NCBI GenBank assembly: GCA_951828515.1
Contig: OX639992.1
Location: 3,140,217 to 3,204,216 of the forward strand
Length of the DNA stretch: 64,000 nt
DNA from: an uncultured Poribacteria bacterium
GTDB taxonomy: Bacteria > Poribacteria > WGA-4E > WGA-3G
Direction: 5' to 3'
In this document: positions 1 to 64,000 of the stretch, piece after piece
Layout: each line of letters opens with the position of its first letter
Numbering within the stretch: the stretch's first letter is position 1
Notes under the pieces: generated by a model
The model's database searches: none
What the model saw: only the letters and a program-made list of their open reading frames with translations
What the model was told of the DNA's origin: nothing
Program-made: the position numbers and the translations under genes

Positions 1-656
1 CCTACCTTATCCAGCAAACGGGTCACACGCCCGTAGAACTCTTCCAGGGCGTTCACTTCAGCATAATCAATCTCAGCGGGCGGGTACTCGTTCAGGCTTG
101 CAGTGAAGACCTCATAAGCAAAGATTTGAACTGCCTGTGCCAAATTCAGAGAAGGGTTCTTTGTAGCCATCGGCACACTCGCAGTCAGCTGACAAAGACT
201 GATCTGATCGGTGGATAAGCCGAAGTCTTCACGTCCAAATAGCAACGCGACCTGTTTATCCTGCGAAATTGTGGTGATCGTCTCTGCGGCTTCCCTTGCG
301 GGGACAGGCTGTGGCAGACGGACATCACGGCGACGATGCGTTGTTCCTACCAGATACTGGATACCCTCAAGCGCGTCTTTCAGTTCGGGAACGATGTGGC
401 AATTTTCGAGAATATCTTTCGCACCATGTGCCATATACCATGCGGCATCGACATCTTGGAATGGCACCGGGTTCACCAGATAAAGTTGTGAGAGTCCCAT
501 TCCCTTTACAACTCTGGCGACAGAGCCAATGTTCCCCGGTTCACGTGGTTCAAAAAGGATAACCCGGACGTTAGCGAGATTCTCCGGCACCGCAACAGGA
601 ATGGCACGGAAGTTTCCGGTGGGTTGGATCGTTTTCGTGTGGGCATTTGTTGACAT
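1..656 (-). CDS. TrmJ/SpoU-family tRNA/rRNA methyltransferase, 3' part outside window
   Basis: Reading the minus strand from ATG at 656 gives an open frame through the window edge (about 218 codons). The protein has the three SpoU-class signatures in order: an N-terminal EPREPGNIGSVARVVKGMG segment, a central FGREDFGL segment, and MATKNPSLNLAQAVQIFAYE. These build the trefoil-knot SAM-binding site of SPOUT RNA 2'-O-methyltransferases. TrmJ-type enzymes methylate tRNA position 32, but the family call is firmer than the exact target. The C-terminus lies off the window. No neighbour on this strand links it to a pathway. Confidence 0.85.
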   Translation of the reverse strand, partial: MSTNAHTKTIQPTGNFRAIPVAVPENLANVRVILFEPREPGNIGSVARVVKGMGLSQLYLVNPVPFQDVDAAWYMAHGAKDILENCHIVPELKDALEGIQYLVGTTHRRRDVRLPQPVPAREAAETITTISQDKQVALLFGREDFGLSTDQISLCQLTASVPMATKNPSLNLAQAVQIFAYEVFTASLNEYPPAEIDYAEVNALEEFYGRVTRLLDKV

Positions 657-764
657 ATCAATAGGGTATCTCAAACCACCTGAATTGTCAAGTCAAATTG
701 CTTCAGGACTCCTATGAAGTTGACACCGTCTATCTCGCGAGTAAAAAATGATGCAAGTTAAGTC

Positions 765-850
765 GCCTGCAACAACGGCGCAGTCGATGTAAACACGAAA
801 ACCTTCAAAGCGCAAATCCAGTTGTTTCTCCGCAAGGTAAAATTAGAAAA
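765..850 (+). repeat. R-type repeat, copy 1
   Basis: It begins with the GCCTGC…GCAG hairpin and ends with CTCCGCAAGGTAAAATTAGA. This is the same architecture as the other R copies in the window, although here the hairpin arm is imperfect (GCAGTCG instead of GCAGGCG). No gene start abuts this copy. Confidence 0.65.
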
Positions 851-855
851 CGCGC

Positions 856-884
856 TTGCAATTTACGACACTTTAGGGTATAAT
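856..884 (+). promoter_or_regulatory. Sigma70-like promoter upstream of gap
   Basis: TTGCAA, a 17-base spacer and TATAAT point towards the gap gene about 350 bases downstream. It lies immediately after repeat copy R1. The long distance to gap and the reversed repeat in between make the target uncertain. Confidence 0.45.
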
Positions 885-1092
885 TAAGAAGGCATAAATC
901 GTGAAACTTGGATAATAGCAAATCAAAGAGAATTCTTTTAAGCCCCTTAAATTGGTACAAATACCGCTCAAACGCATCAAAGCCTGATTGGGCTGTAAAA
1001 CCAATCCGAGTGGAAGTCCAATCGTTAAAAAACCTATCTGTGCGGCTTGAAAGTTTCTGGAACTTGCTGTTAGGAGTAAGCCCTGTAACGGC

Positions 1093-1187
1093 TTTTTAAT
1101 TTTACCTTGTGGAAAAATGACGTGCGTTCAGAACTCTTAGATGCGCTTCTTAAATCCGCACTCCATTCCATTACGTGCTAACGTTTT
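1093..1187 (-). repeat. R-type repeat, copy 2 (variant head)
   Basis: Read on the minus strand, it runs from AACGTTAGCACGTAATGGA through GGATTTAAG to CCACAAGGTAAAATTAAAAA. The head differs from the GCCTGC hairpin type but matches the head of the copy at 55443-55555, so at least two subfamilies share one tail. Confidence 0.6.
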
Positions 1188-1190
1188 TGA

Positions 1191-2240
<1,050 letters not shown>

Positions 2241-2265
2241 CTATTAGAGGAATGGCTATCAGCAC

Positions 2266-2285
2266 GGAAAACCCTTTGGGTTTCC
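2266..2285 (+). terminator. Small hairpin after gap
   Basis: GGAAAACCC and GGGTTTCC pair around a TTT loop, about 25 bases after the gap stop. The trailing T-run is weak, so it may be a terminator or just part of the neighbouring repeat. Confidence 0.3.
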
Positions 2286-2294
2286 CTTTGGGTT

Positions 2295-2392
2295 GTCAGT
2301 TATGAGTTACAAAGTGTTAGGGCAACCACAAGGAATTGCCCCTCCAACAATCATGTCCCTCTTTTACTTTTAACTGATTGCTGACGACTGAC
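2295..2392. repeat. Inverted-repeat element between gap and tpiA
   Basis: GTCAGTTATGAGTTA at the left is inverted at the right (TAACTGATTGCTGACGACTGAC region). The interior holds a GGGCAA…TTGCCC palindrome (2320-2341). The ends resemble those of the element at 3211-3337, which carries a different internal palindrome. Confidence 0.5.
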
Positions 2393-2405
2393 GGCTACAA
2401 AAAAT

Positions 2406-3206
2406 ATGCGAACACCTATCATTGCGGGAAATTGGAAACTGAACAAAACCATTTCAGAGGCAGTCACGCTCACAACGGCGTTGAAGGCATTGATTGCGGA
2501 CGACACCGACGTTGGTGTCATCGTTGCACCACCGTTTACTGCGCTCTCCGCTGTCAGCGACGCCATAGCGGGTAGCAATATTCATCTCGCCGCCCAAGAT
2601 GTTTATTGGGAGGATAGCGGTGCCTTTACCGGCGAAATCTCTGCGCCAATGTTGAAAGATGCTGGGTGTGATTACGTCATTATCGGGCATTCGGAACGGC
2701 GGCAGTACTTCGGTGAAACGAATGACAGCGTCAATCAAAAAGTGAAAGCGGCGTTAGCATACAACTTAAAACCAATCATCTGTGTCGGTGAGCAACTTGA
2801 AGAACGGGAAGTCGGACAAACGGAAGCGGTGATCGAGAGCCACATTACGGGTGGCGTTGCTGGATTATCCGCCGCCGACCTTTCGTCCTGTGTCATCGCT
2901 TATGAACCGGTTTGGGCTATCGGCACTGGGAAAACCGCCACGCCTGCCCAAGCACAGGAGGTCCATAACTTCATTCGAGGTTTGCTAACAAAGGCTTACT
3001 CGGCGGAAGTCGCGTCGCAGATATGCATTCAATACGGCGGTAGTGTTAAACCGGAAAATGCAGCGGAACTCATGGCGCAGCCCGATGTGGACGGGGCGCT
3101 CGTTGGCGGTGCCAGTCTTGAGGCGGAATCGTTCGCGAAAATAGTTCTCAGTTTTAACCATCAACTCGACTCCGTTATAAATGTTAAAGCACGAGTTGAT
3201 GGTTAA
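2406..3206 (+). CDS. tpiA: Triosephosphate isomerase
   Basis: This 266-residue TIM barrel interconverts dihydroxyacetone phosphate and glyceraldehyde-3-phosphate in the cytoplasm. Visible catalytic residues are Lys11 in GNWKLNK, His95 in IIGHSERR and Glu167 in AYEPVWAIGTGK. The phosphate-gripping QYGGSVKPEN and GALVGGASL loops are present. The last ~15 residues, after SFAKIVLSF, exceed the usual end of the family and are encoded by one arm and the loop of a perfect inverted repeat (3153-3207). This suggests the native 3' end was replaced or extended. It lies between gap and secG. Confidence 0.97.
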   Translation: MRTPIIAGNWKLNKTISEAVTLTTALKALIADDTDVGVIVAPPFTALSAVSDAIAGSNIHLAAQDVYWEDSGAFTGEISAPMLKDAGCDYVIIGHSERRQYFGETNDSVNQKVKAALAYNLKPIICVGEQLEEREVGQTEAVIESHITGGVAGLSAADLSSCVIAYEPVWAIGTGKTATPAQAQEVHNFIRGLLTKAYSAEVASQICIQYGGSVKPENAAELMAQPDVDGALVGGASLEAESFAKIVLSFNHQLDSVINVKARVDG

Positions 3207-3207
3207 A
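3153..3207 (+). repeat. Perfect 16-bp inverted repeat overlapping the tpiA stop
   Basis: TTTAACCATCAACTCG (3153-3168) is exactly inverted at 3192-3207, with a 23-base loop. The right arm contains the tpiA stop codon, so the hairpin would form at the end of the coding sequence and could act on transcript end or stability. Confidence 0.7.
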
Positions 3208-3210
3208 GTC

Positions 3211-3337
3211 GTCAGTTATCAGTTAAAAAGGGAATTTGTAACGATTCACCTCTTTCTGGAGTACCCCAAGTTTGGGGGAATTGTTACCAAAAACCTTCTT
3301 ACTCTTAACCGACAACCGATAACTGATAACTGATAAC
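3211..3337. repeat. Inverted-repeat element between tpiA and secG
   Basis: GTCAGTTATCAGTTA at 3211-3225 is inverted at 3318-3337, where GATAAC is repeated. The interior palindrome is CCCCAAGTTTGGGG (3264-3277). This is a second member of the family seen at 2295-2392, with a different internal palindrome. Confidence 0.55.
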
Positions 3338-3360
3338 CATTCATAGGAGGAAACCATCAG

Positions 3361-3780
3361 ATGGAAATTATTATCGGTTTCGTAGTATTTCTCTTCGTGC
3401 CGGTCTGCGTCGTCTTGACGCTAATTATTTTGTTACAGGATAGCAAGGGTGAAGGGCTTTCATCAAGCGCATTTGGTGGCGCGGAAATGCAGTCTGTTCT
3501 CGGGGGACGGGGTGCCGCGACCTTCCTTAGTAAATTGACGACATGGCTTGCTATCGGGTTCATGGTTATTTCGCTATTCCTAATGCGTTTCTATGGCGAA
3601 GATAGTGGTGGAGCACTCACGCCGATTGAAGAGGAAACAACGCAGGAAGCCACAGCCGAACCTGTTGATACCACAGACGAAGGAAGCGTTGAAACGACTA
3701 CAGGTGGAGACAGCGGAGACACTGTTGACGATTCATCGAAGACGGAACTCGACAGTGGTACGACTAACAGCACAGAATAA
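3361..3780 (+). CDS. secG: Preprotein translocase subunit SecG
   Basis: This 139-residue protein has two membrane segments (about residues 4-24 and 55-75) around the conserved cytoplasmic loop LLQDSKGEGLSSSAFGG. It assists SecYE in protein export across the inner membrane. The C-terminal tail (about 80-139) is long, acidic and Thr/Ser-rich, longer than in most SecG proteins and probably exposed. TAGGAGG stands 12 bases before the start, a strong ribosome-binding site. Placement after tpiA matches the common gap-tpi-secG cluster. Confidence 0.93.
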   Translation: MEIIIGFVVFLFVPVCVVLTLIILLQDSKGEGLSSSAFGGAEMQSVLGGRGAATFLSKLTTWLAIGFMVISLFLMRFYGEDSGGALTPIEEETTQEATAEPVDTTDEGSVETTTGGDSGDTVDDSSKTELDSGTTNSTE

Positions 3781-3865
3781 TTTTTAATTTTACCTTGCGG
3801 GGAACTACGTGCGTTGAAACGCGTACATGTGTGTCAAATACCTGCCTGCGCCGTTGTTGCAGGCT
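3780..3865 (-). repeat. R-type repeat, copy 3
   Basis: On the minus strand it starts with the GCCTGC…GCAGGC hairpin (around 3844-3864) and ends CCCCGCAAGGTAAAATTAAAAA next to the secG stop. No gene start abuts it here. Confidence 0.65.
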
Positions 3866-4045
3866 GCGGTCTTGGATAGAATGAAAAGCCGTAGCCCGTA
3901 ATGAAATTAGGTTCCCCTTAAATGGCATAATTTTGCTTCGCAGCGAGAATGCTTTACATTTGGAGGGGTTTTTGCTTGGGTGTTTCTTCAGATATACGGA
4001 AAGGAACGTTAAACCTGAAACCGACCTGGCCGAACCGCAAGGAAA

Positions 4046-4465
4046 ATTAAAAAAACGCTTTCATGGACGGTACATCCACTCGTTGAAAGTTGGTGCAAAT
4101 CCGTCTTATTAGGGATTTTTCTAACCCTTCTTTTAATCGGCATCTATTGGGGTTTCCAATCAATTTCGATTGCCCTGCTGTCCGCCACTTTTCTACTCGG
4201 ATCGCTCTATAAATACTTTCTCCCGTTCCATCATCAGTGTGAAGCAGATAAACTTATCATCACAGGTTGCTGCTATAGATTGGAGCGATCTTGGGAAACA
4301 TTTCGCAGTTTTTACGTTGACGCGAACGGCGTGCTACTCAGCCCATTTGCGCATCCCACGCGCCTTGAAAACTTCCGTGGTGTTTACGTCCGATTCGGAA
4401 AACACTCCCCTAAGGAAGTTGTTGATTTTATCACCAGCAAAATTGCGTCAGAACCTTCTCCCTGA
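4046..4465 (+). CDS. Small two-helix membrane protein with soluble tail, start uncertain
   Basis: A frame is open from 4019 to the TGA at 4463-4465 but has no ATG, GTG or TTG near its 5' end; the first TTG (4280) would remove both membrane helices. It reads WTVHPLVESWCKSVLLGIFLT, with two hydrophobic helices (roughly 4109-4216), then a soluble part containing YRLERSWETFRSFYVDANGV and LENFRGVYVRFG. This layout resembles YcxB-like/bacterial PH-type membrane proteins; that is a family guess. The 5' end coincides with the tail of an R-type repeat (CCGCAAGGAAAATTAAAAA, 4035-4053). Translation may start at a non-standard codon (ATT at 4046), or the original start was overwritten by the repeat. Confidence 0.55.
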   Translation: MKKTLSWTVHPLVESWCKSVLLGIFLTLLLIGIYWGFQSISIALLSATFLLGSLYKYFLPFHHQCEADKLIITGCCYRLERSWETFRSFYVDANGVLLSPFAHPTRLENFRGVYVRFGKHSPKEVVDFITSKIASEPSP

Positions 4466-4485
4466 ATTTCACAAAGGAACCACAG

Positions 4486-4788
4486 GTGCAAAAGAAGACA
4501 AGATGGGGCATACTGGGTCCCGGCACTATTTCACAGAAGTTCGCCACTGGGTTGAAAGCCGTTCCCGATGCAGAAATTACCGCTGTCGGCTCGCGTGACC
4601 TCCAAAGAGCCAACGCATTTGCGGATACGTTTAGTATCCCACACAGACACGGGAATTATACCGACCTTGCGCACAACCCAGACGTAGATGTTATTTACGT
4701 GGCAACGCCACATCCCTTTCATAAAGAGTGTGCGATGCTCTGTTTTGCTACCCCCACAAGAGAAATAATAATAGGTCTAAAACTTTGA
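4486..4788 (+). pseudogene. Gfo/Idh/MocA oxidoreductase, N-terminal fragment
   Basis: The frame encodes a good N-terminal Rossmann domain: WGILGPGTISQKFATGL, then AVGSRD and DVIYVATPHPFHKECAML. These are characteristic of NAD(P)-dependent sugar or inositol dehydrogenases of this family (normally ~330-390 residues). After about base 4740 the family match stops, and the frame ends after an unrelated ATPTREIIIGLKL tail. The IS605-type element begins here and no 3' half of the gene follows it. The gene was therefore truncated, probably by insertion plus deletion. Confidence 0.8.
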
Positions 4789-4866
4789 AGGGCATTGTCT
4801 CACAATCCCAAGTCTTTAGACTTGGGTCAAGTCCTGCTCAGGAGTCTGCCGACACTCAAAAAAGAT

Positions 4867-4896
4867 TTAACAAAGGTGTGTATTTTGTGGTATAAT
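4867..4896 (+). promoter_or_regulatory. Promoter of the tnpB leader
   Basis: TTAACA, an 18-base spacer and TATAAT. TTGTGGTATAATTAA around the -10 is repeated exactly at 11380-11394 in front of the second structured leader. Confidence 0.6.
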
Positions 4897-4901
4897 TAAG
4901 T

Positions 4902-4980
4902 TACCTTATCAGCGGTGGGTGTTGTAGCACCTACCGCTCCGCTACAACGGGATAAGGTATCCTACAGATAAGGTGATACC
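4902..4980 (+). ncRNA. Predicted pseudoknotted leader RNA upstream of tnpB
   Basis: Direct reading shows four features. Stem A is AGCGGTGGGT (4911-4920) with ACCTACCGCT (4929-4938). Its whole 8-base loop GTTGTAGC (4921-4928) is perfectly complementary to GCTACAAC (4941-4948), an H-type pseudoknot. Outside it, TACCTTATC (4902-4910) pairs with GATAAGGTA (4951-4959), or alternatively with a second GATAAGGT (4967-4974). GTGATACC and the tnpB ATG (4984) follow. Two mutually exclusive closing partners just before a start codon suggest a translational or folding switch. A topologically equal leader with different bases is at 11396-11488. Confidence 0.7.
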
Positions 4981-4983
4981 CTA

Positions 4984-5824
4984 ATGGCACATAAATCACA
5001 TAAGATAGCACTTCGGGTGAATCCGAAGCAAGACGCATGGTTTCGTAGCCAATGCGGATATGCTCGGTTCGCTAAGAGTAGACGGAAAGCGTATCAAGTT
5101 ACCCAAAATCGGTTGGGTGAAAATGTTTCAAGAGTTGCGTTCTGAGGGTAAGATCCTTCGTGTGACCCTATCCAAGACGGAAACCCATAGGTGGTTTGGA
5201 TCTATCACCGTTGACACAGGAACACCGAATGTTCGACGTGATACGCGTGGACTCCCTGTAGTCGGCATAGACGTAGGTATCAACTCACTGGCAACACTGG
5301 ATACAGGTAAACACTACGATAATCCAAGACCTGTGAAACGCTATGAAAGGAAACTTGCCCGTGAGCAACGCAAGTTAAGTCGTAAAGTATTTCTATCCAA
5401 TAACTGGTATAAGCAAAAAGAGAGGGTAGCTAAACTACACTATAAAATTGCTTGTATCCGTAATGACGCACACCACCAAGCGACTACAGAGATAGTCAAT
5501 ATGGCAAGTGCGATTGGCATAGAAACCCTTAGCATTACGAACATGCTCAAGAACAGAAAACTTGCCAAGGCACTCTCAGATAGTGCGTTAGGCGGTTTTC
5601 TCTCCAAACTCAAATCCAAAGCAGAAGTGCTTGGAATACCTGTTATAGAAGCGCCACACTTCTTTGCGTCCAGCAAGACGTGTAGCAAATGTGGGTATGT
5701 CAAAGAGGAACTCTCATTATCAGAGCGTATATTTCATTGTGAGTTCTGTTATACCTCTATAGACAGGGACCAAAACGCTGCAATAAATCTAAAGAACCTC
5801 GCCGTGGGCTACACGGAGAGTTAA
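4984..5824 (+). pseudogene. tnpB: tnpB (IS605 OrfB-type RNA-guided nuclease), internally deleted and frameshifted
   Basis: The true start is ATG 4984, giving MAHKSHKIALRVNPKQDAWF and GYARFA. The sequence then jumps, in another frame, to SLRVDGKRIKLPKIGWVK (readable from ATG 5060). The intervening N-terminal part of a normal ~370-400 residue TnpB is missing, so a deletion with frame change lies near 5078. The C-terminal half is intact: the RuvC Asp in GIDVGINSLATL, Glu in GIETLSITNML, the zinc ribbon CSKCGY…CEFC and the final Asp in SIDRDQNAAINLKN. TnpB family proteins cut DNA guided by an RNA from the element's right end. This copy is probably inactive. Confidence 0.85.
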
Positions 5825-5828
5825 AACG

Positions 5829-5915
5829 CTTGTGGAGTTTGTGCAAGACCTCCACAAGGAGGCAACAAATGACGAAGCAAGAATCCCACGACTTCAGACG
5901 TGGGAGTATCAACGT
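5829..5915 (+). ncRNA. Candidate right-end guide-RNA (omega/reRNA) scaffold of the tnpB element
   Basis: After the tnpB stop there is a perfect stem CTTGTGGAG/CTCCACAAG (5829-5858), followed by the terminal hairpin (5885-5904). In characterised TnpB systems the guide RNA covers the 3' end of tnpB and the right end, with the guide taken from flanking DNA. The position here is right, but expression and the exact 5' limit cannot be seen. Confidence 0.45.
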
Positions 5916-5931
5916 TTCTGAATCGAACCAC

Positions 5932-7188
5932 ATGCCAAAGATTGAAACCGCGGATGACCTAAAAACCGCCGTTTTAGATGCTGTGAACACTCAAAGTGTC
6001 ACAGATATTCACACACACCTCTTCAGTCCTCCGTTCGGTGAGTTATTGCTATGGGGAATTGATGAACTGCTGACCTATCACTACCTCATTGCTGAAGTGT
6101 TCCGCAACGCTGATGTCTCATACCCGCAATTTTGGGCGATGTCAAAGACGGAACAAGCGGAATTGATCTGGCAGACGTTGTTCATTGAGAATTCACCATT
6201 GAGCGAGGCGTGCCGCGGCATCGTGACAACTTTAGATGCGTTAGGCTTGGATGTGGGATCGCGAAACCTACAGGACTATCGCGACTATTTTGCCGATACT
6301 ACCGTCGAGGCTTTTATTGACACCGTCTTTGAACGCGCGAAAGTCTCTAAAGTGGTGATGACGAACGATCCGTTCGATTCGGCAGAAACACCCGTATGGC
6401 AATCCGGTGATACTGGCGACACACGCTTTGAAGCGGCTCTGCGGATGGATGTCCTCATCAATACCTATGAAGAGGTCGGTTACGAACACCTCCGAGGTCT
6501 CGGTTACGATGTCGATCCGAACCTATCAACGGGGAAAACCTACAAAGAAATTCGCCGATTTTTAGAGACTTGGATTCAACGGATGAACCCAAGATACATG
6601 GCGGTCTCTCTCCCACCCGATTTTCAGTACCCTGACGACGGTGTTCTCGGACGACTCTTTGACAACTGTATACTACCGATCTCCCGTGAATTTAACGTGC
6701 CTTTCGCACTCATGATTGGCGTGAAGCGTGCAGTCAACCCACAACTTCAGATGGCAGGCGATGGTAGCGGGAAAGCGGATTTGACGAGTCTGGAAACACT
6801 GCTCCGTGAAAATCCTGATAATAAGTTCCTTGTTACGCTCCTGTCGCGCGAAAATCAGCATGAGTTGTGTGTAATTGGGCGGAAATTCAAGAATCTGATG
6901 ATATTCGGATGCTGGTGGTTTATGAACAATCCGAGTGTCATTGAGGAGATCACACGGGAGCGGATTGAATTGCTCGGTTTGAGCGTTATTCCGCAACACT
7001 CCGATGCGCGAATTTTGGATCAACTCCTCTATAAGTGGAAACACTCACGGCGAATTATCGCAGACGTTTTGGTAGAGAAATATCAGACAGTCCTTGATGT
7101 CGGGTGGACACTGACTTCAGCAGAAATTGAACGCGATGTCAATAACCTGTTCGGTGGGAACTTTGATCGGTTCTTAAACGGGAACTAA
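5932..7188 (+). CDS. Uronate isomerase-like amidohydrolase-superfamily protein
   Basis: This 418-residue protein starts MPKIETADDL at ATG 5932; the longer open frame from 5830 reads through the IS right end and is not used. SVTDIHTHLFSPPFGELLLWGIDELLTYHYL gives the metal-binding HxH of the amidohydrolase barrel, arranged as in glucuronate (uronate) isomerases. Later barrel motifs include KVVMTNDPFD and the GCWWFMNNP…ITRERIELLG segment. Uronate isomerases convert glucuronate/galacturonate to fructuronate/tagaturonate, but the true substrate here is uncertain. The native upstream region has been replaced by the IS605-type right end, and no clear ribosome-binding site is visible. Confidence 0.75.
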   Translation: MPKIETADDLKTAVLDAVNTQSVTDIHTHLFSPPFGELLLWGIDELLTYHYLIAEVFRNADVSYPQFWAMSKTEQAELIWQTLFIENSPLSEACRGIVTTLDALGLDVGSRNLQDYRDYFADTTVEAFIDTVFERAKVSKVVMTNDPFDSAETPVWQSGDTGDTRFEAALRMDVLINTYEEVGYEHLRGLGYDVDPNLSTGKTYKEIRRFLETWIQRMNPRYMAVSLPPDFQYPDDGVLGRLFDNCILPISREFNVPFALMIGVKRAVNPQLQMAGDGSGKADLTSLETLLRENPDNKFLVTLLSRENQHELCVIGRKFKNLMIFGCWWFMNNPSVIEEITRERIELLGLSVIPQHSDARILDQLLYKWKHSRRIIADVLVEKYQTVLDVGWTLTSAEIERDVNNLFGGNFDRFLNGN

Positions 7189-7201
7189 GCTTACCTACGC
7201 G

Positions 7202-7486
7202 TTAACAGCGACAAGGTGTTCCGCTGCACTTTGGGCAACCCTCTGCGTAAATTTTCGCGGCGTCCTCAAGAGAAATACCGAGTAGACTCGCTAATGTAGC
7301 GAGCCATGCAAAAACATCGGCAAACTCCTCACGGAGCCGCGCTATGTCTTGTGGTTGCTTGCGGATCTCTTTCGCTAACTCGCCTACCTCTTCAACGAAC
7401 CATGTGAAGGTTAACGGTACCCCGCGCTCAGCATCGCGTGTGTAGTAGATATCTTCAATCTGTTTCTGAAACGCCTCAATTGTCAT
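7202..7486 (-). CDS. MazG-like nucleotide pyrophosphohydrolase, small
   Basis: This 94-residue all-helical protein contains FTWFVEEVGELAKEIRKQ and LREEFADVFAWLATLASLLG, the EExxE…ExxD metal-binding pattern of the MazG/dUTPase-like family. These enzymes hydrolyse (d)NTPs to monophosphates, often for house-cleaning. The C-terminal CPKCSGTPCRC cluster is a compact four-cysteine motif often seen in this small archaeal/bacterial subgroup, and might bind zinc. It stands alone on the minus strand, convergent with the amidohydrolase gene. Confidence 0.8.
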   Translation of the reverse strand: MTIEAFQKQIEDIYYTRDAERGVPLTFTWFVEEVGELAKEIRKQPQDIARLREEFADVFAWLATLASLLGISLEDAAKIYAEGCPKCSGTPCRC

Positions 7487-7612
7487 TTTTTTAATTGATG
7501 TGCTCCTGTCTGCTGCGTCCGTTTGCTTTGCAGCGAGAATGTAGGTTTCTGGTTAATTCTGTACGGGGTTTGGGAACGCGGGTAGTCCATAAAGAATAAA
7601 AAGTGATGCAAG

Positions 7613-7696
7613 CCTGCAACAACAGCGCAGGCGACTCTTGCGCGAAGACCGTCATCAAACCAAACCCTTCATTGACCACCTTGCGAATCATTTAAA
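7613..7696 (+). repeat. R-type repeat, copy 5 (diverged)
   Basis: GCCTGCaacaacaGCGCAGGC-type hairpin (7613-7633), then diverged sequence ending CCTTGCGAATCATTTAAAAA. It overlaps the 3' end of the transglutaminase-like gene on the other strand. No intact gene starts at its tail. Confidence 0.45.
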
Positions 7697-8568
7697 AACC
7701 GTTGGCAATCCACTGAAACGGACAGTTCATGCGTGCCACTTCCAAAAACAACCCCCTTCAGCGGCGTTACGTCCGAGTAATCTCGTCCCCACGCAATTGT
7801 GATATGCTGATCTGTCGGTATCTGGTTATTTGTCGGATCAAAATCCACCCAACCCAACTGTGGGAGATAAACGGAAAACCATGCATGAGATGCATCGGCA
7901 CCCTCTAAGGGTTCCTGGTCCGGCGGCGGATCGGTTTCAATATACCCACTGACATAACGCGCAGCAAGCCCGAGTGCTCGTAAGCACCCAATGCCGAGGT
8001 GCGCAAAATCTTGACAAACCCCTCGACGATACTGTATTACATCAGCCAATGGTGTCGCGATTGTTGTGAAATTTGGGTCATAAGTAAAGTCGGCGTAGAG
8101 GCGCGTGGTTAAATCTTCAACGGCTTCCAGCAGTGGTCGTCCTTTGCAGAACGATCTCTCAGCATACGTCTGGAGTTCAGGCATCGTCGGAATCATTGGG
8201 GAGTCGAGGACGTATTGCCGTATCTCCAGAAGCCTCGGATCCAGATCCGTTTGTAGTCGTTGACGTACCTCTTCCCAAGCTAAATGTTCGGCGAAATCCA
8301 GTTGCATCTCTCTGCCTTTGACCTGTACATGACTCGTAACTGTAACGGTAAGTTCCCTATGGGGTTGCTGGATTGTGAAGTAGTAGACGGTGTTCCCAAA
8401 AAAGTCCTGACGTTCTCGGCACGCCCCAGGTTCCGGATCAACAACGAATTGGCTTTTGCTACAATGCTGATGCACAAAATTTCGGGGTGTCAAGCGTGCT
8501 TCGTTGTAACAGAGGTTCACCGAGTCGCTGTAACTGTATTCAGTTTTGTGAACAATTTTATAATTCAT
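7669..8568 (-). CDS. Transglutaminase-like cysteine peptidase, short form
   Basis: This 299-residue protein has the N-terminal beta domain that accompanies bacterial transglutaminase-like proteins (MNYKIVHKTEYSYSDSVNLCYNEARLTPR), followed by the papain-like core. Catalytic Cys185 is in RRGVCQDFAHL, His228 in ASHAWFSVYLP and Asp244 in GWVDFDPTN. Known relatives in ATP-grasp/alpha-E clusters are thought to be peptidases or amidases rather than cross-linkers. It is last in the minus-strand operon, about 110 bases after the ATP-grasp/alpha-E fusion. No signal peptide is seen, so it should act in the cytoplasm. Confidence 0.9.
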   Translation of the reverse strand: MNYKIVHKTEYSYSDSVNLCYNEARLTPRNFVHQHCSKSQFVVDPEPGACRERQDFFGNTVYYFTIQQPHRELTVTVTSHVQVKGREMQLDFAEHLAWEEVRQRLQTDLDPRLLEIRQYVLDSPMIPTMPELQTYAERSFCKGRPLLEAVEDLTTRLYADFTYDPNFTTIATPLADVIQYRRGVCQDFAHLGIGCLRALGLAARYVSGYIETDPPPDQEPLEGADASHAWFSVYLPQLGWVDFDPTNNQIPTDQHITIAWGRDYSDVTPLKGVVFGSGTHELSVSVDCQRFLNDSQGGQ

Positions 8569-8680
8569 CAGTTAAACGGTTTGAAAACCCAATCCTTTAG
8601 GTTTGGGAGGATGGAAGATTGAGTGCCTACCCTATCCTTCCAAGCTTTTCTTCGCCTCTTTCTGACTGCTGATAACTATT

Positions 8681-11368
8681 CTAAAAAAGTTGTTGAGGTC
8701 CTTGGACGTGACTGAAATAAGTCTGTGTCAGGACATCGGAAATAGCGATCAGTATCTGCGCAAGCCGAACCAAAAGCTTTTCTAATCCTCTACGTTGTGT
8801 TGTATGCTCCGAGCGTTCTGAGAGGTCCACTGTATTAGAAAGTTGCAACTGCGTGAGTGCCTCCAAAATGAGTTGTTCCTCTTCGCTGAGCCGATAGCCG
8901 AGCCTCTCTCTCGGAAGGGCACCGATCTGTTCCTCAAGTCGTTTTAACTGATACAGGAGTGAACGCGGATTGTGTTCGTCGAGAAGTAGCAACTCAAGAA
9001 CAGTTGGAAAATGGAGGGCTACTCGATATCGACTGCGATAAGTGATTAAACTTTCAGCCGCGGCGAGGACGGATTCAAGTAAGAGGCGCTCGATCCAGTC
9101 ATCTTGCACTGCGACGAGGCTTGAACGGCAAAGCATAATGAGAAGCAAGGCACGTTCAATACGCCGCCCCATATCCAAACTGATCCAACCGATCGTTTGC
9201 GTCATGCTCTCCGCGTAAAGCCCGCTTAATGCTGAAAGGAAAATCATCAGCTGATCGAGTGAAGCTAATTCTGTCTCTTGTAAGGCGAGATCCGTCAATA
9301 TTTGTGCATCTGTACTCCCATCTCCGTGGACATTCTTATCGAGTGTAGCGCATAAATCCTCAATGTTGTTCATCACACGCCACGTATCGGTGGACCAGCG
9401 GTCTCGAACTGCATACGCCGCACTGAGGAGTGCCTGCAGTGTGGACACAAGACTCCCAGTGTTCTCTGTGTCCCGCATGATCGAAAGGAGTTCACTTTCT
9501 AACGATTGTTCATCCTTGTTGACAAAGCCAGGGTGAGACGACCTCAAACCGGTGAGAGAGTCGAGCATACTACGGAGATATGCAAGTTCAGAAACTTCCC
9601 TCGCGTCCTCACCAACGATCTCCGTGAAAACGGTGGACGGTGGCACCTCGCCTAAAGTGGAAGTCTCCAATCCCATCTTGCCCATCTTGACTTTATCCAA
9701 CATGATTCGGAGGAGACGTGCTTGTCCCTCTGCGCGTTCCGCATAGCGACCAACCCAGAATAGATTTTCAGCCGCCCGACTCGACAATCCAGCAGGATTC
9801 GTAGAAGCAGGACCCCGTACCTCGCTGATACGCCGTTGCCATAAACTGACATGCGGTTCAGGTTCAGACGCAAGCACCCAGGTGTCCTTACTCACACCAC
9901 CATCCTGAATCGAGATTGTCAATTCACCCCTTTCGCCTGCACAACGCGTGAGCCCGCCCGGCATCACCGCGTAGCCATCCTTCTCCGCAAACAGAAAAGA
10001 ACGGAGGATTGCGCGGCGCGGTTCAAGTTTTCCATCAATCAGTGAAGGTGTTGTCGAAAGGTGAACGTGTTCCTGTCCGACGTACAGGTGTGGGTTCGCA
10101 TTAATCTGGCTGCGGAGCGCGTCAAGTTCCGCCTTGCTAAGTTGAGTCCCAAACAGGGAACGCTCGCCCGGTTGACGATGAATGGTTTTAATAACCAACG
10201 CCTCAAGGTTCGCCAGCACATATTCATGTTGCTTCGGTTCCCCGCACCACCACGTTGCAACAGAAGGAAGACGAAGGTCTTCGCCCATCAACCGTTTTGA
10301 GATGTTAGGTAGGAATGGCATCAAGCCTGGATTCTCTAAAACACCACTGCCCGGTGGATTTATCACGACCACATTTCCCTGTCGAATTACCTCCAGTAAG
10401 CCTGCAACACCAAGCCGAGAATCTTGGCGGAGTTCCAATGGATCGCAGAAAGTATCGTCAACTCGGCGGAGAATAATATCGACGGGACGTAGCCCGTCAA
10501 GCGATTTCAGCCAAACACGTCCATCCCATACCGTCAAATCGTCACCTTGGACTAAGGTATAGCCAAGGTAATTTGCGAGATAGGCATGCTCAAAGTAAGC
10601 TTCGTTGAGTGGACCAGGGGTGAGTACGACGACGTGTGGGTTGTCTATTTGATGCGATGCGATACGGACAGCACTTTCGAGTTGGTATTGCAGATCCGCT
10701 ACACTGTTTTGGAGGGCACGGAAGAAAAAGGAGAGTCGGTGAACACCGACTTCGCCAAAGAGATTTGGCAGTGCTCGCGCAAGTACAGTGCGGTTTTCGA
10801 GCGCGTAACCCGCCCCCGATGGTGCTTGTGCCCGATCACTGAGTATCCATATATTGCCGTCCGAGCCGCGCGCCAAATCAGCGGCATAATTCAACAGGAA
10901 CGGGAATCCGGACGGAGCAAACCCGACACACGCACGTAAAAATCCTGCATGGGCATAGACCACTTCTGGCGGTATCACACCATCTTTGATTAAGGTGCGT
11001 TCCCCATAGAGATCCATCAAGATTAGATTTAGCAGTTCCGCACGCTGTGTAAGTCCTTCAGAGATGGCTTGCCAGTCAGTGTTCGAAATAATAAAGGGAA
11101 TGGGATCGAGTTCCCATGGACGATGTTTCTGCCGTTCTCCGTGCAAAACGTAAGTAACACCATTCTCTCGTAGCAGACGTCGCACCTCTTCGTCGCGGGA
11201 TGCCATCTCTGCAAGCCCTAAAGTATCGAGTGCTCGCATAAAGGCGTGCCAGTGCGGATTGACCTGACCATCTGGATTCAGCATCTCATCAATCTGTCCA
11301 CTTGGAATGCCGCTTGCACGTCCATAGGGCACGTTATATGGGTTTGTTGTATCAAAAAGATTTGACAT
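8681..11368 (-). CDS. Circularly permuted ATP-grasp / alpha-E fusion protein
   Basis: This 895-residue protein fuses two domains that are separate genes at 15371-17797. Residues ~20-490 form a circularly permuted ATP-grasp (PWELDPIPFIISNTDW, VVLTPGPLNEAYFEHAYLA, VDIILRRVDDTFCDP, SIQDGGVSKDTWVL). Residues ~530-890 form an alpha-E domain (LSSRAAENLFWVGRYAERAE), with its motif repeated in a second half. ATP-grasp ligases join an amine to a carboxylate via an acyl phosphate. The segment equivalent to KEANQSGGYGM in the unfused paralog reads KTIHRQPGERSLFG here, so its nucleotide loop differs. ATG at 11368 lies in the spacer of an opposing consensus promoter. Confidence 0.88.
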   Translation of the reverse strand: MSNLFDTTNPYNVPYGRASGIPSGQIDEMLNPDGQVNPHWHAFMRALDTLGLAEMASRDEEVRRLLRENGVTYVLHGERQKHRPWELDPIPFIISNTDWQAISEGLTQRAELLNLILMDLYGERTLIKDGVIPPEVVYAHAGFLRACVGFAPSGFPFLLNYAADLARGSDGNIWILSDRAQAPSGAGYALENRTVLARALPNLFGEVGVHRLSFFFRALQNSVADLQYQLESAVRIASHQIDNPHVVVLTPGPLNEAYFEHAYLANYLGYTLVQGDDLTVWDGRVWLKSLDGLRPVDIILRRVDDTFCDPLELRQDSRLGVAGLLEVIRQGNVVVINPPGSGVLENPGLMPFLPNISKRLMGEDLRLPSVATWWCGEPKQHEYVLANLEALVIKTIHRQPGERSLFGTQLSKAELDALRSQINANPHLYVGQEHVHLSTTPSLIDGKLEPRRAILRSFLFAEKDGYAVMPGGLTRCAGERGELTISIQDGGVSKDTWVLASEPEPHVSLWQRRISEVRGPASTNPAGLSSRAAENLFWVGRYAERAEGQARLLRIMLDKVKMGKMGLETSTLGEVPPSTVFTEIVGEDAREVSELAYLRSMLDSLTGLRSSHPGFVNKDEQSLESELLSIMRDTENTGSLVSTLQALLSAAYAVRDRWSTDTWRVMNNIEDLCATLDKNVHGDGSTDAQILTDLALQETELASLDQLMIFLSALSGLYAESMTQTIGWISLDMGRRIERALLLIMLCRSSLVAVQDDWIERLLLESVLAAAESLITYRSRYRVALHFPTVLELLLLDEHNPRSLLYQLKRLEEQIGALPRERLGYRLSEEEQLILEALTQLQLSNTVDLSERSEHTTQRRGLEKLLVRLAQILIAISDVLTQTYFSHVQGPQQLF

Positions 11369-11390
11369 TGACCTAAAATTGTGGTATAAT
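11362..11390 (+). promoter_or_regulatory. Perfect consensus sigma70 promoter facing away from the operon gene
   Basis: TTGACA, a 17-base spacer and TATAAT, both boxes exact. It reads rightwards, antisense to the ATP-grasp operon, and overlaps the start codon of the fusion gene (11368). It drives the structured leader at 11396-11488. Confidence 0.7.
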
Positions 11391-11395
11391 TAATG

Positions 11396-11488
11396 TAACA
11401 CTTTGGACACCACTCTGACCCTGCACACTTGTGCAGGCGGTGTCCGCTACTGTCAGAGGTAGTCAAGAGGTGTTAAGTGTGATACCAC
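11396..11488 (+). ncRNA. Second predicted pseudoknotted leader RNA
   Basis: Stem A is GGACACC (11405-11411) with GGTGTCC (11439-11445). Within its loop, CTCTGAC (11413-11419) pairs downstream with GTCAGAG (11452-11458), an H-type pseudoknot. An extra hairpin CCTGCAC/GTGCAGG (11420-11437) sits inside. The outer strand TAACACTT (11396-11403) can pair with AGGTGTTA (11468-11475) or with the adjacent AAGTGT (11475-11480). GTGATACC (11479-11486) follows. The order of pairings equals that at 4902-4980, while the paired bases differ. Confidence 0.65.
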
Positions 11489-11589
11489 TGAAAACATATA
11501 CTGGGCAGTTCACGCGTAATTGAGCGAAAGCTTGTATCGGGGCGGAGGTGAAATCCCGCACGTTGTATTGCTGCCCCTTTTTCAACGTT

Positions 11590-11607
11590 TCTCTCCTTTT
11601 GGAGAGA
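11590..11607 (+). repeat. Hairpin inside the IS605 remnant
   Basis: TCTCTCC, TTTT loop, GGAGAGA. It is a perfect 7-bp stem within the non-coding interior of the remnant and may be part of a transcribed RNA. Confidence 0.4.
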
Positions 11608-11805
11608 GGCAGGCGGGGATAGCCATGAAAGTTTTCCGCATGATGTGCCTAAAGGGATTTTTTCACCTTTTAGGGAATCGCCTGCGGGTGGAGACAACGT
11701 AAGACGGTTGTTCTTCGGAAAAACCGCAAATGTCTACGAAGCCGAAGCCCCTACCTTTAGGTTGTGGGTGCTATCACGAATGAGGACTCCGCATCTGGCA
11801 CCGAG

Positions 11806-14800
11806 TCAAGAATTCCTACGGAGATCCAATGTATACGGATATTCGGCATTCGTCTCTTCCGGTGGGACACTTGTCGGACCCAGCGGATTCCCTTCCGGAT
11901 AAAACTGTCCTGTTGATGCCGAAGCCGGAGAGGGTCGCATAACGCCGGGTGTATGTCCATCCGCCCCAAATCGACTCACACGTCGGGATTCTGCCTCGTA
12001 AGCGTTGACTGGGAAGGTGTCGTAGTGTCGCCCACCCGGATGGGATACGTGATAGGTACAACCTCCGATTGCGCGCCCGTTCCACGTATCAATGATGTCA
12101 AATACGAGCGGTGAGTGTATACCGATAGTAGGATGCAATGCTGATGGGGGTTGCCACGCTCGATAACGTACGCCACCAACATATTCCCCATGTGTGCCAG
12201 TATTATGGAGAATTAAACGGCGTCCGTTGCACGTCACAATGTATCGGGAGTCTGTCAATCCGCGTATCTTTACCTGAAGCCGTTCAACAGACGAATCAAC
12301 GAAACGTGATGTCCCTGTCCGGGCAACTTCCTCACCAAGCACATGCCACGGTTCAATTGCCGTCCTCAATTCGATTTCAATATCCCCGACGTTTACAGTG
12401 CCTAACTTCGGAAAACGGAATTCAAAAAATGGATCTAACCACGCCATCTCAAACGGATATCCCGCTTCTTGAAATTCGGTGACGACTTCCTGTATATCAG
12501 CCCGCACGTAGTGATGCAACATGAATTGATCGTGCAACTCTGTCCCCCAACGCACCAGTTTGCCCTTGTAAGGAGTCTTCCAAAATTTGGCGATTAATGT
12601 ACGCACCAGCAGCATCTGTACAATGCTCATTTGTGCATGTGGTGGCATCTCAAAAGCCCGGAGTTCAAGGAGTCCGAGCCTTCCACTTGCTGAATCGGGT
12701 GAATAAAGTTTATCGATACAGAATTCCGCACGATGCGTATTTCCGGTGAGATCCACCATGAGGTGTCTCAGCAGCCTGTCTACCAACCAAGGTGGGGCGT
12801 CTTCCGCATTGCCGGACGCAGAGGTCGTTTCTACGGGTGGCATCTGTTCAAAAGCGACCTCAAGTTCATAGAGGTGTTCATCACGTCCCTCATCTACACG
12901 AGGTGCCTGACTCGTCGGTCCAATAAACGTACCGGAAAAGAGATAAGACAAGCCGGGATGATGTTGCCAATACGTGATGAGACTTCGCAGTAAATGTGGC
13001 TGTCGTAGGAATGGACTGTCCGCTGGCGTAGCACCGCCGATCACAATGTGGTTGCCGCCACCAGTCCCCGTGTGCCTACCATCTAACATGAACTTCTCAG
13101 CCGCAAGCCCTGCTAACCGTGCTTGTTCGTAAAGTGTCGTGGTATTCTGTACCACTTCATCCCAATTTTTCGCTGGATGGATGTTTACCTCAATCACGCC
13201 CGGATCGGGTGTCACATCTAAGGATTCAATTCGGGGATCATGTGGGACCTCATACCCTTCAAGAATCACCGGCATGTTCACTGCTTCGGCAGTCGCTTCA
13301 ATTGCCTCAAGGAGCCGCAGATAATGCTCTACGTGCGTCAAAGGGGGCATAAAAATGTGCAATCGTCCCTCACGCGGCTCAAGGCACAGAGCAGTCCGAA
13401 AAATCGTTTGTGTTTCTCCGCTTTCTGCTGTGGATGTTGCTTCTGCGTTTTCTGCCCCTAACGCCGGTAAACTTTCCTCGCGTGGTTCAAGCGGATCGCG
13501 CTCGTAAACGATTTCCTGTTCTTCCGACGGCTCCCACTGTAAAGACTCCAACGGTAGACGCAACCCGATAGATGAATCACCAGGGATTAAGCACATGCGT
13601 CCACCCCTAAAATCCCATGAACAACTCTCCCAAGCATCACCTACGAGATCCCAGCGTAGCGGTAGCGCGTAGCCGATCGGTTCCCCAAGCGTTTCATCCT
13701 GCAGAAGTTGCGCGAGTCGGTGTCGTTCGGAAGCTTCCTTGAAATCAAATTCGAGCGGATCCACATTGACAGGGAGTCTATCTTCCGTCCAAAGAAAGAA
13801 GAGTGCGTCTTCATAAGCAGGCACGATCAGGTCCGGCGAGAGTCCCAAGCGTTTGACAAGGTATTGCATGAATTTTTCGGCATCTTGGACACTGAAACCG
13901 TAGTCTTTATGCGGTTCAGCGAGAAGTTTATCGTTTCGCCAAATAGGCACCCCATCTTTTCGCCAAAAACACCCGAACTTCCAACGCGGTAGTGGTTCGC
14001 CGGGGTACCACTTGCCTTGTCCGTAATAGAGTGCGCCATCGGATCCGAAACTATCGCGCAAACGCCGTAAAAGTCCTGCCGCCAACTCCCTTTTCCTCGG
14101 ACTGTCTGCTTCGGTATCCCATTCTGCACCTTCCGTATCGTCAACGGATACGAAAGTCGGTTCCCCGCCCATTGTCAACCGAATGTCGTTCTGAATTATA
14201 TCTGCGTCGACCTGCTGTCCAAGGGTATTAATGTCAGCCCACTGTGTTTCCGTGTAAGGTTTCGTTACCCGCGGGTCTTCGTGGACGCGCTGAACGGTAT
14301 TGCTATAGGTAAATTCTGTTTCGCAGGGATCTGTATAGCCAGTGACCGCTGCTGCACTTACTGGATCCGGTACACACGCCAACGGAATATGCCCTTCTCC
14401 GGCAAATAAGCCGGATGTAGGATCCAACCCTACCCACCCCGCGCCGGGTGCGTAAACTTCGCACCAAGCGTGCAAGTCGGTAAAGTCTTGTGGTGGACCG
14501 GCGGGTCCCTCTACAGGCTTCTGGTCCGCAACAAGTTGTACGAGGTATCCAGAGACAAACCGAGCGGCTAAGCCGAGGTGGCGCATAATCTGAACGAGCA
14601 ACCAACCCGTATCCCGGCATGAACCGATCTGCGTCGCTAAAGTTTGCTCACAGGATTGTACACCCGGTTCCATCCGGATCGTGTACTTTACATCTTTCCA
14701 CAGGCGTTGGTTAATGTCAACGAGAAAGTCATTCGTTTCCTGCTTCGTTCTTGGAACATCTTCCAACCACGCAGTAAGCAGGGGACCCTTCTCTCTGACC

Positions 14801-15156
14801 TCAAGGAAAGGGGCTAATTCCTCTTTGAGCTGCGCTTCGTAAGTGAATGGATAGTGTTCGGCACTCGCTTCAAGAAAAAAATCGAACGGATTGATGATGG
14901 TCATATCTGCAACGAGATCGACTTCAACCGACAAAGCGCGCGTGGGTTCGAGAAAAACAACACGAGCCTGATAATTGCCGAACGGATCCTGCTGCCAGTT
15001 AATAAAATGATTCCCAGGTTCAATTCTAAGTGAATACGCTTCAATTGGCGTGCGGCAGTGGACCGCAGGTCTCAGTCGAAACACGTGTGGAGACAGGTTG
15101 ACGAGCCGGTCATAGCGATATAGAGATTTGTGATTGATTGCTACATGGATTGCCAT
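11806..15156 (-). CDS. Large transglutaminase-like protein with DUF2126-type C-terminal region
   Basis: This 1116-residue protein begins with the same N-terminal beta domain plus papain-like core as the short form: Cys180 in GSCRDTGWLLV, His229 in DLHAWCEVY and Asp245 in GWVGLDPTSG. A long C-terminal part follows (about 320-1116) with YGQGKWYPGEPLPRW, GGGNHIVIGG and SYLFSGTFIGPTSQAPR, which matches the large DUF2126 transglutaminase proteins usually encoded next to circularly permuted ATP-grasp genes. It probably hydrolyses or transfers a peptide or isopeptide made by the partner ligase. Its ATG directly abuts an R-type repeat tail (CCGCAAGGTATAATTAAAAA). Confidence 0.9.
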   Translation of the reverse strand: MAIHVAINHKSLYRYDRLVNLSPHVFRLRPAVHCRTPIEAYSLRIEPGNHFINWQQDPFGNYQARVVFLEPTRALSVEVDLVADMTIINPFDFFLEASAEHYPFTYEAQLKEELAPFLEVREKGPLLTAWLEDVPRTKQETNDFLVDINQRLWKDVKYTIRMEPGVQSCEQTLATQIGSCRDTGWLLVQIMRHLGLAARFVSGYLVQLVADQKPVEGPAGPPQDFTDLHAWCEVYAPGAGWVGLDPTSGLFAGEGHIPLACVPDPVSAAAVTGYTDPCETEFTYSNTVQRVHEDPRVTKPYTETQWADINTLGQQVDADIIQNDIRLTMGGEPTFVSVDDTEGAEWDTEADSPRKRELAAGLLRRLRDSFGSDGALYYGQGKWYPGEPLPRWKFGCFWRKDGVPIWRNDKLLAEPHKDYGFSVQDAEKFMQYLVKRLGLSPDLIVPAYEDALFFLWTEDRLPVNVDPLEFDFKEASERHRLAQLLQDETLGEPIGYALPLRWDLVGDAWESCSWDFRGGRMCLIPGDSSIGLRLPLESLQWEPSEEQEIVYERDPLEPREESLPALGAENAEATSTAESGETQTIFRTALCLEPREGRLHIFMPPLTHVEHYLRLLEAIEATAEAVNMPVILEGYEVPHDPRIESLDVTPDPGVIEVNIHPAKNWDEVVQNTTTLYEQARLAGLAAEKFMLDGRHTGTGGGNHIVIGGATPADSPFLRQPHLLRSLITYWQHHPGLSYLFSGTFIGPTSQAPRVDEGRDEHLYELEVAFEQMPPVETTSASGNAEDAPPWLVDRLLRHLMVDLTGNTHRAEFCIDKLYSPDSASGRLGLLELRAFEMPPHAQMSIVQMLLVRTLIAKFWKTPYKGKLVRWGTELHDQFMLHHYVRADIQEVVTEFQEAGYPFEMAWLDPFFEFRFPKLGTVNVGDIEIELRTAIEPWHVLGEEVARTGTSRFVDSSVERLQVKIRGLTDSRYIVTCNGRRLILHNTGTHGEYVGGVRYRAWQPPSALHPTIGIHSPLVFDIIDTWNGRAIGGCTYHVSHPGGRHYDTFPVNAYEAESRRVSRFGADGHTPGVMRPSPASASTGQFYPEGNPLGPTSVPPEETNAEYPYTLDLRRNS

Positions 15157-15260
15157 TTTTTAATTATACCTTGCGGAGGACAACGTAGGTTCTATCTTTG
15201 GCGTGTCTTCCTTAAATCCGCCTGCGCCGCTGTTGCAGGCTACAGGTTTCGTAAAAACAC
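15157..15260 (-). repeat. R-type repeat, copy 6 (tandem, proximal)
   Basis: On the minus strand it runs from the GCCTGC…GCAGGC hairpin through GGATTTAAGGAAGACACGCC to CTCCGCAAGGTATAATTAAA, ending at the start codon of the large transglutaminase gene. It is nearly identical to the adjoining copy 7. Confidence 0.8.
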
Positions 15261-15366
15261 ATTTTTAATTATACCTTGCGGAGGGACAACGTAGGTTCTA
15301 TCTTTGGCGTGTCTTCCTTAAATCCGCCTGCGCCGCTGTTGCAGGCTACAGGTTTCGTAAAAACAC
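15261..15366 (-). repeat. R-type repeat, copy 7 (tandem, distal)
   Basis: A head-to-tail copy of 15157-15260 of ~105 bases, differing only by a base or so in homopolymer runs. It begins a few bases after the alpha-E gene stop. The near identity points to a recent tandem duplication. Confidence 0.8.
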
Positions 15367-15370
15367 GCTA

Positions 15371-16345
15371 TTAAGCTTCGCTGTTGGTAGATTCTCCATT
15401 GACGGGTCGCAAGGCGAAAAACGTCTTATGTATATCATCACCGACTAAGTTCAGTTTCGTTTGGAAGGCGTCAAGAAACTCGTGCAAACCTGTCGCGAGA
15501 ATCTGTTTAACTTGGGCATACGCAAATTCAGCATGAAGTTGCCCTAAACGCTGCTCTGCCGGATTCGAGAACGTCTCTGACGGTGTGCCGGAGATGGCGT
15601 GCAGGGACTCCTCTGCCTTGGAAAGACAGTAAAGCACGGAGCGCGGGAATTCACGGTCTAAGAGTAGGAACGCGACAACATCGTCTGGTGAGATGAGTCC
15701 ATACGTCCGACGATACATCTCGAAACCACTGGCAGAATGCAACAGGGCACCCCACTGAATATCGTCAAATGGCGTGTTCACGTCCCAGATAGATGGCAAT
15801 AAAATAAAGTATTTGACATCGACGATTCTTGATGTTTTATCGGCGCGTTCGATAAGGCGTCCCAACTGGCTGAAATGCCAACCTTCACTATGCGACATGA
15901 TATTATCTGTCAGTCCCATGAAGAGGTGCGACGCGAGTTTGATGTCTCTAAAGAATTCATGCGGTTCAGCCATCGCCCACTGTTCGGAGGTGTTCGTCAC
16001 CAGTAAGTAGGCATCATTTAACTGCTCCCACATCTCCGATGAGATATTTTCACGTATCGACCGGGCGTTTTCACGTCCAGCCCGCAGACAAGAGACAATG
16101 GAATTCGGGTTTTCAGCGTCGAATGCCAGGAACCGAATAACCTCTTCACGTGATGCCTCACCGTATCTTTCGGCGAATACTTCGTCATCGCCTGTCGTGG
16201 CAACCAAGGGTTCCCACTGCGCCTGCATATCTGCTGGCGCATCAAGAATCAGTTGTAAATTAACATCCACAAAACGGGCAACGCTTTCGGCGCGTTCTAT
16301 ATAGCGACTCATCCAGTAAATTGATTCTGCAACGCGACTCAGCAT
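15371..16345 (-). CDS. Alpha-E domain protein
   Basis: This 324-residue all-helical protein begins MLSRVAESIYWMSRYIERAESVARF, the defining alpha-E motif, with a related QLGRLIERADKTSRIVDV in the second half. Alpha-E proteins accompany circularly permuted ATP-grasp ligases and transglutaminase-like peptidases in many bacteria. Their role is unknown; they are often proposed to help bind or present the ligase product. It lies 9 bases downstream of the ATP-grasp gene, so the two are clearly co-transcribed, and AGGAGG stands before its start. Confidence 0.92.
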   Translation of the reverse strand: MLSRVAESIYWMSRYIERAESVARFVDVNLQLILDAPADMQAQWEPLVATTGDDEVFAERYGEASREEVIRFLAFDAENPNSIVSCLRAGRENARSIRENISSEMWEQLNDAYLLVTNTSEQWAMAEPHEFFRDIKLASHLFMGLTDNIMSHSEGWHFSQLGRLIERADKTSRIVDVKYFILLPSIWDVNTPFDDIQWGALLHSASGFEMYRRTYGLISPDDVVAFLLLDREFPRSVLYCLSKAEESLHAISGTPSETFSNPAEQRLGQLHAEFAYAQVKQILATGLHEFLDAFQTKLNLVGDDIHKTFFALRPVNGESTNSEA

Positions 16346-16354
16346 AACATCCTC

Positions 16355-17797
16355 CTACGCCGGATTCGATAAGACCCAAGTATCCTTGCTACCACCACCT
16401 TGGGACGAGTTGACGACCAATGAACCCTTTTTGAGTGCGACCCGTGTTAATCCACCCGGAAGTACATAGATATCTTCGCCGTAAAGGATGAACGGACGCA
16501 AGTCAACATGTCGTCCTTCAAAATGGTCATCAATCAGCACCGGTACCCGTGAGAGTGAGAGCGTCGGTTGGGCGATGTAGTTGCGTGGGTTGTCTTTGAT
16601 GCGGTCTGCAAATTCCTCGCGTTCTGCTTTGGTTGAATGCGGACCGATCAGCATCCCGTAGCCGCCAGACTGGTTGGCTTCCTTCACGACGAGTTCATCA
16701 AGATGCTCCAGGACGTATTTTCGATCCGTATCTTCCCAGCACATATAGGTGGGGACGTTTGGAACGATAATGTCTTCGCCAAGGTAGTACTTGATAATTT
16801 CTGGCACGAACGAACAGACAACTTTATCGTCGGCGACGCAAGTCCCAGGGGCATTGACCAAAGCAACCCTTCCAGCTTTGTAAACGTCCATTAAACCCGG
16901 AACGCCCAACATCGATTCAGGTTGAAACACCGTTGGGTCAAGGAAGTCGTCGTTAATGCGGCGGTAGATGACATCAATACGCTCAAAACCTTTCGTCGTC
17001 CGTGCATGCACGAAGCCGTCCATTACGACAAGGTCACGCCCCTCAACGAGTTCAACCCCCATCTGTTGTGCGAGGAAGGAGTGTTCAAAGTAGGCGGAGT
17101 TGTAAATGCCGGGCGTAAGCAGGGCAACTTCTGGAGATAGCACTTTGTCAGTCACAAGGTACCGAAGCATATTCAGGAGTTGGCTCGGATAATCTTCCAC
17201 TGGCTGAATCTGCGACATCCCAAAAAGTTGCGGGAAAGTCCGTTTCATTAACTGTCGATTTTCCACGACGTAAGAAACACCCGATGGGCATCCGAGATTA
17301 TCTTCTAATACATAGACTTGTCCGTCGCCATCACGCACCAAGTCCGTTCCGGTGATGTGGCACCAAACGCCACGCGGCGGATCCAAACCAATGCATGGCT
17401 GCAGGTAGCGTTCCGATGAAAGCACAACGTCTGCCGGAACAATGCCGTCTTTGAGAATCTTCTGATCGTGGTAAACATCATCAATGAATAGATTCAGCGC
17501 GTGAATGCGCTGTTTGAGCCCGCGCTCTATCCATTTCCATTCATTGGCATCAATGATTCGTGGGATGAGATCGAACGGAAAGATCTTCTCGACGCCCTGC
17601 TCATCGGCGTAGACATTGAATGTGATGCCCATCCGGAGTAATGCGTGTTCAGCGGCAATTTGGCGGCGATTTAACTCGCCTTCAGGAAAACTCTCAATTC
17701 GTTCCACCAGCATCTGAACGGCAGAGCGGGCACTCCCGTCTGGCGCGAACATCTCATCATAAAATCCATCAGTGTTGTATCCATCAAATCCTGTCAT
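16355..17797 (-). CDS. Circularly permuted ATP-grasp ligase (type 2)
   Basis: This 480-residue enzyme is the first gene of the minus-strand operon. Motifs include FPFDLIPRIIDANEWKWIE, VALLTPGIYNSAYFEHSFLA, IDVIYRRINDDFLDP, ALVNAPGTCVADDKV, the nucleotide-binding LVVKEANQSGGYGMLIG and the terminal SQGGGSKDTWVL. ATP-grasp ligases form amide bonds with ATP; this family is thought to make a short peptide or to modify one, with the product unknown. GGAGG precedes the ATG. An 8-bp inverted repeat ~75-100 bases upstream (17872-17898) could be a control site. Confidence 0.93.
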   Translation of the reverse strand: MTGFDGYNTDGFYDEMFAPDGSARSAVQMLVERIESFPEGELNRRQIAAEHALLRMGITFNVYADEQGVEKIFPFDLIPRIIDANEWKWIERGLKQRIHALNLFIDDVYHDQKILKDGIVPADVVLSSERYLQPCIGLDPPRGVWCHITGTDLVRDGDGQVYVLEDNLGCPSGVSYVVENRQLMKRTFPQLFGMSQIQPVEDYPSQLLNMLRYLVTDKVLSPEVALLTPGIYNSAYFEHSFLAQQMGVELVEGRDLVVMDGFVHARTTKGFERIDVIYRRINDDFLDPTVFQPESMLGVPGLMDVYKAGRVALVNAPGTCVADDKVVCSFVPEIIKYYLGEDIIVPNVPTYMCWEDTDRKYVLEHLDELVVKEANQSGGYGMLIGPHSTKAEREEFADRIKDNPRNYIAQPTLSLSRVPVLIDDHFEGRHVDLRPFILYGEDIYVLPGGLTRVALKKGSLVVNSSQGGGSKDTWVLSNPA

Positions 17798-18175
17798 TGC
17801 AATGAGCCTCCCTACCTCATGCTGTCGGGAATTCAGTGATTCTGCAGCGAAGATGAAAAGATAATAAAGGCTACGGTTTGCGGATCGCGTAAACCGTATA
17901 TTCAGGTGTGATGCAATACTTATGCCAATTTACACAAAAGATTGATGACCTGTTTTAACGTATGCGTGAGCCAACCCGTTTCGGACGTTGCCCGGGGATG
18001 AAAACACAGGCGAGACTCCGCTTGTTGAGTGCTAATTTTTTAGGCAATGTGGTTGGCGACTGTTTAATTATGATGCACCGATCGATTGATGGTGCCAACG
18101 TGAAATGGGTTGAATTCCATAATGCCATATTGAGGATGTAAAGTCAAGCAAAATCTTTAGGAGAAAAAAATTAAG
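17798..18175. other. Intergenic region upstream of the ATP-grasp operon
   Basis: No gene is seen. It should hold the operon promoter. The only clear structure is the inverted repeat at 17872-17898. Confidence 0.5.
17872..17898 (-). promoter_or_regulatory. Inverted repeat upstream of the ATP-grasp operon
   Basis: TACGGTTT (17872-17879) is exactly inverted as AAACCGTA (17891-17898), with an 11-base centre. Its position, 75-100 bases before the first operon gene, fits an operator, but no regulator is identified. Confidence 0.35.
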
Positions 18176-18215
18176 GCTGCTCCAACTACACAAAAAATCG
18201 GATAGTTGGAGCAGC
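18176..18215 (-). terminator. Intrinsic terminator of the PhyH gene at 18259-19437
   Basis: A perfect 13-bp stem, GCTGCTCCAACTA with its complement at 18203-18215, is followed on the minus strand by TTAATTTTTTT. It sits about 45 bases after the dioxygenase stop. Confidence 0.8.
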
Positions 18216-18258
18216 ACTGATAGAGAATTCGATCCTAAGTTTGCCTGAACCGTGGTAT

Positions 18259-19437
18259 TTAAACAGCAGTTTGGAAGGATTCCCACGTGTCGCCTGCTGC
18301 TGCCGCTTGACGTTCCAATTCAGTGCACCATCCGGCGACCTTTCCAGATTTAATCTGTCTGATGTCAAATCCGGCGTACCGGTCTTCAAGCGTATCTCCG
18401 AGTTTCTGGGTTTCTGCCCACCGGTCCCATGCCGTCTGCATGAACTTGTGCGGTAGAGCATCTCGGATAGCGGGATCGAGTTGCCAAGCGTTTCGAGCGT
18501 CTGCAGTTGAAGGATCGCCGGTAAATTCACCCGACCATTTTGACCAGCCGATCGACAAAGTGTTACGCTCGCGCTCAGGCACGGTGTGTCCTGTGTGGAT
18601 GTTGTTGCCATTACGAATAAGTGCCTCGCCCGGCTTGAGCCGGATAGCGACCTGACCGGGTAACGGATCGACCTTGTTCCAACTCGGTGTGTGTGGGACA
18701 CCCTGATCCTTCATCGCTTGTGGGAGTAGCACATCGTGCTCAAAAGGGGTGCGCCATCGGTGGTGGCTCCCCGGAATGAGTTCATGGCATTCGTCGTCTG
18801 TGAGTGCCAAAAACATGCTCACGCCGTTCCGTTCGGTGATTCGTGTCTCGTTACTCTCTTGAATTTCTTTCCAACGGATCTGTTCTACTTCTTCGGAATA
18901 ATCTTCAGGAGTATCTCCTCGGATTTCCCGCTGTGAGAAGTAGCTTGCGCCGTCGCCCCACCATGTCACGTCTCTGTGCCAACTGGGTCCGTTGTCCTGT
19001 TTCCGTGGATTTGCCCACAGTAGCATACCACTGAACGTCATATCCTCAGGTTGAAGCCCGTGACACCAAGAGGCAACAAAATCCAGGAAGTCCGAAGAGC
19101 CGTGGAATTCGGCGAAACTCGATTCCCCGAAAGTAGGATGGATGAGTCCTCGGATTGCCCACGGTTCATCTTCCGCAGCACGATGAACGTAACCTTTTGA
19201 ACAGTCGATTTTATTGTAGCAGTGTTCGGGGGCACATGCATCGGTAACGCGACGTCCGGCTTCTCGAAGAATGGGAATCCAAGGATTATCAACAAAGTCG
19301 TTGATGATGACAAAACCGTGCTCCTGCAGGTACGCCAATCTTTCAGGTGTAGCCCCTGGAGCCGAAAGTTCAGGTTCGAAATCTGCAAACGCTTTCGCGC
19401 GGTAGGTCTCTTTCGCTGGTGCTTTATTCGTGCTCAT
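18259..19437 (-). CDS. Phytanoyl-CoA dioxygenase (PhyH) family oxygenase, long form
   Basis: This 392-residue Fe(II)/2-oxoglutarate oxygenase has the metal HxD at His154-Asp156 in SWHRDVTWW, and the distal His near residues 281-284 in NNIHTGHTVPERERN. The family hydroxylates unactivated carbons of diverse small molecules; the substrate here is unknown. At 392 residues it is longer than the common 250-290 form. It is transcribed divergently from another PhyH gene at 19669. GGAGG in the upstream complement serves as ribosome-binding site, and a strong hairpin terminator follows the gene. Confidence 0.9.
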   Translation of the reverse strand: MSTNKAPAKETYRAKAFADFEPELSAPGATPERLAYLQEHGFVIINDFVDNPWIPILREAGRRVTDACAPEHCYNKIDCSKGYVHRAAEDEPWAIRGLIHPTFGESSFAEFHGSSDFLDFVASWCHGLQPEDMTFSGMLLWANPRKQDNGPSWHRDVTWWGDGASYFSQREIRGDTPEDYSEEVEQIRWKEIQESNETRITERNGVSMFLALTDDECHELIPGSHHRWRTPFEHDVLLPQAMKDQGVPHTPSWNKVDPLPGQVAIRLKPGEALIRNGNNIHTGHTVPERERNTLSIGWSKWSGEFTGDPSTADARNAWQLDPAIRDALPHKFMQTAWDRWAETQKLGDTLEDRYAGFDIRQIKSGKVAGWCTELERQAAAAGDTWESFQTAV

Positions 19438-19580
19438 TTTTTCCCTCCTGTTAGACAGTGACTTTGAACCAATACGCTATTTTAGCACACTTCACGTATT
19501 TTCCCAAACTTTAGTGGGTAGTACTTGCTAATTTCCCATGAAGATACACTTTACAACAATATCTGTCAAGAAAAATCGGT

Positions 19581-19608
19581 TTGACTTTTCTATCAAATAT
19601 GCTATCAT
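19581..19608 (+). promoter_or_regulatory. Promoter of the PhyH gene at 19669
   Basis: TTGACT, a 16-base spacer and TATCAT, about 60 bases before the start codon. Confidence 0.55.
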
Positions 19609-19668
19609 TTTTATAGCGGTTCTAAGGGATTTCCGCCGCTCCCGCAAACTAAGAAACAGGAGATGAAG

Positions 19669-20523
19669 ATGAATGCAGAATCAACGCCGCAGGATCGGCG
19701 TTTTAAACTAAGCCCGGATGAACTCTCATACTGGAACGAGAACGGTTACCTCGTCCGCTTGAACGTATTCACTCCCGAAGAGAACGATGCTTTCCGTCAA
19801 GTCGCTGAAGACATTGTAGACAGGAAACGTCCATTCCCAACCGTACACATTGATCAAAACGCCCTCGTCAGGGACGGAAAAGCGGAGCAGCAAGGCATCT
19901 ATGCGATGCACAAAATCCATTTTCCGAGCTGCTACGACTCAGAATTCCTCGCACGTGTGCGTGATCCCCGCCTCACCGATCCACTTGTTGACATCCTCGG
20001 TCCAGATATTCTCGGCATCAACACGCTGTTTATCTGGAAAGCACCGAAGATCGGTCTCGGTTTCCCGTGGCATCAAGACAAATTTTACTTTCGCACTCGG
20101 TTTAATACAGAGACAACTGTTGGGACATGGACGGCTATCGACCCAGCAGATCGAGAGAACGGTTGCCTCTACGTCATCCCGGGTAGTCACAAATGGGATA
20201 TTTTTCAACACGACGCTCTTGAAGGCTCACAACAGCAGGAATTCAAAATGGCACAAGGTGTTCGCGACGAAGACGGTGTAGCGGTGGAAGTTCCACCCGG
20301 TGCGGTCATCTGGTTCCATAGCCACCTTCTGCATAAGAGTATGGATAACCACAGTCTACGGTTCCGCCGGAGTTTTGTCGCCCATTACCTTAGTGCGCAA
20401 GCGGAATGGGTAAAGCCCAAACCGGCCGGAGGGTCCGCTGTTATGTGGATTTGCGGCAAAACCTATCCCGATAAAGTCCATGAAGTCGAGCGTGATGTCC
20501 TGCCAATCCCCGAATCCGCTTGA
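19669..20523 (+). CDS. Phytanoyl-CoA dioxygenase family oxygenase
   Basis: This ~284-residue Fe(II)/2-oxoglutarate oxygenase has the facial triad His135 and Asp137 in PWHQDKFYF, with distal His222 in HLLHKSMDNHS and the 2-oxoglutarate-binding Arg in RFRRSFVAHY. The ATG at 19669 is chosen over that at 19663 because AGGAG (19658-19662) then stands at normal spacing. The upstream promoter is good. It is followed after 24 bases by a secreted LamG protein gene, so the two may be co-transcribed. The substrate is unknown. Confidence 0.9.
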   Translation: MNAESTPQDRRFKLSPDELSYWNENGYLVRLNVFTPEENDAFRQVAEDIVDRKRPFPTVHIDQNALVRDGKAEQQGIYAMHKIHFPSCYDSEFLARVRDPRLTDPLVDILGPDILGINTLFIWKAPKIGLGFPWHQDKFYFRTRFNTETTVGTWTAIDPADRENGCLYVIPGSHKWDIFQHDALEGSQQQEFKMAQGVRDEDGVAVEVPPGAVIWFHSHLLHKSMDNHSLRFRRSFVAHYLSAQAEWVKPKPAGGSAVMWICGKTYPDKVHEVERDVLPIPESA

Positions 20524-20547
20524 CATTCAACACCAAAGGAATACGTA

Positions 20548-21330
20548 ATGATGATTGTTTGGAAATCACCTGTGATGATATTGATAATACTCTTGTGTAG
20601 CACCGGCATAAGTGTAGCGGATGTGTTGGAAGATGCACTCGTTGGCGCATGGCTTTTCGACGAGAACCAAGGCAATACAGCGGAAGATGCCTCTGGAAAC
20701 GGTCATGATGGCGATATTCAGGGCGCGAAATGGGTTCAAGGCAAAATAGGAACGGCTCTCGAATTCAACGGTGATGGTAATATCGTGGAAATCCCACATC
20801 ACGCCGATTTCGATCTCACTGAATACACAATATCGGCGTGGATCAAAACGGAACCAACCGGGCTCTGGCAAACCGTGATAGGAAAGGAACCCGTTGCGGG
20901 GAATCCGAGGAATTATGGCATATTTATTGCCGGTAATACAAATCTGCTGGGAGTGAACTACACCACTGGTGGTGCGTGGAAGACTGCCTTCAGCAAGACG
21001 GTCGCGGCGGATGGCAAATGGCATCACGTTGCCGCTACCTTTGATGGCAAGGTACTTCGGGCGTATTTTGACGGTGTGATGGAGGGCGAAACCAAGACTG
21101 AGATTCCGCCCGACCATAATACAGAACCTGTCCGAATCGGACGCTGGGGCGCGCCAAGAGGTGATTACATGGAAGGCGTGATTGATGAGGTTGCAATGTT
21201 CAGTCAGGCACTGACCGAAGACGAGATCCAAGACATCACGATGAATATGCGAGATGCATTAGCGGTCGATGCATTAGGTAAACTCGCGGTAACATGGGGA
21301 GCACTCAAGCAGTCCTCTTTAGCTCCGTAG
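20548..21330 (+). CDS. Secreted LamG-domain (concanavalin-like) protein
   Basis: This 260-residue protein has an N-terminal signal peptide (PVMILIILLCSTGISVAD), then one LamG/laminin-G-like jelly roll (about 30-225) with VGAWLFDENQGNTAEDASGN, FNGDGNIVEIP, FDLTEYTISAWIKT, WHHVAATFDGKVLRAYFDG and GVIDEVAMFSQALTEDEI. Such domains bind carbohydrate or other ligands. The C-terminus LAVDALGKLAVTWGALK closely matches the end of the other LamG protein in this window (40576-41385), suggesting a shared terminal signal. No catalytic domain is present. Confidence 0.88.
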   Translation: MMIVWKSPVMILIILLCSTGISVADVLEDALVGAWLFDENQGNTAEDASGNGHDGDIQGAKWVQGKIGTALEFNGDGNIVEIPHHADFDLTEYTISAWIKTEPTGLWQTVIGKEPVAGNPRNYGIFIAGNTNLLGVNYTTGGAWKTAFSKTVAADGKWHHVAATFDGKVLRAYFDGVMEGETKTEIPPDHNTEPVRIGRWGAPRGDYMEGVIDEVAMFSQALTEDEIQDITMNMRDALAVDALGKLAVTWGALKQSSLAP

Positions 21331-21351
21331 GAGTGGCATGTTCAGAACCGC

Positions 21352-21708
21352 TTAAAGCGGTACATAGACGATTTGATCCAGGAATTCGTCTTCATGTGAG
21401 GCACCAGCGATGAGAATCAGCTGTTCAATAATTAATCCCATTGACACTTCGAGATTAATCGTGAAAATGCCCGGTACATGATGTCCTGCTGCCAAATGAG
21501 CGTCAAGATGTCGAGGCATACTTTTCCGATTGTTTGTTATTAAGTTGAAACGGTTCCGCTCACACCAGTGCAGGATTTCAGGGTCGGATGTGCCTCTTAC
21601 AGGTGCCCCTTCATCGCCAATCGCCAAAATCATTAGTGAGGGTTCATGGTAAAGTAATTGCGTTTGATAGGCTGGCGGAATATGTTCGTCTAAGAGATAC
21701 AGGCGCAT
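21352..21708 (-). CDS. DUF5615/PIN-like nuclease, toxin-like
   Basis: This 118-residue protein starts MRLYLLDEHIPP, with an acidic residue at the PIN-like position, and continues GTSDPEILHWCERN and LITNNRKSMPRHL. This is the pattern of the DUF5615 (Mut7-C/PIN-like) family. Such proteins are normally paired with a DUF433 protein and are believed to be toxins with RNase-like folds. It lies 17 bases downstream of the DUF433 gene on the same strand, supporting a toxin-antitoxin operon. Confidence 0.8.
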   Translation of the reverse strand: MRLYLLDEHIPPAYQTQLLYHEPSLMILAIGDEGAPVRGTSDPEILHWCERNRFNLITNNRKSMPRHLDAHLAAGHHVPGIFTINLEVSMGLIIEQLILIAGASHEDEFLDQIVYVPL

Positions 21709-21725
21709 CTTTGTTTCTATCCGTT

Positions 21726-22109
21726 CTAAGTCTCATCGGATTGCACGTTAGGCGAACGTGCCGTCAGTGTGTCTATTTTTGCCGTTTGTGCTGTCTTTTC
21801 CCTTTCCTCCAGGAGTTTGCGAAGTCGAACAACGCCGGGTGGTGGATTTTTCTCATATTCCTCACGTGCTTTTCGGCAGTATTCCAGATAATCCTCCAAA
21901 TACGCGCCAACTTTTTCCCGATTTTGCAGATAATATAAAATTGTGGCGTAAACCTGTTCCAGTGTGACTGTATGGAAGCGTTGAGCAATTGCCTCTGGCG
22001 TTTGTGAACGATGGATATACTCGTATAAGACGCTTTCAATGCCGATACGCGTGCCTTTTATTCGGATGTCATCTTCCGCCAAAAAGTTGAAATAAGTTTC
22101 AATTTGCAT
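21726..22109 (-). CDS. DUF433 antitoxin-like DNA-binding protein
   Basis: This 127-residue protein contains IRIKGTRIGIESVLYEYIHR, TPEAIAQRFHTVTLEQVYATILYYLQN, the DUF433 helix-turn-helix pattern of VapB-like antitoxins. A charged C-terminal extension (about 85-127) is longer than in the core family and may contact the toxin. It precedes the DUF5615 gene by 17 bases. Antitoxins of this kind usually repress their own promoter. Confidence 0.82.
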   Translation of the reverse strand: MQIETYFNFLAEDDIRIKGTRIGIESVLYEYIHRSQTPEAIAQRFHTVTLEQVYATILYYLQNREKVGAYLEDYLEYCRKAREEYEKNPPPGVVRLRKLLEEREKTAQTAKIDTLTARSPNVQSDET

Positions 22110-22765
22110 GTTCGTATCTCCGTTGAGAGTTGGATTTGAAAAGTATTAGTTTCGAGTTTCTTTGCAGCTTAAAATAAACCGGTAGTTGCCTAAAATTATA
22201 ACAGGTCTGAAGCAAGAATGTCAAGTTGGTGCATTTAATCCTTCATGCTTTAGCCCCGTAGGGGTGGCATGTGTATAGAAAATGTTCCATTCACCTTCCT
22301 TAGCCCCATAGGGGCGGCATACGTATAATATCGACTGATAGCATCTAATCTCACAATCAGTAGGTGCGGTTTCCTAACCGCCCTGGATTCTGTCTAATAC
22401 CTTAGTAAATTAGATTTCAGGATTCCACGATACTTCTCCGCTTTCAGGTAAGATTTTCTTTTCCCAACCCAACAGTTTGGCTATAGGGTTTATATCATCA
22501 TCGGGTATATCCTGAAGATTCATCAAGTTAAAAATCAGAGCCACTCAGTTTTCTGCTGATCTATGGGGTACATCGCGAGTTGGGGAAACATCCAAGCAAA
22601 AACACTTTCTCCTATAGGGTGGGTATCGCTGCGTTCAAATAGTGATACGACAGGAGAACTGGCGGATATGGCGGGATTATAAATCGGGGTCCCTGATCGC
22701 TGTTGGAAAAGGCACTTACCGATTTTGAGGATTAAGCGAGGTTAGGAAACCTCGCCAATAAGTTC
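22110..22765. other. Intergenic region with scattered short palindromes
   Basis: No gene is seen. Palindromes present are TAGCCCCGTAGGGGTGGCA (near 22251), the similar TAGCCCCATAGGGG (near 22301), GTGCGGTTTCCTAACCGC (near 22364) and a GCGAGGTT…AACCTCGC hairpin (22730-22757). Each type recurs elsewhere in the window. Confidence 0.6.
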
Positions 22766-23191
22766 TCACAGCGGAGGCACTGGTTTATTCCACCGAGGTA
22801 GATTGACGAGTATAGGATCAACATCAGGTAAGCGTTCCACCAATTTCGGTTTAAAAACGATACTAAGAAACTTCTCTACGCGTTGTTGTACGTCTCCCAA
22901 TCCACTTAGAGGTACGGTAGAAGCCCACGTAGCATATAGTCGTGTAGGTGTATAGGATAGAATTTCAGGGTCTTTGAGATGTGCTGCTAATGCATCTTTG
23001 ATAATTCCGTTTCCGACTTTAAGGACTGTGCGGTTGTCAATCCCGGTCCAGATGATATAAACCCCATTGATACTCGTACTATGGTCACCGAGACGGGTTC
23101 CAAGACGACTATCGTTTAGGAGTTTGTCATTGAATTGACACCAGAGGGAGTTCTTGATACATTTTTGCCAATGAAGCGTTATCAGCGTCAT
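22766..23191 (-). CDS. GIY-YIG-like domain protein, hypothetical
   Basis: This 141-residue protein has the core GVYIIWTGIDNRTVLKVGNGIIKDALAAHLKDPEI, which resembles the GIY-YIG nuclease fold (GVY…VGxG). The catalytic Arg and Glu positions cannot be confirmed, so nuclease activity is doubtful. It stands alone, and repeat-rich DNA lies on both sides. The function is not known. Confidence 0.55.
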   Translation of the reverse strand: MTLITLHWQKCIKNSLWCQFNDKLLNDSRLGTRLGDHSTSINGVYIIWTGIDNRTVLKVGNGIIKDALAAHLKDPEILSYTPTRLYATWASTVPLSGLGDVQQRVEKFLSIVFKPKLVERLPDVDPILVNLPRWNKPVPPL

Positions 23192-23331
23192 AATACCGGA
23201 TTTCCTCCTAACCTTCCTTTCTGGGAGAGATTCATTTGTTCATGGATAATGTATTATTAAGCGAATTCTTTTTCCTACACCAATTATATTAATCATAAAG
23301 GGTCAAGTAACCAAAGTATTCGCTTTGAATT

Positions 23332-23440
23332 ATAACGGGCAGTATATGATTAAGGATACAGTTTTCTTAGCGAGGTAAGGAAGAACCCATCTGTAGGTTC
23401 TTCCTTACCTCGCCAGCAAAAAGTACGCCCATTATGAAAG
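23332..23440. repeat. Long hairpin element (18-bp perfect arms)
   Basis: The arm GCGAGGTAAGGAAGAACC (23370-23387) is exactly inverted at 23396-23413 around an 8-base loop. Flanking TATAACGGGC and GCCCATTAT form a short outer inverted repeat. It lies downstream of the dioxygenase gene at 23472-24224 and might also end its transcript. Confidence 0.6.
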
Positions 23441-23471
23441 AAAGTTGGGAAACTTTACCAGTGAAAGGTGA

Positions 23472-24224
23472 TTACTGCGTGGGTTGATCTGGAGGTTGGG
23501 GTTGAGAATCGAACCCGTAGATACGGCGCATGGTCGGGCTGGCACGTTCGACGACCTCCGGCTTGAGGTGATGCACGAAATCGAACATCGGTTTAACAAA
23601 GGAACGACAACAGAAACAGATGAGCGCGATGCGCTGCTGATCAGTTCTGTTAGCACCCGCGGAATGCCAGATTGCGCCGTTAAAGAGAAACACGGAGCCT
23701 TTCGGTGCGGAGAGCCGAACCTCATCGGGATGGTGGGTAGTCCCCGGAGGCGGCTTCATCCGCTGAAGATGGATACCCGGCACATGACGAGTGCCACCGT
23801 TCTCCGGTGTGAAATCGTCGAGCAACCAGAGACTGTTGGCGACCAGCGGAAAACTCGGTAGCGGCTCCGGCATTGACCCAAGCACGCTATCAACGTGGTA
23901 GCCACCATCCGGCGCACCCGGATCAATGATATTGGAAGTGAGCGTGCTGAGCGTATAGTCGGGACCGAGGAGATGTTCAAAAAAGGGCATCACTTTAGGG
24001 CGCGCAACAAGCCTCTCGTACATCTCGCCTTTGTTGACTAACCAACGGACGTGCTGACCATGCCCATCAGTATGTTGGCGTGCCAATCCGCTCTGCTTTT
24101 CCTGCTCCGCTAACCGGAGTATATCGGTTCTGTAAACCTTAATCTCTTCATCGGAAAGCACATCTGGGATGATGATACATCCCTGTTCATTCAACTGTTT
24201 CTTCTGTGCCTCGGTGATACCCAT
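23472..24224 (-). CDS. Phytanoyl-CoA dioxygenase family oxygenase
   Basis: This 250-residue protein starts MGITEAQKKQLNEQGCIIIPD. The metal site is DGGYHVDSVLG (HxD), and the distal His is in IWHSAGANRTDQQRI. The ribosome-binding site AAGGAGAG stands before the ATG. The next gene upstream on the same strand (DUF362) is ~65 bases away, so co-transcription is plausible. The substrate is unknown. Confidence 0.9.
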   Translation of the reverse strand: MGITEAQKKQLNEQGCIIIPDVLSDEEIKVYRTDILRLAEQEKQSGLARQHTDGHGQHVRWLVNKGEMYERLVARPKVMPFFEHLLGPDYTLSTLTSNIIDPGAPDGGYHVDSVLGSMPEPLPSFPLVANSLWLLDDFTPENGGTRHVPGIHLQRMKPPPGTTHHPDEVRLSAPKGSVFLFNGAIWHSAGANRTDQQRIALICFCCRSFVKPMFDFVHHLKPEVVERASPTMRRIYGFDSQPQPPDQPTQ

Positions 24225-24288
24225 TTTGCCCTCTCCTTGATGAGGTTACATGCTGTAGGGGCAGGTCTTGTGCCTGCCCACGCATTAC

Positions 24289-25506
24289 TTATGCCGCAAA
24301 GGGATTCAGACACTCCTCATAGACGTTGAAGCGTTCGCCTTCATGTTCTTCAGCATCGACAAGTTTCAGCCAAAGCGCGCTATCCTTCTTTTCACCACTC
24401 AATTGTCGACGGCTGCCGAGATTTGATGGATCCGGTCCGCTCCAAACGACTTCGCCACCTTGCATATAGATGAAGTTGTTACGATAGCGGTCAATCAAGT
24501 CTTTCTGGTTTTCGAGGTAAACCAGTCCTTGTTCACACGTCGTTCGCCGCCAGTTAGCGACCGTCTCTGCGGTGTCTGTTTCGACGGAATCAAACTCCGC
24601 CAACGGTGCCTTGACTTCGCTCTCCCAATCGATCTCATCCAAGTTGACAGTGCCGTATCCGCGCTGCGCTGCGATGAGGATATGATTCCGATCGCGCTTA
24701 AAGGGCGGTGTGGGCCAATCGGATTGTGGATCGTGTCCCATCAGGTGCATACCAACGGTGTCAGTGGAGATCGGATGATCCCCCGCGATGAGTGCGTTAC
24801 AGATTCTGCCGACACCCCCCCATTCGCGTCCCCATTGTCCCGTCAACGCATCTATGATGTTGAGGCACGGCTTCGTGATGAGCGCCAAATCCGGGAGCAC
24901 GTATGAGAGTCGGATGAGATGATGGTAATAACTGCGTGTCCTGCCTTCTGGAAGCAGCATCGGTGGCAACCCGAACAGGTTTTTGGTGCACAAGGTGATG
25001 CCCATGAAGGCATGGTTTTTCATCTTCGCCACAGAGACGACTGCATCCGCATCGTCAAAACAAGAACTCAACGTATAGCGATCGAACATCGAACCGCCGC
25101 CGGGAACATCGTAGACCTGAAACGGTGGCAGATTGGAATCGACGAACTGTACATCAAATTCCTTCAGAAGGTATTCGTAGTTGAAACCCGGGGGCATCCG
25201 ATGCCCGTGGGTATACGGGTTCGTATCGGTAGCAACCAACTGCGCTGTGGTGTGTTCCTTGATTAATCGCAACACCGCACGACACACCGCATCGTCTACC
25301 AATTCTCGGCGGCGACCCTCGAAGTAGATAATGCGTTCAGCCGGTTTCATCATATTAAATTTCATGACCACCTTTTTGGCAGTCTCAATCGGTTTCCAGG
25401 CACGGGTGAGCGGATCGGTAATACGACGGAGTGTTTGATAAATCTCCTCCTCCGTTGCGCGGTAATCGCAATGCGCCGCTCTAACTTTGAACTGTTTCTC
25501 TTGCAT
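24289..25506 (-). CDS. DUF362-family protein
   Basis: This ~405-residue protein contains KVVMKFNMM, VATDTNPYTHGH, DADAVVSVAKMKNHAFMGITLCTKNLFGLPP and IIDALTGQWGREWGG, the signature of DUF362 proteins. The function is uncertain; some relatives carry ferredoxin-like iron-sulfur clusters, but no CxxCxxC motif is seen here. ATG 25506 is preferred because GGAG lies 7 bases upstream; the longer frame needs a TTG at 25539. The PhyH gene at 23472-24224 follows it. Confidence 0.78.
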   Translation of the reverse strand: MQEKQFKVRAAHCDYRATEEEIYQTLRRITDPLTRAWKPIETAKKVVMKFNMMKPAERIIYFEGRRRELVDDAVCRAVLRLIKEHTTAQLVATDTNPYTHGHRMPPGFNYEYLLKEFDVQFVDSNLPPFQVYDVPGGGSMFDRYTLSSCFDDADAVVSVAKMKNHAFMGITLCTKNLFGLPPMLLPEGRTRSYYHHLIRLSYVLPDLALITKPCLNIIDALTGQWGREWGGVGRICNALIAGDHPISTDTVGMHLMGHDPQSDWPTPPFKRDRNHILIAAQRGYGTVNLDEIDWESEVKAPLAEFDSVETDTAETVANWRRTTCEQGLVYLENQKDLIDRYRNNFIYMQGGEVVWSGPDPSNLGSRRQLSGEKKDSALWLKLVDAEEHEGERFNVYEECLNPFAA

Positions 25507-25644
25507 GGTGCAACTCCATTTATCGACGTGAATTGCCAAAATAGTAGCATGCTGTTAGAAAATTGTCAAGTCCGGTCAGATTTAGCATGTAATCGTGGGT
25601 CAGGTTGAACAGATGTGGAATCCAATTTTCACTGGCGTAAGCCT

Positions 25645-27705
25645 CTATAAGTTGGCGGGAGAATGCTGGCGCAGTAACCGACGCATTACTTTATTAGAGG
25701 CTGTGCGTGGCAACGCATCCATTATAACGACATCGTGAATCCTGAACAGCGGGTTGAGATGTTGGGAGAGCTCGACTTGCAACGCCTCATGAATTTCCTG
25801 TTTTGTGGGTTTCCCAGATTCCGATGCTACCTGCACGGTATAAATGACGAGTTGACTGGGACCGCCGTCTTCTGGTGAAACAGCAACCGCTGCTGTCTCC
25901 TGTATCCCATCAACGCCGTTAAGGACTTCTTCAATCGCTGCGGAACTTACCTTAATCCCGCTCAAGTTCATTGTATCGTCCACGCGTCCGTGAACTCGAT
26001 ATTTAATCCCTTCAAGCCACGGCTCGCTTTCAAATCTTTTGCCTAACTTTTCAATTGCATCGCCGTGGCGGCGCAGATCGGGGCGCGGTGTCTTCGCAAA
26101 GTAGACCTCATCGTGGTCAGCATTGAGCAGACTCGTGGAGAGACCAAGGGAGGGTGGGAGGATGAAGACTTCACCGTTGTCAGAGGAGTTTCCTTGGTCA
26201 TCATAAAGTCGAAAATCTAAACCGAGTGCTGGCGTTGTAAAGGTCGAAGGCGCAGCAGGTTGAACCCGTGTACCGGTGACATACCCTCCTCCGATTTCGG
26301 TACCGCCGCAATATTCTATCACGGGTTTATATCCCGCCAAGGACATGAGGTAAAGCATCTCCTCTGGATTGGAGCATTCACCCGTTGAACTGAAGGCTCG
26401 GATTGCGTGCCAGTCCAGCCCGTGCATACACCCCGTATTCTTCCACGCTCGGACGAGGGTAGGGACGACACCGAGCATACTGACTTTCGCGTTCTGAACA
26501 AATACACCGAAGTCGCGACCTGTTGGCACGCCGTCATATAGGGCAATAGTGGCTTTGTTGATGAGGCTGGCGTAGATGAGCCACGGTCCCATCATCCAAC
26601 CGAGGTTTGTGTGCCATGTCAACACATCGTTGGCGTGGATGTCGTGGTGTAAATAGGCGTCTGCCGCGCATTTGATCGGTGTAGTCTGCGTCCACGGAAT
26701 CGCCTTGGGTTCGCCAGTTGTCCCGGAGGAGAAGAGGATATTGGTATGTGCATCAGGATGGCACGGGATGGTGGTAAAAGTTTCCGTGTCATTCAGAAAG
26801 TCATTCCATGCCATATCGCCTTCGCGTTGGATTTGTGCGACTCCGCCAACGCCCTCGCATGAGCAAATAATCGCTCTTGGCGCGTTTGCAGCGACCACTT
26901 TCTCATACAACGGCAGGCGTTTACCTGCTCTGTTGATATAATCTTGTGTAAAGATTGCTTTGGCATTACCGATACGGAGGCGTGTGGCTATCTCGTCGGG
27001 TGCGAAACTATCAGCAATACCGACAACAACACAACCCGCTTTAACAATCCCCAGATAGATGGCGACAGATTCAGCATTCATCGGCATGTCGACTGCCACA
27101 GCATCGCCTTGTCTCATACCGATTTCAACAAGTCCGTTTGCGACGCGATTGGTGAGTGACTCCAGTTCGCGATAGGTGAATGTTGTCAGCCCCTCATCTT
27201 CTTCTCGTTGCGTGACAATCGCAATAGCATCAGGCGGTGCGCTGAAGCAGCTCTCAACGATGTTGAGTTCACGTAGATTTGTTACGATGCCTGTTGCGTC
27301 TTGTTGTGGCTCGGTGTTTGTAGATGCCGTCTTAATCCCCAATGTGCCAATCGTCATCTGCCAATACGTGTCCCGATTCCTCACCGTCCAAGCGTGAAAC
27401 TCAGGATAGGTTTTGATATTCAATTCTATCATTAGACGGGTGATATTTGCTTCGGTGATGTCTTCGTCGGTAGGAAACCAAGCAGGCGGCGGTCCGTATG
27501 TTGCGCGATCAAAGTTAGCATACGTCGTCTCATAAAGCAGTTGGTGAAGCGCGAACGAGTGGTGTGGCGTGAGAATGTAGCGTGAAATTTCGTACCAAGA
27601 GGCAGTCGGACAGTGCGTCTCCAATATCCGATTGACGACTTCTGTGATTTCTGAGGCTTCTGCTTTGCCCAATCCGCAAGCAGTGAGTTGTTCAACAGTC
27701 AGCAT
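25645..27705 (-). CDS. Acyl-CoA synthetase (acyl-activating enzyme family)
   Basis: This 686-residue adenylate-forming enzyme has the ATP-binding P-loop LFSSGTTGEPKAIPW, the aromatic motif YCGGTEIGGGYVTGT, the hinge VHGRVDDTMNLSGIKVS and the catalytic Lys672 in SNKVMRR. It activates a carboxylic acid to an acyl-CoA. The WHTNLGWMMGPWLIYASLIN and FSSTGECSNPEEMLYLM segments recall plant peroxisomal acyl-activating enzymes 17/18 and acetoacetyl-CoA synthetase relatives. The exact acid cannot be predicted. No clear operon partner is present; a Uma2 gene lies upstream on the same strand. Confidence 0.85.
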   Translation of the reverse strand: MLTVEQLTACGLGKAEASEITEVVNRILETHCPTASWYEISRYILTPHHSFALHQLLYETTYANFDRATYGPPPAWFPTDEDITEANITRLMIELNIKTYPEFHAWTVRNRDTYWQMTIGTLGIKTASTNTEPQQDATGIVTNLRELNIVESCFSAPPDAIAIVTQREEDEGLTTFTYRELESLTNRVANGLVEIGMRQGDAVAVDMPMNAESVAIYLGIVKAGCVVVGIADSFAPDEIATRLRIGNAKAIFTQDYINRAGKRLPLYEKVVAANAPRAIICSCEGVGGVAQIQREGDMAWNDFLNDTETFTTIPCHPDAHTNILFSSGTTGEPKAIPWTQTTPIKCAADAYLHHDIHANDVLTWHTNLGWMMGPWLIYASLINKATIALYDGVPTGRDFGVFVQNAKVSMLGVVPTLVRAWKNTGCMHGLDWHAIRAFSSTGECSNPEEMLYLMSLAGYKPVIEYCGGTEIGGGYVTGTRVQPAAPSTFTTPALGLDFRLYDDQGNSSDNGEVFILPPSLGLSTSLLNADHDEVYFAKTPRPDLRRHGDAIEKLGKRFESEPWLEGIKYRVHGRVDDTMNLSGIKVSSAAIEEVLNGVDGIQETAAVAVSPEDGGPSQLVIYTVQVASESGKPTKQEIHEALQVELSQHLNPLFRIHDVVIMDALPRTASNKVMRRLLRQHSPANL

Positions 27706-27722
27706 GAGACGGGATTCCTCTT

Positions 27723-28328
27723 TTAGACGCTACGAGTGGTTTGAAGGTCGGCATCGGTTTCAAATTCAACGAATCTATAAATCTGACGTAAGGAGAGTTC
27801 TGCCTCAATCGAAATGAGTGGTAACACGTTCTCAAGTGCGCTAAATTCGCTGAGTATCCACTGTTTGCCTTGACGGAGATAGTGCTCAACGTGAACCTGA
27901 TCCTGTGAAATTAGGATGTATTCTTGGAGTGATTCTAATTGCCGATAGCGGGCAGATTTCTCCCCTCTGTCATACGCCTCGATTGACGGAGAAAGCACTT
28001 CAACAATGACCTTGGGATTGGTGAGTGTATCGAAAGCATCGTCCTCAAAACTGGGTTCATCACAAACAACCGTGACATCTGGATAGAAATAGGAGACTCC
28101 AGCTCCAATACCAATGCGCATATCGCTAGCGTAGACTCTACATCCTCGGTCTGTCACTTGGTTGTAAAGCCCATTTGCCGTATTCATCGTAATGAGATTA
28201 TGTTCGTTACTGGCACCGGACATTGCGACGATCTCACCGCTCAGATATTCGCTTTTGAGCGTCGCCTTCCGTTCGGCTGCGATGTATTCCTCAGGGGTTA
28301 TGTAGGTTTGGTCTCCAATAGATGACAT
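27723..28328 (-). CDS. Uma2-family (DUF820) restriction-endonuclease-fold protein
   Basis: This ~201-residue protein starts MSSIGDQTYITPEEYIAAERK at 28328; the upstream extension to 28406 lacks support, while AGGAGA precedes 28328. Motifs are KSEYLSGEIVAMSGAS, FYPDVTVVCDEP, PKVIVEVLSPSIEAYDRGEKSARYRQ and LQEYILISQDQ, the PD-(D/E)xK core of the Uma2 family. It is common in cyanobacteria and Planctomycetes-like genomes. The biological role is unknown; a mobile or defence nuclease is a frequent suggestion. Confidence 0.88.
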   Translation of the reverse strand: MSSIGDQTYITPEEYIAAERKATLKSEYLSGEIVAMSGASNEHNLITMNTANGLYNQVTDRGCRVYASDMRIGIGAGVSYFYPDVTVVCDEPSFEDDAFDTLTNPKVIVEVLSPSIEAYDRGEKSARYRQLESLQEYILISQDQVHVEHYLRQGKQWILSEFSALENVLPLISIEAELSLRQIYRFVEFETDADLQTTRSV

Positions 28329-28400
28329 GCGTGTCTCCTGGACTTTATGCTTAAACTTCAAAATAACAGTATAGTATATTTTCGGGAAAATTGCAACAGC

Positions 28401-28430
28401 TTGCAAATTGAGTCTAATCCATGCTATAAT
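28401..28430 (+). promoter_or_regulatory. Promoter of the small toxin-like operon
   Basis: TTGCAA, an 18-base spacer and TATAAT, about 34 bases before the 28464 start. Confidence 0.6.
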
Positions 28431-28463
28431 TGCTTTGATTTATCAAAAATAGTTAGGTAACAA

Positions 28464-28751
28464 ATGAATATTCGCTTTTACAGCGATGCTGAAACCGGCT
28501 TGCCCCATATTTACAACCATGGAGTCACCGAGGACGAGGTAGAAGAGGTCTTACTAAATCCCGGTGAAAGGAGATCAGGAGACAGACGATCAAAAGTGGT
28601 CATAGGCCAAACACAAAGCGGTCGCTACTTACGAATTGTCTATGTTGAAGATCGACAACCTAATAGTGTTTTTGTGGTTACAGCTTATGAATTGAGGGGA
28701 AAACCTTTGACAGCATACCGTCGGCGACAAAGAAGGAAAGGCAGACGATGA
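28464..28751 (+). CDS. Small DUF4258/BrnT-like putative toxin
   Basis: This 95-residue protein includes NIRFYSDAETGLPHIYNHGVTEDEVEEVLLNPGERR, then KVVIGQTQSGRYLRIVYVED and VFVVTAYELRGKPLTAYRRRQRRK. The arrangement of a helix, a central beta strand pair and a basic C-terminus resembles BrnT/DUF4258 RNase-like toxins. It overlaps the next small gene by four bases (ATGA), the usual coupling of toxin-antitoxin pairs, and has its own promoter. Confidence 0.65.
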   Translation: MNIRFYSDAETGLPHIYNHGVTEDEVEEVLLNPGERRSGDRRSKVVIGQTQSGRYLRIVYVEDRQPNSVFVVTAYELRGKPLTAYRRRQRRKGRR

Positions 28752-28978
28752 AAAAACAAAACAAATTTCCGCCCGGTTGGGACGAAGAACGCGTCCAGAG
28801 CGTCATTGCACACTATGAGCAACAGACAGAGGATGAAGCCGTTGCCGAAGATGAAGTAGCATTCGAGGATGAATCCAGTGTGTTGATAGAGGTGCCCATA
28901 GAGTTGGTCCCTGCTGTGCGTGAGTTGATTGCCAAGCACACAGCCAAAAATCACCCACAAGCGAGACAAGAAGTTTAG
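28748..28978 (+). CDS. Small acidic putative antitoxin
   Basis: This 76-residue acidic protein (FPPGWDEERVQSVIAHYEQQTEDEAVAEDEVAFEDE) is coupled by a four-base overlap to the basic toxin-like protein upstream. The WDE-x-Rv-x-x-v-i-x-h-Y-e segment is familiar from small proteins next to DUF4258-type toxins. No DNA-binding motif is certain. It ends just before the convergent cysteine desulfurase gene. Confidence 0.6.
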   Translation: MKKQNKFPPGWDEERVQSVIAHYEQQTEDEAVAEDEVAFEDESSVLIEVPIELVPAVRELIAKHTAKNHPQARQEV

Positions 28979-28985
28979 GACCTCA

Positions 28986-30140
28986 CTATTCGAGTGCCAA
29001 CTCGCGCAACCGGTTAACAACCTTTACGACCTCATCGGCGACAACGTCAACCTCTTCCGCTGTGTTATAACGTCCCAAACCGAAACGGACGGTAGTCAAC
29101 GCCAGTTCATTCGGGACCCCCATCGCAACCAAGACATGCGATGCCTTTACCGATTCAGAATCACACGCTGACCCGGTGGAAACCGCAACGCTCTTAAGTC
29201 CCATCAGTAAGGCATGGCTCTGCACACCCGCAAAACAGAGGTTCAGATTACCCGGTAGTCGCTGTTCAGGATGTCCATTGAGATGAATGTCCTCCAGACG
29301 CGTGTTTAACTTCTGATGGAGTGAATTCCGCAAAGTCGCCACGCAGTTTTTTCCCGTCTCCATATAGTTTTTAGCAAGTTCGCACGCCGCCCCTAATCCG
29401 ACAATCCCAGCGACGTTTAAAGTGCCGGGACGAACCCCGTCTTCCTGTCCACCACCGTGGAAAAGCGAATGCGGTCGAGAGCCGTTTCGACGAATGTAAA
29501 GTGCTCCGATCCCCTTCGGTCCGTAAATCTTGTGTGCCGTTAGGGATGCGAGATCGACACCGAGCCTCTCCATATCCGATGGCAACTGTCCGATGCCTTG
29601 CACCGCATCCGAATGGAAGGGGACACCGTGTTTGGCGGCGACAGCGGCAATATCAGTAATTGGGTTGATCGTGCCTACCTCGTTGTTCGCATACATGAAA
29701 CTCATCAGGATAGTTCTCGACGTAATGGCGGCTTCCACATCGTCAGGACTCACCCTCCCATATTTGTCCACTGGAAGATACGTGGTTTCAAATCCCTCTG
29801 TCGCCAAAGCGTGGCATGTATCGAGGATTGCGTGATGCTCTGCCGTGCTTGTGATGATGTGGTTCCCCTGCTCTCTACAGGCGTAGGCGATCCCCCTAAC
29901 GGCGAGATTATCCGATTCGGTCGCACCGCTGGTAAAGACGATTTCCGCTCCTGAGCAACCGAGCAGTTCAGCGACCTGCTGACGCGCCTTGTCCACAGCG
30001 TCCTTCGCTGTAACGCCGAACGGGTGTGTGCTGGCGGCATTCCCGAAGTGCGTGGTGAGATAAGGCATCATCGCCGCTAACACTTCGGGTGCAATTGGCG
30101 TTGTCGCATGGTTGTCCATGTAAATGATGTTGTTATTCAC
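28986..30140 (-). CDS. Cysteine desulfurase (IscS/NifS family)
   Basis: This 384-residue PLP enzyme takes sulfur from cysteine for iron-sulfur cluster or thiolation pathways, in the cytoplasm. MDNHATTPIAPEV starts the protein. The PLP lysine is Lys204 in TAHKIYGPKGIGALY, and the catalytic cysteine is Cys326 in STGSACDSES. GATESDNLA and EHHAILD are the usual cofactor contacts. No IscU or regulator lies next to it. It converges with the small toxin-like operon and stops a few bases from it. Confidence 0.93.
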   Translation of the reverse strand: MNNNIIYMDNHATTPIAPEVLAAMMPYLTTHFGNAASTHPFGVTAKDAVDKARQQVAELLGCSGAEIVFTSGATESDNLAVRGIAYACREQGNHIITSTAEHHAILDTCHALATEGFETTYLPVDKYGRVSPDDVEAAITSRTILMSFMYANNEVGTINPITDIAAVAAKHGVPFHSDAVQGIGQLPSDMERLGVDLASLTAHKIYGPKGIGALYIRRNGSRPHSLFHGGGQEDGVRPGTLNVAGIVGLGAACELAKNYMETGKNCVATLRNSLHQKLNTRLEDIHLNGHPEQRLPGNLNLCFAGVQSHALLMGLKSVAVSTGSACDSESVKASHVLVAMGVPNELALTTVRFGLGRYNTAEEVDVVADEVVKVVNRLRELALE

Positions 30141-30249
30141 GAGGATTGTTCCTTACTAATGAACGCGTCTAATTTGGTGAGGTTGTTTTCGTTTGAAAAT
30201 AGGCGAGGTGTTTGCCCAAGAAACCTCGCCATCAGAGATATAGGTAAAA

Positions 30250-31287
30250 TTAAAGGCGTTCGCGGAACATGTCGATCATACCATCAGGTGGATCAAATGG
30301 CAACTCAACGACAGTATTTGTCAGACCGCTATAGTAAATTCCCAACAACAGATTGAATTCCGCAAGAGATTGCTTCAGGTGTGTTGGATGCACCTGATTT
30401 TCATCATCAAGCCAGGCAAACACTGCGTCCGTGAGTCCACCTTGAGCAATGACATCCTGTGCGCCGTAGCTGAGGTCGCCGCCTTCATATCCGCTTCCCG
30501 GTAGATTCCGTTCCCAACTCTCAAACCGCCAGTGGACGAACCCTTTTTCACCAAAGACGCAGACGCGTTTATGCCGATTATTTCCTGTATCGGGCAGTAC
30601 ACGTGGTGCCATCTCCGGTCCGAATGCGACTGAGACTTGCACACCGTTTGCGTAAGTCACGAGTGCTGTAGCGTTGGCAGGCGAAGGTTGCGCTGAATCG
30701 AGTTGTTCTGCACCAGAGATCTGTCCTTGGACCTTCACAGGTCGTGAGTTATCGATATAGGAGGACACGAGTTGCAAGACGTGTGGTGCTTGGTCGACGG
30801 GTGGGTTGCGCGCGCTCGCCTCAATAAACTTAATCGCACCGATTTTGCCTTCTGCGACATCACGCTTGAGAGCCAGGTTCTGTGGATGGAAGTTGAGTTG
30901 GGTGTTGACAACGAACTTCGTTTTGGTGCGTTGGGCAAGTTCGGAAATCTGCCGCCAATCTTCGCTCTCCACAGCAATCGGCTTTTCAACGATCGCTGCA
31001 GGCACACCGTGTTCAGAGGCTTGGTTCATCAGCGGGTAGCGAATGCGTTCGTTGCTCCCGCGCAGCACGGGCGCGGTAACAATGTGCAGGAGATCCGGTT
31101 TCTCCTTTGAAAGCATCTCATCGAGGTCGGTATAGCGAGCATCAATCCCAAATTCGTCCCCGAAATCGTTGAGCAGGTCTTCCTGCATGTCGCAAATAGC
31201 GGCAAGTTTTCCACCCTTGACATGTTCGTAGGCGCGAGCATGCCCGCGAGCACGTCCTCGACATCCTAAAATTGCACTTTTATACAT
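30250..31287 (-). CDS. Gfo/Idh/MocA family oxidoreductase
   Basis: This 345-residue NAD(P)-dependent dehydrogenase has an N-terminal Rossmann motif SAILGCRGRARGHARAYEHV, then PDLLHIVTAPVLR, AAIVEKPIAVESEDWRQ (the EKP signature) and a beta-sheet substrate domain (about 130-330). The substrate is probably a sugar or cyclitol derivative but cannot be named. The gene is complete, unlike the broken family member at 4486. AGGAG-like AGAAGGAGAAGC precedes its ATG. Confidence 0.87.
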   Translation of the reverse strand: MYKSAILGCRGRARGHARAYEHVKGGKLAAICDMQEDLLNDFGDEFGIDARYTDLDEMLSKEKPDLLHIVTAPVLRGSNERIRYPLMNQASEHGVPAAIVEKPIAVESEDWRQISELAQRTKTKFVVNTQLNFHPQNLALKRDVAEGKIGAIKFIEASARNPPVDQAPHVLQLVSSYIDNSRPVKVQGQISGAEQLDSAQPSPANATALVTYANGVQVSVAFGPEMAPRVLPDTGNNRHKRVCVFGEKGFVHWRFESWERNLPGSGYEGGDLSYGAQDVIAQGGLTDAVFAWLDDENQVHPTHLKQSLAEFNLLLGIYYSGLTNTVVELPFDPPDGMIDMFRERL

Positions 31288-31439
31288 TCTGCTTCTCCTT
31301 CTTACTTATAAATCCAGATACTGCATTGTAGGTCGAGTGCATTTTTAAAGCAACGCTTTTCGTAAAATTCCACTTTAAAGAAAAGTGAAAATACGGTATA
31401 ATATTCTGAAAAGCGGAGCCATAGAGTAGGAGGAAAGAG

Positions 31440-31976
31440 ATGAAACGTTACCTTTCTATTTTCATAGCATTCTGTGCCATAGTACTTTTTGCAGGATGCC
31501 AATCCAGGGCACTGCAGATGCTGATCGAACCTCAGGAACTTTACAACTACGCTGTTACGGAAGGCGTCACCTGCACTTCATCAGAAATGATAGATGGCAA
31601 TGCGGAAACAAGGGGATACGCCGACGGACGGTGGATTCACCTGAACTTGCCGACACAAAAGGCTATTCATCGGATCACCATCCACGGGACTAATATTATA
31701 AACGCCATGATATACGAGAAGTTGGAAGGCGAAGGGCGTTGGCGCGCACTTATGCAAATTCAGAACAACGAGAGTCCGATCATTAAAATGCGCGTCAGTG
31801 GTGTTGTGACGGATGCAATCCGTATCTACATCACCGCTACTACGGATGATAAAAAGAAAGCCAGTCAGTATGATCCGAGACGTGGCGTAATCGTACCACA
31901 AATGGCGTTGGGTAGAGCCTTCATACACGAACTTGAGGTCTACGGACTCGTCTCAAAGGGAAACAGTAGTGAATAA
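31440..31976 (+). CDS. Lipoprotein with discoidin-like (F5/8 type C) domain
   Basis: This 178-residue protein carries a lipoprotein signal, MKRYLSIFIAFCAIVLFAGC, with Cys20 as lipidated residue. The mature part (YNYAVTEGVTCTSSEMIDGNAETRGYADGRWIHLNLPTQKAIHRITIHG) resembles a discoidin/F5-8C ligand-binding jelly roll. It should be anchored in a membrane and face outward or the periplasm. AGGAGG stands before its start, and a TATAAT box at 31397-31402 may be its promoter. No partner gene is obvious. Confidence 0.75.
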   Translation: MKRYLSIFIAFCAIVLFAGCQSRALQMLIEPQELYNYAVTEGVTCTSSEMIDGNAETRGYADGRWIHLNLPTQKAIHRITIHGTNIINAMIYEKLEGEGRWRALMQIQNNESPIIKMRVSGVVTDAIRIYITATTDDKKKASQYDPRRGVIVPQMALGRAFIHELEVYGLVSKGNSSE

Positions 31977-32049
31977 TTAAAAAGAGTCAAACTACATAGA
32001 TTGAAACGAAATGGAAAGTGGGTTTAAGAAAAATCGTCACATTTTCCAG

Positions 32050-32084
32050 ATCACTGTGCCTTAACCGCAAGGAATAATTAAAAA
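32050..32084 (+). repeat. R-type repeat tail abutting the 32085 gene
   Basis: CCGCAAGGAATAATTAAAAA ends directly before the ATG at 32085. The hairpin head is not seen upstream, so this is a tail-only copy. Confidence 0.6.
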
Positions 32085-33146
32085 ATGAAACATCTGATTT
32101 TTGAAGATATATACAGTTGGGGGGTCTTTAGTCGGGACCGACAGATAGACTTTAATGGACATTTGTGGGTGCGTCCCGACGGAAATATCCTGATAGATCC
32201 GGTGCCAATGTCTGACGACGACCGAGAACACCTGAAAGCACTTGGCGGCGCGAAGTCGATCATTCTAACCAACGCCGATCATGAACGCGAAGCAACTGTC
32301 TTTCAGGAGTGGACGGGTGCCGACGTAATTGTACATGAAGCCGATGCGGACGCGCTGAATATCACACCGACCCGAACAGTTCAGGACCGTGAGACAATTG
32401 TTCCGGGTTTACACGCCATCCATCTCCGGCACGGAAAAACGCCTGGCGAGATTGCCCTCTATTTTCCAGAGAAACAGACCGTCCTGTTCGGGGACCTCGT
32501 GGTAGGTGAACCGATGGGCGCGTTGACACTGCTCGCCGATAGTAAGCTAAGCGATCCACCGAAAGCGGCACTTGAACTGCGCAAAATCTTGGCACTCCGA
32601 TTCAATGCAATCCTCGTCGGTGACGGTCATTCTATTTTTAAAGATGCACGCCAATACCTCATTGATTGCCTGCAAGCGCGGCGCGACATCTACATCAACC
32701 GCATTCATGTCGATGAAATCGCGTGGCAACATAAGAATGCCCCACACCCTTATGACTTTGAGGACAAAGACATTGATCCGCTCATCGGCGGCAAAAATTT
32801 AGGGTATCGCGTGATTCGGCTGCAACCGGGGAAAATGAGTTTCCCGATGCATTTTCACAATTTCGGGGAGGAGATGTGCTACGTCATGGAAGGTGCCTGT
32901 ACGCTCAAAACCCCTCGAGGCGATGTAGAAGTAAATGAGGGTGATTTCCTTGCGTTTCCACCGGGTACAATTGGGGCACATAAGTTCGTAAATAGCAGCG
33001 ATGCACCGGCCACGTTGTTCATTCTCGGTACAACCATACCGCACGACGTGAGTGAATACCCGGATTCTAACAAGGTACTCCCGTATGTTGTTGGGAAAAT
33101 CTACCGTAAAGACCCAAGCCTGAGTTATTGGGATGGAGAGGTTTGA
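32085..33146 (+). CDS. Metallo-beta-lactamase-like / cupin fusion
   Basis: Of 353 residues, about 1-200 form an MBL-like fold (GHLWVRPDGNILIDPVPMS, LTNADHERE, VLFGDLVVGE, LVGDGHSIF), and about 230-345 a cupin (GKMSFPMHFHNFGEEMCYVMEGACTL, EGDFLAFPPGTIGAHKF). The usual HxHxDH metal motif of MBL enzymes is reduced to TNADHERE, while the cupin keeps HFHN…E and a distal His. The MBL half may be degenerate or bind metal in another way. The product may process or sense a small molecule. The gene's last 22 bases overlap the convergent sulfatase gene. Confidence 0.75.
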   Translation: MKHLIFEDIYSWGVFSRDRQIDFNGHLWVRPDGNILIDPVPMSDDDREHLKALGGAKSIILTNADHEREATVFQEWTGADVIVHEADADALNITPTRTVQDRETIVPGLHAIHLRHGKTPGEIALYFPEKQTVLFGDLVVGEPMGALTLLADSKLSDPPKAALELRKILALRFNAILVGDGHSIFKDARQYLIDCLQARRDIYINRIHVDEIAWQHKNAPHPYDFEDKDIDPLIGGKNLGYRVIRLQPGKMSFPMHFHNFGEEMCYVMEGACTLKTPRGDVEVNEGDFLAFPPGTIGAHKFVNSSDAPATLFILGTTIPHDVSEYPDSNKVLPYVVGKIYRKDPSLSYWDGEV

Positions 33147-34489
33147 CGCAACCTCTGATTCTCTTTTGCCCGGGCATCCTCCTGCTCTGGATTGACAACC
33201 ATACGTAAGGCAACTTCCATTTCATTACGTATCGTTGCATATTCGGGCTTCGATGCCAAGTCATCGTTCTCCAATGGGTCAATATTCACATTGAATAGTT
33301 GCGGTTCGCTTCCGACGTAATGACACAATTTGTAATCCCCACGTTTGAGCATAAAACCTGCGTTAGGCATCCCCATGTGATGGTACTCCGAAAAGACGGT
33401 GCGCGTTGTTTCCTGTGCTTTCCGTCGTGCTATCTCCAGCAAACTGTCACCCGGTAAGTCAGACGGTGCCTCCAAACCAGCCACTTCCAACAAAGTCGGT
33501 AGGACATCTACCAAAGAGACGTTTTCTGCCACACGATCGGTCTCACCGGAAGGTAGGCGAAGCATCAACGGCACTCTTACCGCCGGTTCGTAGAAGCACT
33601 GTTTTTGCCAGATACCGTGGTGTCCCGCCATTTCACCGTGATCGCTGGTATAGATGACAACCGTATCTTCGCGTAATGGCGACGTGTCGATCGCCTCAAG
33701 GATCCGTCCAACCTGTGCATCGAGACATGAGACAAGCGCGTAATAGGAGGCTAACGCACAACGTACAACGGCTTCAGGTGGTGGGATGTCGTTCCGCCAT
33801 GCCCAACGGTGGTGTTGGATTATCGGATGTTGCGACGCAAGCGGTTCGTTCCACGTGGCAGGTAATTCGAGTGTGTCTGGATCATACTGCGAGAAGAATT
33901 CGGGGGGTGCGATCAGCGGAAAGTGCGGATGCATGAATCCGCAGTAGAGTAGGAACGGTTTGTCGTCGGGTGATACGGCTTTTTCGTGAAGGAAATCCAC
34001 TGCCAAGTCCGTGACGTTTCTGTCATACCTCGTGTGTTCGTGATCTCCCGGTCCGCACTCGGCGACGTGTGAGTTGGAACCTCGTCGTGCGTCCGGTGTG
34101 CGTCGTGGCGGTCTTCCATTTCTGCTACACCATCGCGGCAAGTCGTCCAGTAAGCGATGGGAGAAGCCGAGCAGTCGATCGGTTCCGTTGAAATGCGTTC
34201 GTCCGCACAGCACAGTCTCATAACCGACCTCTGTCAAGTAATCTCCCCACGTTTGGTACTGCCGATCCGCAATCACTCCCAAATCCCACGCGCCAATTTG
34301 ATGCGGATAACGTCCGGTGAGCATTGATAAACGTGAAGGTGTACAGATTGGATAATTGCAATAGGCGTTGTCAAAGGTGTAACTCTGTCCAGCGAGGCGA
34401 TCAAGGTGGGGGGTTCGGACAACCGGATGCCCGCTATTCCCCATCACAGCTCCGGCGTGTTCATCTGAAAATAGAAAGACGATGTTCAT
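33125..34489 (-). CDS. Sulfatase (type I, formylglycine-dependent)
   Basis: This 454-residue enzyme has the sulfatase signature CTPSR, where Cys49 would be converted to formylglycine; early metal ligands lie in FLFSDEHAG, and later DDKPFLLYCGFMHPHFPL and YTSDHGEMAGHHGIWQK. It removes sulfate esters, probably from glycans. No signal peptide is visible, so a cytoplasmic role or an unrecognised export route is possible. No formylglycine-generating enzyme is in the window. Its ATG abuts an R-type repeat tail, CCGCAAGGAAAGTTTAAAAA. Confidence 0.92.
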   Translation of the reverse strand: MNIVFLFSDEHAGAVMGNSGHPVVRTPHLDRLAGQSYTFDNAYCNYPICTPSRLSMLTGRYPHQIGAWDLGVIADRQYQTWGDYLTEVGYETVLCGRTHFNGTDRLLGFSHRLLDDLPRWCSRNGRPPRRTPDARRGSNSHVAECGPGDHEHTRYDRNVTDLAVDFLHEKAVSPDDKPFLLYCGFMHPHFPLIAPPEFFSQYDPDTLELPATWNEPLASQHPIIQHHRWAWRNDIPPPEAVVRCALASYYALVSCLDAQVGRILEAIDTSPLREDTVVIYTSDHGEMAGHHGIWQKQCFYEPAVRVPLMLRLPSGETDRVAENVSLVDVLPTLLEVAGLEAPSDLPGDSLLEIARRKAQETTRTVFSEYHHMGMPNAGFMLKRGDYKLCHYVGSEPQLFNVNIDPLENDDLASKPEYATIRNEMEVALRMVVNPEQEDARAKENQRLRQTSPSQ

Positions 34490-34585
34490 TTTTTAAACTT
34501 TCCTTGCGGAGTCGTTGAGTGGGTTTCATGTTTAACGTGCCTTCCTCTTGAATCGCCTGCGCCGTTGTTGCAGGCTAATAACTTG
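34490..34585 (-). repeat. R-type repeat, copy 8
   Basis: On the minus strand a GCCTGC…GCAGGC hairpin (about 34557-34577) leads to CCGCAAGGAAAGTTTAAAAA, ending at the sulfatase start codon 34489. Confidence 0.75.
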
Positions 34586-34737
34586 ACCCTATTTTTTTCT
34601 ATTAATACCGAATTAAGATTCTGTAGAAGTATATCCGATTTTGAGAAAGGAAGCGACAACTTTTAATAGTTTCAGTCGTCAATCTTGCAAAAAAGTGATA
34701 TGATATGCACAGGAAACTCCTTAAGGAGGTCATTTTG

Positions 34738-35877
34738 ATGCAAACAACGAACCGCCATGTTCCCCAATCGCTCCGATCAGATACGACTCTTATTCCTGAT
34801 GTTCCGTCGAGCAACACCGTTATCTTTCGAGGGGACGGAGAGCCGAAAACACCATCAATGATGCTACAGCGGCTTGCTGAGTTCGACCAAAAATTTACGC
34901 TGAAAGAGGATGCCTATTCCCTCGGTGGCACTGTCGAGCAGCTTGAGAAAAAATGCGCTGAAATGTTGGGCAAGGAGGCGGCGGTCTTTATGCCGACTGG
35001 CACACTCGCCAATCATCTTGCCATTCGGAAACTCTGTGGTATCAAACCGCGTGCGATAGTCCAGGAGCAAAGTCATCTCTACAATGACAGTGGCGATTGT
35101 GTAACGCGGCTCAGTAACATAAACCTCATACCCTTGGCAAAGGGGTGTCCCTATTTTACACTCGAAACATTGAAAACCGCAGTAGAGCAGGCAGAGAGCG
35201 GAAGAGTCATCAATCCGGTTGGGGCAGTGATGGTCGAAAGTCCTGTGCGCCGCCAATCGGGTAAAATTATGCCGTTTGATGAAATGGAGGCGGTAACGAA
35301 CTACTGCCAAGACAAACAGATTGGGAGTCACCTTGATGGCGCACGGCTTTACATGATGTCAGGCGCGACCGGCATTCCGCCCGCTGATTATACGGCGTTG
35401 TTTGATACGGTGTATGTATCGTTGTACAAATACTTTGGAGCACCGTTCGGGGCGATATTGGCAGGCACGGCTGAGTTCATGGACGGGTTGTATCACGACC
35501 GTCGTATGTTTGGGGGCGGATTGGCATCAGCAAACTTTGCGGCAGCGTTGGCACTTCAGGGCATAGACGGGTTTGAAGAGCGTTTCAATCGTGCTATGAC
35601 ACGGGCAAGAGCACTTTTTGATAAAATCGACACGCTGGAGAGCATCAATATTGAACGTTTTGAGCACGGTTCTAATATATTTCCACTGAAGTTAGCATCG
35701 GATGTTGATAGTACACGTTTCGTCAAGACACTTGGGGAGCATTCAGTCTCTGTATCCCCACCAGACAGCGATCACGCCGGACGTATCATGCTGACTGTGA
35801 ACCCAACCATATTACGTCAGGATATCCAAGATCTATTCTACACCTTTGAACGTGCTATCAAAGACAGTCAACGGTGA
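34738..35877 (+). CDS. Low-specificity threonine aldolase / beta-eliminating lyase family
   Basis: This ~379-residue PLP enzyme has KEAAVFMPTGTLANHLAI, GSHLDGARLYM and the PLP lysine Lys231 in VSLYKYFGAPFG. Family members split threonine (or allo-threonine) into glycine and acetaldehyde. The ATG at 34738 is chosen because AAGGAGGT stands 7 bases before it; the earlier ATG at 34705 lacks one. It follows R copy 8 but is divergent from it. The actual amino acid substrate is not certain. Confidence 0.88.
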   Translation: MQTTNRHVPQSLRSDTTLIPDVPSSNTVIFRGDGEPKTPSMMLQRLAEFDQKFTLKEDAYSLGGTVEQLEKKCAEMLGKEAAVFMPTGTLANHLAIRKLCGIKPRAIVQEQSHLYNDSGDCVTRLSNINLIPLAKGCPYFTLETLKTAVEQAESGRVINPVGAVMVESPVRRQSGKIMPFDEMEAVTNYCQDKQIGSHLDGARLYMMSGATGIPPADYTALFDTVYVSLYKYFGAPFGAILAGTAEFMDGLYHDRRMFGGGLASANFAAALALQGIDGFEERFNRAMTRARALFDKIDTLESINIERFEHGSNIFPLKLASDVDSTRFVKTLGEHSVSVSPPDSDHAGRIMLTVNPTILRQDIQDLFYTFERAIKDSQR

Positions 35878-35988
35878 ACGGATCGCTGTATTGATACCCT
35901 AACTTTCGTCAAGAATTGTCCGCTTGTATGTATAGGAGATTTGTGATAGAATAGCGGACGTTTGGCAACATCTATTTGAGGTGAAACA

Positions 35989-36372
35989 ATGAAAGAAAAA
36001 ATCGAAACTGAAATCATAGAAGTTCTTGACACGTGGATGGAGGCATTTAATCGTCTTGATATAGTGGCATGGGAGAAAACGTTTCACTTTCCGCACTACC
36101 GTCTCGCTTCTGGCAACATGCGAATCCTCAACGAACCGGGTGAGCAGAATGTGGAGAGAATCAGAAAGAACTTGACCGCACGTGGCTGGCACCATAGCGG
36201 TTGGGACAGACGTAACATTGTCCATGCCTCAGCATCCAAAGTCCACGTTGACACGCAATTCACGCGTTATCGCGCCGATGGCACGGTCATTGCTTCCTAC
36301 GAATCGCTCTATGTCTTAACCTACGAAGCGGGACGCTGGGGTATCAAACTGCGGTCGAGTTTCGCGCCCTGA
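35989..36372 (+). CDS. SnoaL/NTF2-like protein
   Basis: This 127-residue protein (IIEVLDTWMEAFNRLDIVAWEKTFHFPHYRLASGN…YESLYVLTYEAGRWGIKLRSSFAP) fits the small cone-shaped NTF2-like fold. Such proteins are enzymes, ligand binders or immunity proteins, and the sequence gives no catalytic assignment. GAGG precedes the start. A SIMPL-domain gene follows after ~53 bases on the same strand. Confidence 0.65.
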   Translation: MKEKIETEIIEVLDTWMEAFNRLDIVAWEKTFHFPHYRLASGNMRILNEPGEQNVERIRKNLTARGWHHSGWDRRNIVHASASKVHVDTQFTRYRADGTVIASYESLYVLTYEAGRWGIKLRSSFAP

Positions 36373-36425
36373 TAGACAGCGGTCAAAATATTGAAGTTAG
36401 CATTCATTGAGGAGATAGACGTAAC

Positions 36426-37148
36426 ATGAAAGGATTTATACCATTTGGCCTCATACTCGCCCTTGGGATCGTGATTTCGACCTACCTCGTTACAGATGCG
36501 CTGCGGGATATCCGAATGTCTCACCAGATTATTAAGGTGAGGGGATATGCCGAGACCCCAGTCCAGTCAGACATGGCGATATGGAACATTACAGTCAAAG
36601 CAAAAGATAGAAATATGGCACCAGCCTACACTATTCTTGCTGAACACCGGGAGAAAGTGTTGGATTTTCTACAGAAGAACCAAGTGGCAGCTGAGAAGAT
36701 AAGCATTCGCTCAGTCTCTGTAAACGAGCGCAGGAAACGGACAGAAAATGGATATGAAACAGGTGAGATAGAATTCTTTGAGCTTTCACAGGGAATTGGC
36801 GTTAAATCAAGGGACGTGCATAACATATCAAAGCTATCTACAGCAATTGCTTCGCTGCTCGGAGAAGGCATAGTCCTACGTTCAGGAATGCCGAGTTACT
36901 ATTATACGCAAGTGAATGCGCTGAAAAGCCAGTTGCTGGTAGAAGCGACTCAGGATGCGCGAGAACGGGCCAAAACGTTGGCTGAAGGGAGCGGCGTGAA
37001 CCTCGGTCCGCTCCGTGCTGCGCGTCAGGGCGTGTTCAGCGTGCGCTCTGCAGATTCGAGCGGTATTTCCGAAAAGAGTACTGATGATGTCTCCTCTATA
37101 TCTAAGAAGGTTAGTGCTTTGGTAACAGTAGATTACGCGATGAAATAG
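36426..37148 (+). CDS. SIMPL-domain (DUF541) membrane-anchored protein
   Basis: This 240-residue protein has an N-terminal membrane anchor (FIPFGLILALGIVISTYLVTDAL), followed by the periplasmic SIMPL domain: IIKVRGYAETPVQSDMAIWNITVKAKD, AEKISIRSVSVNERR, ATQDARERAKTLAEGSGVNLGPLRAARQG. The family's role is poorly known; some members are linked to oxidative stress. AGGAG is close to the start. The next gene downstream is a sulfatase. Confidence 0.88.
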   Translation: MKGFIPFGLILALGIVISTYLVTDALRDIRMSHQIIKVRGYAETPVQSDMAIWNITVKAKDRNMAPAYTILAEHREKVLDFLQKNQVAAEKISIRSVSVNERRKRTENGYETGEIEFFELSQGIGVKSRDVHNISKLSTAIASLLGEGIVLRSGMPSYYYTQVNALKSQLLVEATQDARERAKTLAEGSGVNLGPLRAARQGVFSVRSADSSGISEKSTDDVSSISKKVSALVTVDYAMK

Positions 37149-37223
37149 AAGTGACACATACCACATTAATCTGACGAAGGTTTGAACATTTTTCATGCCC
37201 TCTCACATAGCCGTTTCAAAGTG

Positions 37224-38639
37224 ATGACAACATCTCGACCGAATATCGTACTTATTATGTGTGATCAGATGCGGGCGGACGCTGCCGGTTTCGCTGGGAG
37301 TCCAGTCGTTCAAACGCCGCATCTGGATCGGTTGGCGACGAACGGTGTCTGCTTTGAAAACGCTTACTGTGCATCGCCAGTCTGCTCACCAGCACGCGCA
37401 AGTTGGTTGACTGGACTCTACCCGCATGCTCATTTACAACTACGGAATTATGGACCCAAAAGAATGGGCGAGTTCGGCGGCTACCTGCCTCACGACCACA
37501 TCACTATTGGGGATCTGCTCAAACGTGCTGGCTATCGGTGTGGCATCGTCGGACCGTGGCATTTGGGGGACGACCATCGTCCACAACACGGATTTTCTGA
37601 TTTTTGGTCTACCTATCGTTATCAGGGAGACCATCCAGATCCACTCTTTGACTATTTTGAAACGGAAGGGATTGAAAACCTCTATCGCTCAGGGGCACCG
37701 GGAATGACGCAGTACGGAAATATCTTGGCATTCGGCACGATCACAGACCCTCGACAACAGCGTACAACTTGGACAATTGACCGATCCCTCGAATTTGTCC
37801 AGCAGCAAGACGATGACCCGTTCTTCCTATTTGCGAGTATCAAAGACCCACACCCTCTCGTCTTGGTCCCGCCCGACCTACTGGAGCACTACCGTGAAGA
37901 AGAGATGCCGCTACCTTCCTCTTTGCGCGACCCGCTCGATGGAAAACCTGAATTTCAAACGCGTGGTAAATTCCGTATCCCTTCCACGGTCACTGAGGCT
38001 GAATTCCGCCGAATGATGACTTACTACTACGCCCTCATCACACACATCGACAACCAAGTCGGACGCCTACTGAACGCGCTTGAGGGAACAAATACGGTTA
38101 TCGCCTTCATGAGTGACCACGGCGAGTTGCTCGGCGACCACGGCTACACCGAGAAGTGTTTGATGTATGAAGCTTCGGTGCGGGTGCCGTGTTTGCTCTC
38201 ATGGCAGAACCATTTGCCATCCGGTTTTCGCGTCACGACCCCGCTGGCGGGCGTGGATCTGATGCCGACCTTGCTGAGTTTCGCGGGTCAGACACCCGAA
38301 ACACAGATTGATGGGCGGTCCGTCGCGGGAGCGATTTTGGACGGACAAGAACCGGAACGTCAACCGATCTTCGCTGAAATCGCCAGCCTCGATGCAATCT
38401 ATCACAACGCCAACGAACCAGAAGAACTGGCAGCGCATGTAATGATTATTGACGATCACTGGAAATATGTTCGGAACCGCTTCGATATTGATGAACTATA
38501 TAACCTGAAGACAGATCCGGGCGAAATGCGAAACGTTGCCAACCGCCCTGAACACCAGCACCGCATCACACAGATGCGCCAGCAGATCACAGAGATGGTT
38601 CGCCGGACGGGTCCCGGTCCGTATGCGTGGTGTTTGTAG
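37224..38639 (+). CDS. Sulfatase (type I, formylglycine-dependent)
   Basis: This ~471-residue protein starts MTTSRPNIVLIMCDQMRADA. The formylglycine site is Cys54 in CSPARASW, and metal motifs continue in IAFMSDHGELLGDHGYTEKC. It hydrolyses sulfate esters. The start at ATG 37224 is chosen since the open frame from 37182 begins with TTG and adds unmatched residues; neither has a strong ribosome-binding site. It precedes a tandem-domain PhyH gene by ~50 bases and may be co-transcribed with it. Confidence 0.92.
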   Translation: MTTSRPNIVLIMCDQMRADAAGFAGSPVVQTPHLDRLATNGVCFENAYCASPVCSPARASWLTGLYPHAHLQLRNYGPKRMGEFGGYLPHDHITIGDLLKRAGYRCGIVGPWHLGDDHRPQHGFSDFWSTYRYQGDHPDPLFDYFETEGIENLYRSGAPGMTQYGNILAFGTITDPRQQRTTWTIDRSLEFVQQQDDDPFFLFASIKDPHPLVLVPPDLLEHYREEEMPLPSSLRDPLDGKPEFQTRGKFRIPSTVTEAEFRRMMTYYYALITHIDNQVGRLLNALEGTNTVIAFMSDHGELLGDHGYTEKCLMYEASVRVPCLLSWQNHLPSGFRVTTPLAGVDLMPTLLSFAGQTPETQIDGRSVAGAILDGQEPERQPIFAEIASLDAIYHNANEPEELAAHVMIIDDHWKYVRNRFDIDELYNLKTDPGEMRNVANRPEHQHRITQMRQQITEMVRRTGPGPYAWCL

Positions 38640-38691
38640 CGACAAGATCACACGAGTTAGTTACGTCCATCACCGATAACAGGAGGAATAA

Positions 38692-40434
38692 ATGGATAAC
38701 GAAGTCATGAGTAACGAAGAAAATTATGCTTTCGATGTAGCAGGCTACCTACACGTTCCGGGTGTCCTCAATCCAGAAGAGGTAGCGGCACTCAACGCGG
38801 CATTAGATGTTGTTGGAGAGAGTGAGACGCTATTAGGCGGAGAGAGTTCGCACCGCGAACTGTTCCGGGACCTACTGGTCCATCCGAAATTGGTGTGGTA
38901 TTTGAACCAGATCATCGGACACGGTTTCCGACTCGATCAGGCACCTCAATTGTTGGGGAATCGGGAGGGTGAAGTCGAAGCAACACTCGTCGGCGGCGAC
39001 GAACCGAGAAACCCGTCCTTGGCATATCGCCAACAAAACGGTCGGCGGAGTTGTCAGGGCGTGAGAGCGATCTGGGTATTGGACGATGTTGAAGAAGGGG
39101 ACGGTGGACTGGTTGTCGTCCAGGCAAGCCACAAGAGCAATGTCGAAACGCCTCACGAATTGGCGACCGGCACTGATGATATGGGGATAGTGGTGCAGCC
39201 GGAACTCAAGGCAGGCGATCTATTCTTGGTCGCGGTACCTACGCTCCAAGGCGTTCGACCGTGGAAAAACGATCCGAAAAGGTTGTTGACTTACCGGTAT
39301 GCGGCGCGTGCGGCAGTTCAGTCCAATCCAATTGGACCTCACTCAGAAACCGAATCTTTACCCGGATGGGCGGACGAAGCAACACCTGCGCAAAAGGCGG
39401 TCTTGTACGTCCCTGGATATAAGGGTTCAAGTCCACCGCCGGTGATCAATACAGATGACGAAGATACATGGGTGGAAGAAGACCCATCCGTCATTCACCC
39501 ATCAATTTATACTCGCGACCCGAACTCAGGCATTGATGAGAAAGAATTTTACTTTTGGGATCTGAACGGGTATCTGGTGGTGCGCGGCGTGATGGATGAG
39601 CAGTGGTTGGCAGAGGCAAATGAAGCGGTGGATAAATTCCAAGATCGCATCGTCGTAGGCGAGGAACTCGCTCGCGGGTCGATAAGTCAGGCTGGCACAG
39701 GGCGACCACTCCTACCGGGCTTGTTAGACCTTCCAGGACCCTATAACGCACCATTTCGGCGCATGATTGCGCATCCTACCGTGGTGCAGCGACTGAATTG
39801 GATGGGAGGTAGCGGTTATCGCGCGAGTGGCGCGACTGTATTCTGCGCCGTTCACGGAACATCGGGGCACTCGCTCCACGATGGAAATGAACCGATGAGT
39901 CCCTCACGCGGTTATTATTTTAAGAACGGGCGTAGTTATGCGGAGACCGTCACGATTACATGGCAATTGCGTGATGTCGAGCCGGGACTCGGTGGTTTTG
40001 CGTGTGTGCCGGGCTCTCACAAGACCCAGTACTCCATGCCTTCCGGCATTCGGACGTGTGATGATACCATGGGTTTGGTGGTACAACCCACTATGAAGGC
40101 TGGCGATGTGCTGTTCTTTATGGACGGCGGTTGCACACACGGTGCTTTAGCGTGGAAGAATCCTGTCCCCAGACGCGGGGTCCTGATTAAGTACCAGTCG
40201 AAAAATGTCAATTGGGGCGGTGGTGTGATTGATCCGCAAGAACGGTGGGGCAATATGGTTGAAGATATGACCGAGGAACAATTCGCCGTCATGCGGGGAC
40301 CGGAACGCGATGGTCGCCACCGAACTGTACCGAGACTGGTTGTGCAGGATGGACAGGTGTCCGTTTCCTACGATCCAGAAGGGGACAATTATGCCTCAAA
40401 GCATCGACGAAAACCGGGTGAAACACGCGGATAA
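38692..40434 (+). CDS. Two-domain phytanoyl-CoA dioxygenase-like protein
   Basis: The 580 residues comprise two related PhyH halves: about 12-215 and about 280-530. The second half keeps a plausible metal site (HSLHDGNEP, and CTHGALAW for the distal His). The first half aligns at LLGNREGEVEATLVGGDEP and VPTLQGVRPWKN but lacks both His and Asp, so it appears non-catalytic. AGGAGGAA stands before the start. The structure suggests duplication with loss of activity in the N-terminal half, which may now serve binding or dimerisation. Confidence 0.82.
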   Translation: MDNEVMSNEENYAFDVAGYLHVPGVLNPEEVAALNAALDVVGESETLLGGESSHRELFRDLLVHPKLVWYLNQIIGHGFRLDQAPQLLGNREGEVEATLVGGDEPRNPSLAYRQQNGRRSCQGVRAIWVLDDVEEGDGGLVVVQASHKSNVETPHELATGTDDMGIVVQPELKAGDLFLVAVPTLQGVRPWKNDPKRLLTYRYAARAAVQSNPIGPHSETESLPGWADEATPAQKAVLYVPGYKGSSPPPVINTDDEDTWVEEDPSVIHPSIYTRDPNSGIDEKEFYFWDLNGYLVVRGVMDEQWLAEANEAVDKFQDRIVVGEELARGSISQAGTGRPLLPGLLDLPGPYNAPFRRMIAHPTVVQRLNWMGGSGYRASGATVFCAVHGTSGHSLHDGNEPMSPSRGYYFKNGRSYAETVTITWQLRDVEPGLGGFACVPGSHKTQYSMPSGIRTCDDTMGLVVQPTMKAGDVLFFMDGGCTHGALAWKNPVPRRGVLIKYQSKNVNWGGGVIDPQERWGNMVEDMTEEQFAVMRGPERDGRHRTVPRLVVQDGQVSVSYDPEGDNYASKHRRKPGETRG

Positions 40435-40575
40435 TCGGTTTTTCGACTGAATCTTGGATTGTATGCTATCACTGACCGTTCCAGTACGAAACCGACGAAT
40501 GGTCAGTGATAGCATAGACATCTTTAGGTCGTACCAGAGTATATCAGCGGATCCGTCATTAACTCAGCTGGAGCA

Positions 40576-41385
40576 CTATTTATCGTTACCGACTTTTAAG
40601 TCACCCCAAGTCAAAGCCAATTTGTCTGAAGGTTCGACAGCCAGTATACCGAGTGTCTCTTCCAAGCCGTCGTTCATGATGGCGTTGATATCCTCTTCTT
40701 CCAGAGCAACACTAAAAATCGCAGCCTCGTCGATAAGACCATCCACTGGCTGAATGCCGCCTGGGTAATTGGTTCCAATAACCACGGGAGCATTTGTGTC
40801 GGCAATCTCCGCAGAAAAGACACGCGTGGCAGAAAGCACGCCATCAACGTAAACCTGTGCCTCTTCACCGGTATAGACAGCACCCACATGATACCATGTG
40901 TCATCTTCTGGAAGGATGTTGGATGCTGTCCAGCTGTCGTTGCCTCCTTCTCCAAAAAGAGCAAACTCGAATTTGCCATTAGCAGCCCGTTGCAGCAGGT
41001 AACACATATCGACTCGCCATCCCTGTGCTTTTGTCACTAACCCGTGCCAATCGTTGGGTCTGTAGGTGCCTGTAACCCAGATGACGATTGAGAATGTCTC
41101 ACTGATTTTAGTATCCAAAGTTTCATGGTCAGGGACGCTCACATAATCACCTGCACCATCCAATTCCAGCGCATTGCCAAATTTGCCATCGGGGACCCAT
41201 TGCGGGTTACCTACCAGTGCACCATCATTGCCGTTTTCAGAGGAGTCGGATGCCGTGTCACCATCTGTCTCATTAAAGAGCCACACGCCAACGGCGGTTG
41301 TTGGGTCGATTTCAGCAGTGCTGTGTTTCACAAACATGGCAAGGCAGCACAGGATACTGAACGCGATGAATGTTAGACGCATCAT
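40576..41385 (-). CDS. Secreted LamG-domain protein
   Basis: This 269-residue protein has a signal peptide (MMRLTFIAFSILCCLAMFVKHSTAE), one LamG jelly roll (VGVWLFNETDGDTASDSSENGNDGALVG, LELDGAGDYVSVPDHETL, WYHVGAVYTGEEAQVYVDG, GLIDEAAIFSVALEEEDI) and the C-terminal AVEPSDKLALTWGDLK tail shared with the LamG protein at 20548-21330. It is likely an exported carbohydrate-binding or surface protein. The gene stands alone. Confidence 0.88.
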   Translation of the reverse strand: MMRLTFIAFSILCCLAMFVKHSTAEIDPTTAVGVWLFNETDGDTASDSSENGNDGALVGNPQWVPDGKFGNALELDGAGDYVSVPDHETLDTKISETFSIVIWVTGTYRPNDWHGLVTKAQGWRVDMCYLLQRAANGKFEFALFGEGGNDSWTASNILPEDDTWYHVGAVYTGEEAQVYVDGVLSATRVFSAEIADTNAPVVIGTNYPGGIQPVDGLIDEAAIFSVALEEEDINAIMNDGLEETLGILAVEPSDKLALTWGDLKVGNDK

Positions 41386-41462
41386 CGGGATTCCCTCCAG
41401 AATCTATCGGTTCGGAAAACTGACTGTAATAAAAATGAGTGGACATCAAGTTTAAAAATCTG

Positions 41463-41601
41463 TTATAGTAAAGCCCGAAAATACTTGCACACTCTCGAAA
41501 ACACAAAACCCCACATTGCTGGCGAGGTGTTTTTGATAGGGCGTTTCCCCCTAACCTCGCCGCATTACAGAGTGTAAACTTAATTATGGGTTTTACTATA
41601 A
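41463..41601. mobile_element. MITE-like element of the TTATAGTAAAACCC family, copy 1
   Basis: TTATAGTAAAGCCCG at 41463-41477 and GGGTTTTACTATAA at 41588-41601 form terminal inverted repeats. A GGCGAGGTG…AACCTCGCC hairpin occupies the centre (41522-41562), and inner ACACTCT/AGAGTGT arms flank it. The element is 139 bp and non-coding. Confidence 0.7.
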
Positions 41602-41705
41602 ACTCTTGACATTATCGCACATTCAATAGATTTATGCAAAAGCGTTTTAGGTTTGATTGGAATGGGATTGTAGAGAGTTTCACAAATAATCGGAGAGGAT
41701 ATTAT

Positions 41706-42596
41706 ATGAGACATGAGGTGCGGTGGGAACGGATGTTTCCAGATGAGTTAGAGGCGGCACTCGAGGCGTGTCCAATGGTATATCTACCTTATGGGTTGTG
41801 CGAACCGCACGGTTGGCATAACGCAGTTGGAATGGACGCTATTCGGGCACATGAATGCTCGTGTCAGGCGGCGCAAGCACACGGTGGGATTGTCGCACCG
41901 CCATTTTACTGGCACTGCCATGAGATTGGTGGTTACGGCGCATGGGGACACAATCAAGTCGACCAAGAGCGACCGTGGCTGACAGCCATACCGCCTTGGA
42001 TGTTTTTGAAAAATATCTGTTATCACATTCGAGCAGTGGATGCGTTGGGTTTTCACGGTGCAATTCTATTTTCGGGGCATTCGGGTCCACATCGGTTGGA
42101 CGTGCCGGTAGTGATTGAGATTATGCAGGCACACGTTGGCGTTCGGATGTATTCAACGATGAGTATCGGTGCGGATATCGAGCGTTTCGAGGATGGCAAA
42201 GGACTGGGTGGACACGCTGGACGCGGTGAAACATCAGTGCTCTGGGCGGTGGCACCGGATTGCGTGGATATGTCGCGGATGCCGACGGATGACACACGCG
42301 CACCTGATTTCGCAATGGGGGATTTCAATGAGTCCTCCAGTCGTCAAGTTGGGGAACAGATGGTGACGGATATCGCGGCACATTTTGGTGAAAAGACGCG
42401 GGAGTTGCTATCGACTTATGAAGCGGAAGTGTCGAATCACACGCCACTGACGTTTGATGATGTCGAAGGGATTTGGGAAGACGAGATCCGACCGAAGTTG
42501 ACTGCGTTTGCTTCCCTGCAGCCTCCCGAACCCGCACCGCCTTCCGATTCTCAGTGGTATCCAAACTCGCAGATACCCAAAGGGCGGATACTATAG
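41706..42596 (+). CDS. Creatininase-family amidohydrolase
   Basis: This ~296-residue protein starts MRHEVRWERMFPDELEAAL at 41706; GGAGAGG lies upstream, while the earlier in-frame ATG at 41634 lies by the element end and lacks a site. YLPYGLCEPHGWHNAVGMD gives the Glu33/His35/Asp44 metal ligands in place of the usual GSxExHGxHLP, and ILFSGHSGPH and HAGRGETS complete the family pattern. Creatininase-like enzymes hydrolyse cyclic or linear amides; the substrate is unknown. It precedes an arsenite methyltransferase gene. Confidence 0.83.
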   Translation: MRHEVRWERMFPDELEAALEACPMVYLPYGLCEPHGWHNAVGMDAIRAHECSCQAAQAHGGIVAPPFYWHCHEIGGYGAWGHNQVDQERPWLTAIPPWMFLKNICYHIRAVDALGFHGAILFSGHSGPHRLDVPVVIEIMQAHVGVRMYSTMSIGADIERFEDGKGLGGHAGRGETSVLWAVAPDCVDMSRMPTDDTRAPDFAMGDFNESSSRQVGEQMVTDIAAHFGEKTRELLSTYEAEVSNHTPLTFDDVEGIWEDEIRPKLTAFASLQPPEPAPPSDSQWYPNSQIPKGRIL

Positions 42597-42668
42597 CACA
42601 TTGGGCTATTGGAATTAAATCGTGAAATGGTTCGCCATACAAGCCCCAGTTTTTATGTGAGGAAAACT

Positions 42669-43430
42669 ATGAAGTCTCAGGATGTAAAACAGATTCAGGA
42701 ATCCGTTCGTCAGCACTATGCCGATTTGGTAAAAATCGATGAATCCTGCTGCTCATCAGTCACTTGCTGTCCGGACACCGATACGAATAGTTCCGCGGAA
42801 AAGAATGGCTATACCGATGCACAGATTTCCAGTATCCCCACCGATGCCGCTGAACACTCCTTCGGGTGCGGGAATCCACTGGAATATACAGACGTTCAAG
42901 AGGGCGACGTTGTGGTCGATCTCGGATCAGGTGCCGGGATTGATGTGTTACTCGCATCACAGCTTGTCGGTGAAAGCGGCAGCGCGATCGGGATCGATAT
43001 GACCCCTGAGATGATCGAGAAAGCGCGGCAGAATGCCGAGGAGGCAGGTGCCAAGAATGTCGATTTCCGTTTGGGTGAGATCGAATCCATGCCGGTTGGA
43101 GATGGAAGTGTGGATTGGATCATTTCCAATTGCGTGATCTGTTTGTCGCCGGATAAGCATAAGGTTTTTGAAGAAGCGTTCCGCGTCCTCAAACCGGGCG
43201 GTAAATTGGTGGTATCCGATATGGTCGCTAACAATATGCCCGGGTGGGTGAGGACTGCGGTAAGCACATGGGTGAGTTGTATTTCAGGTGCGTTGCCTGA
43301 GGACCAGTATTTAGGTTCGATTCGCCAGGCTGGATTTGAAGACGTTCAGGTTCTCAGTAAGTCCGCCTATGCGAAAATGGGTCCGGTGGAGGTGGCGAGC
43401 GTTAAAGTGGCAGCAGTTAAACCTGCATGA
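42669..43430 (+). CDS. arsM: Arsenite S-adenosylmethionine methyltransferase
   Basis: This 253-residue class I methyltransferase binds SAM through VVVDLGSGAGIDVLLAS. It carries the ArsM cysteines: Cys67 in SFGCGNPL, Cys155 in ISNCVICLS and Cys204 in WVSCISGAL, plus an N-terminal CCSSVTCCP cluster. ArsM methylates As(III) in the cytoplasm to volatile or less toxic forms. The ATG at 42669 is preceded by GAGGAAAAC. No arsR, arsB or arsC lies next to it, so its control is not apparent. Confidence 0.92.
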   Translation: MKSQDVKQIQESVRQHYADLVKIDESCCSSVTCCPDTDTNSSAEKNGYTDAQISSIPTDAAEHSFGCGNPLEYTDVQEGDVVVDLGSGAGIDVLLASQLVGESGSAIGIDMTPEMIEKARQNAEEAGAKNVDFRLGEIESMPVGDGSVDWIISNCVICLSPDKHKVFEEAFRVLKPGGKLVVSDMVANNMPGWVRTAVSTWVSCISGALPEDQYLGSIRQAGFEDVQVLSKSAYAKMGPVEVASVKVAAVKPA

Positions 43431-43456
43431 GATGACAGGGTATTGTAGCCATAAAT

Positions 43457-44947
43457 TTACCAAGGATTGGTTGCGTCCATCTCCCATTTCACGATATTTC
43501 TGACTGCAATCCGTCCACCTTCACAAAACAATCGTACCTCTTTGCTGTCGGGTCGCATCGGATAAACGCGCTGGACAATGCACACCTCAGCGTTGACAAA
43601 AATTTCAATTACCGATCTGTCAACGAAAATATCAAGTTCAAGTGCTTGGTCGTCTCCGAGTGCGAAGGGCACGATTTGCTTGAACCCTCCAGATTCCAGC
43701 ACCTCACGTCCACACCGGTATGAAAGTGTTTTGTCGGTACTCGCATTTTCAAAATCGACAACAAAAGCTTGCTGTTCCGCATCGTAATGAATCACCGTCT
43801 CTTCCTCAAGATCTGGCGAACAGAACAGTTTTAACCCAAATCGTTGCGCGGAATGTGGCTCTATTGTCAGTTTCAACTCCATACAATCCGAAGCAAGTCC
43901 GTCAACGGTAATCTCCTGCCCCGCTTCTAAAAACAGATCTCCGACTTGAAATGGATTGTATCTCAAGGATTGTAATTCTGAAGCAGGTTCGATATTCAGA
44001 CGGTTATCCGATGTCGGTTTTAGGTGCCACGGCAGCGTCATAATGCTCTGCCAGCCAGATGTGTCAGCGTCGCGGGCATCGCCGATCCATCCCCAAAAGA
44101 GGCGTCTGCCCTTATCATCAATGAGGGTTTCGGGACCGGAGAGTATACTGCCGCGATGGCTCAATTGCCCGTTAATTTCGGGATAGAAGGTCTCATTCTC
44201 GTAATGCCCGATGTAATACTGGCATTTGTTGAACGGATGATGGGTGTGCATCAGCAGCATCCATTTCTCCCCAAAGCGGAAGAAATCGGAGCAGGCGCAA
44301 TCTTCAACCGCTGCTGTCCATCTGCGCGAGGATTTATAGAAGGGACCGATGTAGCTCCACTGCTTGAGGTCTTTCGACTTAAACAGGCTTGTCGAATCGC
44401 CTTCATAGCCGGGACGATGGTTTTTATTGCCGATTAAGGCGTAGTAGGTGTCACCCTCTTTCCAGCCACTTGGGTCGAAGATCACGCATTCAGGGAATTC
44501 GTCTGTATCGATTGGAATCACAGGATTTTCTGCTAACGGTGTCCAGTGTGAGAGATCGGCATCGTGGCATTGATAAATACAGATTCCTCTTCTGGGCATG
44601 TTGGTGATAATCGTCGGAATTTCCATCCCGTCCATGATGTCGCCGCTATTGAAATAATCGCCTTTCTTCCCTTCAAGCGGTTCGTCGAGGTACGCCGTGT
44701 GATAGGTCCAATGCAATAGATCCCGGCTCGAAATGTGTTGCCAACTCGAAAAGTCCCTCTCATCGGGACCGTTTCTGATCTTTTGTAGGTAGCCGAGATG
44801 GTATCTACCGTTGAAGAAGACTGCACCATTGATGTCGTTCCAACGACCCTGTGGCGGTAAAAAATGATATTTCGGTCGCAATTCATCGGCGACCATCCTT
44901 TCTCTGACTTGATACGACTCCATCAAAAAATTATCATACGTATGCAT
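43457..44947 (-). CDS. Glycoside hydrolase family 32-like protein
   Basis: This ~496-residue five-bladed propeller protein has YHFLPPQGRWNDINGAVFFNG (nucleophile Asp38 in WNDING), DFSSWQHISSRDLLHWTYH, ECVIFDPSG and VEDCACSDFFRFG, containing the expected acid/base Glu, then a C-terminal beta-sandwich with DRSVIEIFVN. GH32 enzymes hydrolyse fructosides such as sucrose, levan or inulin. No signal peptide is seen. ATG 44947 follows GAAGGTGAG. The DUF6785 membrane-protein gene directly upstream on the same strand may be co-transcribed. Confidence 0.88.
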   Translation of the reverse strand: MHTYDNFLMESYQVRERMVADELRPKYHFLPPQGRWNDINGAVFFNGRYHLGYLQKIRNGPDERDFSSWQHISSRDLLHWTYHTAYLDEPLEGKKGDYFNSGDIMDGMEIPTIITNMPRRGICIYQCHDADLSHWTPLAENPVIPIDTDEFPECVIFDPSGWKEGDTYYALIGNKNHRPGYEGDSTSLFKSKDLKQWSYIGPFYKSSRRWTAAVEDCACSDFFRFGEKWMLLMHTHHPFNKCQYYIGHYENETFYPEINGQLSHRGSILSGPETLIDDKGRRLFWGWIGDARDADTSGWQSIMTLPWHLKPTSDNRLNIEPASELQSLRYNPFQVGDLFLEAGQEITVDGLASDCMELKLTIEPHSAQRFGLKLFCSPDLEEETVIHYDAEQQAFVVDFENASTDKTLSYRCGREVLESGGFKQIVPFALGDDQALELDIFVDRSVIEIFVNAEVCIVQRVYPMRPDSKEVRLFCEGGRIAVRNIVKWEMDATNPW

Positions 44948-44997
44948 ACTCACCTTCCTTTGTGTGGGTTTCCACACGGCTACGCATCTTTCATATC

Positions 44998-46920
44998 TCA
45001 ATCCAGCAAGATGCGATAGCCGGTTTGAACGCCGGTTATCATCCCAACAATCGACCAGAGTCCAGCGCAAGTCATCTCACCGAGGATCAATCCAAGAAAC
45101 AGCGGGCGCGCCTCTCTATACGCTCTGAGTCCGCCGTATTTCACAACACCATATTTCAGAAAATAACCGAGCATGATAGAGAACCATAGCTTGAACGATG
45201 CCCATGAGCTTAGCATCGTGTATCCGATCGGATGAATCGGCCACCAAACGAAAACTTTTCGCATCCACATCAATCCAATTGTAAACGCACTGCCGAAAAG
45301 CGTAAAACCGGTATTCGTCCAATCTGTTCCTATTGAAGGACTGGTAAGGACAGCACTCAACCAGCGCACTCCGCCGCTACTGCCCGTGTGCACGTGTAAG
45401 GCACCGTGTTGGTAACTGACTCTCAGCACGGAATAATATGAAACAAGCAGTCCGAGCACCATCGCCACTCCCATCGCCATGAGGAGTTTGCGCCGGTTGG
45501 CTCTAACCGTATCCGCTGCCTTCAACCCGTTCATCACATTTGGCATCATAAATTCTCTTAGGTGTGAGGTTAAGCCGGTGGGTTGCATGAACAGCCATGT
45601 TGTCGTTGAGGGGGTCATACGTGCCGTTCCAAGCGTTGTGAGGAAGAAGCTTTGCGGTGAAAATGAGGGATTGATAAAAGGGATCCCGCCGTTGATAATC
45701 TGCCATGTCAAGGCAACAAACACACCTACCGAGAAGATTACAAAGATCACTGCAAATCCGAGCGACATTCCCATCAGGACGCTCAGGTATATCAAGAGGA
45801 GCAGACCTCCAATTAGCCCGATAACTGTCAGTCCGGCGGGCATCGGTTCATTCTGGGCATCAGATTGAGGAGAACTGCGTCCAAAACCGCTTAAGAACAG
45901 CTGCTTGATATGCCGCCTCGCCTTGAAAAGCGCGAAGCCTCCAAGCGTCAAGCACGCACCCGCTTCCTGCGCAGCACTGAACGAATACGCCGTCCATTTT
46001 ACACCTGGACCCTTCGTTATGAGAAAACCGAGCATACTGCCGATGAGACATTGTAGCTTGAAAAACAGAAAGAAAAACCAGAGACTGAATGCGACTTCAA
46101 GTGTGAGCAGGTAACTGAATCCGACCATCGACATCAGCACGACAATCTGAAAGGGTCTTAAGGCGTTGAGCGGTCTGCCGACGAGAAACGGATCGAGCCA
46201 AATTCGGATGGGGATATGTGGGAGGGTAGGGAAATACGCCTGTAGCCCGTTCAGGGTGTGGATGAACGCTGGTATAGCGAATCCGAGCCACATCTTTCTG
46301 CTTTTGAAGAATGAATTGACAATCCCTGACCGATGGACGGAAATTTCCACAGGCAGTTGAACGAGTGGAAACGTGCATTTCTCATATTCGATCCACTGTT
46401 TTCGGAGGATCACGGCGAGACACACCATAACGAAATAGGCAGTTAAAACATACAACGCCCATACGGAGAGCGGTTTCAGCCACGCGCCCCAAGGGATCCT
46501 CTCGCCGACGGATACGCCTTCATAGAAGGAGACGATCGCGCCCTCATCTCGCACGACACGCCACTCGGGGATATATTGAAAGAAAAGCGATCGCCACTCG
46601 TTCTCTGGTGTGGCAAAATAGTTGTAAGCCGCGAAAGTCGATAGTGCGTCTCTCATCATTCCCGATGACGGGATACCCGCGACGGCAATCATGATGCACC
46701 AGATAATAACGAGTTCTTGCGCGGTGAGTGCGAGTTTCGGATGTAAGCATCTTAGGATAGCATTAACAACCAAAGCCAAGACGGTCAGGACAAAAAATGG
46801 GGCAAGCGGAAAATGACCACCTGCCAGAAAGGTGTTACGAATAACAAAATCGTTGTAGGGCGCGATCAAACATTCTAAGACAGCTAAGACGATGCCGATA
46901 ACCAACGCCCTGTTTGACAT
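44998..46920 (-). CDS. DUF6785/DUF6784-type polytopic membrane protein
   Basis: This 640-residue inner-membrane protein has about 12-14 hydrophobic segments. YFATPENEWRSLFFQYIPEW, FYEGVSVGERIPWGAWLKPL and WPIHPIGYTM are shared with the second copy at 53387-55309. The family occurs in Poribacteria, Planctomycetes and Lentisphaerae and has unknown function; a transporter is a fair guess because it sits beside glycan-degrading genes here (GH32). The start codon abuts R copy 9 (CCGCAAGGAATAATTAAAAA). The stop lies ~50 bases before the GH32 start. Confidence 0.82.
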   Translation of the reverse strand: MSNRALVIGIVLAVLECLIAPYNDFVIRNTFLAGGHFPLAPFFVLTVLALVVNAILRCLHPKLALTAQELVIIWCIMIAVAGIPSSGMMRDALSTFAAYNYFATPENEWRSLFFQYIPEWRVVRDEGAIVSFYEGVSVGERIPWGAWLKPLSVWALYVLTAYFVMVCLAVILRKQWIEYEKCTFPLVQLPVEISVHRSGIVNSFFKSRKMWLGFAIPAFIHTLNGLQAYFPTLPHIPIRIWLDPFLVGRPLNALRPFQIVVLMSMVGFSYLLTLEVAFSLWFFFLFFKLQCLIGSMLGFLITKGPGVKWTAYSFSAAQEAGACLTLGGFALFKARRHIKQLFLSGFGRSSPQSDAQNEPMPAGLTVIGLIGGLLLLIYLSVLMGMSLGFAVIFVIFSVGVFVALTWQIINGGIPFINPSFSPQSFFLTTLGTARMTPSTTTWLFMQPTGLTSHLREFMMPNVMNGLKAADTVRANRRKLLMAMGVAMVLGLLVSYYSVLRVSYQHGALHVHTGSSGGVRWLSAVLTSPSIGTDWTNTGFTLFGSAFTIGLMWMRKVFVWWPIHPIGYTMLSSWASFKLWFSIMLGYFLKYGVVKYGGLRAYREARPLFLGLILGEMTCAGLWSIVGMITGVQTGYRILLD

Positions 46921-47010
46921 TTTTAATTATTCCTTGCGGTTCGGTCAAGTCGGTTTGATGAATGAAGTGCCTCTCCGTAGACCCGCCTACGCCGTTGTTG
47001 CAGGCTACAA
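46921..47010 (-). repeat. R-type repeat, copy 9
   Basis: On the minus strand a GCCTGC…GTAGGC hairpin (about 46985-47005) leads via GAGGCACTTCATTCATCAAA to CCGCAAGGAATAATTAAAAA, ending at the start codon 46920. Confidence 0.75.
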
Positions 47011-47017
47011 ATTTGGT

Positions 47018-47031
47018 TTATAGTAAAACCC
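47018..47031. repeat. Isolated terminal repeat of the TTATAGTAAAACCC family
   Basis: TTATAGTAAAACCC matches the left end of the elements at 41463 and 61133. No partner in inverted orientation lies nearby. It sits just outside the element beginning at 47041, suggesting nested or successive insertions. Confidence 0.5.
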
Positions 47032-47040
47032 ACGATTATA

Positions 47041-47202
47041 ACCCAAGTTGCTACCTAATAAGTCATGGACGTTTCAACACGAATTTTTCAAAGAAAAACA
47101 TCTCTTTACACCCCGTAGGGGTGTGATGTCTATAGAAAATTGGGTATTCAAGGAGTTGCACCCCGTAGGGGTGCTATGTAAATGGAAAGTGGCAACTTGG
47201 GT
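47041..47202. mobile_element. MITE-like element of the ACCCAAGTTGCTACC family, copy 1
   Basis: ACCCAAGTTGCTACCTA (47041-47057) is inverted as GGCAACTTGGGT (47191-47202). Inside are two CACCCCGTAGGGGTG palindromes, one followed by TCTATAGAAAAT. Flanks carry TTATA on one side and ATTATA on the other. It is non-coding. Confidence 0.7.
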
Positions 47203-47693
47203 AATTATAGTAGAGCTCATAACGAAATTAGGTTTCCTAAAATGGCATCATTTGCCAAAATTATATTTCCATTCATCTAATTTTCCCTCTTTTGTGTTGG
47301 AAAATTTTATGCGATCATTCGGCTGTAAGAGCGGTTCAAAAGCCCTACGGCATCCATTCATAACACAATTTCCCAAAATTATAGCATACGTCAGTTAAAA
47401 TGTGGATTTTTGTTTTATGTGCGGGCAACCACAAGGGTTTCCCCTGCAAGATGCAACTCATTTCCATAATTCACCATAGTTTTCGGTTTTCTACCCATTT
47501 TTGTAGGTAATCGCGACCGTAGATCGCTCCTACAGGGATGCGTGTTTTTGCTTGGGTGTTTCTGCGGATTTCCCACCTCCTACAGAAGAACTGAATTCCC
47601 CCGTCTGGCACTTTCTTCGGCTTGCTAAAAGGAGAGAGTCGTGGTAAGATAATCCAAGCGTTAGCCGGTGAAGGAAACGGACAAAAGTCGTAT
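47203..47693. other. Gene-free region between two inverted-repeat elements
   Basis: No convincing gene is present. GGGCAACCACAAGGGTTTCCC-type sequence near 47425 matches the common GGGCAACC/TTGCCC palindrome. Short open frames here show no family resemblance. Confidence 0.55.
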
Positions 47694-47915
47694 AATAACG
47701 CAAGTTACCACCTAAACTGGGAAAATATCGTCTGTGCAAAAGATTCAGAGTGTTCTGTCACTGTTTATCTTTCCCCACACATACCGCTCCGCTGGAGCGG
47801 AAGATAGGAGATCACAATTTTCTATAGACATATCGCTCCTCTGGAGCGAAGGCGTGACTCCCTCAACTTTTACAGAAAACTTATGCATTTCCTATAGGTA
47901 GCAACTTGGTTTGGT
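47694..47915. mobile_element. MITE-like element of the ACCCAAGTTGCTACC family, copy 2
   Basis: Left end ACGCAAGTTACCACCTA (around 47698) and right end TAGGTAGCAACTTGG (47895-47909) are inverted. The interior has CCGCTCCGCTGGAGCGG (around 47786) and ATCGCTCCTCTGGAGCGA (around 47833), with TTTTCTATAGACAT between. Much of it matches copy 3 at 57361-57543. Its right end directly precedes the membrane-protein gene at 47933. Confidence 0.7.
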
Positions 47916-47932
47916 ATAAAAGACATAACGAT

Positions 47933-49303
47933 ATGTTTACGATGCAGCTGAAACATCTCAGCCAATCAGAACTCGCAAGGAAGATAGCCCTTTGGGCACT
48001 ATCCATCGGACTCCTATTTTTTGGGTTTCTCTTTAACTTATGGCATATCGCCGAAGAGCAATGGTTTGACACGCATCAGCGAGACACTGAGAGTCTGATT
48101 ATAGGAAGAATGGTTAAATCTCGCCAAGATGGCATTTTCTCGTCAGGCGGACTGACGGGGGCGGGAGTTACGACGAATATTCAGCAGGACTGGATATCTT
48201 CAAACCAGATTGACAATCAATATTCAGCCTATCTTAACAAGGGCTCCTTTGATAAATTCTCGCCCTACATGTCACAACCCGGCGGACAAGGAATAGTTTT
48301 CAGTCTGTTTGATAGACTCATTCCGCTATCGCCTCAAATCAAGTTGTGGTCATTCTACGTACTAACAGCACTACTCTCAGCGATCGCATTGGTAGCGATT
48401 ATAGACTGGTTCTATGAGGCGTTTGGCGGGTGGGTCGCTATTTTCGCCTTATGTTCAGCTGTTCTCTCCCAATGGTTGACAGTCTTTGGTAAAAATCTTT
48501 GGTGGAGTTTATGGGCGTTCTACCTACCGATGATTGTCGTCATGTATCTCCTTAAACGCCACAGAGTCCCGTCGAACCATCAGTTCATCAGGTTTGGAAT
48601 CCTGATCTTCACGGCAGTTTTCATTAAGTGCTTCATCAACGGCTTCGAGTATATTACGACCACTCTCGTAATGATGGTGACACCGTGTATCTACTATGCC
48701 GTCCTTGATAGGTGGAACAGACATCAATGCCTGAAGTGGACGCTCGCAACCGGACTCGGATCAGGCGTTGCAATTTTTTTGAGTCTTCTGCTTTTATGCT
48801 TCCAAATCGGTGCCGCGAAGGACGGGTTCATGGACGGCGTTGCCCATGTGTTCTATTCTTTTGGGAAGCGAACGCACGGAGAGGCAGAAGGTTTTCCAGA
48901 GGTGTATGCTGCCAGTCTTGAAGCCGGCACGATAGGAGTGGTCATTACTTATGTGAACGGTATTTTTTTCGACCTCAATAACTATCTATCCAACGCGAAC
49001 ACCTTCGTCTCTGACTTCCTATTGAAAATCCGTTATGCATACCTAATCGTGCTTTTTATGGTGATGTCTGGGCTGCTATTTTGGCGGAGTAAAAGGGCGA
49101 TGGCAGAGCAACGACAACACTATATCGCATTAATCTGGACGACGTGGTTTTCAATTCTGGCACCTTTATCGTGGTATGTCATCTTCAAAGCACACTCATT
49201 TATCCATACGCACATGAGTTTTCTTCTCTGGCAGATGCCCTTTACTTTCTTCGGCTTCGCCGTGTTCGGATGTGCCGTCATCGCGTGGAAGAAAGGTTTT
49301 TAA
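47933..49303 (+). CDS. Polytopic membrane protein, GT-C glycosyltransferase-like, hypothetical
   Basis: This ~456-residue protein has about ten hydrophobic segments and an exported loop after the first (RDTESLIIGRMVKSRQDGIFSSGG). The topology and the NQIDNQYSAYLNKGSF…YMSQPGGQG region resemble GT-C type membrane glycosyltransferases or oligosaccharide-modifying proteins. No certain catalytic Asp/Glu motif can be assigned. ATG 47933 or 47942 is possible; the frame runs back into the element end as a TTG at 47906. TATAAA just upstream might be a promoter made partly by the element. Confidence 0.6.
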   Translation: MFTMQLKHLSQSELARKIALWALSIGLLFFGFLFNLWHIAEEQWFDTHQRDTESLIIGRMVKSRQDGIFSSGGLTGAGVTTNIQQDWISSNQIDNQYSAYLNKGSFDKFSPYMSQPGGQGIVFSLFDRLIPLSPQIKLWSFYVLTALLSAIALVAIIDWFYEAFGGWVAIFALCSAVLSQWLTVFGKNLWWSLWAFYLPMIVVMYLLKRHRVPSNHQFIRFGILIFTAVFIKCFINGFEYITTTLVMMVTPCIYYAVLDRWNRHQCLKWTLATGLGSGVAIFLSLLLLCFQIGAAKDGFMDGVAHVFYSFGKRTHGEAEGFPEVYAASLEAGTIGVVITYVNGIFFDLNNYLSNANTFVSDFLLKIRYAYLIVLFMVMSGLLFWRSKRAMAEQRQHYIALIWTTWFSILAPLSWYVIFKAHSFIHTHMSFLLWQMPFTFFGFAVFGCAVIAWKKGF

Positions 49304-49333
49304 TCTATCAGGTTTTCGCGTAGGATGTAACCG

Positions 49334-49432
49334 TAAGCCTGCAACAACGGCGCAGGCGATTCTTGAGAAAGGGACTTCAAATATGAAACCCACGAGGTTC
49401 TCCCGCAAGGAAAGTTTAAAAAAATTAGATCG
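49334..49432 (+). repeat. R-type repeat, copy 10, overlapping a coding start
   Basis: A GCCTGC…GCAGGC hairpin (49335-49355) is followed by AAAGGGACTTC and TCCCGCAAGGAAAGTTTAAA. The tail is inside the reading frame at 49383 and reads SRKESLKK, so this copy has become the N-terminal coding sequence. Confidence 0.7.
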
Positions 49433-51227
49433 CTGGATTGGCAGAGACCAGTTGCGTCCTGACGAAATAGATAATAACCGCTTCTTAAAAGCGGCCAGTC
49501 TCTTCGCAGATACAGCAATACAACACGGGCGAGATAGATACAGTGGCAAGAATATGCCCCTTTTTGCTGACTGCCTCCATACCGACCATTTGAAAGCATC
49601 CAGATCCATGACATCTCATCGCACAGGCACAGAGGCGAAACCGGCAGTCTGGAGTTTCTTTCAAAATCAGCAGAACCTGATGCGGTTACTATCTTCTTTA
49701 AGCCAGTTCACTGGAGATGGCAAGTATGTCCATGCCGCGGGAGAAGCCGCTGAATGCATGTTCAATCACTACTGGTATCCAGAAAGTGGCGTTCTGCATT
49801 GGGGCGGACACGGCTATGTGGACTTGGTAACTGGGAATAGATACGGCATGAAGGGCGTTGTCCATGAAATAGAGGACGTATACCCCTACTGGGAACTGCT
49901 GAGAGCTGTGGATCCAGACCGGGGCGAGATGCTGATGAAAGGGATTTGGGAAGCAAATATCAAAGATTGGGACGCTCTACACTACAACCGACACGGTGAT
50001 TTCAAAAAGCAGGTCGATCACGCTAATACCTGGAACAGACTGTGGGATGGATACAAAGCACCTGAAATTAGTGCGGATCTCTCGTTTATCAGTGTGGCAC
50101 TGGATCTGGCTTATGCCGCTTACAGTTTGGGCTATCAAAAGCAGGAGGAGGCACCACGGATTTGGGGGGAACGTCTCTTAAATTTGATTATACAGCAGCG
50201 GGATCCAGAGACCGGCATCTGGCCCAATCTGGTTCATCCACAAATCTCTAAACGCGGGCTTAACGTATTCGACAGGAAATATCCACAGGCGACCGAACCG
50301 AGAGTCTATGTCGGCAATCAGTTGAACCACACCGTTACCCAAATGATGGGTATGCTGACGATCGTAGAAAATGCCCAAAGGTACGGACGTATCGGCGAAA
50401 TGGCGCACATCAAAGCGGCAGTTGAGCAACACATTATCGGTTTTTTAGACGTCTCCTACGATCAAGAAAGCAATACGCTAAAAAGTATCATTATTGACGG
50501 GACAGATCTCACAGGTTTTCGGATAAAGGGACCCTTCAGGGTAGAAAAACTCTACTTTGGCGCGAAAGAAGGCGGCGCATTTCTGCCACAAAACATCACG
50601 CCGCTCTTTACGTCCGTGTGTGCCCGTGGCTATCGGGTTTCTGGGGGCAGAAGCGAGTTCAGGGACAACCTACGCACGATGTTTAAAGCCTTCGGGATTG
50701 GAGACATCGGTGCTGATAAAAATTCCCCACCGTTGTTGAATTTTGATACGACTGCTTTGGAACCTGCTTATATATTCGCACTGGTTGATTTGTACCGGGT
50801 AGAACCGAAGGCAGAATTTCTGACGATGGCGGAGCGAATCGGAGACAACTTACTTCAAGGTAGACAGCACCCAGATAGCGGACTTTTTACGCTCGAAGAT
50901 GACTTTATACTCCACAGCAAGGTTATGGATAAACCTGAGCTACAGGAAGGGCATGAAGGGAAAAGCGTGGCGGAACTTCTGCAGGACACGCATAAAACCG
51001 CGAATCTCGATGCGATGGAACCGCTGGCACTGCTCAGCATCTACGCCGCGCAAACCGGACGTTACGACATCATACCCGGATGGACAGCGGGTGGTCTTTA
51101 CCTCAAGGTGAGCAGTGTCGGTCATATTGTCGGCAAAGAAATTCAGCTGTGGTTTGATAAGCCAGCACTCAAGCAATTTTACAAGGACAGTAATATCAAC
51201 TGCACCTGGGAAATTGACGAAGACTGA
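49383..51227 (+). CDS. Predicted (alpha/alpha) toroid protein, polysaccharide-lyase/hydrolase-like
   Basis: From ATG 49383 (MKPTRFSRKESLKK) this 614-residue protein is rich in paired helices with aromatic motifs: MNHYWYP-like FNHYWYPESGVLHWGGHGYVDL, HYNRHGDFKKQVDHANTW, IIQQRDPETGIWPNL, NQLNHTVTQMMGML. The pattern suits an (alpha/alpha)6 barrel such as pectate lyases, unsaturated glucuronyl hydrolases or sugar epimerases. The exact family is unknown. The frame is open back to 49272, overlapping the previous gene, but the first clear start after the stop region is 49383, and its first ~14 codons come from an R-type repeat. Confidence 0.65.
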   Translation: MKPTRFSRKESLKKLDRWIGRDQLRPDEIDNNRFLKAASLFADTAIQHGRDRYSGKNMPLFADCLHTDHLKASRSMTSHRTGTEAKPAVWSFFQNQQNLMRLLSSLSQFTGDGKYVHAAGEAAECMFNHYWYPESGVLHWGGHGYVDLVTGNRYGMKGVVHEIEDVYPYWELLRAVDPDRGEMLMKGIWEANIKDWDALHYNRHGDFKKQVDHANTWNRLWDGYKAPEISADLSFISVALDLAYAAYSLGYQKQEEAPRIWGERLLNLIIQQRDPETGIWPNLVHPQISKRGLNVFDRKYPQATEPRVYVGNQLNHTVTQMMGMLTIVENAQRYGRIGEMAHIKAAVEQHIIGFLDVSYDQESNTLKSIIIDGTDLTGFRIKGPFRVEKLYFGAKEGGAFLPQNITPLFTSVCARGYRVSGGRSEFRDNLRTMFKAFGIGDIGADKNSPPLLNFDTTALEPAYIFALVDLYRVEPKAEFLTMAERIGDNLLQGRQHPDSGLFTLEDDFILHSKVMDKPELQEGHEGKSVAELLQDTHKTANLDAMEPLALLSIYAAQTGRYDIIPGWTAGGLYLKVSSVGHIVGKEIQLWFDKPALKQFYKDSNINCTWEIDED

Positions 51228-51328
51228 GATGGCTGATGGGGAATAAAATATTGACAACTTCATGGAAATTAACATATCATATCGGATAAACGCTGTCCTC
51301 TTGCTATCGTCCGAAAGGAGTACCGAAA

Positions 51329-52132
51329 ATGGCGAAAGCTCTCTCCCTTGTAGCACATAACGATTTAGAAAGCCAAGTTGAAGCCCTGGAAAGGGATGGT
51401 TATGTCTATTTCCCCAGCGTGCTTGGGACCGATGAAATCGCTGAATTGCGTGCAACCATGGATCGATTAGAAGCAATCCCAGAATCTCATGATCGGGACG
51501 AAACACCTCAAAATGGCGACGCATTCCTCCATAAGCTCATTAGTAATTCGTTTAACCGAGACCCGTCTTATCTCCAATTCCTTGACAGATCACCCGTCTT
51601 TGAAGTTGCCGAGGCGGCTCACGGTGAGGATTTTCATTGCATCGGTATGCATTCGTGGCTGACAGGTCCGGGACGTCCGGATCAGGGATTACATTCGGAT
51701 TGGTTGCCAATCAGTCTACCTGCAGACGTTCGTTCCGATCCCCGCGTCAAAATCCCAATCTTCATCACCACTGCCCATTACTATCTCAATGATATGTATG
51801 AGGCATTAGGACCGACAAAGTTTGTTCCGGGCAGCCATTTCTCGGGTTGCTCTCCAAACGGCGCAACCGAGTGGAATAACCGCGAAGAAGAGAGTATCTT
51901 ATGCAATGCGGGGGACGTGGTGCTTTTCCGTAGTGAAGTCTGGCATCGTGGCTCTGCCAATACGAGTGCCGAAACCCGTTACCTTATGCAGGTGCACTAT
52001 GCCCAGCGGATGATCACACAGAAATATCCACCCTATCTGAATAAGTTTCAGTTTGATGAGTCGATCCTCGCCCAGGCGACCCCTCGACAGAAACGACTCA
52101 TGGGCGACCATCGACCCAGTAATTATGATTGA
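51329..52132 (+). CDS. Phytanoyl-CoA dioxygenase family oxygenase, tandem copy 1
   Basis: This 267-residue Fe(II)/2-oxoglutarate oxygenase has His122-Asp124 in GLHSDWLP, distal His206 in VWHRGSAN and the Arg in ETRYLMQVHY. The next gene is a close paralog: by direct comparison 32 of 267 residues differ, and the first 32 are identical. All metal ligands are kept in both. AAAGGAGTAC precedes the start. The substrate is unknown; duplication suggests dosage or diverging specificity. Confidence 0.9.
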   Translation: MAKALSLVAHNDLESQVEALERDGYVYFPSVLGTDEIAELRATMDRLEAIPESHDRDETPQNGDAFLHKLISNSFNRDPSYLQFLDRSPVFEVAEAAHGEDFHCIGMHSWLTGPGRPDQGLHSDWLPISLPADVRSDPRVKIPIFITTAHYYLNDMYEALGPTKFVPGSHFSGCSPNGATEWNNREEESILCNAGDVVLFRSEVWHRGSANTSAETRYLMQVHYAQRMITQKYPPYLNKFQFDESILAQATPRQKRLMGDHRPSNYD

Positions 52133-52249
52133 GGGCGGCACATAATTTGATATGCGTCCTTGCTGGATTTGGACGATTGGACAGCCGGCGGTGCGCGCCC
52201 TAAATTATTAAACTTTGAACAATTTTAAAATCTTCAAGGAGTACTGAAA

Positions 52250-53053
52250 ATGGCGAAAGCCCTCTCCCTCGTGGCACATAACGACTTAGAAAGCCAAGTT
52301 GAAGCACTGGAAAGAGATGGTTATGTCTATTTCCCCAGCGTGCTTAATGCTGAGGAGGTCGCCGAATTGCGAGCCATGATGGATCGATTAGAGACGATCC
52401 CGGAGTGTTTGGATCGACACCAAACGCCTCAAAATGGCGACGCATTCCTCAATAAAATCATCAATAACTCGTTTAATCGAGATCCGTTGTATCTCCAATT
52501 CCTTGACAAATCACCCGTTATTGAAGTTGCCGAGGCGACGCACGGCGAGGATTGTCATTGCATCGGTATGCAATCGTGGGTAACGGGACCGGGACGTCCG
52601 GATCAGGGATTACATACCGATTGGCTGCCAATCAGCCTACCTGCAGACGTTCGTTCCGATCCCCGCGTCAAAGTCCCAATCTTCATCACGACTGCCCATT
52701 ACTATCTCAACGATATGTATGAGGAATTGGGACCGACGAAGTTTGTCCCGGGCAGCCATTTCTCCGGATGCTCTCCAAACGGAGCAACCGAGTGGAATAA
52801 CCGGGGTGAAGAGAGTATCTTATGCAATGCAGGGGACGTGGTGCTTTTCCGCAGTGAAGTCTGGCATCGTGGTTCTGCCAATACGAGTGCCGAAACCCGT
52901 TATCTCTTACAGGTCCACTATGCCATGCGGATGATCACACAGAAATACCCGCCCTATCTGAATAAATTTCAGTTTGATGCATCGATTCTCGCCCAGGTGA
53001 ATCCGCAACAGAGACGGCTCCTTGGCGATCATCGACCCAGTAACTACGATTAA
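52250..53053 (+). CDS. Phytanoyl-CoA dioxygenase family oxygenase, tandem copy 2
   Basis: This paralog of the preceding gene is the same length (267 residues), with the metal site GLHTDWLP and VWHRGSANTSAETRYLLQVHY. Most changes lie in the 33-100 region (for example LNAEEVAELRAMMDRLETIP) and the last 20 residues, which may line the substrate pocket or lid. AAGGAGTACTG upstream repeats the ribosome-binding site of copy 1. The 117-base gap between the two is not otherwise coding. Confidence 0.9.
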   Translation: MAKALSLVAHNDLESQVEALERDGYVYFPSVLNAEEVAELRAMMDRLETIPECLDRHQTPQNGDAFLNKIINNSFNRDPLYLQFLDKSPVIEVAEATHGEDCHCIGMQSWVTGPGRPDQGLHTDWLPISLPADVRSDPRVKVPIFITTAHYYLNDMYEELGPTKFVPGSHFSGCSPNGATEWNNRGEESILCNAGDVVLFRSEVWHRGSANTSAETRYLLQVHYAMRMITQKYPPYLNKFQFDASILAQVNPQQRRLLGDHRPSNYD

Positions 53054-53071
53054 AGGCACATATTTCCGAAT

Positions 53072-53254
53072 ATGACGACGCACCCGCGCCGTGCGTTTGC
53101 CATGCTCTTTATGCCGGAGGATGCCACGTTCAATGGGAAGAAAAGCGCGTTGCCTGATGAAGTGGTTGCGCAGTTGAAGGTCGGCGACGTGCTGGCGGAC
53201 GCTACGCATCTGCCATTGGTTTTCTCGTATCGAGAGGGTAATACACTGTCATAA
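53072..53254 (+). pseudogene. PhyH C-terminal remnant
   Basis: MTTHPRRAFAMLFMPEDATFNGKKSALPDEVVAQLKVGDVLADATHLPLVFS resembles only the end of other Poribacteria-type PhyH proteins (RRAFAMLFMP…VGDVL). No HxD core is upstream, and this sequence differs from the ends of the two neighbouring copies. It is probably the relic of a third dioxygenase gene, replaced or deleted when the tandem pair arose. Confidence 0.5.
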
Positions 53255-53386
53255 ATACAGTAGTGTTAGGGTACTCTAAATATGGATTTAGGTTCGTAGT
53301 ATGGAAACCCTTCATCGTCCGTCAAACCTGAAAACGCGCAATGAATTGCGCTACTACAAACCCAACATTTGCACTACCCTTCCGAA

Positions 53387-55309
53387 ATGCCGCACACGAA
53401 ATCGACTGTATCCCCATCAAAACCGTCCTCATCCGTCGGCTGGCGGTCCATAGCAATTGGACTTGTTCTCATCCCTATCAATTGTTATTGGATTACTTAT
53501 ATTGAACTGGTACAATACTCCGCGCAACCCACAATCGTCTCGCTTATTTTCACAGTCGTTTTCAACGTGCTTGTGTTAATGGGATTCAACCAAATATTCA
53601 AGCGGTTCCTACCTCGACTGGCTCTGTCTCAAGGTGAACTCTTGATCATCTATGTCATGCTATCTGTCGCATCCGCTACTGCGGGACACAGCATGATGGA
53701 GATTTTGGTTTCCACGTTGGGACACGCTTTCTGGTTCGCAACGCCTGAGAATGATTGGAAGGACCTGTTTTGGCGGTACATTCCGAGTTGGCTTGCCGTG
53801 GCGGACAAGGGCGTTCTTTCGGGCTATTACGAGGGAGATTCTACGCTCTACACAAAGCAGCATCTGTTGGGCTGGCTAACGCCTGTGATGAATTGGTTCG
53901 CCTTTCTCTTTGTGATGCTGTTTGTTATGGTTTGTATCACTGTCATCGTTCGGAAACCGTGGACGGAAGATGAGAAACTGGCGTATCCGATTATCCAACT
54001 TCCGGCTCGGATGACAAGCGACGGTTTCTTCACAAATCGGTTGATGTGGATCGGTTTCGGGCTTGTGGCGGCTTTTGATGTCGTTAACGGTCTCCACCAC
54101 GTTTTTCCTGCGATACCCTCTGTGTACGAGAAAGCATACCGTTTCAGATTCACAGAGAAACCCTTCTCCGCAATGGGATGGCTGAGATTGGGGATCTACC
54201 CTTTTGTTTTAGGTATCGGATTCTTGATTCCGTTGGATCTGTTGTTTTCGAGTTGGTTTTTCTTTTGGGTGTGGAAGGGGCAACAGGTCGTTGGAAGCAT
54301 TATGGGTTTAGAAGGAACGGGTTATCCTTACGTCAACTATCAGGGATTTGGTGCCTATATGGGCATCTTTCTAATTGCCTTATGGAGGGGCAGAAAATAC
54401 CTTCAGAATTTGCTGGCAGCGAAAGTTCGTACCACATCCACGCGAGATGAACCGATGTCACCCCGGACGGTACTTCTCGCACTTATTGTCAGCATTGCGT
54501 TTCTGACCTTTTTTTGTTTGAGAACAGGTATGTCTCTCTGGGCGATACTTGTTTTCTTTGGACTCTATTTTGCCTTCTCCACGGCGGTTTCCCGGATGCG
54601 AGCCGAACTCGGATCGCCAATGCACGACTTGCACTATACGGGACCAGAACGGGTCATGGTTGCGGCTGTAGGCACCCGTAAGCTCGGACCGAATAATCTT
54701 TCAATGTTCTCTTTTTTCTGGTTTTTTACGCGCACCTTTGATTCTCATCCGATGCCCCATCAACTTGAAGGATTTAAACTTGCCTCAACATCAGGGATTC
54801 GGAGTCGTTTTATGCTATTTGCGATCCTTATCGCGCTGTTCGTTGGTATCCTCTCGCAATTTTGGGCACTTATATCCGTTCCTTATCGACTCGGTGCTTT
54901 ACACGAGATGTCTCGCGTCCCGATTATATACGGATCTGAACCGTGGATGCAACTGCAAAAATGGTTAGCACATCCGCTTGATCCAGACTATTGGGCGTTA
55001 GGATTTACCGGAATTGGTTTGTTGTTCGCGCTTTTCCTTATGCTGATGCGGATGAAGTTCTTCTGGTTCCCTTTTCATCCGGCAGCGTATGCCACCGTGT
55101 GTGGGAGTTGGGCAGTCAATTATATCTGGTTTAGTCTGGGGGTGGTGTGGGTGCTGAAATTGGTTCTACTGAAATACGGCGGGAGGAATGCCCATCGAAA
55201 AGCGATGCCGTTCTTTCTGGGATTGATATTGGGGCAATTTACCGTCGGGAGTCTGTGGACAATATTGGGCATGGTGTTTAATATACCGACTTATGGAATT
55301 TGGCCTTAA
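53387..55309 (+). CDS. DUF6785/DUF6784-type polytopic membrane protein, second copy
   Basis: This ~640-residue protein shares with the product of 44998-46920 WFATPENDWKDLFWRYIPSW, VLSGYYEGDS, HLLGWLTPV, WTEDEKLAYPIIQLP and WFPFHPAAYA, giving the same topology of about 12-14 membrane segments. The function is unknown; transport of an organic compound is plausible. The start is ATG 53387, since the longer frame uses TTG. It is followed by an enolase-superfamily dehydratase gene at 55556, as the other copy neighbours GH32. Confidence 0.82.
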   Translation: MPHTKSTVSPSKPSSSVGWRSIAIGLVLIPINCYWITYIELVQYSAQPTIVSLIFTVVFNVLVLMGFNQIFKRFLPRLALSQGELLIIYVMLSVASATAGHSMMEILVSTLGHAFWFATPENDWKDLFWRYIPSWLAVADKGVLSGYYEGDSTLYTKQHLLGWLTPVMNWFAFLFVMLFVMVCITVIVRKPWTEDEKLAYPIIQLPARMTSDGFFTNRLMWIGFGLVAAFDVVNGLHHVFPAIPSVYEKAYRFRFTEKPFSAMGWLRLGIYPFVLGIGFLIPLDLLFSSWFFFWVWKGQQVVGSIMGLEGTGYPYVNYQGFGAYMGIFLIALWRGRKYLQNLLAAKVRTTSTRDEPMSPRTVLLALIVSIAFLTFFCLRTGMSLWAILVFFGLYFAFSTAVSRMRAELGSPMHDLHYTGPERVMVAAVGTRKLGPNNLSMFSFFWFFTRTFDSHPMPHQLEGFKLASTSGIRSRFMLFAILIALFVGILSQFWALISVPYRLGALHEMSRVPIIYGSEPWMQLQKWLAHPLDPDYWALGFTGIGLLFALFLMLMRMKFFWFPFHPAAYATVCGSWAVNYIWFSLGVVWVLKLVLLKYGGRNAHRKAMPFFLGLILGQFTVGSLWTILGMVFNIPTYGIWP

Positions 55310-55442
55310 TACACTAAACTGTCGACAACTATAGGACACAATTGTCGCCCCGCTGGGGCTTAGGGTTTGGCGGATGTCTGTATTTTTATAGACATTCCGC
55401 CGCGTCCAATCTTGATGTAGCAGCGAGCTGTGCTCGCAATAC

Positions 55443-55555
55443 TGTTAACTTCATAACGTCAAAAACGTTAGCACGTAACGGAGTGGAGTGCGGATTTAAG
55501 GAACGTATTCGATAGTTTAGACGCACTTAATTTCTCCGCAAGGGATATTAAAAAC
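55443..55555 (+). repeat. R-type repeat, copy 11 (variant head)
   Basis: Runs from AACGTCAAAAACGTTAGCACG through GGAGTGCGGATTTAAGGAAC to CTCCGCAAGGGATATTAAAAA, ending 2-3 bases before ATG 55556. Its head matches copy 2 (1093-1187). Confidence 0.7.
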
Positions 55556-56683
55556 ATGAAAATTCAAAAAATTCAGGCGTTTCCGCTTGCCTACCCAGAA
55601 CCACACTACAAGGGTATCGAACGTTATATCACGCTCGCTCGTGTGGAGAGCGATGACGGTCTCGTGGGTTGGGGGGAGTGTATCTCACAATTCCGAGAAG
55701 CGACACTCGCAACACAGATAATTATTGAGCAAGGATTTGCACCGATGCTTACCGGTGAAGATGCCTTGGATGTGGAACGACACTGGCAAACAATGCTCGA
55801 CCGCATTTGGTGGTATGGTCCCGAAGGCATCGCCGCATTCGCTGTCAGTGCTGTGGATATGGCGTTATGGGATTTAAAGGGCAAAGCACTCGGTTTACCT
55901 GTTTGCCAACTCCTTGGGGGTCAACTGCACGACAAAATCGGCGCAATGGCATCAATCATCTTCGATATGGAAGACTTGGACTGGACGCTCAACGAATTTC
56001 GGTGGTTACGAGAGCAAAACTACCGTATCGTCAAAGGCGGATGGGGGATGCGACCAGAGGCGTTATTCGGACACGACCGCCAACGTGACCTTGAATTGAT
56101 TCGTCGTTTGCGTGAGGTCATCGGGGACGAGCTTGAGTTGGTGGTTGACACACCTGGGCACCATCGTATTTGGGATGTCCCGACAGCGATTCAACGTTTC
56201 CGGGACCTCGAACCCTATCGGCTCAAATGGGTTGAGCAACCCCTACCCCCTGAGAACTTTGAAGCGTATGCCCAGTTGCGGTCAGCAGTTATGACACCCA
56301 TCGGGACAGGTGAGGATGAGTGGAATGTCGAAAGTTACAAACGGCTCATCCAGTCAGGGGGTGTTGATATTGTACAGATTGATCCGGGGCGGTGCCACGG
56401 ACTCACCGGTAGCCGACATGTCATCAAACTGATTGAGGCGGAGAACCTTCTATTCAGTGCCCATTCATGGAGTAGTGCCTTAAACACTGCGGCGAGTCTG
56501 CATATATTAGCGAGTTCGACACATGCCGATTGTACGGATTTTAAGCCCCATGAATCCCCGATGCAGCATGAATTGGTCAGTGATCCGTGGGTACAAGAGG
56601 ACGGGTATGTCGCTATCCGAGATGTCCCGGGACTGGGTGTCACAGTGCGAGAAGATGTTGTGGAAAAATATTTGTTTGGGTAG
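55556..56683 (+). CDS. Mandelate racemase / muconate lactonizing enzyme family protein
   Basis: This 375-residue enolase-superfamily enzyme has an N-terminal capping domain (VGWGECISQF) and a barrel with metal ligands: Asp in VVDTPGHH, Glu in KWVEQPLPPE, Glu in GTGEDEW, and a base His in LFSAHSWSS. Members dehydrate acid sugars or racemise/cycloisomerise related acids. The usual KxK lysine pair appears as VKGGWG, so the substrate class is unclear. The ATG is set directly behind R copy 11. Confidence 0.87.
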   Translation: MKIQKIQAFPLAYPEPHYKGIERYITLARVESDDGLVGWGECISQFREATLATQIIIEQGFAPMLTGEDALDVERHWQTMLDRIWWYGPEGIAAFAVSAVDMALWDLKGKALGLPVCQLLGGQLHDKIGAMASIIFDMEDLDWTLNEFRWLREQNYRIVKGGWGMRPEALFGHDRQRDLELIRRLREVIGDELELVVDTPGHHRIWDVPTAIQRFRDLEPYRLKWVEQPLPPENFEAYAQLRSAVMTPIGTGEDEWNVESYKRLIQSGGVDIVQIDPGRCHGLTGSRHVIKLIEAENLLFSAHSWSSALNTAASLHILASSTHADCTDFKPHESPMQHELVSDPWVQEDGYVAIRDVPGLGVTVREDVVEKYLFG

Positions 56684-56852
56684 AACCTACCCCATAAATA
56701 CTGGTTCTCAGGTTCCCGAATACGGTAGGTGCGGTTTCTAACCGCACCGAGCAGTACAGGACTTTATGGTGAGGATATATCACATGTCCCTTTATCAGGG
56801 ACTTTGATAAGTCGGGAATCGGAGTTCTCTCCTACAGATGGATGCGTTTCAT

Positions 56853-57320
56853 TTACGACTGTTGATCTTCCATCCTCAAGGGTTTATCCAAAAGCATCCA
56901 TGATCTTTGGTCTCGTTTCGGAAAAGGGAGGGGTTTCTCGAAAGCAATTGGGTTTGTGATATGGATAAGTGTAGCGTAATTTGAATTATCCCAATCCTTC
57001 AACGCCTCGGCTAATGATCCCGAGTTATAAAACTCGTCCCATTCCTCAGAGAAATGACGCATGCCAAATATCTGCTGGCCACAATTCGCATAAATATCAA
57101 GTACTTCAACCGAGGTTATGGTATCAAAGGTTTCCACTTTAGAAACTGTAAACATGCCTTTGACCGGCCCCCCGGGTTCTTTCATATAAATGACGTCACC
57201 TTTATTAACTCTACCGTAGGGGGCGCATCGAATTTTGGTGAACCAGCTTCCGATTGTTTTACTTCCGTTAAGAATTAATTCTGTCCATCGGGGTAATAAG
57301 ATAGCAAGGTGGTATTGCAT
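56853..57320 (-). CDS. ASCH/PUA-like domain protein
   Basis: This 155-residue protein begins MQYHLAILLPRWTELILNGSKTIGSWFTKIRCAPYGRVNKGDVIYMKEPGGPVKGMFTVSKV. This is the pattern of ASCH/PUA-like folds (KTI-S-F-K near the start, GD-IYMK-S-GPV-G). ASCH domains bind RNA or nucleotides and are common next to toxin and defence genes. Nothing around it here gives a function. A MITE-like element lies just upstream. Confidence 0.7.
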   Translation of the reverse strand: MQYHLAILLPRWTELILNGSKTIGSWFTKIRCAPYGRVNKGDVIYMKEPGGPVKGMFTVSKVETFDTITSVEVLDIYANCGQQIFGMRHFSEEWDEFYNSGSLAEALKDWDNSNYATLIHITNPIAFEKPLPFPKRDQRSWMLLDKPLRMEDQQS

Positions 57321-57360
57321 TTGAGTTTGATCCCTGTCATTACTCCTGTATACTAATTTA

Positions 57361-57543
57361 ACCCAAGTTGTTACCTAAGCACTATTCTATCACTGTTTAT
57401 CTTTCCCACACATACCGCTCCGCTGGAGCGGAAGATAAGAGATCAGAATTTTTTCTATAGATATATCGCTCCGCTGGAGCGAGAGCGTAAATCCCTAATT
57501 CTTACAGAAAACTAATGGATCTTCTATAGGTAGCGACTTGAGT
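57361..57543. mobile_element. MITE-like element of the ACCCAAGTTGCTACC family, copy 3
   Basis: ACCCAAGTTGTTACCTA (57361-57377) is inverted at 57527-57543 (TAGGTAGCGACTTGAGT). Internally CCGCTCCGCTGGAGCGG (around 57417) and ATCGCTCCGCTGGAGCGA (around 57465) are joined by TTTTTTCTATAGATAT. It is 183 bp long, and its middle is close to copy 2. Confidence 0.75.
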
Positions 57544-57561
57544 ATGATTACTGCTGGGGCT

Positions 57562-58494
57562 TCATTCGGTTGCCTTCACGACACCTTTGATGTAGTTTCC
57601 GTCTCCACCCGTTGCTTCCTCGAGGAGTGTGGGATAGTCTTCCAGTGGGACGGTGTGTGTTACAAGCGGTCTTAGGTCGATATGACCGCGTTCGAGGAGT
57701 CGAATTGCTGGTGGAAACGTATCCCGAATCTTCGCACCCGGCGATGAGCTGACCAAATTGAATGCCGCACCGTGCCACTCTCGACCGTTGATTGTCACTT
57801 CTTCTCGAACACAACCGAAAAGATTAATGTGCCCACCGCTGCGAACAATCTTCGTGGCGAGGTTTAACCCCGCACCCTTGCCAGAACAGTCGAACACCAC
57901 GTCAATTGGACGTGCCTTCAGGTCTGACACCAGTTCAGAGGTCTCGATTTCCTTGGGATTATACGTGAGTTCAGCACCGAGCGACTTCGCCAATTTCAGC
58001 CGTTCCTCAACGATGTCTATGGCGATGAGGTCATTCGTGTAGAATCGGCTCAGTGCCTGAACGAACATAAGTCCCATAAAACCACACCCGATAACCGCAA
58101 CGTTGTCAGCGGGTCGCAAAGGTGCAGTGTCCAGACCTGTTACAATGCATGAAACCGGCTCAACAAGCCAGTATTCGTCTGCAATATCCGATTCTGGAAG
58201 GACATATATGTTTTCAGTTGAACAGTTCTTGATACCATCGAACCCCAACGCTACACTCGCAACACGCATTCCTTCCTCAATATCCGGGACACCACTCCCA
58301 ACTTTTGTGACATAGCCAACGCCTTCATGCCCCGGAGGCGCGTAACCACCCTCCCGAAAGGTCGCTAAGTCCCATGCACAGACCCCACAGGCGGCACTTT
58401 GAACCTGCACTTCACCTGCCTGCGGATCGGACACATCAATATCAATAATCTCGACCCCACCGTTTTCTCCATACCTAATCGTTTGTGTTTTCAT
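57562..58494 (-). CDS. Zinc-type alcohol dehydrogenase-like protein, short form
   Basis: This 310-residue medium-chain dehydrogenase/reductase has ACGVCAWDLATF (catalytic Cys), APPGHEGVGYV (GHE), the Rossmann VAVIGCGFMGLMFVQAL and FDCSGKGAGLNLA. At 310 residues it is shorter than the usual ~340-360, and the four-cysteine structural zinc lobe is absent, so it resembles sorbitol/xylitol or threonine dehydrogenases without that loop. It probably oxidises a sugar alcohol. A degraded BrnTA module lies directly upstream. Confidence 0.83.
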   Translation of the reverse strand: MKTQTIRYGENGGVEIIDIDVSDPQAGEVQVQSAACGVCAWDLATFREGGYAPPGHEGVGYVTKVGSGVPDIEEGMRVASVALGFDGIKNCSTENIYVLPESDIADEYWLVEPVSCIVTGLDTAPLRPADNVAVIGCGFMGLMFVQALSRFYTNDLIAIDIVEERLKLAKSLGAELTYNPKEIETSELVSDLKARPIDVVFDCSGKGAGLNLATKIVRSGGHINLFGCVREEVTINGREWHGAAFNLVSSSPGAKIRDTFPPAIRLLERGHIDLRPLVTHTVPLEDYPTLLEEATGGDGNYIKGVVKATE

Positions 58495-58537
58495 CGGTTT
58501 GATACGCCTTTCCTTTTTAAGATGTCTGGGTCAATGC

Positions 58538-58726
58538 TTATGAATGCGTTGGAAGAGGAGCGGTTCCCCAAAAAGTTTTATCGGTAGGTTGGGCATCCTT
58601 ATCACTGAGTGCGTTCTGATAAACTTCCTCATCGGTCATTGCATCGACCTTCTCCCAATCCGTTTCATCGGGAACCTGTTCGAGTTCTTCACGCGTATAT
58701 TTGACTAAAGTAGATTTGTCTTTCAT
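58538..58726 (-). CDS. BrnA-like antitoxin, C-terminally shortened
   Basis: This 62-residue protein starts MKDKSTLVKYTREELEQVPDETDWEKVDAMTDEEVYQNALSDKDAQPTDKTFW, the linker of BrnA-type antitoxins. The following ribbon-helix-helix DNA-binding part of normal BrnA (~80-100 residues) is missing; instead it ends GTAPLPTHS. Its start lies within the 3' end of the toxin frame, as in typical brnT-brnA overlaps. It is probably non-functional as a repressor. Confidence 0.7.
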   Translation of the reverse strand: MKDKSTLVKYTREELEQVPDETDWEKVDAMTDEEVYQNALSDKDAQPTDKTFWGTAPLPTHS

Positions 58727-58968
58727 CCTTACTTGCCTTCCTTGCTGAAATGATGCGACGCGTATTGCCCCGCCACGTATAAACCACATACAAAAGACGA
58801 CTTGCGCTTCGACCAAGGACAACGATTCTTTCTTCGCCGTAGTTGTATCGAACATCTACGCGCTCTATCCGATTAGGGTCATCAAAGACGAGGGAAGCGC
58901 GTTTGAAACTAATTCCATGTTTTTGGATACATTCTTTATTCTTCTGTTCGTCCCATTCAAATTTCCAT
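58689..58968 (-). pseudogene. BrnT-like toxin with a one-base insertion after the start
   Basis: On the minus strand ATG (58968-58966), an extra G (58965), then AAATTTGAATGGGACGAACA continues the familiar BrnT start KFEWDEQKNKECIQKHGISFKRASLVFDDPNRI and YNYGEERIVVLGRSASRLLYVVYTW and RRIISARKAS, ending at TGA 58689. Without the extra G the gene would read MKFEWDEQ; with it, the frame stops at once (MEI then TGA). BrnT toxins are RNases, and this copy is predicted dead unless a cryptic start is used. The overlapping BrnA is shortened. Confidence 0.7.
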
Positions 58969-59864
58969 TATGGCAGGTTTGAGGCGTGTCTTATCCTAAT
59001 TCTTATACCATTTCTAAAAGTTTATATCGCATTAACCGCAACATTCATCCCGACCCCGGTAGGTGCGGTTTCCTAACCGCACCATAGGTGTCAATTTAGG
59101 GATATTTTACAGCCCTTGGTCGTCGTCTCGTAGGCTGGGTAGAACGGACGCCACCAAACCCCGTAGGGGTGCTATTGCTTCGCAGTGAGAATAGAAAGCG
59201 GCGTATGCCAGCAACCGCACCCCGTAGGGGTGCTATTGCTTCGCAGTGAGAATAGAAAACGAATCAAGAAGACTCCATCATCTTGTAAATCCTTGAATCC
59301 TGTAAATCCTGATTCAGACGATGAACACCTACATGTCTCCATAACCAAGTCATCTTTTTCTAAAATTGACCCCTATGGCTTCAAAACCCACCCCGCCGCT
59401 GACGAGGTTTCTAACCTCGCCTCTTGAGTCTCGTAGGTTGGGTAGAACGGATGCCACCAAACCCGTAAATATCATAGAAAGCGAAGGGTGCTCCATACAC
59501 GCCCCATTGATCAGAAACCGAGAGAAACCCAACGCTTTCGGCGTCAAGTGCCGGCACCTCTGCGGGTATGACGTTGGGTTTCGCTGGGGTATTGAGTGGG
59601 TATGCCGGCATGTCGTATTTCAGGCGTATTTGGCACCCCTACGTCTCCTTTTTGCGTTCCGCTCTACCCAACCTACGGGACCCAAAACTGCTAAATTGAC
59701 ACCTATGGTGCGGTTTCCTAACCGCACCGGGCATAACCAAAAACAGTGGGACCTTTTAAGAGGAATCATCAATCAGAATTGGTATTACAAACTGTGTACA
59801 GTATAACGTACTTTGTACGGATAATTAAGAGAAATCTAAGTCGTACAAATTCGCGTTATGGGTG
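58969..59864. other. Gene-free, repeat-rich region
   Basis: No gene is supported. It contains the composite inverted-repeat structure at 59062-59728, and further palindromes: two ACCCCGTAGGGGTGCTATTG copies (near 59157 and 59218) and a GACGAGGTTTCTAACCTCGC copy (near 59400). Confidence 0.6.
59062..59728. mobile_element. Composite inverted-repeat element with terminal hairpins
   Basis: CCATAGGTGTCAATTTAG (59082-59099) is perfectly inverted at 59691-59708. Each end also carries the palindrome GGTGCGGTTTCCTAACCGCA (59062-59083 and 59707-59728). Because the loop is not symmetrical, the hairpins are in direct orientation while the inner repeats are inverted. A further partial end, CTAAAATTGACCCCTATGG, lies at 59361-59379. 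GTAGGTTGGGTAGAACGGA occurs twice and once inverted. Confidence 0.6.
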
Positions 59865-61025
59865 CTACCAGTTGGTATGTGATCCGTCACGTCGGCGCAG
59901 GTGTGGCGGTTCCGCAAATTTGAAGGTCTGTGCCGTTACCAGTTCTTCGTTAACTTCAACGCCCAAGCCGGGACCGTCCGGTACCGGTATAACTGCGCCT
60001 TCGAGTTTGTGTTGCACGGGAAACAGATCCTCATCATAATGTCCAGATTTTTCTGTTGGAGAGACCCGGATTTCTAACCAAGCGAAATTCGGAACCGCTG
60101 CTGCGAGATGAACCGTCGCAGCCGTGCAGATGGGACCTAACGGGTTGTGCGGCATCAGGTCGATATAGTGCGCTTCAGCCAAGCCAGCAACCTTCATCGA
60201 TTCCGTCAACCCACCCACATTGCACACGTCAAGTCGAGCAAAGTTCGTGATACCGCGCGCCAGATACGGAAGAAACTGCCACTTACTGGAAAATTCCTCG
60301 CCAATCGCGAACGGGACATCGACCATTGTCCGTAGAGATTGGTATGCCTCCGGGGTCTCATCTCGGATCGGCTCTTCCAAAAAGTCGAGTGTGCCAGAAG
60401 GCATCCGTTGACAAAAAGATGCCGCTTCCGCAACGCTGAGCCGGTGATGATAGTCGATGCCGAGGACAGGTTCGGATCCGATGGCTTCTCGGAGTGCCGT
60501 CAACCATTCTGCGGCAAGACTGATGGACTCGCGGGGTTCAAAGATGTGTTCCTCGTCCGGTTTCGCACGATGCAAGACATTTGTTCGGATGACGTTCCAT
60601 CCGTTCTCAAGCAATAAATTCGCGTTCGCAATCAATTCCTCAAGCGTAGCCGCACCCGTCGTTGCAAAGCATGGAACGGTATCGCGTTGCTTTCCACCGA
60701 GCAATTGGTAGACCGGTACGTTCAATGCCTTCCCGACAATATCGTGGAGTGCGATGTCGATCGCTGAGATCGCACCCGTCAATGCCCGACCCCCCTCAAA
60801 ATACTGGCTCCGGTACATCTCCTGCCACAACCCGCCGATCCGCATCGGGTCGCGCCCGATGAGGAATTCGCGATAGTGTTTAACCGCTCCCACGACAGCC
60901 AATTCTCGACTCGAAAGTCCAGATTCGCCCCATCCATAGATACCTTCATCCGTCTCTACTTTGACGATGTGTTGATTTCTGTGTCCCACCCAAACAGGAT
61001 ACGGTTTGATGTCAGTAATTTTCAT
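59865..61025 (-). CDS. Galactonate dehydratase-like enolase-superfamily enzyme
   Basis: This 386-residue enzyme has GIYGWGESGLSSRELAV (cap), GIDYHHRLSVAEA (Asp and His), DFLEEPIRDETPE (Glu), FAIGEEFSSKW (Glu) and DLMPHNPLGPICTAA (base His). The pattern is that of DgoD-type acid-sugar dehydratases. They remove water from galactonate or related aldonates in the cytoplasm. It is the second family member in the window (the other at 55556), and the two are only distantly alike. The exact sugar acid is unknown. Confidence 0.87.
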   Translation of the reverse strand: MKITDIKPYPVWVGHRNQHIVKVETDEGIYGWGESGLSSRELAVVGAVKHYREFLIGRDPMRIGGLWQEMYRSQYFEGGRALTGAISAIDIALHDIVGKALNVPVYQLLGGKQRDTVPCFATTGAATLEELIANANLLLENGWNVIRTNVLHRAKPDEEHIFEPRESISLAAEWLTALREAIGSEPVLGIDYHHRLSVAEAASFCQRMPSGTLDFLEEPIRDETPEAYQSLRTMVDVPFAIGEEFSSKWQFLPYLARGITNFARLDVCNVGGLTESMKVAGLAEAHYIDLMPHNPLGPICTAATVHLAAAVPNFAWLEIRVSPTEKSGHYDEDLFPVQHKLEGAVIPVPDGPGLGVEVNEELVTAQTFKFAEPPHLRRRDGSHTNW

Positions 61026-61132
61026 GATGCCTCTCTCCTATGCGGACTTCGTACTGGATTTCTAACCCTTATACCAAATTGCTTGGCGTATGTCAATTCG
61101 TTTTCGTGTCCTGTTGGCGCGTTTATGGTGGA

Positions 61133-61406
61133 TTATAGTAGTTTCTGAAAATAAGTTTACATTTTGGTAAACAGGTCCCTCGCTTTCGCTGTCGAGGTTT
61201 CTAACCTCGCCAGGTCCCTCGCTTTCGCTGTCGAGGTTTCTAACCTCGCCAGGTCCCTCGCTTTCGCTGTCGAGGTTTCTAACCTCGCCAGGTCCCTCGC
61301 TTTCGCTGTCGAGGTTTCTAACCTCGCCAGGTCCCTCGCTTTCGCTGTCGAGGTTTCTAACCTCGCCCCTCTGTTGATGTATAAGTAATTGCGGGTTTTA
61401 CTATAA
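61133..61406. mobile_element. MITE-like element of the TTATAGTAAAACCC family, copy 2, expanded
   Basis: Left TTATAGTA (61133-61140) and right GGGTTTTACTATAA (61393-61406) are inverted. The centre, instead of one GCGAGGTT/AACCTCGC hairpin, holds five tandem 39-bp units (61174-61368). The outer ends are as in the 139-bp copy at 41463-41601; this one is 274 bp. Confidence 0.65.
61174..61368. repeat. Five tandem 39-bp repeats
   Basis: The unit begins GGTCCCTCGCTTTCGCTGTC and ends GAGGTTTCTAACCTCGCCA; all five copies are identical apart from the last base of copy 5. Each contains the GAGGTT/AACCTC palindrome. The unit length is a multiple of three, so a shadow frame with 13-residue repeats appears, but this is not a gene. 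There are no unique spacers, so it is not a CRISPR array. Confidence 0.9.
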
Positions 61407-61525
61407 TGCTGCGAACCATAAACGTCACAGTGGACCCCGTTTCCAAATTACCCCTCTGTTTTTGAAAAAAAACCGCTGAAATTCATGAAATTGTGCCTTT
61501 TTCGGGCAAGTTATGCAAATTTGAT

Positions 61526-61554
61526 TTGACTTGTATTTCGGGCTAAAGTATGCT
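61526..61554 (+). promoter_or_regulatory. Promoter of the LRR/cadherin gene
   Basis: TTGACT, a 17-base spacer and TATGCT. It implies an untranslated leader of about 280 bases before ATG 61844. That leader contains an inverted repeat around 61563-61615 (TTAGGTC…GACCTATAA). Confidence 0.5.
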
Positions 61555-61843
61555 TTAATCTTATTAGGTCAATAAAAAAATTTGAAAAAAATTGTGAAAA
61601 TAGACCTATAAGGACACTGATATTTTTGCAGAGACGGATATTTTGCCACGTCTGCTATATTTCACAAAAAGATTTGTGTGAGAGACACGTTTAGGTATCC
61701 CTGTTCACAAACCGACATCTTATGTTGGAACATCATTTCTACTGTTGTCCGCTTTTTCAGACACGGCTGATGGAATCAAATGTAGGTTGGGTTTCGACAC
61801 CTAAAAACGATAAAGACATATATTGCGGAGATATTCACTATCG

Positions 61844-64000
61844 ATGATGATCTTTAAAAGAAAAATTGCTGGATTAGTTTTCGGGCTGATTGTTTTGGTG
61901 TATGGCATACAGGGTATCAGTGATGCGCAGACCCCACTCACCGAGCGGACACAGCAGGTGCAAGATGCCATCGTTGCTGCCCTCAGTGTAGCTTCTATCG
62001 CCGATGTGGTCCCTGCAGACCTTGCTAATATTACAGTGCTTGATATAGAGAATAAGGGTGTAACGGCACTGCAAGCAGGGGATTTTGATGGATTCACAGC
62101 ATTGGAGACACTCCATCTGGCGAAGCACTCGTTGACGGCGTTGCCAGAGGAGATTTTTGATGGACTCACGGCATTGGAGTGGCTCACTCTGAATTTTGGT
62201 ACCCATCTTGAGACGTTGCCAGAGAACATTTTTGACGGGCTCACAGCATTGAAGCGGCTCGATCTGAGTAATGGCGTTTTGATGGCGTTGCCAGAGGAGA
62301 TTTTTGATGGACTCACAGCATTGGAGGATCTCAGTCTGACTTATAACGATTTGACGGCGTTGCCAAAAGATCTCTTTGATGGACTCACAGCATTGGAGGA
62401 GCTCCGGCTGACTGGTAACGCTTTGACGGAGTTGCCAGAAGATCTCTTTGATGGACTCACAGCATTGGAGTATCTCATTATAGGTAGGCACCCTTTGACG
62501 GAGTTGCCAGAAAACATTTTTGATGGACTCACGGCATTGGTGTTCCTCGGTCTGAACGAAAACCCTTTGACGGAGTTGCCAGAAGATCTCTTTGATGGAC
62601 TCACGAGCTTGGGGCAGATCGATCTGGGCGATAACGATTTGACGGAGTTGCCAGAAGATCTCTTTGATGGACTCACGAGCTTGTGGCAGATCAATCTGGA
62701 CAATAACGATTTGACGGAGTTGCCAGAAGATCTCTTTGATGGACTCACGAACTTGCAGATTCTCCATCTGGACGATAACGCTTTGACGGAGTTGCCAGAA
62801 AACATTTTTGATGGACTCACGAAATTGGGGCAGCTCGTGCTGTCAGAGAATACCGTTGATCCATTGCCCGTGACGGTCTCACTAAAGAAGGTTGCAGAAG
62901 GGGAGTTCAAAGCCACGGTACACACCGGGGCACCCTTCGCTATAGAGTTACCAGTCACGGTTACCAACGGGACCCTTGATGGGGGTGCCACCACGATTAC
63001 AGTCCCCACGGGTAAAGTGGAAAGTGAATCCCTGACTGTAACGCGCGCAACCGGCACAATGGTTGCTGTCACCGTGGATATTGGCACCTTGCCCGACTTG
63101 CCGTCCGTACCCAGACCCCATGATGGATACGCACTCGTCAAATCCACTGACCCTCCGCTTGAAATCTTCGAGGACGTATCCAATGCTGCGCCAACGTTCA
63201 GTGCTGGAGATAGCACGACGCGTTCAGTTGCGGAGAATACGGCGGCAGGCGAAGACATCGGTAGTGCCGTGGCGGCAACGGATACCGATACCGGGGACAC
63301 CCTAACCTACACGCTCGGTGGCACGGATGCGGCATCGTTTGACATTGTCAGCACAAGCGGGCAGCTGCAAACCAAATCGGCCCTTGACTATGAAACCAAG
63401 ACCTCATACACCGTAACAGTCACCGTCTCTGATAACACGGATACCGATTCTATCACCGTCACTATCAATATCACGAATGTCAACGAGGCACCGACATTCC
63501 CCGGTACCACCGCCACACGTTCCATCGCAGAAAACACCGCAGCATCAACAAATATCGGTGCCGCGGTCTCCGCAACCGACCCCGATGGCACGACAGATGT
63601 TAATCCTGAGGATGATAATGTTGATGCTTTGACGTACACCCTCGGTGGCACGGATGCGTCTTCGTTTGCGATTGTCGGCACAAGTGGGCAGCTGCAAACC
63701 AAAGATGCCCTCGACTATGAGACCGACACCTCATACACCGTGACAGTGAGCGTCTCTGATGGCACGGATACCGATTCTATTACCGTTACTATCAACATCA
63801 CGAATGTCAACGAGGCTCCGAAATTTGCCACAACAACCACGACGCGTTCTATCGCAGAGAACGCCGCAGTAGGCACAAATATCGGTGCCGCAGTCTCCGC
63901 AACCGACCCCGATGGCACGACAGATGTCAATCCTGAGGATGCGACTGTTGATGCTTTGACGTATACGCTCGGTGGCACGGATGCCGCATCGTTTAATATT
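61844..64000 (+). CDS. Secreted leucine-rich-repeat / cadherin-repeat protein, 3' end outside window
   Basis: The frame is open for 719 codons to the window end. A signal peptide (IAGLVFGLIVLVYGIQGISDA) precedes eleven LRRs of 24 residues with consensus LTELPEDLFDGLTALExL (about residues 80-335). A beta-rich linker follows, then cadherin-type repeats of ~105 residues (from ~450), each with RSVAENTAAG or RSIAENTA, TLGGTDAxSF, QLQTKxALDYE and TINITNVNEAP. These are Ca2+-binding adhesive modules. The protein is likely a large exported adhesin for host or cell contact. ATG 61847 is an equal alternative start; no strong ribosome-binding site is seen. Confidence 0.88.
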   Translation, partial: MMIFKRKIAGLVFGLIVLVYGIQGISDAQTPLTERTQQVQDAIVAALSVASIADVVPADLANITVLDIENKGVTALQAGDFDGFTALETLHLAKHSLTALPEEIFDGLTALEWLTLNFGTHLETLPENIFDGLTALKRLDLSNGVLMALPEEIFDGLTALEDLSLTYNDLTALPKDLFDGLTALEELRLTGNALTELPEDLFDGLTALEYLIIGRHPLTELPENIFDGLTALVFLGLNENPLTELPEDLFDGLTSLGQIDLGDNDLTELPEDLFDGLTSLWQINLDNNDLTELPEDLFDGLTNLQILHLDDNALTELPENIFDGLTKLGQLVLSENTVDPLPVTVSLKKVAEGEFKATVHTGAPFAIELPVTVTNGTLDGGATTITVPTGKVESESLTVTRATGTMVAVTVDIGTLPDLPSVPRPHDGYALVKSTDPPLEIFEDVSNAAPTFSAGDSTTRSVAENTAAGEDIGSAVAATDTDTGDTLTYTLGGTDAASFDIVSTSGQLQTKSALDYETKTSYTVTVTVSDNTDTDSITVTINITNVNEAPTFPGTTATRSIAENTAASTNIGAAVSATDPDGTTDVNPEDDNVDALTYTLGGTDASSFAIVGTSGQLQTKDALDYETDTSYTVTVSVSDGTDTDSITVTINITNVNEAPKFATTTTTRSIAENAAVGTNIGAAVSATDPDGTTDVNPEDATVDALTYTLGGTDAASFNI

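Follow-up and report, generated by a model that had tools for sequence, protein, structure and literature searches.

Leaders of two mobile elements in the window

The window analysed here, a stretch of 64,000 nucleotides, is part of a 5.85-Mb chromosome of an uncultured Poribacteria bacterium. It contains two elements with a predicted pseudoknotted leader at the start of a tnpB gene or of its remains. The features of element 1, which is IS200/IS605-like, are listed below with the strand names used throughout.

4807..4826, plus strand: subterminal left-end hairpin CCCAAGTCTTTAGACTTGGG, seen in the sequence, with family counterparts upstream of leaders
4867..4896, plus strand: sigma70-type tnpB promoter, TTAACA - 18 nt - TATAAT, with an extended -10 (11/12 match, TG before the -10)
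4902..4910, plus strand: strand O (TACCTTATC), the outer strand with two alternative partners (9/9 pairs with P1, or 8 plus one G-U of 9 with P2; family covariation)
4911..4938, plus strand: stem S1, 4911-4920/4929-4938 (9 Watson-Crick pairs and one G-U of 10), whose 8-nt loop 4921-4928 is strand K
4939..4950, plus strand: mini-stem S4 (CC 4939-4940/GG 4949-4950), whose loop 4941-4948 is K' (K:K' 8/8 Watson-Crick)
4951..4959, plus strand: P1 (GATAAGGTA), the first partner of O (9/9 pairing; family helix 96.3% paired)
4967..4974, plus strand: P2 (GATAAGGT), the second partner of O, closely 5' of the start codon (8/8 pairing; family helix 97.3% paired)
4984..5824, plus strand: tnpB relic with its ATG at 4984 (tblastn with the TnpB of locus L123)
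5884..5905, plus strand: right-end hairpin TCCCACGACTTCAGACGTGGGA, seen in the sequence

All the pairings that a sequence-only reading of the window had proposed for this leader are present, up to the ATG. That reading missed the decay of the gene itself. Relative to its intact homologue L123, tblastn placed residues 1-30 in one frame and residues 114-364 in another, at 90% identity; residues 31-113 (L123 numbering) have been lost, with a frame shift. The family covariance model described below does not recognise the 4902 leader, which has diverged too far. Two loci of the same genome with an intact tnpB, L122 and L123, have nearly the same leader.

Element 2 comprises the following features.

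11362..11390, plus strand: promoter, TTGACA - 17 nt - TATAAT, seen in the sequence
11396..11482, plus strand: leader (36.1 bits with covariance model R1; pairings), made up of O 11396-11403, S1 11405-11411/11439-11445, K 11413-11419, a P3 hairpin 11420-11437, S4 11447-11450/11459-11462, K' 11452-11458, P1 11468-11475 and P2 11475-11482
11488..11777, plus strand: deletion derivative with a tnpB start relic (CTG AAA ACA TAT, cf. MKTY type), then directly 3' an omegaRNA-like region and the right end ..GGTGCTATCAC (compared with the 3' ends of L021 and L025)

This second leader, already described as having the same order of pairings with an inserted hairpin, scores 36 bits with the family model. 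It pairs at 7/7 in S1, 7/7 in K, 7 plus one G-U of 8 in O:P1 and 7/8 in O:P2. No tnpB ORF was found downstream of it, the gene having been lost. Both structures exceed chance expectation, with MFE z-scores of -4.1 for the 4902 leader and -3.2 for the 11396 leader. With a strict descriptor of the architecture they scored 66 and 54, respectively, and the best shuffle reached 48.5 (385 shuffles, other tnpB upstream regions).

Next to element 2, the N-terminal codons (MSNLFDTTNPYN.., window 11300-11368) of a minus-strand ORF at 8681-11368 are the complement of left-end DNA of the element, and this DNA recurs 5' of the L020, L021 and L025 leaders. The predicted start of this ORF may therefore be wrong or transposon-derived.

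Size and distribution of the family

The covariance model R1 was built from eight leaders of the genome that harbours the window. In that genome it retrieved 38 leaders with stricter filters and 39 at E<=0.01 with laxer ones; a 40th match, at E=0.39, is a chance match. The next gene on the same strand codes for a PF07282 protein in 35 of the 39 cases, another three precede tnpB remnants, and the last is truncated. Apart from this truncated copy and the chance match, every hit in the genome stands before tnpB, and none before a metabolic gene. The IS607-type TnpBs of the genome (L124, L126) are devoid of it and serve as an internal negative control.

A search of Poribacteria genomes with a covariance model, which the sequence-only reading had recommended, yielded R1 matches in 48 of the 85 phylum genomes, including 38/38 of the genus, for a total of about 600 (sum over the table of phylum genomes). 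With the strict descriptor, the architecture was detected at 7 of 12 Poribacteria TnpB loci and at none of 68 related TnpB loci outside Poribacteria (Cyanobacteria, Proteobacteria, Firmicutes, archaea and others). At L136, one of the five Poribacteria loci that it missed, a leader is visible but imperfect. As for coverage by existing Rfam families, Rfam 15 gave no gathering-level match in the window, and at E<=0.5 the leaders of 12 loci matched no family either. Based on these analyses, it looks like nearly all Poribacteria TnpB mRNAs begin with this knotted fold, an apparently uncatalogued candidate on/off switch for nuclease production.

Leaders within the genus are related, such that these counts do not represent independent events. 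To guard against kinship, we rely on how many different pair types each K position shows and on the reappearance of the architecture in distant subtypes.

Nearly identical leaders precede TnpBs that are only ~25% identical and have different omegaRNA 3' ends. Together with its 5' position, this argues against the leader being the guide RNA, and the suggestion that it forms part of the functional RNA of the element found no support. The converse also occurs: some close pairs of elements differ over the entire leader. The tnpB genes of L025 and L047 are only 1.6% different, yet their whole leaders differ, which suggests that leaders are exchanged between elements; such exchange may contribute to the differences in the other close pairs.

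Several other observations were made at these loci. The genome codes for 48 TnpB domains and has only one strong match to a Y1 transposase, so many TnpB-only elements may depend on one or a few TnpA proteins for their mobility. At L133 (~1400-1750), the strongest tnpA gene is followed downstream by a tandem array of a ~50-nt repeat (acgattttctatagacatagcacccctacagggtgcggcactttaaatgaa). At L014 (~2.58 Mb), a sub-threshold match to the TPP riboswitch (1109-1207, minus strand; 48.6 bits, gathering threshold 54.3) adjoins an element that has a leader but no tnpB, and a gene for an ABC transporter permease is alongside.

Covariation of the core

The strands follow the order O - S1 - K - P3 hairpin (usual) - S1' - S4 with K' in its loop - linker - P1 - P2 - AUG, with K 7-8 nt long. 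Among 145 distinct leaders, S1 is 98.2% Watson-Crick, K 98.0% and P3 92.8% (plus 7.0% G-U), and the O helices reach 95.9% for O:P2 and 87.4% for O:P1, the latter including a loose first pair. In alignment A4, composed of 86 held-out leaders, none of which was used in training, and with K outside the model, K:K' was 98.5% paired with a covariation score of 0.868. Shuffles gave 0.157 (0/500 reached the score) and slid controls at most 0.101. The three core pairs of S4 are not significant in type I. The support for S4 comes from its fourth pair (138 leaders: 72 with T-A, 60 with A-T) and from the other subtypes, where it reads CUAC/GUAG or CCG/CGG.

The claim of a conserved, compensatory RNA with two competing closing strands is thus borne out, and its undoing by a lack of covariation or by a family of two copies did not come about. 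Its description as an H-type pseudoknot may need revision. The pairing is certain; nevertheless, the connectors between the pseudoknot stems of the 4902 leader measure 0 and 2 nt, and a 2-nt connector between a 10-bp S1 and an 8-bp K would impose strain. With K' placed in the S4 loop in the family, a kissing pair between loop and bulge fits better. Comparison of the leaders shows a compact predicted core made of S1, P3 and the kissing K:K'. An HDV-like ribozyme, whose strand order is similar in outline, was rejected by inspection, since P3 has an ordinary tetraloop in most copies.

The sequence of K is free, with only its pairing kept, as its rate of change (0.34-0.42) is close to that of upstream DNA (0.33-0.46) in the close bins. 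We rejected the idea that K serves as an element-specific barcode: the sharing of K by unrelated tnpBs amounts to 1.6% within this genome and 1.0% between genomes, so there is no within-genome diversification.

Promoter, start codon and strand

The leader has a sigma70 promoter on its 5' side and the start codon on its 3' side, and is internal to the element, away from its tip. A promoter matching at least 10/12 was found at the expected place in 104 of 133 family members, 109 of 140 leaders have 3-4 nt between the -10 hexamer and O, and the end of the model coincides with the start codon in 130 of the 140. TTGTGGTATAATTAA is not a part of the RNA. It has 19 sites in the genome with one mismatch allowed, against one control match, and 13 of them are followed by the same RNA architecture; it is the extended -10 promoter of this genome, also present before tRNA and other genes. 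The GTGATACC tail shared by the two window leaders proved not to be a family feature.

No Shine-Dalgarno core was found in the 18 nt before tnpB in type I leaders (0/130, vs 26/42 window ORFs and 12% of random 15-mers). Initiation in type I may thus be weak, unusual or by another route.

In P3, G-U pairs are frequent (~7%) and A-C almost absent, which points to a sense-strand RNA. Antisense promoters in the 5' region are no more frequent than in shuffles (2/133 vs a null of 7.6), and for this lack of signal we rejected antisense control as in IS10/IS200.

The same G-U and A-C counts bear on a role as DNA. The ends of IS200/IS605 elements function as single-stranded DNA hairpins, and the leader is kept in deletion derivatives such as element 2; it might then be a left-end DNA structure used by a TnpA transposase, with no role as RNA. 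We regard this as very improbable. Most copies have a separate hairpin of the CCCAA..CTTTAG..TTGGG type ~75-100 nt 5' of the leader, and the leader starts beside the promoter, stops at the AUG and tolerates G-U but not A-C. With that hairpin and a promoter upstream of the leader, a transposon-tip structure was set aside as the main reading, and a single-stranded DNA role for the leader is not needed.

Two competing partners of strand O

In the 86 held-out leaders, O:P2 is 97.3% and O:P1 96.3% paired, and 0/500 shuffles reach either covariation score. The three strands covary as sets: O/P1/P2 read CAAG/CTTG/CTTG in 50 leaders, CAGG/CCTG/CCTG in 50, CACG/CGTG/CGTG in 19 and CGTG/CACG/CACG in nine, besides rarer sets. 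Position 8 of O forms AU, GC, CG or UA pairs simultaneously against P1 and P2. Dual partners with unrelated sequences recur in other genera and families (L137, L138, L324, L327 and L329). As both helices use the same bases of O, O:P1 and O:P2 compete.

In subtype II, whose segments were delimited by hand, the AUG lies inside P2 in 10/10 leaders, with several different O sequences, and between P1 and P2 there is a purine-rich stretch resembling a Shine-Dalgarno sequence (10/10). These two features are the strongest pointer to a putative translational control. How P2 would occlude the start in type I is less clear, given the absent Shine-Dalgarno core.

Calculated energies favour the P1 state in type I, by a mean difference of -2.8 kcal/mol, making P1 the default. 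For type II and for the window leader the two states come out almost level, and L123, L137 and L138 favour P2. This near-balance would suit a switch or a kinetic timer. Slippage could partly maintain the P1/P2 tandem repeats, which counts against a switch.

Proposed mechanism and alternatives

Based on these comparisons, we consider it probable that the RNA is a cis-acting 5' leader of Poribacterial TnpB (IS1341-like) elements, in which strand exchange would control the initiation of tnpB translation. The comparative data support the earlier suggestion that the leader may regulate expression. O adjoins the expected transcription start and is complementary to the tandem strands P1 and P2. Pairing of O with P1 would leave the start region free (ON). 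Pairing with P2 would draw into a helix the bases immediately before the AUG or, for subtype II, the start codon (OFF). It is probable that the knotted core keeps O near P1 and thereby sets the balance or the timing. Candidate triggers are the RNA's own folding kinetics, temperature, passing ribosomes, and a host protein or small molecule; no effector of the switch was found. TnpB is an unlikely one, since nearly the same leader serves TnpBs only ~25% identical. More tentatively, the leaders could represent a Poribacteria-wide class of regulatory RNAs that would sense a host or cell signal and switch an RNA-guided nuclease on or off, with a kissing-knot core gating an anti-strand present as two tandem copies.

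The start of O near the expected transcription start could also mean that RNAs from the element's own promoter and read-through RNAs differ in O. The leader might then insulate against read-through, keeping tnpB untranslated in transcripts from host promoters, or shield the 5' end of the mRNA from RNases, with no regulated switch, and 5' structures hiding the ribosome-binding site (RBS) are known for IS200 (PMC12594629) and for ISPpu9 (PMC8450116). We find such insulation or protection unlikely, as on its own it leaves unexplained both the match of O to P1 as well as P2 and the AUG inside P2 of subtype II.

A ligand-sensing riboswitch would fit the anatomy of the leader, the knotted core being the aptamer that binds a host metabolite or ion and O:P1/O:P2 the expression platform. 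Type I leaders show strong conservation of the unpaired UCCCA and GGGG(A/U)UAAA, and the occurrence of one leader type before TnpBs only ~25% identical argues for a shared host signal. However, these unpaired bases are not kept in the other subtypes, no binding pocket conserved across all subtypes was found, and in the genome of the window the putative target is always tnpB and never a metabolic gene. We therefore hold this possibility to be rather improbable.

Finally, TnpB processes its own mRNA into omegaRNA (PMC10278001), and the leader might be a decoy that mimics omegaRNA and allows TnpB to repress its own mRNA; we give this the least credence, since nearly identical leaders before TnpBs only ~25% identical, with different omegaRNA 3' ends, are a mismatch between leader types and TnpB types that weakens autoregulation.

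Comparison with known systems

The closest parallel to the proposed translational control is the 5'UTR of tnpA in IS200 of Salmonella, with its antisense RNA art200. It belongs to the same IS200/IS605 superfamily and hides the RBS by a 5' structure over the initiation region (PMC12594629). In the Poribacteria leaders the predicted pairing likewise covers the initiation region, as P2 abuts or contains the AUG. In contrast, the IS200 5'UTR controls tnpA with a simple stem-loop and an antisense RNA, for which the Poribacteria leaders show no promoter signal. For all but one of the 39 own-genome leaders the downstream gene is tnpB or its relic rather than tnpA, and the leaders combine a kissing core with two competing anti-strands.

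In ISPpu9 of Pseudomonas putida, the consulted part of the report describes a 5'UTR fold that buries the RBS of tnp and represses its translation, together with the sRNAs Asr9 and Ssr9 (PMC8450116). There too the translation of an IS gene is held down by a 5' fold. Unlike the Poribacteria elements, ISPpu9 is not a TnpB element, its sRNAs do the switching, and that part of the report describes no tandem P1/P2 arrangement.

The outer strand common to a core-closing helix and a start-site-blocking helix is reminiscent of translational riboswitches. O would pair with P1 or P2 in a mutually exclusive manner, with three-way covariation and one helix at the start site. The leaders differ from such riboswitches in having no known ligand, no sequence core across all subtypes, and a location only before a mobile-element nuclease. 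TnpB omegaRNA, HEARO and related Rfam RNA families come from the same class of elements. The omegaRNA is nevertheless located at the 3' end of tnpB, ends at the right end of the element and takes its guide from the flank, whereas the leader is 5', between promoter and start codon.

In the literature searched, we found no RBS-hiding 5'UTR for tnpB. Nor did we find there a description of how TnpB production is controlled when the gene travels without its own transposase.

The comparative support for the structure is strong, with hundreds of copies, heavy compensatory change and three-way covariation. TnpB is regarded as the ancestor of Cas12. If the leaders do form a signal-sensing class, they would give OMEGA/TnpB nucleases their first described regulated switch, as far as the literature searched shows. 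Synthetic riboregulators could make use of the design, in which a kissing core gates an anti-strand present in duplicate. For the bacterium itself, the leader offers a direct test of how a genome with ~48 TnpB-encoding regions restrains them.
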